37,201 nucleotides of DNA, from positions 1-37,201 of the forward strand of contig CALHDG010000079.1 in NCBI GenBank assembly GCA_938023075.1, written 5' to 3'. Position numbers and translations under genes: made by a program. Within the stretch, counting starts at the first letter, position 1, and every line of letters begins with the position of its first letter. Positions 1-37,201 of this stretch are shown piece by piece. Source of the DNA: an uncultured Chitinophagales bacterium (GTDB taxonomy: Bacteria; Bacteroidota; Bacteroidia; Chitinophagales; JAHDHT01). A model generated the notes under the pieces. That model was not told the DNA's origin. It saw nothing but the letters and a program-made list of their open reading frames with translations, and did no database searches.

Positions 1-66
1 CAATCGCATAAAAAACACAACGTTGGTTATTTTATTTATTGGTGTTAAAATAAAATTGATTGATGA

Positions 67-211
67 TAACTGTAATTTTTACAATTGCCTTACTCCGGCG
101 GAGTAAAACCTTGGTAGAAAAAAATTATAACAGGTAAGCTCCCGCGGAGCGATACCTCATCGGCAAAATGTATTGGTTTATTCATTATAATTAAACAGTG
201 TGCCGCTCCTC
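67..211. repeat. 145-bp palindrome-rich repeat, copy 1
   Basis: This is the first of two tandem copies with a period of 152 bp. The copies differ at one clearly visible base (ttataacagg here, ttaaaacagg in copy 2). Inside are two short GC-rich palindromes, ctccggcggag and gctcccgcggagc, in otherwise AT-rich DNA. Near the end, gccgctcctc can pair with the ggagcg arm. This nested-hairpin layout resembles the intergenic REP-like repeats common in Bacteroidota genomes. Nothing recognisable lies in positions 1-66. Confidence 0.9.
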
Positions 212-218
212 GGGAACT

Positions 219-363
219 TAACTGTAATTTTTACAATTGCCTTACTCCGGCGGAGTAAAACCTTGGTAGAAAAAAATTAAAACAGGTAAGCTCCCGCGGA
301 GCGATACCTCATCGGCAAAATGTATTGGTTTATTCATTATAATTAAACAGTGTGCCGCTCCTC
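219..363. repeat. 145-bp palindrome-rich repeat, copy 2
   Basis: This is the second tandem copy, separated from the first by 7 bp. Unlike copy 1 it runs on into gctaccag (369-375), which can pair with ccttggtag at 261-269, so the complete element is a nested palindrome. A related element occurs at 14613-14727. Positions 376-616 contain no gene that I can support. Confidence 0.9.
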
Positions 364-616
364 CGTAGCTACCAGTTTTGTTACATTGTTATTCCACCAA
401 GATATCGTTCCTTTAGAACTCAAAAGGTTGGTTTCAACCCAATGGAGACTACAATTTAAACTGTATTTATTGAAGCATACTTAACAATTGATGACTGTTC
501 ACAAAATATTTTTATGCGATTGCCTTCTATCCAGAAATTGTTGACCCGAAACGAAAACCAATACCAACCGAGAAAATGAATCTTGCAGCTTTTTGTCAGA
601 CTTTACAAAACAAATC

Positions 617-646
617 TTGCAATTTTTCGTCAATATAGTATCTTAG
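617..646 (+). promoter_or_regulatory. Probable promoter of the S41 protease
   Basis: TTG at 617-619 and TATCTTAG at 639-646 are separated by 19 nt. This fits the Bacteroidota -33/-7 consensus (TTG, 17-23 nt, TAnnTTTG) with one mismatch. It would start transcription roughly 10-15 nt before the ATG at 667, a short leader that is usual in this phylum. Confidence 0.5.
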
Positions 647-666
647 TTAAAAAATTATAGAATTAC

Positions 667-2322
667 ATGAAGAATTCATTTAAAAAATGGACTGTTATAG
701 CTTTGGTTGCACTAGTTTCGGCAGGCTTGTTCAGTTTTAAAAGCAACTACTTCGAAATTTCTAAAAATTTAGACATTTTCGCCTCTTTATATAAAGAATT
801 AAATACCTATTATGTTGATGATGTTGAACCGGCAGACATTATGCGCAAAGGTATTGATGCGATGTTAAAATCGTTAGATCCTTACACCAACTACATATCT
901 GAAGCAGAAATTGAAGGCTATAAAATGCAAACGACCGGCAAATATGGTGGTATTGGTGCAGCTATTAGAAAGAGAGGCGATTGGGTAGTAATATCCGAGC
1001 CTTACCAAGGCTTTCCGGCAGATAAAGCCGGTTTGAAGGCAGGAGACCGTATAAAAGAAATTGAAGGAAAAACGGCAAAAGGTAAAAATACCGATGAAGT
1101 AAGTAAAATTTTGCGTGGTCAACCCGGTACAGAAGTCAACTTTAAAATTGAACGCCCCGGCGAACCTAAAGATATACCCATAAAGTTAGTGCGGGAAAAA
1201 GTGAAAATACCAAGTGTGCCCTATGCTGGAATGTTAAATGAGGATGTTGCGTATATAAAATTAAATTCGTTTACGCAAAAATGTAGCAACGAGGTAATAA
1301 AAGCATACGATCAATTGAAAAAAGAAAACGACGTAAAAGGTTTGGTGTTTGATTTACGAGGTAATCCTGGTGGGTTGTTGGAAGAAGCCCGGCACGTATC
1401 AAATATTTTTGTAGACAAAGATTTAGAAATTGTTTCTACCAAAGGTAAAATTGCCGAATGGGATAAAACCTTAAAAGCCAAAAGAGAAGCGACAGATGCA
1501 GAAATTCCCTTGGTTATTTTAACGAATAAAAGTTCTGCTTCTGCTTCAGAAATTGTTTCGGGGGTAACACAAGATTATGACCGCGGTGTAATTATTGGGC
1601 AACGTACTTTTGGTAAAGGCTTAGTACAGTCCACCAAAAATTTAGGCTATAACTCAAAATTAAAGTTAACTACAGCCAAATATTATATACCCAGCGGTAG
1701 GTGCATACAAGCCATTAATTATGCCGAAAAAGGTAAAGATGGAGAAGTGGCTAAAATGCCCGATTCGTTACGAACAGCATTTAAAACCAAAAATGGTAGA
1801 ACGGTTTATGACGGCGGCGGCATTGAACCAGATATTAAAATTGAGCGAAAAAAATATGCCAATATTACCAACAGCTTACTACGCAATCATCATATTTTTG
1901 ACTTTGCAACCGATTATGTTTTAGCCCATGATTCAATTAGTTCGGCTAAAGACTTTGAGCTTTCCGATAAAGACTTTGAGGATTTTGTAACTTTTATCAG
2001 TGATAAAAAATATGACTATAAAACTAAAAGCGAAAAGTTGTTGAAGAATTTAAAGAAAAGTACCGAAGACGAAAATTATTACGAAGCGGTAAAAGTTGAT
2101 TTAGCTGATTTAGAGAAGAAAATACAACACGATAAAGAAAATGATATTCAAAAACACAAAGAGGAAATCAAAAACCTGATGGAGTTAGAGATTATTAGTC
2201 GATACTATTACAGCAAAGGTAAAATACAAGCCTCGTTAGATAGAGATGAAGAAGTGTTAAAAGCTATTGAAGTGTTAGGTGATGCCAAGCAATATGAAGA
2301 TATTTTGACAATGGAAAAATAA
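667..2322 (+). CDS. S41 family C-terminal processing peptidase (CtpA/Prc-like)
   Basis: This is a serine protease expected to act in the periplasm on C-terminal regions of exported proteins. Residues 8-24 form an N-terminal signal or membrane anchor. A PDZ domain spans roughly residues 75-165 and includes the GGIGA and AGLKAGDRI motifs. The peptidase S41 core follows. The catalytic Ser-Lys pair is visible: Ser292 in SSASASEI and Lys317 in FGKGLVQ, spaced 25 residues as in E. coli Prc. The last ~150 residues are charged and helical, as in Bacteroidota homologues of about 550 residues. The ATG at 667 is followed directly by the signal sequence and preceded by a fitting promoter. A rho-independent terminator follows, so the gene appears monocistronic. 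The family assignment is strong; the substrate is unknown. Confidence 0.95.
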   Translation: MKNSFKKWTVIALVALVSAGLFSFKSNYFEISKNLDIFASLYKELNTYYVDDVEPADIMRKGIDAMLKSLDPYTNYISEAEIEGYKMQTTGKYGGIGAAIRKRGDWVVISEPYQGFPADKAGLKAGDRIKEIEGKTAKGKNTDEVSKILRGQPGTEVNFKIERPGEPKDIPIKLVREKVKIPSVPYAGMLNEDVAYIKLNSFTQKCSNEVIKAYDQLKKENDVKGLVFDLRGNPGGLLEEARHVSNIFVDKDLEIVSTKGKIAEWDKTLKAKREATDAEIPLVILTNKSSASASEIVSGVTQDYDRGVIIGQRTFGKGLVQSTKNLGYNSKLKLTTAKYYIPSGRCIQAINYAEKGKDGEVAKMPDSLRTAFKTKNGRTVYDGGGIEPDIKIERKKYANITNSLLRNHHIFDFATDYVLAHDSISSAKDFELSDKDFEDFVTFISDKKYDYKTKSEKLLKNLKKSTEDENYYEAVKVDLADLEKKIQHDKENDIQKHKEEIKNLMELEIISRYYYSKGKIQASLDRDEEVLKAIEVLGDAKQYEDILTMEK

Positions 2323-2360
2323 ATAGTAGTACAATACATATAGCGAAAGAAATTTGAAAA

Positions 2361-2392
2361 GTCGGCAGCAAAATTTATTGCCGGCTTTTTTT
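2361..2392 (+). terminator. Rho-independent terminator of the S41 protease
   Basis: A 7-bp stem, gtcggca (2361-2367) with tgccggc (2379-2385) and one G-U pair, is followed by a run of seven T. It lies 38 nt after the stop codon. Confidence 0.85.
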
Positions 2393-2459
2393 ATGTATTT
2401 ATAAAGTTCCCGAAAATTTAAATATATGGATTTTGAAATCTGGATTTTTCTTCACCAAA

Positions 2460-3137
2460 CTACCAACGGCTCATCCAAAGTATTTTTCTAAGCATCCGAA
2501 TGCCGGTTAATAAATTTTGCCCTTTACTTAAGGTATCCTTTGTATAAATTACATTAATAGGTACTTCTTCAAAACGAGCTTTATTAACCTTTATATTACG
2601 AATCATTTCTACGCTAAATTCAAAACCATTAAAGTTAAGTTTTGATTTTTCAGCAAATTCTACTGTAAATGCTTTCATACCTGACTGACTATCGCTTACC
2701 AGTATACCCGTTACCAAATAAGTAATTATGTTAGCAATTTTGTTGTATAAAATACGGGTGGAAGGGATATGATTACTTTTGTTTAAAAAGCGGCTGCCAA
2801 TTACAATATCGGCTTGTTTTTGTTGAAGGCTTTTAACCAATAAATCAATATCGGAAGGCATATGTTGGTGATCGGCATCAATGGTAACAATTATTTCTGC
2901 TTGTTGTGTAATCGCGTATTCAATGCCGGTTTGAGTGGCAGCACCTGCTCCTAAATTAATCAGATGATCTAACACCGTTACACCAAAACTTTTTGCTACT
3001 AAAGCGGTTTTGTCCGTACTACCATCATTTACCACTACAATATTGGTATAACCATTATCTAAAATCTGATGCAATACTCCACCAATTCTACCGGCTTCAT
3101 CTTTCGCAGGAATTACTATGTAAACAACATCTTTCAA
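2460..3137 (-). CDS. GT2 family glycosyltransferase, polyprenyl-phosphate hexose synthase type (DPM1-like)
   Basis: This is a 225-residue GT-A fold enzyme that probably transfers a sugar from a nucleotide donor to a polyprenyl phosphate on the cytoplasmic face. The start YIVIPAKDE, the NDGSTD motif, TIDADHQH with the metal-binding D87-A88-D89, and SGMKAF match the DPM1/dolichol-phosphate-mannose synthase-like branch of GT2. There are no C-terminal membrane helices, as in short DPM1-type enzymes. The start codon is TTG: the frame is closed by a stop 18 nt upstream with no ATG between, and the conserved VIPAKDE motif begins at once. The gene is last in a minus-strand operon, 20 nt behind a large membrane protein. 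A DUF2304 protein, a usual partner of this GT2 type, lies across the divergent promoter region. The sugar is not known. Confidence 0.88.
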   Translation of the reverse strand: MKDVVYIVIPAKDEAGRIGGVLHQILDNGYTNIVVVNDGSTDKTALVAKSFGVTVLDHLINLGAGAATQTGIEYAITQQAEIIVTIDADHQHMPSDIDLLVKSLQQKQADIVIGSRFLNKSNHIPSTRILYNKIANIITYLVTGILVSDSQSGMKAFTVEFAEKSKLNFNGFEFSVEMIRNIKVNKARFEEVPINVIYTKDTLSKGQNLLTGIRMLRKILWMSRW

Positions 3138-3157
3138 TTTAATAATACAAGATTAAT

Positions 3158-4606
3158 CTACTTTATTTTAAATATAGCATAAGAGCCTTCACTTTTTATG
3201 TCACCAAACATCCCATAGCTTAATTTTTCATCTACCATTATCAAACGGTCGGTTGCAATTAATTCCATGCCAGGGTTTTGATAAATAAAATTCATAAAGT
3301 TAATATATTTTTGAGTAACTGACTTTTCAGGTGTTTTATCAATTTTATGTAACTTTAAGTTAATAAGAATATAACGAAAGCCAAAGGCTTTTAACACTTG
3401 TACCACCTCAACTTTATCGCTGTTATAGCGGTCTAATACTGCTTGGAATAAAGCTAATAAATTGTCGTTAAAGATACGTTGATTATTTTTCTTAACAAAA
3501 TAAGGAAACATTGTACCTATACTATATACATAACTATCATTTCCATTTCTATTAATGCCTTTTAAAGCGGTATTTAATCCAGGAAAATAATTTTGTATCA
3601 AATCTTCTTCGCTAAACTTTTTTCCTTTTTTATCAGTTTCACCCAGTTGATATTTTACTATTGGCGCATCAAAAAAATGGACTCCTGCAGATTGATCTAA
3701 ATTATAGATATTAGAGATGCGTAATACTAAAGTTAAACATAACCATATTAAAACTATACCTACAAAAGCATATTTTATGTATTTGGCAGGTCCTTCAAAT
3801 TTTTTAGAAAAGAAAGCTGCCATAAAAACAAACGAAACTGCCATTACTAGATAGCCATACCATATAATGCCGGCGGCAAACATCATCCACAAAAAGGCGA
3901 ACAATAAAACGGCATAAGCCATTATTTGTTTTAACGAACTTCGCTCTTTTAAAAATAAATATAAAATGCCGAACAATAGAGGAAACAAAACAAAAACCAA
4001 AAATGGATAGGTAACATAATCTTTTTTACCAGAAAAGGTAAGTAAAATATTTTCTATAGGTGTATATAGTTGATAGGTAATATTGTAAACATGAATCATA
4101 AAATAGTCTACAAAATCCATCGAACTTTTTGATGCATCAATATTTGAAAGGTCTTTAGATAGTGTTTGTTCATTTATGGCAATTCTAACTAGCTTATCTT
4201 TCATTAAAATCCCGTTGGCTGTGCTTATTACAAATAAGAAAAGCGTAAGAAACATAACACCAAATCCTATTAAAGGTTTTTTTCTAAAACCAATAAGCAG
4301 CATTAAGGGAATAAACATTAGCATTAAGAAGCCTATTTCAACATAATAGGCATCCACATTGGCATTCATAGTAACATCATAAGGTATGCTTAAATATCGG
4401 GTGGGTAGTGTTTCGTAACCTAAGTAGCGTTGTATTTCTTCAAAAATTAATTCTTTTTGTATTGCTGCTTGTCCTTTTATTTTGCCTTGCTGCTTTTCAA
4501 CTTGCGCTGTATTTTTTTTAGGCTGTGCATAGGCTGTTTGAAATACAGTAACCGCCAACAAAACCGATACACTAACTAATACTATTTTAACAAATCGTTC
4601 TGTCAC
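3158..4606 (-). CDS. Polytopic membrane protein; possible C-terminal half of a GT-C glycosyltransferase
   Basis: I do not recognise a named family. The 482-residue product starts with a hydrophobic stretch ending in AYAQ that looks like a signal peptide. A soluble stretch with IQRYLGYE follows, then about eight membrane helices and a soluble C-terminal domain of about 190 residues. The start is GTG. The gene lies in the same reading frame as the upstream membrane protein (4610-6352), separated only by TAA-TTT, so the two could be one protein of about 1,060 residues broken by a stop codon. Helices followed by a soluble C-terminal domain are common in GT-C enzymes that use polyprenyl-phosphate sugars. 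That fits the GT2 gene downstream, but the function is inferred from context. An independent two-gene arrangement remains possible because of the signal-like N-terminus. Confidence 0.75.
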   Translation of the reverse strand: MTERFVKIVLVSVSVLLAVTVFQTAYAQPKKNTAQVEKQQGKIKGQAAIQKELIFEEIQRYLGYETLPTRYLSIPYDVTMNANVDAYYVEIGFLMLMFIPLMLLIGFRKKPLIGFGVMFLTLFLFVISTANGILMKDKLVRIAINEQTLSKDLSNIDASKSSMDFVDYFMIHVYNITYQLYTPIENILLTFSGKKDYVTYPFLVFVLFPLLFGILYLFLKERSSLKQIMAYAVLLFAFLWMMFAAGIIWYGYLVMAVSFVFMAAFFSKKFEGPAKYIKYAFVGIVLIWLCLTLVLRISNIYNLDQSAGVHFFDAPIVKYQLGETDKKGKKFSEEDLIQNYFPGLNTALKGINRNGNDSYVYSIGTMFPYFVKKNNQRIFNDNLLALFQAVLDRYNSDKVEVVQVLKAFGFRYILINLKLHKIDKTPEKSVTQKYINFMNFIYQNPGMELIATDRLIMVDEKLSYGMFGDIKSEGSYAIFKIK

Positions 4607-4609
4607 AAA

Positions 4610-6352
4610 TTATTTTTTAACTTTTCGCCAATTTTTATCCAACATTTCAACTGATACCGGTGGACCTATGTGTTTACCATTGAGCAATACACTTACATCA
4701 GTTGAATTGGTTTCGTAATAGTTTTTAGCTACCCAGGGCATAAAACTTAAAACAACAATAGAACCATAAATTAATGAATTGAAAAATTTTTTAGTAAATA
4801 GTTGGCGATTATTGAAAAACTCGATGCCAAGTAATACCAACCCAACTACAAGGCATAGCCATTGAACAATGCTTGCACTTAAATGGTAAATTCGCAATCC
4901 TCCGGTATTATCAACTTTGGCTAATAATAGAACAAATACTGATAGAAAGAAAATAGCGAAATAGCCAAGTGTGCGTTGTTGAAGTATCCAAATGCCCGAT
5001 AATATTGCCAACATTACAAATACCGAAGTGAGCTTAATACCCAAAGCAAAGCCGGTTAATAAGCCTAAGATAATCATGTATTTATAATGCGAATTTTGTA
5101 GTAGCATAATTGGCTTCAACTGATGTATTTTGTTTAAAAAACCGAATGAATAAGGTGTTGGGGTAATTTTTTTAGGTTTAAGCATTTTTTCTTCGTTAGT
5201 GTCTTTAAGCAGCGTTGTTTCTTCAGTGTCTGATGATGTTTTCTGTTTTTTATACCATATAATAAATATAATAAGAATGCTTAATTGAATAAACAATAAA
5301 CCGAGATCGACTTTTAACTCTTTACTCGATTGATGGACAATGGTTGGGGTTAAATAAAAAGCAGCTAAACCTAACCAAACATAGTTAACATTAATTTTAA
5401 GCCAATGTGTACCCAAATAATACATTGCTGCTATGCTGAGTAAGCCGCCAATTAAAGAGAGACATAAAGTAACCTCAGTCATATTAAACAAGATAAAGCC
5501 TAATGACATAAATAAAGACCAATTGTGTGGTTGGTAACCACTAACTAGCGAACCATGATCGTTTAATAAGCGTGGTAAATTTACGTAGGTGGTTAATGCG
5601 TCAAAACCGGTTGGTATTGGTCGTAAAATCTGATTGAAATTTATGGCTGTAATAATCAACATAAAAGCAATAGCCATACCGCCCATCCAATTTAAATTAT
5701 CTGGCATTTTTATGGGTCTAATTAAACTAGCCAATATTTCTATTCCTTTTTTCCAATTAAGTAATATTATTAGCAGAAATACTGGAAATAAAATATACGA
5801 TTGTAAGAGCGAAAAAACACCCAGATAAAAAATAAGGCTTGTTATTAACATAATACCAATGCTGATATCAACAATTGCTTCAATGGGTTTGTCGTTTTTC
5901 AATTCTAACAATTGACAAACTAAGTTACCTAACAAACGTGCCGTAAATACAACAAAAAAGGTTGCCAAAAAAACAGTAAAAAAACCACCTAAAAAATGAA
6001 ATATGTTGCCAATACCAATACCATCAATTATTTTTATTTTATTAATTTTTAAGTTGAGTATATTTACTTGTTTAATATACGCAAATAAACTAATTAACAT
6101 TAATAAGATAATGGTGCTTAAAACACTAAGCCAATTTACATATTTCTTTAGCCTTTGTACAACCTTGATATTGCTGTGTAGAAAAAAAGTAGTAGCACCA
6201 ATAAATAATCCATAAAAAATTAATAAGCCAATATATTTAAACTTTTCAATGGCATGAAAGTATAAAGGATGCTTTTGCCAATAATCAAAAAAAACAATTA
6301 TGATCCAAAATGCAGCAAATAGGATTAGTGTAATATTGTATATCCTTTTCAA
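4610..6352 (-). CDS. GT-C-like polytopic membrane glycosyltransferase (possibly interrupted by an in-frame stop)
   Basis: This 580-residue integral membrane protein has about 12 hydrophobic segments. The periplasmic-loop motif TGFDALTTYVNLPRLL (Asp251) resembles the acidic catalytic loop of GT-C enzymes such as the ArnT/GT39 group. HQSSKELKVD further on is another polar stretch between helices. Residues ~370-410 form a charged cytoplasmic loop. The protein stops at VKK after PWVAKNYYE, a place where GT-C enzymes normally continue, and the same frame resumes after TAA-TTT in the 3158-4606 gene. The start is TTG: an in-frame stop lies immediately upstream and the next ATG is about 80 codons inside. 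Likely role: transfer of a polyprenyl-linked sugar to a lipid, glycan or protein outside the inner membrane, using the product of the neighbouring GT2. Confidence 0.8.
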   Translation of the reverse strand: MKRIYNITLILFAAFWIIIVFFDYWQKHPLYFHAIEKFKYIGLLIFYGLFIGATTFFLHSNIKVVQRLKKYVNWLSVLSTIILLMLISLFAYIKQVNILNLKINKIKIIDGIGIGNIFHFLGGFFTVFLATFFVVFTARLLGNLVCQLLELKNDKPIEAIVDISIGIMLITSLIFYLGVFSLLQSYILFPVFLLIILLNWKKGIEILASLIRPIKMPDNLNWMGGMAIAFMLIITAINFNQILRPIPTGFDALTTYVNLPRLLNDHGSLVSGYQPHNWSLFMSLGFILFNMTEVTLCLSLIGGLLSIAAMYYLGTHWLKINVNYVWLGLAAFYLTPTIVHQSSKELKVDLGLLFIQLSILIIFIIWYKKQKTSSDTEETTLLKDTNEEKMLKPKKITPTPYSFGFLNKIHQLKPIMLLQNSHYKYMIILGLLTGFALGIKLTSVFVMLAILSGIWILQQRTLGYFAIFFLSVFVLLLAKVDNTGGLRIYHLSASIVQWLCLVVGLVLLGIEFFNNRQLFTKKFFNSLIYGSIVVLSFMPWVAKNYYETNSTDVSVLLNGKHIGPPVSVEMLDKNWRKVKK

Positions 6353-6357
6353 TTATG

Positions 6358-6456
6358 TTATTTTTCGTTTTTATCGCTTCGTTTTAATTGCGTACCTTTA
6401 GACCAAAATTTTTTATTAAGATACAAAAAACCCAAAAGTAGAATAAAAAAAGGCAT
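6358..6456 (-). CDS. Hypothetical 32-residue single-pass membrane protein
   Basis: This short ORF starts with ATG, carries a hydrophobic segment (PFFILLLGFLYL) and ends in a strongly charged tail (KRSDKNEK). It ends 5 nt before the TTG start of the large membrane glycosyltransferase, so it would be the first gene of that operon. The frame is open for another 16 codons upstream without an ATG. It matches no family that I know. The membrane-segment-plus-charged-tail pattern and tight spacing support a real gene, but an ORF this short can arise by chance. Confidence 0.4.
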   Translation of the reverse strand: MPFFILLLGFLYLNKKFWSKGTQLKRSDKNEK

Positions 6457-6558
6457 TTTCAAATTAAAGCGTATTGCAATATATTGAAATGCATCTTTAC
6501 ATAAATTTTAATTATACATTTATATAAATTTAAGGGATAGCATATTCACATTATTAAT

Positions 6559-6945
6559 ATGGAATTAGAAATTTACCAATGGCTAGTACCGCTTATCAGT
6601 ATATTTTTTTTGGTAAGAACTTCTTTGCAATATTCAAGAAAAAGAAGAACGGTAACCAGCACCGTTATTTGGTTAATTTTTTGGATTATTGTTATGATTT
6701 TGGCAATTATACCCAATGAAATTGCTAAGAGCATGGCAACCTTGCTAGGCTTTAAAAGCCTGCCGAATGCTATTATTTTTGTTGCTTTGGGTTTAATATT
6801 TCTTTTTATTTTTTATCTGTCCTCTTCCATAGAAAGATTAGAAATGCGAATAACCGAATTAATTAGAAGGCAAGCCATAGAAAGTAAGGCACTAGCAGAT
6901 AAACAAGCTGAACTCAACGAATTGAAAGAGCAACTTAAAATTTAA
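6559..6945 (+). CDS. DUF2304 domain-containing membrane protein
   Basis: This 128-residue protein has three hydrophobic helices (about residues 6-20, 36-54 and 69-88) and a charged, probably coiled-coil C-terminus (residues 90-128) rich in Glu, Lys and Arg. The size and pattern match DUF2304, a small membrane family repeatedly found beside GT2 polyprenyl-phosphate glycosyltransferases. Here the GT2 lies in the divergent operon. The likely role is a membrane partner or scaffold for the glycosyltransferases; no enzymatic activity is known. The gene is first in a three-gene plus-strand operon, with GT4 genes following at 4 nt and then with an overlap. The intergenic region 6457-6558 must hold the divergent promoters, but no clear consensus box stands out. 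Confidence 0.8.
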   Translation: MELEIYQWLVPLISIFFLVRTSLQYSRKRRTVTSTVIWLIFWIIVMILAIIPNEIAKSMATLLGFKSLPNAIIFVALGLIFLFIFYLSSSIERLEMRITELIRRQAIESKALADKQAELNELKEQLKI

Positions 6946-6949
6946 ATTG

Positions 6950-8059
6950 ATGCGAATATTATTCGTATTGGAAAATTACTACCCCAATGTTGGTGGAGTA
7001 GAAACCCTTTTTAAAGGCTTAATAGAAAAGTTAGCTAAAGAGGGTCATCAAATACAATTAGTTACTACGCAACTTACCAAGTCGTCTCCTAAAATTGAGC
7101 AACTACCTAACATTACTATTTATCGATATCCTTTCCTAAATCGATACTTTTTTACTTTGCTTGCCTTTATACCGGTTTTAAAACATAGCCAACAAGTTGA
7201 TTTAATACACACTACCTCTTACAATGCTGCTATACCGGCTGCCATTGCCGCTTTGTTAAGAGGCAAAAAAAGTATCATCACTTTTCATGAAGTTTGGGGT
7301 AAATTGTGGTTTAAATTACCCTTAATGAATCCTGTAAGCAAATGGATGCATTATTTATTTGAAAAGGCAATTACGAAAATACCCTTCACAAAATTTATTG
7401 CCGTTTCAAAATTTACCGAGCGTAATTTAATGAAAAGCAACGTGGCTGCTAAACGGATAGAAGTCATTTATAATGGATTACCTTATCAAAAATTCAATAA
7501 ATATCAATCCGTAAAAAAAGTAAAACACAAGCATTTTGTGATGGCATTTTATGGAAGATTGGGCATTTCAAAAGGCTTGGATATTTTATTACAGGCAGCT
7601 CCAATTTTAAAACAACAATTGCCCAACAGCTATTTAAAAATGATTATCCCCAGACATCCCAAACCCATCTTTAAAAAAATAATGAACATTATTGAAAAAA
7701 ATGATTTGCGCGACTATATAGAGTTGTTTCATTATTTAAAAGAAGAAGATTTGTTTTACCAATTAAAAACCGCCCATTGCGTAGTTATACCTTCAAGAAG
7801 TGAAGGCTTTTGTTTTGCGGCTGCCGAATGTGTAGCACTTGGTGTGCCCATAGTTACTTCGGGCAAAGGAGCTTTAAAAGAAGTAGTATCGGGCAAGTTT
7901 ATTGAAATGGAAGCCTATAGTGTGCAACATTTGGTTGAAGCACTTATAAAAGCTAAAAATAATGAATGGCAAGAAAAACCGGTTAAACAATTTTTAATTG
8001 AAGATTCTCATCAACAGTATTTGAATTTGTATCAACAATTGATGGGTACTAAAAAATGA
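6950..8059 (+). CDS. GT4 family glycosyltransferase
   Basis: This GT-B fold retaining glycosyltransferase has about 369 residues. The N-terminal acceptor domain opens with RILFVLENYYPNVGGVE, the glycine-rich loop typical of GT4. The C-terminal donor domain carries YGRLGISKGLD and the E-x7-E signature in SRSEGFCFAAAE, which binds the nucleotide sugar. I place the start at ATG 6950, four nt after the upstream stop, rather than at an in-frame TTG one codon earlier. The stop overlaps the next gene's ATG (ATGA), showing translational coupling. Its place in the operon suggests that it adds a sugar to a cell-surface glycan or lipid-linked oligosaccharide; donor and acceptor are not predictable from sequence. 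Confidence 0.92.
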   Translation: MRILFVLENYYPNVGGVETLFKGLIEKLAKEGHQIQLVTTQLTKSSPKIEQLPNITIYRYPFLNRYFFTLLAFIPVLKHSQQVDLIHTTSYNAAIPAAIAALLRGKKSIITFHEVWGKLWFKLPLMNPVSKWMHYLFEKAITKIPFTKFIAVSKFTERNLMKSNVAAKRIEVIYNGLPYQKFNKYQSVKKVKHKHFVMAFYGRLGISKGLDILLQAAPILKQQLPNSYLKMIIPRHPKPIFKKIMNIIEKNDLRDYIELFHYLKEEDLFYQLKTAHCVVIPSRSEGFCFAAAECVALGVPIVTSGKGALKEVVSGKFIEMEAYSVQHLVEALIKAKNNEWQEKPVKQFLIEDSHQQYLNLYQQLMGTKK

Positions 8060-9162
8060 AATTAGTTTTTTTGGCAGATGCTTTAGATGTGCAATACGCC
8101 GGTATTTATGGGTATTGTAAAAACCTGTTACAAGCAATTGATCAATTACAAAGTCCTCATCAAATTTTTGTCATTCGGTCTTCTACTCAAAAAGAATTTC
8201 ACGAGCTTATTGAAATAGCTATTCCTATTCGCCGAACAATTCCCTTGCATCAACGTATCAGGCAATTTACTTCTATACCAAAATATATTAACCAACTAAA
8301 ACCTGATGTTGTTGTAGAAATGGCTCACTTTGGTCCTTTTCGTTTACATGCTTCTATAAAAAGAGTAACCTTTATTCACGATTTGTCACCTATTCTTTAT
8401 CCTCAGTGGCATCCTGTTGCAAGTGTATGGGCACATCGGTTGGCTTTAAAATCAATTCTACAAAATGCGCATCTTATATTAACCAATTCTAACTTTACAC
8501 AACAAGAAATAAAACGGGTTTATCCGAATATAAATGCAGCGATAGAAGTTACTTTGTTGGCTTCTACCCAAAAACCTAATCAATTAGTTGATGACCGTAT
8601 TTTTAAAAAACATCATATTAAAACACCTTATTTTCTTTATGTGGGTACTATAGAACCACGAAAAAACATTCAAGTTTTATTAAATGCCTACACCGTTTTT
8701 AGAAAGGAACATCCTGAAAAAAAAACACAATTGGTTTTAGCCGGTAAATGGGGATGGAAACAAGCGCAACTTTTAGCTGATATTGAAAACAATACCTTTA
8801 CCAATGATATTATGCTAACCGGTTTTGTAAGCGAGGCAGAAAAGAAAGCATTGTATCAAAATGCCTTAGCATTTATTTATCCTTCTTTATATGAAGGTTT
8901 TGGTTTACCCTTACTAGAGGCAATGGAAAATGGTTGTCCGGTAATTTCTTCTAATACAAGCGCATTGCCCGAAGTGGGTGGTTCGGCTGCCTTATACTTT
9001 CAACCAAACAACGTTATGCAGTTAACCAAACATCTTAATAATATAGCAACTGATATGAATGATAAAATTATAAATACCTCAAAGTTAGTGGAACAAGCAA
9101 AAAAATTTAGTTGGCAACAAACAGCTCTAAAAACTTTACAATATTTGGAGAGATTTGGATAG
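8056..9162 (+). CDS. GT4 family glycosyltransferase (mannosyltransferase-like)
   Basis: This 368-residue GT-B enzyme carries [15 protein letters not shown] in the acceptor half, the donor-domain motif [25 protein letters not shown], and the E-x7-E signature in [15 protein letters not shown]. The HDL and GTIEPRKN motifs are typical of the WbaZ/mannosyltransferase-like branch of GT4. It overlaps the preceding GT4 gene by 4 nt and is therefore translationally coupled. It is last in the operon; 72 nt without a recognisable terminator separate it from the next gene. It probably acts in the same surface-glycan pathway as its neighbours. The exact sugar is unknown. Confidence 0.92.
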
Positions 9163-9234
9163 AGAGGGGCGAAATGACAGTATCAAAAGCTGAGATTCTG
9201 GCATTTAACTTTTTACCTCTGACATCTAAAAAAA

Positions 9235-9972
9235 ATGAAAAAAACAAAAATATATCAACCTTTTCAATTTAAACAATTTACTATTGAGCAAGATAAATGT
9301 GCTATGAAAATTGGTACAGATGGGGTTTTATTGGGTGCTTGGTGCAACAATACAAACTGCAAAACAGCCTTAGACATTGGAACAGGAACTGGGGTAATAG
9401 CCATTATGATAGCTCAAAGAACGGAACAAACACTTGTATATGGTGTTGAAATAGATAATGCAGCTTATGAACAAGCCAAAAACAATATGCTCCGCTCACC
9501 TTGGGCAAATCGTTTAACAGCAATACATGGAAATATTCAACACCTATTACATCAATTGAAGCCATCTTTTGACTTAGTTGTTAGCAACCCACCTTATTTT
9601 AGTGATGGCACACCATCACTTGATTCAAACAAAAATGCAGCTCGACATACCGTAATGTTAACCCATTCGAATTTATTACGTATATGCAGTCTATTGCTTT
9701 CGGATATTGGAAAAATTTGCCTTATTTTACCATTTGAAGAAGGTATGAAGTGTATTGAAGTTGCCAAAGCGTATTCGTTGTGTTGTACAAAAATTAATTA
9801 CGTAAAATCAAGAATAAAACAACCACCAGAAAGAGTATTGTTACAATTTGAAAAAAATAAAAATGCATCTTACCAAAAAGAAGAAAGTGAGCTCATTATT
9901 TATAAAGATAAAGAGCGGGAGTATACTGCAGACTATATTAAACTAACAAAAGAATTCTACTTAAATATGTGA
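9235..9972 (+). CDS. trmN6: tRNA1(Val) (adenine(37)-N6)-methyltransferase-like protein
   Basis: This is a SAM-dependent N6-adenine methyltransferase of 245 residues, the usual size for TrmN6/YfiC. The N-terminal motif KIGTDGVLLGAW is characteristic of the family. The SAM-binding glycine-rich motif DIGTGTG is at residues 47-53, and the catalytic NPPY motif is at 118-121, followed by the usual FSDG loop and ARH. The predicted role is methylation of A37 next to the anticodon of tRNA-Val(UAC), though some relatives of this fold have other substrates. It stands between the glycosyltransferase operon and lon without an obvious functional tie to either. Confidence 0.88.
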   Translation: MKKTKIYQPFQFKQFTIEQDKCAMKIGTDGVLLGAWCNNTNCKTALDIGTGTGVIAIMIAQRTEQTLVYGVEIDNAAYEQAKNNMLRSPWANRLTAIHGNIQHLLHQLKPSFDLVVSNPPYFSDGTPSLDSNKNAARHTVMLTHSNLLRICSLLLSDIGKICLILPFEEGMKCIEVAKAYSLCCTKINYVKSRIKQPPERVLLQFEKNKNASYQKEESELIIYKDKEREYTADYIKLTKEFYLNM

Positions 9973-10064
9973 AGAAATGATTTTGATTGATCTATGTGTG
10001 TCGCTTTGTCTTGTTTGCTGTCAATTTTTCAGATATTTTTTTGTATTTTTAATGGGTATAATAA

Positions 10065-10091
10065 TTGATGCTTTAATCAAACATAGTTTTG
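10065..10091 (+). promoter_or_regulatory. Possible lon promoter
   Basis: TTG (10065-10067) is followed after 16 nt by TAGTTTTG (10084-10091), a full TAnnTTTG -7 box. The spacer is one nt below the usual range. The leader to the lon ATG would be about 90 nt. No heat-shock operator was recognised. Confidence 0.35.
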
Positions 10092-10185
10092 AAGAGGTTG
10101 TAATAATAGTTGTAGCAAAATATAAGGGATCAAATTTTATATAAAAACTATCTTATACATACATAATAAATATTAAATTTACATA

Positions 10186-12627
10186 ATGAGTGATGAATAT
10201 TACAAATTGTCAGGAGATGAAGATGTTGAGTTTTTGCCATTGATGACTTTAGATGGCGAGGAAGACAATTCTAGCATAAAAACCTATGCCGATGAACTGC
10301 CGATTATGCCTTTAAAAAACACCGTCTTGTTTCCGGGTGTCATTATTCCAATAACCGTTAATAGAGAGAAATCTTTAAAATCGGTTACGCAGGCTAATAA
10401 AAATAAAGATAAAATTTTGGGAGTGCTTTCGCAGATTGACCCCACAGTTGAAGAACCCACTGCAAAAGATTTAAGTGCCGTAGGCACCTTAGCCCGTATT
10501 GTTAAATTACTTAAAATGCCAGACGGCACAACAACGGTAATTATACAAGGTAAAGAGCGGATGAAGGTTAATGAGTTTGTACATTCCGATCCATTTTTTT
10601 CAGCTACGGTGGATGTGTTGAAAGATGAAAAACAAAGCAATAAAAAAGAATTTGAGGCTTTGGTGCAAACCTTGAAAGACATGTCCATGAAAATTGTAAA
10701 ATTGTCGCCCAACATGCCACCCGAAGCGGAGTTGATTCTTAAAAATATTGACAGTGCCAGTTTTTTAATTCATTTTGTAGCTTCTAATTTAAGTGTAGAG
10801 CTAACCGATAAACAGAAAATATTAGAGCTAGATAATTTGTATATGCGCGCTAATTTAACCTTAGAGCATTTAAGCGAGCAGTTGCAAATGATCCAATTAA
10901 AAGATCAAATACAATCGAAAGTAAAAACGGATATTGAAAAACAACAGCGCGATTATTTTTTGCATCAACAATTAAAAACCATTCAAGAAGAGTTAGGCGG
11001 AGATCCGGTAGATAAAGAAATTCAAGAATTGGTACTGCGCTCAAAAAGCAAAAAATGGTCGAAAACCATTGCCGAAACTTTTGATAAAGAAATTGGTAAA
11101 ATCAGAAGAGTTAATCCAGCAGCTGCCGAGTATTCGGTAGTGATGAATTATTTAGAATTATTGTTGGATTTGCCTTGGGAGGATTACTCAAAAGATAATT
11201 TTGATTTACACCATGCGCTTAAAGTTTTAGATAAAGATCATTATGGTTTAGAAAAAATAAAAGATCGTATTTTAGAATATTTATCGGTTTTAAAATTAAA
11301 AGGTGATATGAAATCGCCCATATTGTGTTTTGTTGGTCCGCCGGGTGTAGGTAAAACCTCATTGGGTAGAAGCATTGCCCGGGCTTTAAAACGTAAATAT
11401 ATCAGAATGTCGTTGGGTGGTTTACACGATGAAAGCGAAATACGAGGGCATCGAAAAACCTATATAGGTGCCATGCCCGGTCGAATAATACAATCTTTAA
11501 AAAAGGCAAAAACATCTAATCCGGTTTTTATATTAGATGAGATTGATAAAGTTGGTAAAGATTTTAGAGGAGACCCCTCATCTGCTTTGTTAGAGGTGTT
11601 GGATCCAGAACAAAACAGTACGTTTTATGATAATTATTTAGAGTTAGAATACGATTTGTCGAAAGTCATGTTTATTGCAACGGCAAACAATTTAAACACC
11701 ATACAACCTGCTTTGCGAGATAGAATGGAAATTATTCGTTTAAACGGATATTCATTAGAGGAAAAAACAGCCATAGCCAGCAAGCATTTAGTGCCTAAAC
11801 AACGAAAAGCTCATGGCGTTAAATCCGACCAAATTAAGTTGAGTAAAAAGGTGTTGGCTAAGATGATTGATGAATATACCCGTGAGTCGGGTGTTAGAAA
11901 TTTAGATCGTCAAATTGCCAGTATGATGCGTTGGGTAGCAAAAAATATTGCTATGGAAAAAGACTTTAATCCGGCAATTGAACTAGATGATGTTGAAGAA
12001 ATACTCGGTAAAGCTAAATTTGATAAAGATTTATATCATCAAAGTAATCCGGCAGGCGTTTCCATCGGTTTAGCATGGACGGTTAATGGCGGCGACATTT
12101 TATTTATTGAATCCAGTTTAAGTAAGGGTAACGGTAGATTGACTTTAACCGGTAGCTTGGGCAATGTGATGAAAGAATCCGCAAGCACTGCCTTAACCTA
12201 TTTAAAATCTCATAGTGAAGATTATCTAATAAAGCCAGTTCAATTTAGTAATTATGATGTGCACGTTCATATACCCGAAGGCGGTATACCTAAAGACGGA
12301 CCTTCAGCAGGCATAACCATATTAACCGCCTTAACTTCGGCATTTACCAACCGAAAGGTTAAACCCTATTTAGCTATGACCGGCGAAATTACCTTGCGCG
12401 GAAAAGTTTTACCCGTAGGTGGCATTAAAGAAAAAGTATTAGCCGCTAAAAGAGCCGGCGTAAAACAAATTATATTGTGTTACAAAAACGAGAAAGACAT
12501 TTCAGAAATTAATCCTGCTTTTATTAAAGGCTTAGATTTTAAATATGTAAAAGAAATGAGTGAGGTATTAGATTTGGCTTTAGAACCTGCTGAAAAAGAG
12601 GACAATAGTGGTAGAATTGGTTTTTAA
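10186..12627 (+). CDS. lon: ATP-dependent endopeptidase Lon
   Basis: This is a cytoplasmic AAA+ serine protease that degrades misfolded and short-lived regulatory proteins. All domains are present in 813 residues: a LAN substrate-binding domain from LPIMPLKNTVLFPGV (about residue 35) to ~250, a helical linker, the AAA+ module with Walker A GPPGVGKT at 384-391 and Walker B VFILDEIDKVG, and the C-terminal protease domain. The catalytic dyad is Ser707 (in PKDGPSAG) and Lys750 (in KEKVLAAKRAG), spaced as in E. coli Lon. An acidic N-terminal extension of about 34 residues precedes the LAN domain, as is common in Bacteroidota. No terminator was seen behind it, and the AAA/TOPRIM pair begins 47 nt downstream, so read-through into that pair is possible. 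Confidence 0.98.
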   Translation: MSDEYYKLSGDEDVEFLPLMTLDGEEDNSSIKTYADELPIMPLKNTVLFPGVIIPITVNREKSLKSVTQANKNKDKILGVLSQIDPTVEEPTAKDLSAVGTLARIVKLLKMPDGTTTVIIQGKERMKVNEFVHSDPFFSATVDVLKDEKQSNKKEFEALVQTLKDMSMKIVKLSPNMPPEAELILKNIDSASFLIHFVASNLSVELTDKQKILELDNLYMRANLTLEHLSEQLQMIQLKDQIQSKVKTDIEKQQRDYFLHQQLKTIQEELGGDPVDKEIQELVLRSKSKKWSKTIAETFDKEIGKIRRVNPAAAEYSVVMNYLELLLDLPWEDYSKDNFDLHHALKVLDKDHYGLEKIKDRILEYLSVLKLKGDMKSPILCFVGPPGVGKTSLGRSIARALKRKYIRMSLGGLHDESEIRGHRKTYIGAMPGRIIQSLKKAKTSNPVFILDEIDKVGKDFRGDPSSALLEVLDPEQNSTFYDNYLELEYDLSKVMFIATANNLNTIQPALRDRMEIIRLNGYSLEEKTAIASKHLVPKQRKAHGVKSDQIKLSKKVLAKMIDEYTRESGVRNLDRQIASMMRWVAKNIAMEKDFNPAIELDDVEEILGKAKFDKDLYHQSNPAGVSIGLAWTVNGGDILFIESSLSKGNGRLTLTGSLGNVMKESASTALTYLKSHSEDYLIKPVQFSNYDVHVHIPEGGIPKDGPSAGITILTALTSAFTNRKVKPYLAMTGEITLRGKVLPVGGIKEKVLAAKRAGVKQIILCYKNEKDISEINPAFIKGLDFKYVKEMSEVLDLALEPAEKEDNSGRIGF

Positions 12628-12674
12628 TCAGTAAGTCAGATTAATTTTCTAAAGATGTTTTTTTAATCAGCTCT

Positions 12675-13607
12675 ATGATTGACCATTTGCATATAATAAA
12701 CTTTATGTGTTTTAAGGAGTTGGAGATTCCAACCTTAAAGCGGGTTAATTTAATTGGTGGAAAAAACAATTCTGGTAAGACTACGCTGTTGGATGCGATA
12801 AGGATATTAAAATCTAATGGAAATAGTGCGGTGGTAAATCACATTCTAAATTCACGAAAAATTTTCAAAAATGGTTCAGATGAAAGTTACTTTCATCTTA
12901 GTAATTACGAAAAAAACAAATGGCCTATTAGAATTAATAAATATTGCATTAAAACGCTTGAAGTCGAAGGTATTTACATCTCTCGAAATTATAAGACAGG
13001 AAAGAAGTCAGCGTTTGCACGATTAGACCCAAACATTTTCATCAATCCGCCCCAAGAAAAATTAGTATATGTTTCTTTCAATTCAAATTTTGAAACACTA
13101 AGTTCTCTTTGGGAAGAAGTTGCATTGACTAAGTATGAAGACGATGTTTATGAAATTTTACAAGAAACCATCCAACCAGATTTGTTAAGATTGAATGTAG
13201 GTAGAGAGGTTGTCAACATAAGATTAAAAAACGTAGAAAAACCAATACCCCTAAGCACTTTAGGCGATGGTGTAAATCGCATATTATTAGTTGCTTTAGG
13301 CTTAGTAAATGCAAAAAATAGTATTTTACTAATTGATGAATTAGAATTAGGCTTACATTATTCTGCCTTAGAAAAATTGTGGGAGATGATTTTCAAATAT
13401 GCCCAAAAATGGAACATACAAGTTTATGCAACAACGCATAGTCAAGATGTATTAAATACATTTCATTATGTGTCGGATAATGAAAAATATATAAACGATG
13501 CCCAATACATTCGCTTGCAAATAAATCGACAAGGTGAAAACGAAGCCATTCTTTTTGATGGGGAACGATTACGTAAAACTTTGGAACTTCAATTAGAAAT
13601 CCGTTAA
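12675..13607 (+). CDS. SMC/ABC-type AAA ATPase of an OLD-like two-gene system
   Basis: This 310-residue ATPase has the compact ABC/SMC arrangement seen in the ATPase halves of OLD, PARIS and AbiL-type systems. HLHIINFMCF opens the N-terminal strand and GGKNNSGKT (28-36) is Walker A. LSTLGDGVNR (193-202) is the ABC-like signature, ILLIDELELGLH with Asp221-Glu222 is Walker B, and ATTHS with His255 is the H-loop. No coiled-coil arm is obvious, so the insert between the Walker motifs is short. The TOPRIM partner begins two nt after the stop codon. ATP-driven sensing coupled to a nuclease or toxin is the likely mode of action, inferred from related systems. The position directly behind lon and before repeat-rich DNA would suit an acquired module. 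Confidence 0.85.
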   Translation: MIDHLHIINFMCFKELEIPTLKRVNLIGGKNNSGKTTLLDAIRILKSNGNSAVVNHILNSRKIFKNGSDESYFHLSNYEKNKWPIRINKYCIKTLEVEGIYISRNYKTGKKSAFARLDPNIFINPPQEKLVYVSFNSNFETLSSLWEEVALTKYEDDVYEILQETIQPDLLRLNVGREVVNIRLKNVEKPIPLSTLGDGVNRILLVALGLVNAKNSILLIDELELGLHYSALEKLWEMIFKYAQKWNIQVYATTHSQDVLNTFHYVSDNEKYINDAQYIRLQINRQGENEAILFDGERLRKTLELQLEIR

Positions 13608-13609
13608 AA

Positions 13610-14266
13610 ATGCAGCAACGATTAATTGTTGAAGGAAAAGATGCGATTGTGTTAACTGTCATTTTGGATAAGAAAGGAATTCCATCTCCAAAAGGTTATC
13701 ATAATAAATACAAATACAAAACTGAATTTGTTAAGATGGCAGAGGGAGAATCGAAAGTTAAAACTGTCTTGAAAGAGCAATTGGATTCTCCAGACATAGA
13801 ACGAATAGGCATTATTGTAGATGCTGATAAAAAAGGTCCTGAAAATAAATTTAAAGGTCTGATTGACTTCATTCAAAAAGAAACCGGAGAAACTTTAACA
13901 AAGCCAGAATTAGCTTCTACAGGGTTTTACTATCAACTGAAAGATAAGAGAACGATTGGAATTTGGGTAATGCCCGACAATTTGAATGAAGGCTACCTTG
14001 AAAATTTTGTTGGTGCTATGATTGCAGAAGATGACTTGACTTGGCAATTCTGTCAAGAAAAAGTTGAGGAGCTATCAAAGAAAGATTTTTGTTTGTTTTC
14101 AGAGACTAAAACACAAAAAGCACTTGTACACACTTATTTGGCTTGGCAAAAAACTCCCGGTTTGCCCTTAGGGACAGCAGTGAAAGCTGAATTTCTGAGC
14201 ATCGAAAACCAAATAGTCAATAATTTTGTGGATTGGTTTAAAAACACTTTTGAGCTAGTCGTTTAA
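13610..14266 (+). CDS. DUF3226-like TOPRIM domain protein, putative nuclease/effector of the pair
   Basis: This 218-residue protein carries a TOPRIM fold. RLIVEGKDA supplies the conserved acidic Glu8, and GIIVDADK supplies the DxD pair Asp71-Asp73, which together should bind divalent metal. GIWVMPDN followed by GYLENFV is the pattern I associate with DUF3226 proteins. TOPRIM domains of this type act as nucleases in OLD-family proteins, or as effectors released by the ATPase in PARIS. Here the TOPRIM protein is a separate gene, translationally close to its ATPase (2-nt gap). The C-terminal ~70 residues (LVHTYLAWQKTPGLPLGTAV) are typical of stand-alone DUF3226-type proteins. The target is unknown; defence is an inference. 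Confidence 0.78.
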   Translation: MQQRLIVEGKDAIVLTVILDKKGIPSPKGYHNKYKYKTEFVKMAEGESKVKTVLKEQLDSPDIERIGIIVDADKKGPENKFKGLIDFIQKETGETLTKPELASTGFYYQLKDKRTIGIWVMPDNLNEGYLENFVGAMIAEDDLTWQFCQEKVEELSKKDFCLFSETKTQKALVHTYLAWQKTPGLPLGTAVKAEFLSIENQIVNNFVDWFKNTFELVV

Positions 14267-14419
14267 GGACTAAGTTTAACTCGTTATTAACTCAAGTTTC
14301 GGCTGTAATTTGATGGATTTAATTCAATGATTTCCAATTAGTTACAATTTGAAAAAATTATATCAGGCAATTTTATAACGACTTGCTTCTAAACAACCAA
14401 TTAGACATTAGTGAAACCA

Positions 14420-14508
14420 TGTCATCTCGACCGAAGGGAGAGAACCTGCCTAATGAACTGATTTACTGTCTGTTAGTAGTAGGATTTCTCGTTTCACTCG
14501 AAATGACA
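14420..14508. repeat. Intergenic inverted-repeat element (tgtcatctcga type)
   Basis: The arm tgtcatctcga (14420-14430) pairs with tcgaaatgaca (14498-14508). Inner sequences gaccgaaggga and ttctcg also resemble the widespread Bacteroidota intergenic repeat that reads as a hairpin on both strands. It lies in the 616-bp gene-free stretch 14267-14882 behind the TOPRIM gene. Apart from this and the next repeat, I see nothing coding in that stretch. Confidence 0.7.
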
Positions 14509-14612
14509 GGAAGCATCAGTACGTTATCATGTTTTGATTGACTACCGAAACTTAAGTTATTATTTATTCTATGTAAACCTACTGTACAAAAGTAATCCCA
14601 GAGGGATGACAG

Positions 14613-14727
14613 CTTGGTAGCATAAAAGGTTACATATTATGAAGCTCCGTAGGAGCGATACCACCAAAAATTATTAAAAGTGTCGCTCCTCTGGAGCTCA
14701 ATTAAATTCAATTGATTAGCTACCAAG
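14613..14727. repeat. Nested-palindrome repeat related to the element at 67-363
   Basis: Outer arms cttggtag (14613-14620) and ctaccaag (14720-14727) are perfectly complementary. Inner arms agctccgtaggagcgata (14642-14659) and tgtcgctcctctggagct (14681-14698) match at 15 of 18 positions. Each inner arm also contains its own small gctcc/ggagc-type palindrome. The order and motifs match the repeat at the start of the window, so these are members of one family. The flanking atcccagagggatgac and agcacttccagtgctt are further short palindromes. Confidence 0.8.
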
Positions 14728-14882
14728 ATGTAGCACTTCCAGTGCTTGTATTAAATAAATGAAACTGCATTTTAGTTCATATAAAATATGCTGGTTTATC
14801 TATTTCTTGAAGCACTCGTCTGATTTTTTCTTTTAACAGTCAATAAAATTATGCGTTGACATTGATTAACTATTACCGAAAA

Positions 14883-17849
14883 TTATCTTAATAAAGTAAT
14901 ATTCCCTTTAACCAATAACTCTTCATCGGTAAAGGTAATGCCAATGGCGTAATAAACATATACACCAATTTCTTGTGGGATGCCTCTAAACGTGCCATCC
15001 CAAATGGCGTTAATGTCAGTAGTTTCAAAAATCTTTTGCCCCCAACGGTTGTAAATTCTAAAGATGCCTAAATCTCTAATGCCTTTGGTCGTTAAACCAA
15101 TTGCATCATTAATATTATCTCCATTCGGCGTAAACGCATTGGGCACCCAAATGTGAAAAATTTGATTCACCTTTACTTGCAATGAATCTGATAAACGGCA
15201 ACCATTATCTGATTGGGCGGTCAGTATATACATGCCATCTCGAATAGGTTGAACCATGGGTTGTAATACAGTAGGCTCATCTAAAAACCCGTTTGGTGGC
15301 GACCAATCAAAAGCGGTGGCTGTTTGTTCAACACTTCCGTTAAAGGTAATAATATCGCCAATATCAATTTCAAAATCCGGACCAGCATCCACATCTGGTG
15401 CCGGTTGAATTTCAATGGTAACTGAGGCTACATCACTATAACATTCGTTCGAAACTTCTACTTCATAGGTTGTTGTTTCCCTAATGGTAGCTATAGGATT
15501 TGCGATACTTGGGTCGCTTAAACCTGTCTCAGGAGTCCACTGATAAAAAATACCTCCAGAGGCTTCTAATTGTGCCGGTTCTAATTCGCAAGCTATTAAA
15601 TCTTCATTAACCATCGCCTCAATGGGTTGAACTACTCTTAAATTAACCGAATCTTCATTATTACAACCAAATACATTTTCGGTTACTGTTAAATAGTAGG
15701 TCATATCTTCTGGTGGCGTAACTACCGGATTGGAAATATTCGCATTGCTAATAAATTGATCTGGACTCCAAATATATTCTATCGTATTAGTGTTTCCTGA
15801 TGCATCAACACCCATCCCATTTAGCTGATAAGAATCTCCCATACAGATAAAAACATCATCACCAGCATCAACAGTAGGGGCTGGTTGAACATTAACGGTA
15901 ACTTCACTGCTGCCTTCGCAACCATTTGGGTCAACTGCTAATACATTAAACGTAGTGGTAGCTGTTGGGCTTACCGTAGGGTTTTCTATGGCAGCATCAT
16001 CAATAATAGTTGAATCATTAGGCGACCATTCAAAACTTGCCGGTACATTCGCAGTTACCATTAACTGTACGGATTCATTTTCACAGATATCTTCATCCAT
16101 TCCAGCATCGGGCGTTAAGGTTTCATATAGGGTAACCGGCTGTATAATTTCTGCCTTACAACCTTCATCGCCGGTAACTTCTAAAAATACATTATAATCG
16201 CCGGCAACGGGAAAAGTATGTGTCGGTGACTGAACATCGTATGTGGCAATTTCAGTACTGTCGGTATTGTACAACACCCAATTCCACTCAATGATGTTAC
16301 CAATGTTTATATCCGATGCATCATCAAATTGAATCGGTTGTGCATCTAAACACAACATGGAGTTTTCGTAAGCTGAAACGGGGGTGGGTTTTACAAATAT
16401 TTCTTGACTGGTAGTTTCTAAGCATCCTAAATCGGTAGAAACAGTTAAAAATACCTGATAATTGCCTCCTTCTTCATACAAATGTGTTGGGTTTTGATCG
16501 TTGGATAAACCACCATCACCAAACTCCCACGACCAAGCTTGCACGGTGCCATAATCGGAGGTGCTAATATCGGTAAACTCAACTGGTACAATTGAACATT
16601 GAGATTCGTAATCAAACTGCGGAGCTAATTTTGGATATAAATTCAAAATGATTTCTGCGGTATCAGAACATTCTTCGTCTAAACTTCTACTCGCAATTAA
16701 AGTAATTTCATATCTACCGGTATCGGGGTATTCATAAATCGGATCTTTTTCGGTAGAAGTATCGTTTGCGCCGGGCGTTAAATCTCCTAAGTCCCAGAAA
16801 AATTCATCAGCACCTACACTTTCGTTAATAAATTGAACAGTAAAATCACCACAATCATTTAAAATAAAAAAACCATTGGCATCAATATCATCAGAATCAA
16901 TATCTGCAACTGCCACATCACATTCTTCTACATTAAATTGAAAATCTCGAATACTGGTGCTTAACAAGTTGCCATTTCTATATTCAGATACACAAATACC
17001 CACCACATACTGCCCGCGCTCGGTTGGAAAGCCTTTTAGTAAACCGGTTGCTGTGTCAATGGACATAATAGGGCTGCCACCTAATTGGTTTTGTTCGTTG
17101 TATATTCCCGTCCATACAATTTGATCGTATGGCGGGTTTGGTCCAAAATCTCCTGGAAGAATTGCTGGTCCGTAAATACTATTGTCAGGATTCTCGGGAT
17201 AATCAAAAGGAGTACATAGCTCATATACTAAACTATCGCCGTCTTCGTCGGAGGCTGAATGATCAAATTCAAATGGAAAACCGGCACAGATTATAATAGG
17301 TGGATAGTTGTTGTATGTTGGTGAACTATTGCAATCGGCTAAGTCACTCTCCGGTATTTCAATATAATAAGTATTACCTGCTAAAGCGGGCTCTTCAATG
17401 TTTAAAATAGTTCCGTTTCTACAACAACGCATATAAGTCAATGCATAGCCACCTGCCCTTGGCGGTAGGTTGATAACTTCGGAATAACCGGTAGATTGTT
17501 CTACGCAAACTTCTGGTATCGAATTTAAACATAAACCTTCGGTAATGGGCGGTACATTTTCCCTATCGGTATTTAAATTTAAGCTCAATAACAAGGTATC
17601 GATTGATCGCCCGTTGCCATTGTAAATAGTAATTTTGGCATTTTCATCAAAATCTGCACAGCTTGGCGAACCTGCTTCACATAAGCAATTCCGGTAAATC
17701 GTTAAGTTAATTTCGTAATCGTTATTGCCGAGGCAACGGTAAGATAAGTCGCCACCAATTAAGTGACCTGCATAAGTATATACACTTGCTGTAAAAAATA
17801 ATATGAAAACTATATACGTTCTAATCAAAATGGGTTTAGTTGTGTACAA
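14883..17849 (-). CDS. Large secreted PKD-domain protein with gliding-motility (T9SS type B) C-terminus
   Basis: This 988-residue exoprotein is predicted to cross the outer membrane through the type IX secretion system and attach to or leave the surface. A signal peptide covers residues ~8-27. The N-terminal ~300 residues form a cysteine-rich region starting HLIGGDLSYRC, typical of the N-terminal part of Bacteroidota PKD proteins. PKD-type folds follow (WSWEFGDGGLSNDQNPTHLY and two similar), then four Ig-like segments with the WSP motif. The C-terminus starting VPNAFTPNGDNIND and containing IYNRWGQKIFE is the type B sorting domain. The start is TTG, since no in-frame ATG exists between the upstream stop and the signal sequence. 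No partner gene is linked to it. Likely role: adhesion or gliding surface. Confidence 0.92.
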   Translation of the reverse strand: MYTTKPILIRTYIVFILFFTASVYTYAGHLIGGDLSYRCLGNNDYEINLTIYRNCLCEAGSPSCADFDENAKITIYNGNGRSIDTLLLSLNLNTDRENVPPITEGLCLNSIPEVCVEQSTGYSEVINLPPRAGGYALTYMRCCRNGTILNIEEPALAGNTYYIEIPESDLADCNSSPTYNNYPPIIICAGFPFEFDHSASDEDGDSLVYELCTPFDYPENPDNSIYGPAILPGDFGPNPPYDQIVWTGIYNEQNQLGGSPIMSIDTATGLLKGFPTERGQYVVGICVSEYRNGNLLSTSIRDFQFNVEECDVAVADIDSDDIDANGFFILNDCGDFTVQFINESVGADEFFWDLGDLTPGANDTSTEKDPIYEYPDTGRYEITLIASRSLDEECSDTAEIILNLYPKLAPQFDYESQCSIVPVEFTDISTSDYGTVQAWSWEFGDGGLSNDQNPTHLYEEGGNYQVFLTVSTDLGCLETTSQEIFVKPTPVSAYENSMLCLDAQPIQFDDASDINIGNIIEWNWVLYNTDSTEIATYDVQSPTHTFPVAGDYNVFLEVTGDEGCKAEIIQPVTLYETLTPDAGMDEDICENESVQLMVTANVPASFEWSPNDSTIIDDAAIENPTVSPTATTTFNVLAVDPNGCEGSSEVTVNVQPAPTVDAGDDVFICMGDSYQLNGMGVDASGNTNTIEYIWSPDQFISNANISNPVVTPPEDMTYYLTVTENVFGCNNEDSVNLRVVQPIEAMVNEDLIACELEPAQLEASGGIFYQWTPETGLSDPSIANPIATIRETTTYEVEVSNECYSDVASVTIEIQPAPDVDAGPDFEIDIGDIITFNGSVEQTATAFDWSPPNGFLDEPTVLQPMVQPIRDGMYILTAQSDNGCRLSDSLQVKVNQIFHIWVPNAFTPNGDNINDAIGLTTKGIRDLGIFRIYNRWGQKIFETTDINAIWDGTFRGIPQEIGVYVYYAIGITFTDEELLVKGNITLLR

Positions 17850-17943
17850 ATTCCTAAACGAAATTCTTCCTTTAAAAGTACAAATAATTCTATTTTATTA
17901 GACTGCCATGATTAAAATAAAGGTTGGTGGCTTTAACCAAAAA

Positions 17944-18327
17944 CTATTGAACCGGAACAATAACACTGGCTATTTTAGGGCATTGTTCTTTCATTTTATT
18001 AATTACATCTCCACGCATATCGTCTTTACTTAGCGTGGCTTCCGACATTTTTTCGGTACAAGTTTGTAAGGAAGCCGTTAAATTTTGCATTTTAGATGCA
18101 TAATCTTGCATCTGAATTTCGCCTTTTTCCAATTTATTTTGAATGTCTTCTAATGGTTTAAGACAATCGCAAGATTCTTTAGCTACCTTATTGACCAAAC
18201 TCTCGTAATCATTAATGTCCTCCGTATTATCCGTGTTTTCAGATTCGGTGGAGGTCTTGGTATTACTGCTACATCCGGCGAAGTAAATAAACATACCTAA
18301 TGTTGCTATTAAAAGAGATAATTTCAT
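17944..18327 (-). CDS. Hypothetical small lipoprotein
   Basis: This 127-residue protein has a signal sequence ending in the lipobox FAGC (Cys19). An acidic Ser/Thr-rich linker follows, then a helical region with two cysteines (ESCDCLKPLEDIQ) and further cysteines at QTCTEKM and EQCPKI. The pattern of paired cysteines in helices suggests a small, possibly disulfide-stabilised periplasmic or outer-membrane helical protein. I know no function for it. It lies 6 nt behind the asparaginase-domain gene and is probably cotranscribed with it. Confidence 0.75.
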   Translation of the reverse strand: MKLSLLIATLGMFIYFAGCSSNTKTSTESENTDNTEDINDYESLVNKVAKESCDCLKPLEDIQNKLEKGEIQMQDYASKMQNLTASLQTCTEKMSEATLSKDDMRGDVINKMKEQCPKIASVIVPVQ

Positions 18328-18333
18328 ATGTTA

Positions 18334-18825
18334 CTATGTATTTAAAAGTTCAAAGAAACCAGTTTTTTTATTCTTTTGCACTTTATCCCAATCAAAATAT
18401 TTGCCGTGCATAACAATATACACACCGGGTTGTAAACATTGAACAAACGCTAAAGCACTACCCAAGTTAAAAAAACCATCAGAACTGCCAAATTTATACG
18501 GAATCATTGCGCCGGTAAGTACTACAGTTTTGTTCATATTTTCTTTTGCAATGCAAGTGGCGGTTTGTACCATCGTATCCGTGCCATGGGTTATTAAAAT
18601 TTGCTCTTCCTCTGCTTTTTTGCAATTGCGCACAATGTTTTCTCTGTCTTCATCGGTCATTTCTAAACTATCAATCATCATCAAGGTTCTAATGTTTACT
18701 TCAACAGACGACCTGCCCAAATCAAAAATTTCTGGTAGATGCGTATCATCAAAGTACAACTCTCCTTTTATCATATTATACTCTTTATCAAAAGTGCCGC
18801 CGGTAACAAATATTCTAATTGCCAT
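18334..18825 (-). CDS. Short asparaginase-domain protein (N-terminal domain only)
   Basis: This 163-residue protein carries the N-terminal catalytic motifs of L-asparaginases: VTGGTFDK near the start and ITHGTDTMVQTA with the Thr-Asp pair, followed by KTVVLTGAMIP. Full-length asparaginases have about 330 residues, and the C-terminal domain is absent here. That is not necessarily a truncation, because a conserved family of ~160-residue single-domain proteins of this kind exists in many bacteria. Activity on asparagine is therefore uncertain. It is followed at 6 nt by the lipoprotein gene. The upstream stretch 18826-19239 (414 bp) holds a structured element and the secA promoter. Confidence 0.85.
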   Translation of the reverse strand: MAIRIFVTGGTFDKEYNMIKGELYFDDTHLPEIFDLGRSSVEVNIRTLMMIDSLEMTDEDRENIVRNCKKAEEEQILITHGTDTMVQTATCIAKENMNKTVVLTGAMIPYKFGSSDGFFNLGSALAFVQCLQPGVYIVMHGKYFDWDKVQKNKKTGFFELLNT

Positions 18826-19021
18826 TTATTTAATTTCGCGTGTAAATGTAGCTTAAAAAAGCAAATGTAATAAGTGAAATTATTTGACTGCCAAAAAGTC
18901 CACTATTTCTGCCAAAAGATGCAGGCAAATTCATCAAAATTGTGTTGGTGCGATTATTGGGCACTATCTTGAATATGCTGAATTGAAATACTTGAATTAC
19001 GAAGCACTGCCCTTAGAAAAT

Positions 19022-19100
19022 TAGCCCCGATAGGAGCGGTTATGTTGCCTGAAGCGAAGGCTTGTAGCTTGGCGCAACATTTGAGCGGATAGCGGGACAA
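19022..19100 (+). ncRNA. Candidate structured intergenic element (tagccccgat...agcgggac type)
   Basis: The motif tagccccgataggagcgg (19022-19039) and its partner gcggatagcgggac bracket a perfect 7-bp stem, atgttgc (19042-19048) with gcaacat (19074-19080). An inner aagc/gctt hairpin is also visible, and cccg can pair with cggg at the ends. This matches, from memory, a conserved intergenic motif of Bacteroidota (possibly the Flavo-1 RNA). It lies about 140 bp upstream of secA. Orientation and function are uncertain. Confidence 0.45.
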
Positions 19101-19190
19101 GGCTTACTTTGATGTTGATTGTTTCGCTTCAAATAAATATATAGTTTTGGTTGGTGTACAAACTGTCAGAAGCCATTTAAAAATGTTAAC

Positions 19191-19222
19191 TTTGAGCCTG
19201 CGTTAACGCATTAATAAATTTG
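19191..19222 (+). promoter_or_regulatory. Consensus secA promoter
   Basis: TTTG (19191-19194), a 20-nt spacer and TAAATTTG (19215-19222) match the Bacteroidota -33/-7 consensus perfectly. The start point would fall near 19229, leaving a leader of about 11 nt to the ATG at 19240. A second TAACTTTG box at 19187-19194 overlaps the -33 box but lacks a good partner. Confidence 0.6.
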
Positions 19223-19239
19223 AAAATTATAGTTACCCA

Positions 19240-22200
19240 ATGGGATTATTAAATAAAGTTTTAGGAAAAGTTTTTGGCAACAAATACGAAAAAGATGTGA
19301 AGCTGATTAATCCGCTGATAAAGAAGATTAATGCGGCTTTTTCAACTTTACAAGGCTTGTCGAATGATGAATTACGGGGAAAAACCGTTGAGTTCAAAGC
19401 GCATATTGCCGAAGCCTTACAATCAATTGATGAACGTATTGCCGACATTCGGGCGAGCATAAAATCGCAACCCGATATGGATATGGATGAAAAGGAGGGT
19501 TTGTATGAAGAGATTGACAAGTTGAAAACCGAGCGTGACGAAACCCTGGAAAAGGTGTTGATGGATATGTTGCCTGAGGCTTTTGCAGTGGTGAAAGAAA
19601 CGGCAAGCCGTTTTAAAGATAATCCTCAAATGCGGGCTAGGGCTACAGATTTGGATAGAGATCTTTCGGTAGGTTTAGACCATATAAATATTGAAGGTGA
19701 TCAGGTAATTTACAACAACAGTTGGATGGCTGCCGGTAATATGATTACTTGGGATATGGTGCATTATGATGTGCAGTTGATTGGTGGCGTAGTTTTGCAT
19801 CAAGGTAAAATTGCGGAGATGGCTACTGGTGAGGGTAAAACGTTGGTGGCTACTTTGCCGGCTTACTTAAATGGTTTAAGTGGTTTGGGCGTTCATATTG
19901 TTACGGTAAACAACTACCTCGCCAAACGGGATAGCGAATGGATGAGTGGTATCTTTAACTTTTTGGGCTTAACGGTTTCTTGTATTGATAATTACCAACC
20001 GCATTCCGAAGAAAGATATGCCGCTTACAGAAAAGACATTATTTACGGAACAAATAACGAATTTGGGTTTGATTATTTGAGAGATAACATGGCGCGTTCT
20101 CCTGGCGATCAGGTGCAACATAAATTACATTTCGCTATGATTGATGAGGTAGATTCGGTATTGGTGGATGATGCCCGAACGCCCTTGATTATTTCTGGTC
20201 AGGTAGATAAAGGAGACGAGCAAGAGTTTTATAATTTGAAACCGCGCATTCAAAAGTTGTATGCCGCTCAGCAAAAAATATGTTCGGCTTTTTTAAGCGA
20301 AGCTAAAGCTAAACTTGCTGCAGGTGATAAGGGTTATGAAGAAGGTCAGGGTGGCTTGGCTTTATTTAGAGCTTTTAGAGGTTTGCCAAAAAATACGGCT
20401 TTAATTAAATATTTGAGCGAGCAAGGCACTAAGGTAATTATGCAAAAAGCAGAGGGTTATTATTTGCAAGATAACTCTAAAAATATGCCAAAGGCAGATG
20501 ACCCTTTATTGTTTACCATAGATGAAAAAAACAACTCGATAGAGTTGACCGATAAGGGAATTGATATGTTGACTGCGGATGGTGAAGACCCTAACTTTTT
20601 CATTATGCCCGATGTGGGCGGTGAAATAGCCGAGTTAGAAAAAGCCGACATGAGCGATGAAGAGCGCATGAAAGCGAAAGATAAATTACTGCAAGATTTC
20701 TCGATAAAATCGGAACGGATACATTCGGTCAACCAATTATTGAAAGCTTATACCTTGTTTGAAAACGATGTGGAATATATTGTGGCAGACGGCAAAGTGA
20801 AAATTGTAGATGAGCAAACCGGTAGGGTAATGGAAGGTCGCCGGTATTCGGATGGTTTGCATCAAGCCATTGAAGCGAAAGAAAATGTGAAGGTAGAAAA
20901 GGCATCTCAAACCTTAGCAACAGTTACCCTACAAAACTTTTTTAGAATGTACCACAAACTAAGTGGTATGACGGGTACAGCAGAAACCGAAGCCGGAGAG
21001 TTTTGGGAAATCTACAAATTGGATGTGGTAGTTATTCCAACCAACCGGCCAATTGCAAGAGATGACCAGGAAGATTTAATTTACAAAACCAAGCGTGAAA
21101 AATATGCGGCGGTTATTCATCAGGTAAAAGAATTAACTAGCCAAGGGCGACCTGTGTTAGTGGGTACAACCAATGTTGAAGTAAGTGAGTTGCTGAGTAA
21201 AATGTTGACGATGAGCAATATTGACCACAACGTGTTAAATGCCAAACAACATTCGCGTGAAGCTCAGGTAGTTGCCGAAGCCGGCTTACCGGGCAAAGTA
21301 ACCATTGCCACCAACATGGCGGGTAGAGGAACAGATATTAAATTGAGTGATGCGGTTAAGCAATCGGGTGGCTTGGCAATTTTGGGTACCGAGCGTCACG
21401 AATCGAGAAGAGTGGACAGACAGTTGCGAGGTAGAGCCGGGCGACAAGGTGACCCGGGTTCGTCTATTTTTTATGTGAGTTTAGAAGATGATTTGATGCG
21501 CTTGTTTAGTAGCGATCGCATTGCCAAAGTAATGGACAAAATGGGCTTTCAGGAAGGTGAGGTAATTCAGCATAGTATGATTACCAAAAGTATTGAACGA
21601 GCTCAGAAAAAAGTAGAAGAAAACAACTTTGGAATACGAAAGCGTTTGTTAGAATATGATGATGTAATGAACGCACAACGGGAGGTGATTTACAAACGCC
21701 GTCAGCATGCTTTGGTGGGCGAACGTTTATCGGTTGATTTAGATAATACCTTTTACGATTTGGCGAAAGAGTTGATTGAACATCATAGAGAAGTAGAAGA
21801 TCACGAAGGTTTTAAGTTGGATATGATTCGCTATTTTTCTGTTGACAGCCAAGTTAATGAAGAAGACTTCCAAACGATGGAAGATGAGCAATTGTTGACC
21901 AATGTAGTTGCAGAAATTAGAGATCATTACCACAGAAAGTGTAATGCCATTGTTGATATTGCCATGCCGCATTTACAAGGTTGGTACGAAAGCAAAAGCG
22001 AAACCATCGAAAATATTTATGTGCCTTTTACCGATGGGCAGAAAAAAATCATGGTCATCACACCCTTAAAAGAAAGCTATGAATCGAATGGAAAAGTGCT
22101 GATTAAATCTTTTGAAAAGAACATCACACTTTCTATAATGGACTTAACATGGAAAGAACATTTGCGCGAAATGGACAGCTTAAAACAAGGTGTACAAATG

Positions 22201-22554
22201 GCGAGTTATGAGCAAAAAGATCCTTTATTAATTTACAAGTTAGAAGCCTTTAAGTTGTTTAAAGAAATGTTGAGTGGCGTGAATAAAGATTTAACTTCCT
22301 TCTTGTTTAAAGCGGGTATTCCGATTAAAAAAGATGAAGAAGTTAAAGAAGCCCGTCAACAACCGCGCAAACAAACCAACCGTTACCAGGAAAGCCGCAG
22401 CGACGGCAGTGGTGTACAAGGCGGCAAACGCGAACAACGCAAAGCCCAACCGGTTCGGGTAGCTAAAAAGGTTGGACGGAATGAACCTTGCCCTTGTGGT
22501 AGTGGTAAGAAGTATAAGCATTGCCATGGGAAGGTTGCTCAGGGTGTGGGGTAG
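19240..22554 (+). CDS. secA: Preprotein translocase subunit SecA
   Basis: SecA is the ATPase motor that drives unfolded preproteins through SecYEG. The 1,104 residues include NBD1 with Walker A MATGEGKT (194-201) and the DEVD box (302-305) in [15 protein letters not shown]. Next come the preprotein cross-linking region, NBD2 ([34 protein letters not shown]), the helical scaffold, and a basic linker. The C-terminal SEC-C zinc motif [15 protein letters not shown] is at ~1083-1097. The protein is about 200 residues longer than E. coli SecA, mainly through an insertion after the DEVD region (~residues 320-480), as is usual in Bacteroidota. It stands alone, with its own promoter. It should supply export for the many signal-peptide proteins nearby. 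Confidence 0.99.
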
Positions 22555-22628
22555 AATACCGAAAGATTTATAACTGCTATAAAAGATTTTGAAGTAAACA
22601 TAAAAATCACTACCTTTAAATTAAATAC

Positions 22629-22672
22629 GCTCGGCATGCCTCTCTTCGATGCACACTTTGGCGAGCTTTTTT
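22629..22672 (+). terminator. Possible secA terminator
   Basis: gctcg (22629-22633) pairs with cgagc (22662-22666), with an inner gcat/atgc stem, followed by six T. The unpaired segment makes the hairpin imperfect. Confidence 0.35.
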
Positions 22673-22756
22673 AGTTTGAAATATGGCAAACTTCCTTTAT
22701 CAATTGGCAAACAATCAGAGAAATTGTTGAGTAAAGGTTTAATTATAAAATATACG

Positions 22757-22858
22757 TTATTCTACTGCATAAATACCCGTAAAATCAGCCAGGTTTTGAG
22801 CAAAAAGGTTTGAAGTTACCAGTAATGCTACCACTAAAATTTTTATTTTATTTATCAT
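22757..22858 (-). pseudogene. Orphan signal-peptide fragment (33 codons)
   Basis: An ATG-initiated ORF encodes a textbook Bacteroidota signal peptide (KIKILVVALLVTSNLFAQ) and only about 12 further residues before TAA. Behind the stop another frame stays open for about 45 codons (ending KLAKVCIEERHAERI). This looks like the beginning of a secreted-protein gene whose remainder has been lost or frameshifted. It is downstream of, not upstream of, the sorting-domain fragment at 22944-23213, so the two are not simply the ends of one gene. Confidence 0.5.
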
Positions 22859-22896
22859 AATCCTAAATTTTTATTGTTCTCCACAATCTAAACTCA

Positions 22897-22929
22897 AGAC
22901 CTGACAGGTTTCCAAAACCTGTCAGGTCT
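22897..22929 (-). terminator. Perfect 15-bp hairpin, terminator-like repeat
   Basis: agacctgacaggttt (22897-22911) and aaacctgtcaggtct (22915-22929) are perfectly complementary around a 3-nt loop. It lies 14 nt behind the sorting-domain fragment in the minus direction. No long T-run follows, so it may be an intergenic palindrome (the acctgtcaggt type common in Bacteroidota) more than a classic terminator. Confidence 0.7.
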
Positions 22930-22943
22930 GTGAATTAGCCGTG

Positions 22944-23213
22944 CTACTCCAACTTAACAAACCTGCCCGAAGCCACCGCAACCTCATCTGCTAAAAAGTG
23001 AATAATATAAGTGCCGGCTTGTAAACTACGCAAATCTATGTTTTCAAACAGTTGGCTTTTATTGGCTAAAACCAGTTGACCTTGCACATTATAAATACGA
23101 TAAAAATTATAAGCTTTGCCCGACAGCATTGGCAACAATACTTTCAACTCCTCTTTTACCGGGTTGGGGTAAAGGCTGATGGCTTTGTTGAGTAAAGTGT
23201 TTTCTTCTAATGC
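22944..23213 (-). pseudogene. Remnant: T9SS type A C-terminal sorting domain
   Basis: The reading frame is open from a TAG at 23214-23216 and encodes about 89 residues with no proper start codon. LYPNPVKEELKV, IYNVQGQLVLA, LRSLQAGTYIIHF and the C-terminal GRFVKLE are the four hallmarks of a Por_Secre_tail (T9SS type A) sorting domain. Only this terminal domain is left: the cargo part that should precede it is missing, and nothing protein-like continues upstream of the TAG. It is best read as the 3' stump of a deleted exoprotein gene. The flanking 216 bp up to the next gene contain no other coding signal. Confidence 0.75.
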
Positions 23214-23429
23214 CTATGGGTACGTCTCTTACTTTATTGAAAAGGTAAGTGAATAAAGAAATCCTCAAAAAAAATTAATATTTTTTATATTATTTTCACA
23301 ACAATAACAAGTTTGGATTTAAAAAATTATATATTAGTAGCTTTTAATTTAAACAGCCTTGCAACTTGACCGCTACTAAAACGTATCTCATACATAACTA
23401 ATAAATTAGCTTTCAATTTTAAAACAAAA

Positions 23430-26400
23430 GTGAAAATAAAGACAACGATTGTATGTATCCTCTCCCTATATGGCTTTTTATTTTGGGCATCGGCACAACC
23501 AAACCCTTTTGTAAACACCAATCCGCATCATCAGGCTTGTGTGCTTCCAACAGATATTGACGAAAACCTTTTAGCCGATATTGTTGAACAGAAATCGAAT
23601 GAACGAAACCGGCGAATAGGTCGAAACAGCTATACTATTCCAATAGTGTTTCATATTCTTCATAAAAATGGACTAGAGAATATTGAGGACGATCAAGTTT
23701 ATAGTGCACTTGACATCTTAAATCAAGATTTTAATTCGGGCAATGCCGATTTAGTGCAAGTGCCCGCTCCTTTTGCCGGTATTATTGGTAATGCTACTAT
23801 ACAATTTGCATTGGCTCAACAAGCACCTGACGGTTCGTGTACCAACGGTATTAATCGTTATTATTCCGGGTTCGATACAACCTATAATTATTTTTGGACG
23901 GATGACGGACAATATTACCTAAATACAATTAAAGCCGAACATTATTGGGATACTGATAAGTATTTAAATATATATGTGGTCAATCAATCTTATAATTCCG
24001 GTTTGGCATTTTTTCCTTATCAGGTTGAAGCCAAAGCCAATGCCGGCAAATGGTTAGATGGTATTATGATTAGACATTATAACCTTGGCAATATTGGTAC
24101 GGCAAAGCACAATGGTTTACCGCATGTTTTGTCGCACGAAGTTGGTCATTATTTAGATTTGATGCACATTTGGGGTAACTGGTTTTATCCCGGTTCTTCG
24201 CAGTTATCGTGGAAAGATGATTGCAATTATAAAGACGCTTTATGTCCTGATTTTTATTGCCATAGTGATGATATGGTAAACGATACGCCCAATACCGAAT
24301 ATCAATTTTCAGGTTGTATATACCAAAGCAATACCTGTGGGTCTGCCGATAATGCAACCAACATTATGGGTTATGGTTGCGAGTTAATGTTTACCGAAGG
24401 ACAAGTGAAACGGATGCATCGAACCTTAAATTCTACCATCGCCGATCGTAATAATATTTGGTCGCAAGCAAATTTGGATTATACCTTGCGCTGCAGCGGT
24501 ACTACAGCCAACATTAATTGTAAGAAACTGTATAGTTCATTTGTAAATAGATTTTCAATAGTTTCAAACAATACTGGATATATTTTACATTACTTAAATG
24601 GAATAAATAATAAAGTAAGATATAGAATTAACCACGGAGCTTGGGTAGAATTTCCAGTATCGGATAGTCACTTTTACACAGTAAACGAAATTTTGGCTTG
24701 TGCTACCTACGAATTTCAAATTAGCGAACAGTGCGATACTTTGTTTAGCCCCTGGTCGGCAAGTAAATTTTTTTATACCAATGATGCCTCACTACCTGAA
24801 GCCAATACAATCACTCCAATAAATTCAATGAATTGCTTTGAAACGGATACGATACAAGATTGTAGTCAGCTTCAGCTTAGTTTTCAAGTCAATCATCAAA
24901 CTCATATAGATACGGTAAATGGTTCAGCAGAAGCCATAGTTTTTGGAGGAACAAGCCCTTACGAAATTCAGTGGTCAACCGGAGCACAAAGTCCTTTAAT
25001 AACCGATTTGTCACCTGGCTATTATCATGTTTCCGTTTCCGATTCATTGGGTTGTATGCAAAAAGATAGTATCCAAATTTTGGGGGTACTATGTGATAAT
25101 TTTCAATTGAATGTCAACTCAACTAATGAAACCTATTTTAATGCCAACAACGGGACAGCCTTTGCTGAAATAAATGGTGGTTTACCACCTTATCATTATC
25201 AATGGTCTAATGGATATAATTTTGCATCTCAATATAGTCTTTCACCGGCAGTGTATAGTGTTATAGTTGAAGATAGACAAGGTTGTTCCGCCATCGATTC
25301 AATTCGCATTGAAGCAGTTAATTGCGATTCCTTTAATTTTGTGGTATCAACTACACATCAAAGTTATTATCAAGTAAATGATGGCGTGGCAACTGCCCAA
25401 GTGATAAATGGAACTCCACCATATACGTATTATTGGTCTACTGGAGATACACTTTCAAGCATTGAAAATGTTGCACCAGGAAGTTATAGTGTATCGATTG
25501 TTGATGCATTGGCATGTCAATTACGGCTTCCGTTTCAAATTGATTCTATTAACTGTTTAGATTTTAATATGGCTATTGAAACCTTAGATGCCAGCAATAC
25601 ACAAATTTCAGATGGCGCGGCATCGGTAACTTTAACCGGCGGAAACCCACCTTACCAATATTTTTGGTCAACCGGTGATACCATTTCTAGTTTAAATAAT
25701 TTGTCTACCGGCAACTATACTATCACCACTATCGATAGTCTCGGTTGTCAATTAACAGAGCAAATTTTGATCAACAGTTTTATTTGTGATTCCATTCATC
25801 TTGACTTTACTATATTTGATGAAACTTACTTTGAAGCAAATGATGGTAGTGCGATGGCACTGGCAACCGGTGGTACGGCACCCTATTCGTATACCTGGTC
25901 AACCGGCGATACTACGCAAACCATAAACAATTTAATGCCTGGCGTTTATTGGCTTAGCGTGCAAGATAGCCTGAATTGCGCAACTATTGATTCTCTTGTT
26001 ATTCAAGCAGTAGATTGCCAAAACTTAGCTGTGGATGTTAACCCAAGCAATGAAACTTATGTAGATGCGAACGATGGCAGCATTATGCTTGAAGTATCTG
26101 GTGGACATGAACCTTATGTTTACCAATGGTCAACCGGTGATACTACTGCTCATCTTTCAAACCTAACACCAGCAATTTATTATTTTACCTTAACGGATAG
26201 TTTAGGATGCTTTTTAAAAGATAGTATTACAATTAATGCCATTGATTGTAGCTCGCTTGAAGTTAGCCCTGAAGTAACTCATGAAACCTATAACCATGCA
26301 AATGATGGAATGATCCTGTTGAATATAAGCGGTGGGCAGGTTCCTTTTCACTATCAATGGTCTACTAGTGATACCACTACCCAACTTACCAACTTAGCTC

Positions 26401-27146
26401 CTGCCACTTACAGTTTTCAAATTACAGACCATGTGGGTTGTACGCTTGTTGATAGTATTGAAGTTAGAAGTGTTGAATGTAGCATGCTTTCAGTAGAGGT
26501 TATTCAAAAAGAGGTGACTTGTGCCGGAGATGATGACGGTTCACTTTTTATAGCTGGCATAATGCACGTTAATGAACCTTATAAAATCAATTGGTCAAAT
26601 GGAGTGTCATCTGATATAAACGATAATTTAGTTGCTGGAACTTATACCTTAGTTTTAACAGATGATATTGGTTGCCGTTTTGAAGCAGCTTACGAAGTTA
26701 AAGAAGGAACAGCCATTGCTGCGAATACCGTCATTACTCCGGCAAGCAGCTTTCAAACACCAGATGCATCCATTGATTTAAGCGTTACTAGCGGTACACC
26801 ACCTTATCAATATTATTGGTCAAATGGTACAATAGAAGAAGATGTATACGATATTTTTGCCGGCAATTATTGGCTTAGTATAACCGATAGTTTAAACTGT
26901 AATGTAACATTAACAAATATAGAGGTGGGCATTGCTGAAAATTGCCCGTATAACGTAGTTGAAACACCAAGTGCTTTTGCACAAGATAATGTGGTGCGGG
27001 CTCAACATATGATTCAGTCAAACAGAAGAATACATCAGGGAGATAGCTTACACTATACTGCCGGAAATTCTATTAACCTTGAAAATGATTTTCAAATTTT
27101 AAAAGGTGCTACTTTCGAAGCCAAGATTGATGATTGCGGAGAATAA
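23430..27146 (+). CDS. Secreted M43-like (pappalysin) metalloprotease with nine SprB repeats
   Basis: This 1,238-residue exoprotein has a signal peptide at residues 1-23. The zinc-protease domain carries HEVGHYLDLMH, with zinc ligands His236, His240 and His246. Asp replaces the usual Gly of HExxHxxGxxH at position 243. The Met-turn is in ATNIMGYG. Residues ~350-450 form an Fn3-like segment. From ~490 to ~1165 come nine SprB-type repeats, each with PY-x-Y-x-WSTGD and a YxVxVxDxxGC end; the central ones have a period of 77 residues (231 bp). The last ~65 residues resemble a 3-coathanger stack domain (AGNSINLENDFQILKGA) ending in IDDCGE. There is no classical T9SS type A or B tail. The start is GTG: no in-frame ATG occurs between the upstream TGA and the signal peptide. 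It stands alone and converges with the lipoprotein gene. Confidence 0.9.
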   Translation: MKIKTTIVCILSLYGFLFWASAQPNPFVNTNPHHQACVLPTDIDENLLADIVEQKSNERNRRIGRNSYTIPIVFHILHKNGLENIEDDQVYSALDILNQDFNSGNADLVQVPAPFAGIIGNATIQFALAQQAPDGSCTNGINRYYSGFDTTYNYFWTDDGQYYLNTIKAEHYWDTDKYLNIYVVNQSYNSGLAFFPYQVEAKANAGKWLDGIMIRHYNLGNIGTAKHNGLPHVLSHEVGHYLDLMHIWGNWFYPGSSQLSWKDDCNYKDALCPDFYCHSDDMVNDTPNTEYQFSGCIYQSNTCGSADNATNIMGYGCELMFTEGQVKRMHRTLNSTIADRNNIWSQANLDYTLRCSGTTANINCKKLYSSFVNRFSIVSNNTGYILHYLNGINNKVRYRINHGAWVEFPVSDSHFYTVNEILACATYEFQISEQCDTLFSPWSASKFFYTNDASLPEANTITPINSMNCFETDTIQDCSQLQLSFQVNHQTHIDTVNGSAEAIVFGGTSPYEIQWSTGAQSPLITDLSPGYYHVSVSDSLGCMQKDSIQILGVLCDNFQLNVNSTNETYFNANNGTAFAEINGGLPPYHYQWSNGYNFASQYSLSPAVYSVIVEDRQGCSAIDSIRIEAVNCDSFNFVVSTTHQSYYQVNDGVATAQVINGTPPYTYYWSTGDTLSSIENVAPGSYSVSIVDALACQLRLPFQIDSINCLDFNMAIETLDASNTQISDGAASVTLTGGNPPYQYFWSTGDTISSLNNLSTGNYTITTIDSLGCQLTEQILINSFICDSIHLDFTIFDETYFEANDGSAMALATGGTAPYSYTWSTGDTTQTINNLMPGVYWLSVQDSLNCATIDSLVIQAVDCQNLAVDVNPSNETYVDANDGSIMLEVSGGHEPYVYQWSTGDTTAHLSNLTPAIYYFTLTDSLGCFLKDSITINAIDCSSLEVSPEVTHETYNHANDGMILLNISGGQVPFHYQWSTSDTTTQLTNLAPATYSFQITDHVGCTLVDSIEVRSVECSMLSVEVIQKEVTCAGDDDGSLFIAGIMHVNEPYKINWSNGVSSDINDNLVAGTYTLVLTDDIGCRFEAAYEVKEGTAIAANTVITPASSFQTPDASIDLSVTSGTPPYQYYWSNGTIEEDVYDIFAGNYWLSITDSLNCNVTLTNIEVGIAENCPYNVVETPSAFAQDNVVRAQHMIQSNRRIHQGDSLHYTAGNSINLENDFQILKGATFEAKIDDCGE

Positions 27147-27164
27147 CAGTACTAACAAACTAGT

Positions 27165-27191
27165 AATTATTAATTAATGAAATTAATAATT
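27165..27191. terminator. Possible bidirectional AT-only hairpin between convergent genes
   Basis: aattattaatt (27165-27175) and aattaataatt (27181-27191) pair perfectly around a 5-nt loop in the 44-bp gap between convergent genes. The stem lacks GC pairs and would be weak, so this is tentative. Confidence 0.3.
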
Positions 27192-27829
27192 TATTGATTT
27201 TCTTCAAAGTGCATAATTTTGTTGGTTAAGGCTCCATTGGAGTAAAAATATTCTTTACCGAGTACGCCTTCTTCATCCCAAACATAAATTTTACCGTGAA
27301 TATTGTCATTTTTAAAATCGCGATGGGTCCATTTTTTTCCGTTTTCATACCACGAAAGCCATGCTCCATTTTTTGTTCCCATTATCCAATGGTGTTCTCG
27401 TTGCTTTTGCCCGCTTTCATAATATTCTATATTAATGCCATCTTGCTTGCCTTGTTTATAAAAGCCTTCTTGCTGAATTTTTCCATTGCCATACCAAGTG
27501 GCATAGTAGCCATCTTTAATACCATTTTTATACCCATTTAAGGTAAAAGGATTACCATTACTCATTTTGCTAATGGCATAACCGGTAAATGGTTCACCTT
27601 TATGATATTTCAAATTGTTTTCGGTGGTTAAATCTTTTAACTCTATTTCTGAGCCGTTCACCTTATGACGTTGTACTTTGTCTGCCGGTGTACCTGCAAT
27701 AACATATGCCTTTTCGGCAGGGGAAGCGTTTGGATTAACAACCGGGGTTTTTGACTTTTGTTCGGTAGTTGCTGTACAACCGGCAAGCCATAAATAAAAG
27801 CAACTCAACAGGATAAAACAATATTTCAT
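27191..27829 (-). CDS. YwqK-like (MORN-variant repeat) lipoprotein
   Basis: This 212-residue lipoprotein has a signal sequence ending in the lipobox LAGC (Cys18). From about residue 85 it carries successive MORN-variant repeats of 20-23 residues: NGYKNGIKDGYYATWYGNG, KQGKQDGINIEYYESGQ, MGTKNGAWLSWYENGK and NDNIHGKIYVWDEEG. These are the repeats of the YwqK family, often labelled 'toxin-antitoxin system antitoxin' in databases. No toxin gene is adjacent here, so that label should not be taken as function. It is more likely a surface- or periplasm-anchored repeat protein. It ends in a short gap facing the M43 protease gene. Confidence 0.85.
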   Translation of the reverse strand: MKYCFILLSCFYLWLAGCTATTEQKSKTPVVNPNASPAEKAYVIAGTPADKVQRHKVNGSEIELKDLTTENNLKYHKGEPFTGYAISKMSNGNPFTLNGYKNGIKDGYYATWYGNGKIQQEGFYKQGKQDGINIEYYESGQKQREHHWIMGTKNGAWLSWYENGKKWTHRDFKNDNIHGKIYVWDEEGVLGKEYFYSNGALTNKIMHFEENQ

Positions 27830-27948
27830 TCTTGTATAATTTTATGATTCAATATCGTCTAATTTTAGATTTAATGAATAATCAAAATTTAATAGTACAA
27901 TAATATTACAACCTGTTGAATAATAAAAATTTTAAGATGCCTATATGC

Positions 27949-27984
27949 AAAAAAAACCGCCTTTCTATTTAAAGAAAGGCGGTT
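27949..27984 (-). terminator. Strong rho-independent terminator (minus strand)
   Basis: An 11-bp stem, aaccgcctttc (27955-27965) with gaaaggcggtt (27974-27984), is followed in the minus direction by eight T (27956-27949). It most likely ends the DUF547 gene transcript after it passes through the foldback element. Confidence 0.85.
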
Positions 27985-27985
27985 A

Positions 27986-28144
27986 AGAACGTGTATGGAA
28001 TAAGTTCGTAAAATTAGGCTAGCTTTTTTTGTTATTAGTTTTGGCTTTGAAAAAGGAGTTATGTTAATATAGTGACTGCTTTCAAAGTCGAAAACAAGGG
28101 CAAAAGAAGCAGCATTAATTACGAAGTTGTTTCATACACGTTCC
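27986..28144. mobile_element. 159-bp foldback element, MITE-like
   Basis: Left arm gaacgtgtatggaataag-ttcgtaa and right arm ttacgaa-gttgtttcatacacgttc are complementary along about 25 positions. Complementarity continues inward: gttttggctttgaaa of the left half matches the reverse complement of tttcaaagtcgaaaac. TTA flanks both ends as a possible 3-bp target duplication. It holds no ORF. A non-autonomous transposon derivative or a long structured transcript are both possible. It sits between the DUF547 stop codon and its terminator. Confidence 0.55.
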
Positions 28145-28167
28145 TTAGTCTATCTATAGTTGCAATT

Positions 28168-28953
28168 TTACTCTTCGGCAGGTTGTTGTTCACTTTCCAA
28201 TTTGCGCTTTATTCCATCGCGGTCTGTTAAAGTTTTGGCTGAGTTAATTTGCCAATTGTAAGTATAATAATCTATTGTTTTATCTTCTTCAATGGGTAAA
28301 GCCCGATAGCTGTTAATAAATTTAACCAAACTTTGGCCTGATAGCACAAAATCTTGCTCATACCATTTAAAAATTTCTGATAACAACACCTTATCTTTAG
28401 TAAGCCTTATAAATTTAGGATTATTTAAAGTTTTTCGGGTTTGAATGTCTAATTGTTTCTCTAAAATTTCTGACCGGTATGCATTATTAGAAAGTTTTGG
28501 GCAACCAATAGCGGCACATACTAACACAAAATGCAAACGAGCATCCGGGTGATTTTTGTATAACATTTCTTTTTCCAAATGATTTAAGGTTACTTTTTGC
28601 CCAGATACCGTAAAAGTTTTTACATCAAAAAAGCCTTTTACATGTAATGGCGACTCAACCGGAAAAACATCAATTACATTTTTTATCACTAAAATATTGT
28701 AAGCATTAATCAAAAACGCTTTTTGTTCTTCTTCAGATAATTCACTTAATTGAATAGTAGCAATTTGTTGTAATAATGCATTCAATTTGGCGGGTTTTTC
28801 TTTAATGCTTTTATATTTTACATAGCCGCGGTTTACATTTTCTTTCAAAAATGCATCAATCTGGTTAGTAAAAGTAACTGTTGCAGATGCCTGTATACTA
28901 AAGCAGATCAATACTAAAAAAAAACCGCTAATTAAAGATTTTAATGTTTTCAT
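28168..28953 (-). CDS. DUF547 domain-containing secreted protein
   Basis: This 261-residue protein has a signal peptide (residues 1-24, ending QASA). DUF547 follows with its familiar motifs: VKYKSIKEKPAKLN, the helix AFLINAYNILVIKNV, the VSGQKVTLNHLEKEML segment, and VCAAIGCPKLSN with the conserved cysteine. DUF547 has a structure reminiscent of papain-like or transglutaminase folds and its role is unknown. Length and motif order are complete. The C-terminal tail (GIKRKLESEQQPAEE) is hydrophilic. The gene is divergent from the large CotH protein (161-bp gap) and appears monocistronic, ending with the strong hairpin near 27955-27984. Confidence 0.9.
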   Translation of the reverse strand: MKTLKSLISGFFLVLICFSIQASATVTFTNQIDAFLKENVNRGYVKYKSIKEKPAKLNALLQQIATIQLSELSEEEQKAFLINAYNILVIKNVIDVFPVESPLHVKGFFDVKTFTVSGQKVTLNHLEKEMLYKNHPDARLHFVLVCAAIGCPKLSNNAYRSEILEKQLDIQTRKTLNNPKFIRLTKDKVLLSEIFKWYEQDFVLSGQSLVKFINSYRALPIEEDKTIDYYTYNWQINSAKTLTDRDGIKRKLESEQQPAEE

Positions 28954-29114
28954 TTTTACTGATTTATTTAAATTTGATGTAAGATACCTGCATAGGTTTA
29001 AATAGTAAACTATTTTGGTTTGATTTTTGTTAACTCATTGTTAACAGTGGAGCACAGTTAACCACAACTAATTAACCCATATTTTGACGAAAACAAATAA
29101 AATTTTACCTCATA

Positions 29115-32100
29115 ATGAACCACTTCAATCACTTCATAGCCTACCTATGTATAATAATTACTACATGTTTGCTATTTATATCAAGTAATTCTTTTAGTCA
29201 ATCAACTATATGTATTCGTATTAACAATGGTATTGACGATGTAGAAGAAAATTTAACCGACGGATTTATAGATACCAATAGCTCTGATATTGAGTTAACG
29301 TATAACAAGACATTTAATCAAATGTCAGGCTTTCGGTTTAACAATATAAATATTCCACAAGGAGCAACTATAACGAATGCACAAATTCAATTTGGAACAG
29401 ATGAAGTGCAAACCGAAGCAGTCAATTTAACTATTCAGGGAGAAAATATTGATGATGCACCACCCTTTAACAATATAGCCTATAATTTATCTTCCCGAAG
29501 TAAAACAAATAGCTCGGTAGCATGGAGTCCTGATCCGTGGAACAATATTGGAGATGCTGGTGCCGCTCAAAAGACACCAGATATCTCATCCATCATTACA
29601 GAAATTGTTAGTCGCCCAGGGTTCAAAAAGGGAAATTCTATTGTAATTGCCGTATCAAGTTCGGATGTAGGAGTAAGAACAGCAGAATCTTATGAAGGTT
29701 TACCTTCACTGGCTGCCGAGCTTTGTGTAACTTTTTGGCCCTGCGGAGTTGGTCTACCAGATAGTGATAACGATGGGGTTTGCAATAATGAAGATGTTTG
29801 CAATGGATTTAACGATAATGTTGATGTAGATAACGATGGTATTCCTGATGGATGTGATCAATGTATTGACACCAACAATAACAACATTTGCGATGAAGCC
29901 GATCCTGCTTTTCTCAAAAAAATTGTGATTAATGAAATTAACTATCGCAATACGCTAGTTGATAAAAATACAGATTTTATTGAGTTGTATAATGCAGATG
30001 ATACCGCAGTTGATTTAAGTGGCTGGGCTTTAACATCGGGGGTGCATTATAAATTTCCTGCCGAAACAACTTTAAATGCCGGTGCTTACTTAGTTATAGC
30101 ACAAAACCCTGCAGATGTTGAAGAACAGTTTACTATTAGTGGTGTGCTTGGTCCTTATACCGGTAGCCTGAATGCTAAAAGTGATGAGGTTGTTTTAAAA
30201 GATACTTTTTTTAATACTATAGATAAAGTAGATTATGATAGTTGGAAAGAGTGGCCCTCGGTTAGATACGATGACTACGAAACTAGCGGATTAGATGGAG
30301 ATGGAAACACCATTACCATCAACAATAAAGTCGCCAAATCTATTCAAAAAATGCACCCCGATTTACCAGGGAGACACGGCGGAAGTTGGCAAGGCTTTAC
30401 CCCAACGCCTCAGGTAAAAAATACTGGAGTATTTCAATCAAACCCAAGTGATATTCCAGTAATTAACCGGGTTTCTAGAAGCCCAAATACAACCCTAAGC
30501 GGAAGAGACGTAAGAATTATTACCGAAATTGAAAATCTGGAAAATCTTTCAGGTTCAGTATCTGTAAAGTTAGAGTATCAAACGATGACTGCTGGCAATT
30601 ACATTAGAAAAGATAGTTCAGCATATAGTAGTCTGGCAAATTGGGCAGTGATTAACATGCTAGATGATGGTGCCGGTATTGACAGCGTTGCGAATAACGG
30701 TGTGTATTCGGCTATAATTCCTGCTAATGTTCAACAACATAGAAAGCTAGTTCGGTATCGTATTCGGATAGAAACCTCTAATGGTTTTAATGAACTTTTT
30801 CCAAGACAAGAGCATAACGAGAGTAACTATGCCTATTATGTGTATAATGGGCAAAATAGATTTAATGGATATTCCTTTAACCAATTATCCGAATTACAAT
30901 CCATTCAATTAATTGCTACACAAAATCATGTAAACGAATATATTGCAAGTACCAGTTACAATGCCAATGAATATCCGGGTGAAGGTACTTTAGTTTATAA
31001 TGGCAAAGTATATGACCATATTGGATTTAGAGCAAGGGGGAAAGGCTCCAGACATTTTAGGTTAAAGAAAAATTTAAAATTTGACTTAAACCCTGAACAT
31101 ACCATTAAAGTAGAAGATGATTGGGGAAAAGCCTATGATGAAGAACGAGGAAAACTAAGTTTATCAGGTACTTGGGTAAACGATGCGAATTCACACGGTT
31201 TAACAGAATCATTAATTTATAAGTTAGCAGAATTAACTGGCGGCTTCAACAAATTGGCAGATTATTGTCAACTTCGTATAGTTGATAGCAGTACGGAGAA
31301 TGGAAATGATGGAGATTTTTGGGGCATATATTTAATATTAGAAGATTGGGGTGGGGATATGTTAGCCGAACACGACCTGCCTGATGGTAACATTTACAGT
31401 TATAAAGGATGGTTATTGGCGCACGAAGGTGACGATGGTCCCTATGGAGCAAACAATAGTATTTATTCATCGTGGAATAGTAATCTTGGAAATTCACAAG
31501 ATGGCTGTTCGAGTTGCGCAGTACCTACACAGTCACAAAGTTTTTATCAAAACAATATTCATTTTGATTACTACTTTGCCGATTGGGTACTGAATGAAAT
31601 AGTTGGAAATGGAGAAACGAACTATCCAGGCCAGCATAGTTACCGGGAATACTACGATCCGGAAGCGCAACGCTGGGTTGTACAATGTGGAGACTATGAT
31701 GAAAATTTTGGAATGCCACATAGCGGTAAAGTAGTCTATAACCGGTCAGAATCTCTAAATTCAAGAGATGCTCGGCAACCTTTAGAGCCACAAGTTTCAA
31801 GCTATAACTCCATTTTAATTGATTTTAAAAATCATTTAACCAACACTTTAGACTTACTGTTTAATACTGAACAAGAGAATCATTTGATTAAGTCTGAAAC
31901 AGCCAAAATTTATAATTCCAATGGAACAAACTGGACAGATTTAGACTACAGCCGTTGGTCTAACCAATTAGATGGGCACGGTGAACAGATGAGCTATTCT
32001 AATTACCAAAGTGATGTAATTAACTGGTATGATACCTGGTTTTCAGCAAGAGAAAGTTATTTAAGAAATACTGCTTTTAGTGATGATAGTATACCCAATA

Positions 32101-34961
32101 GACCGACCATTACTTATACCGGAGCATCTACTAAAGCTTTAGATCAACTATCATTTAGTTGTTCCGCTTTTTCTGATCCTCAAGGTGCCAATACCTTTGC
32201 TGCACAAGAATGGCGAATTGGGGAATGGTCAAACCCAAACAATCCTATATATTTACTAAACGAAGAGCCCAAATATGAAATTGAAACAGTTTGGACAAGC
32301 GGCGAACTCAGTAACGCTCAAAGTAATATAACCATACCGGCAGAAGCTAATTTAAAAGAAGGTAGAACTTATAAAGCAAGAGTACGCTATAAAGATAATA
32401 CCGGAAGATGGAGCCGTTGGTCTTCTTCTTCAACCGTGGTGCCAACTGCCGCAAGTAATCCAGCTAACTATAATTTAGTTATTAATGAAGTGATGTATCA
32501 TCCTGAAGAAAACTGTGGAGTTGAATTTATTGAATTATATAATAACAGCAATAGCACTATTAGTTTAAATAATTTCAAATTTACTAATGGGGTAGATTAC
32601 CACTTTCCAGCCAATGCAACTATAGCTGCTAATGATTATTTAGTGATTACGAAAGATAGTGTAGAGTTTATATGTAAATATGGTTTTGCCCCTTTTGGTG
32701 ATTATAAAAATGGTTTGTCTAATGGAGGTGAAAAAATAGTATTGAAGGGACCTTATAGAGTAGTGGTTGATTCTTTAATATATGATGATAGGCAACCCTG
32801 GCCCGAAGAGGCTGATGGAATGGGCGCCTCCTTATCATTAATAAATGCAGATTATGATAACTTATTAGCATCCAGTTGGACAGCCTCAGTAGATAAATGT
32901 GGTACGCCGGGAGCTAAAAATAATTTGTGCAGACCCATCATAAACAGTCCTATTGTGGCAAATGTATCTTGTGCGGGTGCGTCAGATGGTTTTATATCAA
33001 ACGATATTTTAGGTGGCACAGCTCCGCTAGCTTATGCCTGGAGTAATGGAGAAACAGGTGCTTCTATTAGCAATATATCAGCCGGTACTTATACCGTTAT
33101 TGTTACCGATGCTTTTCAATGTCAATTTGACTATGAATTTCAGGTTTCAGAACCTACTCAGTTAACGTTTAGCATTAATAGTACAAACGAAACCTATTTT
33201 CAGTTAGCTGATGGAACTGCTGAGGCATCAGTGTCAGGTGGAACGCCTCCCTATTCTTATTTATGGTCAGATGGTAGTACTACGCCGTCAATAAGTAGTT
33301 TAATGCCAGGCTCATACAGTCTCACAGTTACGGATGCAAACTATTGTTCACTTACACAAAATGTAGTGATTGAGGCAATTGATTGCAGCACTTTAGCTTT
33401 GTCAATAAATTCAACCGATGAAAGTTTTTTCCAAGCGAACGATGCTACCGCTACGGCTGTGGTAAGTGGAGGTGTTAGCCCGTACAACTATAGTTGGTCT
33501 AATGGAGCTACGGTTGCAAGCCTTGTTAATTTAACACCAGGAGCATATACCGTTACAGTAATTGATGCCTTGGGATGTAATACCACGCAAACCGCTAATG
33601 TTTCAGCAGTTAATTGCGATAATTTTACGGCTACCATTACTGCTACCAATGAAAGTTATTATCAAACCAATGATGGTAGTGTTGCAGTTACACCAACAGG
33701 CGGCGCAAGTCCCTATTCCTTCAATTGGTCTAATGGGGCAACAACTAGCAGCATAACTAATTTAATACCAAACAGCTATACCATTGAAGTGGTAGATGCC
33801 TTAGGTTGTACTTTTACAGAAACGGTCAATATTGCGGCAATTGATTGCATCGATATTGCTACTGCAATTAGCTCAACTGATGAGAGTTATTTTAATACAA
33901 ACGACGGTACAGCTATGGCAATAGTAAATAATGGTGTTGAACCCTATGCTTACAATTGGTCAAATGGGTCAAGAGTGGCTAACCTAACCAACTTAACACC
34001 AGGCTCATATACCGTAACGGTTACCGATGCAGTGGGTTGTACTTCAATTGAAAGTGTAAATATTGTTGGGATAAGCTGTGGCACTTTTGGAACTATTGTT
34101 AACACTACAGACGAAAGCTACCATCAGGCAAACAACGGTATCGCCGAAGTTGTTATTAGCAATGGAGTTGCTCCAATAAATTATAACTGGTCTAATGGAG
34201 ATACGTCTCATATGGCGGTTAATTTAGCACCAGGCAGCTATTCGGTTGCTATTACCGATGCAGTAGGTTGTGTGTCGTCTCGTTCTATAACTATTAATGC
34301 AATTGATTGTAGCAATTATACAGTTTCTACCAGTAAAACAGATGAAACTGCTGTTGAAGCAAATGATGGAACAGCCAGTGTAAGTGTATTTTCAGGTGTT
34401 ACGCCGTTTACTTATCTTTGGTCTAATGGTGCAACCACCGCATCTGTAGTTAATTTGGCTCCAGATTTTTATACCGTAGAAGTTACCGATGCAGTAGGTT
34501 GTTCATTAACAGAAAACATAGCTATTAATCCTCTACTTTGTAATGGCTTCAATATTAGTATTGATTATGAGCCAGAAAGCAGCTATCAAGCCAATGATGC
34601 AAAAGCTGAGGCATACATTACAGGTGGTTTATCGCCATATACCTATCTATGGTCTAATGGAGCAACTACACCTTCCATTAGTAATTTAATACCAGCTGAT
34701 TACACAGTAGCAATTACTGATAGTTTAGGTTGTATGGATATGCGAAGCATTGCATTAGGGTGTCCAGATACTTTTATTAACATGGAAAACTTTATTTTGC
34801 ATTCCGGTACAGAACAGGTTTCCGATTATATTTTATCCAATGGAATTGTTAGACAAGACAGTGTGGTTATTTATAAAGCCGGTAACTTAATTGAACTACA
34901 AAATGATTTTGAGGTATTACCAGGTGCCAACTTCGAAGCGGATATAGAAGATTGTCAGTAG
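29115..34961 (+). CDS. Giant secreted CotH/lamin-tail protein with eight SprB repeats
   Basis: This 1,948-residue exoprotein is organised as a signal peptide (1-29), a DNRLRE/CBM-like beta domain (~30-205) and thrombospondin type 3 calcium repeats (DSDNDGVCNNEDVC, ~213-265). Next come lamin-tail domain 1 (IVINEINYRN, ~270-400) and a CotH kinase-like domain (~580-960; GFRARGKGSRHFRLKKN and QCGDYDENFGMP at ~856). An Fn3-like segment (~993-1110) and lamin-tail domain 2 (LVINEVMYHPEENCGVEFIE, ~1117-1240) follow. Eight SprB repeats (WSNGATTxS type, ~1299-1880) lead to a C-terminal 3-coathanger-like domain (AGNLIELQNDFEVLPGA) ending IEDCQ. CotH domains are atypical kinases in spore coats and some secreted proteins; activity here is unproven. 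It has no classical T9SS tail. The start is ATG, followed at once by the signal sequence. Confidence 0.93.
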   Translation: MNHFNHFIAYLCIIITTCLLFISSNSFSQSTICIRINNGIDDVEENLTDGFIDTNSSDIELTYNKTFNQMSGFRFNNINIPQGATITNAQIQFGTDEVQTEAVNLTIQGENIDDAPPFNNIAYNLSSRSKTNSSVAWSPDPWNNIGDAGAAQKTPDISSIITEIVSRPGFKKGNSIVIAVSSSDVGVRTAESYEGLPSLAAELCVTFWPCGVGLPDSDNDGVCNNEDVCNGFNDNVDVDNDGIPDGCDQCIDTNNNNICDEADPAFLKKIVINEINYRNTLVDKNTDFIELYNADDTAVDLSGWALTSGVHYKFPAETTLNAGAYLVIAQNPADVEEQFTISGVLGPYTGSLNAKSDEVVLKDTFFNTIDKVDYDSWKEWPSVRYDDYETSGLDGDGNTITINNKVAKSIQKMHPDLPGRHGGSWQGFTPTPQVKNTGVFQSNPSDIPVINRVSRSPNTTLSGRDVRIITEIENLENLSGSVSVKLEYQTMTAGNYIRKDSSAYSSLANWAVINMLDDGAGIDSVANNGVYSAIIPANVQQHRKLVRYRIRIETSNGFNELFPRQEHNESNYAYYVYNGQNRFNGYSFNQLSELQSIQLIATQNHVNEYIASTSYNANEYPGEGTLVYNGKVYDHIGFRARGKGSRHFRLKKNLKFDLNPEHTIKVEDDWGKAYDEERGKLSLSGTWVNDANSHGLTESLIYKLAELTGGFNKLADYCQLRIVDSSTENGNDGDFWGIYLILEDWGGDMLAEHDLPDGNIYSYKGWLLAHEGDDGPYGANNSIYSSWNSNLGNSQDGCSSCAVPTQSQSFYQNNIHFDYYFADWVLNEIVGNGETNYPGQHSYREYYDPEAQRWVVQCGDYDENFGMPHSGKVVYNRSESLNSRDARQPLEPQVSSYNSILIDFKNHLTNTLDLLFNTEQENHLIKSETAKIYNSNGTNWTDLDYSRWSNQLDGHGEQMSYSNYQSDVINWYDTWFSARESYLRNTAFSDDSIPNRPTITYTGASTKALDQLSFSCSAFSDPQGANTFAAQEWRIGEWSNPNNPIYLLNEEPKYEIETVWTSGELSNAQSNITIPAEANLKEGRTYKARVRYKDNTGRWSRWSSSSTVVPTAASNPANYNLVINEVMYHPEENCGVEFIELYNNSNSTISLNNFKFTNGVDYHFPANATIAANDYLVITKDSVEFICKYGFAPFGDYKNGLSNGGEKIVLKGPYRVVVDSLIYDDRQPWPEEADGMGASLSLINADYDNLLASSWTASVDKCGTPGAKNNLCRPIINSPIVANVSCAGASDGFISNDILGGTAPLAYAWSNGETGASISNISAGTYTVIVTDAFQCQFDYEFQVSEPTQLTFSINSTNETYFQLADGTAEASVSGGTPPYSYLWSDGSTTPSISSLMPGSYSLTVTDANYCSLTQNVVIEAIDCSTLALSINSTDESFFQANDATATAVVSGGVSPYNYSWSNGATVASLVNLTPGAYTVTVIDALGCNTTQTANVSAVNCDNFTATITATNESYYQTNDGSVAVTPTGGASPYSFNWSNGATTSSITNLIPNSYTIEVVDALGCTFTETVNIAAIDCIDIATAISSTDESYFNTNDGTAMAIVNNGVEPYAYNWSNGSRVANLTNLTPGSYTVTVTDAVGCTSIESVNIVGISCGTFGTIVNTTDESYHQANNGIAEVVISNGVAPINYNWSNGDTSHMAVNLAPGSYSVAITDAVGCVSSRSITINAIDCSNYTVSTSKTDETAVEANDGTASVSVFSGVTPFTYLWSNGATTASVVNLAPDFYTVEVTDAVGCSLTENIAINPLLCNGFNISIDYEPESSYQANDAKAEAYITGGLSPYTYLWSNGATTPSISNLIPADYTVAITDSLGCMDMRSIALGCPDTFINMENFILHSGTEQVSDYILSNGIVRQDSVVIYKAGNLIELQNDFEVLPGANFEADIEDCQ

Positions 34962-35080
34962 TTGAAATAGTTAAGGTGTTTTAATTTGTAATACCAATTT
35001 GATATAAGCTCTATATAGATACAGCAATATTATAGTAATTATTAATTAATAATTAACAATTAATAAGTATCATTGTTGTT

Positions 35081-36073
35081 ATGCAGTTGTTTACTACCGT
35101 ACCAGTACAACCTCAATTGTTTTCGTTTAACTATAAAACCAGGTTCGCTTTGTTTGGTTCTTGCTTTGCCGAAAATATTGGCAAACGTTTGCAAAATTAT
35201 AAATTGAAAACCTTGATGAATCCATTGGGCATATCGTATAGCCCACTGTCAATATCCAACAGCTTTCAACGAATATTCAACAAAAAACAATTTGCAGAAT
35301 CAGACGTACATTTGCTTAATGAGCAATGGTTTAGTTTTCATCATCATACCAAATTAAACTCTTTAAGTAAAGAAACACATTTAAGCAAACTAAATACTAC
35401 AATTGAACAGGCTAATCAATTTTTACTAAATACCAATGTACTTATTGTAACTTTTGGTACCGCTTATAGTTACCAATTAATTGAAACCGGTGAAGTAGTT
35501 GCCAACTGTCAAAAAGTGCCTCAACAATTTTTTAAAAAGAGCCGGAGTAGTGTAAAACAAATAGCTGAAATATATGAAGTGCTGTTAAAACAATTGTTTT
35601 CTTTAAATGATGATCTTAAAGTGGTGTTTACAGTTAGTCCGGTTAGGCATATTAAAGATGGCATAATTGAAAACCAAAAGAGCAAAGCCGTTTTATTGTT
35701 AGCAATTGATGCGTTAACTACACGGTTTAAAGAAAAAACAAGTTATTTTCCTGCTTATGAAATAATGATAGATGAATTAAGAGACTATCGTTTTTATGAT
35801 AAAGATTTACTACATCCTAACGAAACAGCAATTGATTATATTTGGAAACAGTTTTGCAAAAGCTATTTAAGTGAACCAACAAATACTACTCTATATAAAT
35901 TGGATAAACTGTTGCAACAAGTCAATCATCAACCATTCAATCCGTATTCAGCACAACATCAAACTGCTACTAAGCAGTTAATCAATCGCCTACAAGCATT
36001 TCAACAAGAACATGGAATTAATTTAAATGAAGAAATAAATGTCTTATCTAATCAAATATTAACACATGAATAA
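35081..36073 (+). CDS. GSCFA domain-containing protein (SGNH-like)
   Basis: This 330-residue protein has the family-defining motif FGSCFAENIG near residue 28, followed by NPLGISYSP, VTFGTAYSY, TVSPVRHIKDG and LLHPNETAIDYIW. GSCFA proteins belong to the SGNH/GDSL-like hydrolases: the Ser of GSCFA serves as nucleophile, and Asp/His in the late DLLHPNETA block would complete the triad. The substrate is unknown; acyl or glycan esters are plausible from the superfamily. No signal peptide is visible, so it should be cytoplasmic. It lies 119 bp behind the CotH protein and 107 bp before the sulfotransferase-like gene, without tight coupling to either. Confidence 0.9.
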   Translation: MQLFTTVPVQPQLFSFNYKTRFALFGSCFAENIGKRLQNYKLKTLMNPLGISYSPLSISNSFQRIFNKKQFAESDVHLLNEQWFSFHHHTKLNSLSKETHLSKLNTTIEQANQFLLNTNVLIVTFGTAYSYQLIETGEVVANCQKVPQQFFKKSRSSVKQIAEIYEVLLKQLFSLNDDLKVVFTVSPVRHIKDGIIENQKSKAVLLLAIDALTTRFKEKTSYFPAYEIMIDELRDYRFYDKDLLHPNETAIDYIWKQFCKSYLSEPTNTTLYKLDKLLQQVNHQPFNPYSAQHQTATKQLINRLQAFQQEHGINLNEEINVLSNQILTHE

Positions 36074-36103
36074 AATAGATTAGCCATTATGCAAAGGCAT
36101 GCT

Positions 36104-36111
36104 TATATTTG
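36104..36111 (+). promoter_or_regulatory. Possible -7 box before the sulfotransferase-like gene
   Basis: TATATTTG at 36104-36111 matches the TAnnTTTG -7 element exactly. A good TTG -33 box is not evident at the proper distance (TTAG at 36080-36083 is the nearest). The leader would be about 60 nt. Confidence 0.3.
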
Positions 36112-36180
36112 TAAAACTTTTAAAGCAACATCATATTATTTGATCATTAATATTCATCATTAATTATTTAAAATTAGGCA

Positions 36181-37201
36181 TGAGACTTTTTGTTACACTA
36201 TTTACCATAACTTTAATGCAACTTTTTGTGTCAGCTCAAGATCCAACAGTTGGGTTATTGTATCATGATGAAACAAAAGCTTTTGATGGATTCACTATGT
36301 TTCTTGGTGGGCAACGTAATGTGTATTTAGTTGATAATTGCGGCAACTTAATTAATAAGTGGGAAAACACCTTACCCGCAGGTGCCACTGTTTATTTATT
36401 ACCAAATGGTAATTTAATGCGTGCCGTGCGCAGAGGGCAAACCACTTTTCAAGGCGGCGGTATTGGTGGCGCTGTTGAAATGTTAGATTGGAACAACAAT
36501 GTACTTTGGCAGTTTGATTATCACGAAAACAACAGCCATCACCAACATCATGATATAGAACCTTTACCCAATGGCAATGTATTAATTTTAGCCTGGGAAC
36601 ATCGAACAGGAGAGGAAGCAATTGCGAAAGGCAGAGCCTTTAATAAAGCCGTTTGGCCAACACAAATTGTTGAAGTGTTTCCTGCCGGAGCAAACGATGG
36701 TAAAATTGTTTGGTCTTGGCATTTATGGGATCATACTATACAAGAGGTAAGTGATAGCTTGCCTGACTATGGCATAATTAGTGAACACCCAGAACTATTG
36801 GATATTAACCTTGGAGGAGAAGGTGTTTTTCCAGGTGCAGTACGAGGTTTAGATTGGCTGCATTGCAATTCGGTAGAATATATTGAAGAATTTGATTGGA
36901 TTTTAATTAGTAGTAAACATATGCATGAAATATACATTATAGATCATAGCACAACTACAGAAGAAGCCGCAGGGCATACCGGAGGGAAGTATGGAAAAGG
37001 AGGAGATTTTTTATACCGTTGGGGTAATCCGCAAAACTACCGGCGAGGTACAGTTGCTGAAAAAGCATTGGCTGGTCAACACGATGCTATATGGATACCT
37101 GGTGATGAAACTAAGCCTCCTCAAATAATGCTGGTCAACAATGGTAAAGATGGTAGAGTGGATGTATTAACGCCTCCATTAACTGCTGATGGTAAGTTTG
37201 C
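36181..37201 (+). CDS. Aryl-sulfate sulfotransferase-like secreted protein (3' end beyond window)
   Basis: The first ~340 residues are in the window and the frame is still open at 37201. A signal peptide (RLFVTLFTITLMQLFVSAQ) is followed by an arylsulfotransferase-type beta-propeller sequence. LPNGNLMRAVRR, WQFDYHENNSHHQHHDIEPLP (a histidine-rich active-site-like loop), PLPNGNVLILAWEH, DWLHCNSVEY, ISSKHMHEIYIID, YRWGNPQNYRRG and QHDAIWIPG are repeated NG/W blade motifs with the conserved histidines. Family members transfer sulfate between phenolic compounds in the periplasm, but many Bacteroidota relatives are uncharacterised. The C-terminal part, where a T9SS tail would lie, is not visible. 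The ATG at 36181 directly precedes the signal sequence. Confidence 0.85.

Follow-up and report, generated by a model that had tools for sequence, protein, structure and literature searches.

The window, the whole stretch of 37,201 nucleotides that was analysed, comes from an uncultured Chitinophagales bacterium and contains two large open reading frames (ORFs) on the forward strand, P0001 and P0002, both of which proved to be real and end in a related sequence block. Their features, and a type B tail that served for comparison, are the following:

14886-15146, - strand: type B tail (TIGR04131) of P0004, 40.9 bits, the comparison case in the window
23430-27146, + strand: P0001, ORF of 1238 aa, with a signal peptide (heuristic), an M43 metalloprotease (23934-24428), eight SprB repeat matches (~24912-26831) and a terminal GCX module
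26943-26945, + strand: upstream Cys of the P0001 module, outside the NCBI model; putative disulfide partner of the Cys at 27135-27137
27000-27137, + strand: GCX_COOH (NF045639) match in P0001, residues 1191-1236 of 1238
27135-27137, + strand: terminal Cys codon of P0001, followed by Gly-Glu-stop (DDCGE-stop)
29115-34961, + strand: P0002, ORF of 1948 aa, with a signal peptide (by eye; missed by the heuristic), two LTD matches (best at 29919-30236), eight SprB repeat matches (~32952-34667) and a terminal GCX module
34761-34763, + strand: upstream Cys of the P0002 module; putative disulfide partner of the Cys at 34953-34955
34815-34958, + strand: GCX_COOH (NF045639) match in P0002, residues 1901-1948 of 1948
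34953-34955, + strand: terminal Cys codon of P0002, followed by Gln-stop (EDCQ-stop)

The C-terminus of P0001 reads ...AGNSINLENDFQILKGATFEAKIDDCGE and that of P0002 reads ...AGNLIELQNDFEVLPGANFEADIEDCQ. Local alignment of the two end blocks (71 and 74 residues) with BLOSUM62 resulted in a score of 124, which was reached by none of 2000 shuffles (best 46). Both blocks belong to the NCBI family NF045639, with 43.1 bits for P0001 and 44.2 bits for P0002 at a curated cut-off of 26. The family name, GCX_COOH, presumably points to a Gly-Cys-X C-terminus, and both proteins have the match at their C-terminus with a Cys followed by about one residue. The shared block, which a first-pass annotation of the DNA had reported under the label "3-coathanger stack", was thus confirmed together with its label. 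Its length had been put at ~60 residues; the conserved unit is longer than that and starts at a Cys 18-19 residues upstream of the NCBI match. The annotation was also right that neither protein has a recognisable type A or type B sorting tail: the models of the type A, B and C tails (TIGR04183, TIGR04131 and NF033708, with cut-offs of 23, 35 and 40 bits) found nothing in either protein at E ≤ 10, a setting at which the HMMER filters still discard most matches above E ~0.1. Just upstream of P0001, an orphan type A tail of 43.4 bits was present on the reverse strand (22953-23174) in an 89-residue frame that has no passenger; it resembles the remnant of a T9SS gene.

The structure of the end block was predicted in two AlphaFold runs, in which the P0002 and P0001 ends were accompanied by seven and five further sequences, respectively. 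Both runs yielded the same six short strands, with a best-of-five pLDDT of 89.0 for the P0002 end and 84.6 for the P0001 end; poorer models were obtained as well, four of five in the first run (46.5-73.4) and two in the second (67.8 and 41.0). The module is probably a compact unit of ~70 residues with the predicted fold of a short beta-helix, which fits the NCBI nickname. Solved relatives were sought by sequence and none was clear (six chains at E 0.14 to 0.68), and Foldseek returned no match at E ≤ 0.001 in the PDB and viral libraries. The best VIA-align Z-scores, 4.9 with the first model and 4.2 with the second, were both to a carboxysome CcmM chain with an rmsd over 8. The likenesses found by VIA-align are weak and are consistent with the predicted beta-helix.

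The window's own genome (G000; 6.1 Mb, 288 contigs, 97% complete) contained 106 NF045639 matches at E ≤ 0.001, and all 106 were taken with their frames and read to the stop codon. Ninety-four copies were terminal, with the stop seen within 25 residues, three were followed by a type A tail according to a local HMM that was built from 20 confirmed tails, and nine were neither. Two of the three tails (L009 and L030) exceeded the TIGR04183 cut-off, while the third (L114) had no TIGR04183 match and was called by the local HMM alone at 25.0 bits. Two of the nine remaining copies (L021 and L056, in frames L208 and L213) lay directly behind a signal peptide. The last Cys of the 94 terminal copies was followed by one residue in 60 cases and by two in 19, so that the ending first described from the window, Asp-Cys plus one or two residues, held in its spacing for 79 copies but not in its Asp, which preceded the Cys in only 19 of the 79; Gly was commoner (23), and Ser (11), Ala (10) and other residues (16) made up the rest. 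Some terminal copies extended 12-24 residues beyond the last Cys.

The same genome encodes the translocon protein SprA and has other tails in number, at least 150 of type A and 15 of type B over the cut-off. Only two of the 150 listed type A ORFs, themselves drawn from 387 first-look candidates, also contained the module. A crude signal-peptide heuristic was passed by 74 of 100 module ORFs, compared with three of 227 internal control windows, and many of the 26 misses, P0002 among them, look like signal peptides by eye.

Several individual ORFs of this genome had unusual features. A SprB-repeat ORF of 599 aa (L206, contig C98) was absent from the NF045639 matches, and by eye its C-terminal end looks like a degraded GCX module. 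The module-tailed L086 (contig C68) starts, again by eye, with a twin-arginine-like SRRGFL stretch and not with a plain Sec signal. Similar module-tailed ends, on which the NF045639 match stops early (model positions 36-45), were present in L089, L097, L103, L106, L107, L111 and L113; the usual upstream Cys was absent from L097, L103 and L113, and L089, L103, L106, L111 and L113 were located on short contigs that also bear type A ORFs.

The passenger proteins of the window's genome occurred with more than one kind of end. The 26 M43 matches were divided over GCX (6), type A (12), IPTL-CTERM (4) and unassigned ends (4). The type A cases comprised eight in listed type A ORFs and four by hmmscan, with L193 barely over the cut-off (23.6 bits against 23); among the unassigned cases, L189 and L196 had no tail by hmmscan, L190 runs off its contig and L197 lay outside the hmmscan set. 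The 37 SprB-repeat ORFs ended in GCX (21), type A (6) or type B (1), and nine were not assigned. When the first 520 residues were compared with Pfam in 92 terminal-module proteins, metalloproteases (Reprolysin_5, 11; Peptidase_M4, 7; M43, 6; the three sets overlap), CHB_HEX_C_1 (9), Fn3_assoc (9), CotH (8), LTD (6) and LRR_14 (5) were matched most often. The IPTL-CTERM ends of the four M43 proteases L191, L192, L194 and L198 (contigs C106, C137, C12 and C5) matched TIGR04174 at 22.9-25.7 bits (cut-off 20.5) and represent another kind of sorting end beside the T9SS tails in this genome; a search for IPTL-CTERM together with Bacteroid- found no open-access paper.

Related passengers were also found with and without a type A tail. 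In L048 and L016 of the window's genome, a signal peptide, the M43 domain, the module and the stop codon follow each other. Both align over nearly the whole passenger (42% and 39% identity) to L220 from another genome (G445), in which the module is followed by a linker and a type A tail of 34.9 bits. According to PMC10202324, the sortase PorU cleaves CTDs. If this holds for L220, its mature form would stop a short way behind the module, much like L048. More broadly, 36 of 155 terminal-module proteins had a homologue with the module plus a type A tail in another genome, with tails called by the local HMM and homologues by blastp at E ≤ 1e-10 over any shared part. A second pair, the terminal L279 (G343) and L261 from the same genus (G331), is 45% identical; it was rejected as a case of tail loss, as the tail of L261 had no TIGR04183 match at E ≤ 0.01 and was seen by the local HMM only (24.1 bits), and the M43 trio was used for the comparison instead.

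The distribution of the module was compared with that of SprA, which was taken as the marker for T9SS. In a sample of 247 genomes of the phylum, a module match was found in 31 (over the cut-off in 26) and SprA in 190. SprA was present in 29 of the 31 module-bearing genomes; the exceptions, G165 and G217, had weak, partial matches that cover model positions 4-32 only. As 17 of the 20 listed SprA-less genomes (37 more lie beyond the list) belong to a single family (f18), the association of SprA with the module is partly one of descent. Among 298 genomes of the order, 112 contained the module and 293 SprA. The five SprA-less genomes include a single module bearer, G526, which consists of one contig and is 99% complete; its copy (L245) stands at the C-terminus of a subtilase, has no terminal Cys and is perhaps a relic.

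The sequence behind the module in other genomes was examined in several sets of loci. Forty phylum-sample loci, from 29 genomes other than G000 and G190, were classified by the local HMM as type A (18), terminal (3) or other (19). As 14 of the tails on which this HMM was trained come from these very loci, NCBIfam is the fairer judge; in the 29 loci that were scanned with it, TIGR04183 was over the cut-off in 14 and under it in two. These 29 were chosen with tails in view; among the other 11, one copy was terminal and most of the rest were long frames without a stop or matches of low score. RHS or YD-repeat matches were present in five of the 29. In L117, L120, L128, L131 and L135, from other genomes, the module lies inside or beside RHS/YD-repeat proteins and has no Cys pair. 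One locus each from 27 other genomes of the order, the best-scoring of the 112 module-bearing ones, had a TIGR04183 type A tail in 18 cases (E ≤ 0.001), and the local HMM called 19 type A, six terminal and two other; the own genome, G158 (terminal) and G037 (a 20.0-bit tail) were left out of this set as they were already in other sets.

Genomes that are rich in the module were sampled by their best-scoring loci, and the local HMM placed them in different states. In the family f54, where G331, G343 and G349 have 23 copies each, a type A tail followed 23 of 27 sampled copies: 15 of 15 in G331, five in G343 (with one terminal) and three in G349 (with two terminal and one other), the latter two genomes being represented by six loci each. 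All sampled copies were terminal in G391 (15 of 15, from 69 copies) and G485 (6 of 6, from 10). Five of six from the 27 copies of G412 were terminal and one type A (L283), and four of six from the 13 copies of G388 were terminal and two other. G190, in which 26 copies were scored out of 67 candidates, had 22 terminal, one type A and three other copies. NCBIfam was run on seven tails from G331, G343, G349 and G412; five were over the TIGR04183 cut-off, L283 was under it (21.3 bits) and L261 had no match. The G190 tail (L152) was type A by the local HMM alone, with no TIGR04183 match, and the TIGR04183 matches of L119 and L178 were under the cut-off. The highest copy numbers counted, 106 in G000 and 69 in G391, both occurred in terminal lineages. 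In these module-rich genomes, whether the sampled copies are terminal or tailed is set by lineage. Outside the window's genome the module is frequently internal, and a small number of copies stand at the N-terminus, directly after a signal peptide. The genome collection yielded relatives in five Saprospiraceae MAGs and one Chitinophagales MAG, with the module N-terminal in one (L181), and no relative of the module could be confirmed in the viral contig collection.

These counts lend only partial support to what the first-pass annotation had proposed for the domain, namely that it may serve as another secretion or anchoring signal; the annotation had asked for a check of whether it is always C-terminal, excludes the standard tails and is restricted to T9SS genomes. 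The terminal position describes 94 of the 106 copies in the window's genome but not the few N-terminal copies or the frequent internal ones of other genomes; likewise, the exclusion of standard tails is nearly complete in that genome (2 of 150 listed type A ORFs) and breaks down in 18 of 27 order loci and 14 of 29 scanned phylum loci, which are type A. Nearly all carriers have SprA, except for G526 with its C-terminal copy and G165 and G217 with their weak partial matches. Because a standard tail often follows the module, the claim of a general signal fails the annotation's own test; the module may have a signal role in the terminal lineages, that of the window included, and the Cys pair makes an anchor unlikely.

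Alignment of 41 terminal copies from the window's genome showed three invariant columns: the upstream Cys, a Phe and the last Cys. The 41 were hand-picked from 59 candidates; since L034, L082 and others among the omitted copies have no Cys at one or both positions, the invariance of the cysteines is partly by choice, which does not apply to the counts below. Relative to the point where the NCBI match begins, the stretch -40 to -8 contained a Cys in 89 of the 94 terminal copies, compared with 42 of 93, 43 of 93, 38 of 93 and 52 of 89 in control windows further upstream. In this genome alone, the association of the two Cys at -40 to -8 was not significant (p = 0.07 for 104 loci; p = 0.18 for 95 terminal loci under a slightly different definition), because almost every copy has both; the association rests on the comparison between genomes and on a narrower window of -30 to -12. 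Among the 40 loci of other genomes, 14 had both Cys, five the last only, none the upstream only and 21 neither. Four of the 252 loci, with an upstream part that was short or contained N, were set aside; over the other 248, among them the weak ones of G165 and G217, the corresponding numbers were 200, 17, 8 and 23, and a majority count per genome gave 35, 5, 0 and 17. A Cys was scored as the last Cys if it stood within the final 3 residues of the match or up to 8 residues beyond it. Since the loci are related, Fisher values overstate the significance. Terminal loci had both Cys in 134 of 153 cases, type A-tailed loci in 49 of 61 and the others in 17 of 34; the remaining 17 of this last group had neither. 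In seven GCX-rich genomes, the pair was found in 59 of 60 loci, terminal and tailed alike. From these sequence patterns, the upstream and the last Cys most likely form a disulfide that would staple the helix shut; that the pair is kept with or without a tail fits a structural disulfide and not a C-terminal anchor.

We lean towards the reading that the module is a disulfide-stapled short beta-helix of the mature exoprotein. As it is terminal in some lineages and followed by a standard export tail in others, it is more likely a part of the mature protein than a general export signal. The module would belong to the finished exoprotein, with its N-terminal Cys and last Cys stapling the predicted beta-helix, and the last Cys would be no site of lipid or sortase attachment. 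The host proteins, among them secreted-type proteases, SprB-repeat giants and LRR proteins, appear to carry export signals and nearly always occur in T9SS genomes. In the tailed lineages, the type A tail would be the export signal, and after processing the protein would stop a short way behind the module. In the lineage of the window and a few others, the gene itself ends at the module, and export there may also proceed by T9SS; after export, the terminal module probably acts as a stable cap or a surface-docking piece.

In the window's genome, the module almost never occurs together with a listed type A tail, and the two have passengers in common; this would suit a replacement signal no less than a passive module. 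We also considered that, in the terminal lineages (G000, G190, G391, G485 and most of the sampled G412 copies), the module is a fourth class of T9SS signal, which may have originated when the type A tail behind it was lost; we hold this to be the main alternative, tentative and less probable than a structural part of the mature protein. The terminal position of 94 of 106 copies in G000, 22 of 26 sampled in G190 and 15 of 15 sampled in G391 speaks for it, as do the rarity of the module among listed type A ORFs (2 of 150), the M43 and SprB-repeat passengers that bear different ends in one genome, the presence of SprA in 29 of 31 module-bearing phylum genomes (weak partial matches in the other two) and the occurrence of the two highest copy numbers (106 and 69) in terminal lineages. 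On the other hand, the module is abundant in the f54 genomes too, where 23 of 27 sampled copies precede a type A tail according to the local HMM; internal and N-terminal copies are known; G526 has a C-terminal copy and no detectable SprA; and neither P0001 nor P0002 has a match to a type A, B or C model. Under the same possible but doubtful scenario, a "type D" T9SS signal would have emerged from a mature pre-tail domain by loss of the type A tail, with the replacement still under way and both states seen on related proteins.

Two further explanations appear much less probable. That the proteins make no use of T9SS, stay periplasmic or exit otherwise, and carry the module as a generic fold stabilizer, would agree with the C-terminal copy on the subtilase of the nearly complete, single-contig G526, in which SprA was not detected, and with the copies inside or beside RHS/YD-repeat proteins. 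We regard it as improbable, given that the G526 copy has no terminal Cys and is perhaps a relic, that SprA is present in 293 of 298 order genomes, with G526 the sole module bearer among the five that lack it, and that the passengers look like exoproteins. The least probable explanation is that the protein is anchored through its terminal Cys, by a covalent bond to a lipid or glycan or of a sortase-like kind. It draws on the spacing of the last Cys, with one or two residues behind it in 79 of the 94 terminal copies of G000, but the same Cys is kept before a type A tail and travels with the upstream Cys, and some terminal copies run 12-24 residues past it; anchoring through the last Cys was rejected as the leading idea, as this Cys is kept internally and co-occurs with the upstream one.

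Nearly a hundred predicted exported proteins of the window's genome end in the module. If it is a T9SS signal, a secretome prediction based solely on type A and B tails overlooks a large part of the cargo in the terminal lineages; if it is a module of the mature protein, a name assigned automatically from a C-terminal model should not be taken as evidence of a sorting signal. The relatives with and without a tail make the choice between signal and mature module directly testable.

The domain is already catalogued as NF045639, a model of 49 positions that falls short of the upstream Cys, and the module is non-terminal in many genomes. No open-access paper was found for "3-coathanger", "GCX_COOH", "coathanger stack" or "NF045639", and broader searches listed none on the module, with subscription papers and preprints outside their scope. 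Among solved structures, the bactofilin 6ria (Z 3.5, rmsd 2.3 over 54 residues; Z 2.8 with the second model) and the short beta-helix 2n3d (Z 3.3, rmsd 2.3 over 53 residues) show a weak likeness to the predicted module, that of bactofilin being the most plausible; the Z-scores are well below 8, a sequence relation was not found, and the shared arrangement shows no shared function. T9SS CTDs of types A, B and C are described in sections of PMC10202324. Types B (TIGR04131) and C (NF033708, ChiA) are alternative C-terminal classes, and P0001 and P0002 match neither. The type A CTD (TIGR04183/PF18962) likewise has no sequence match in the two proteins, and it differs from the predicted beta-helix in that a reference title within PMC10202324 calls the type A export signal a beta-sandwich. 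In other respects the type A CTD resembles the module, as both are C-terminal, occur in many copies per genome and have M43 and SprB-repeat passengers in common, and in other genomes the type A CTD often stands behind the module.
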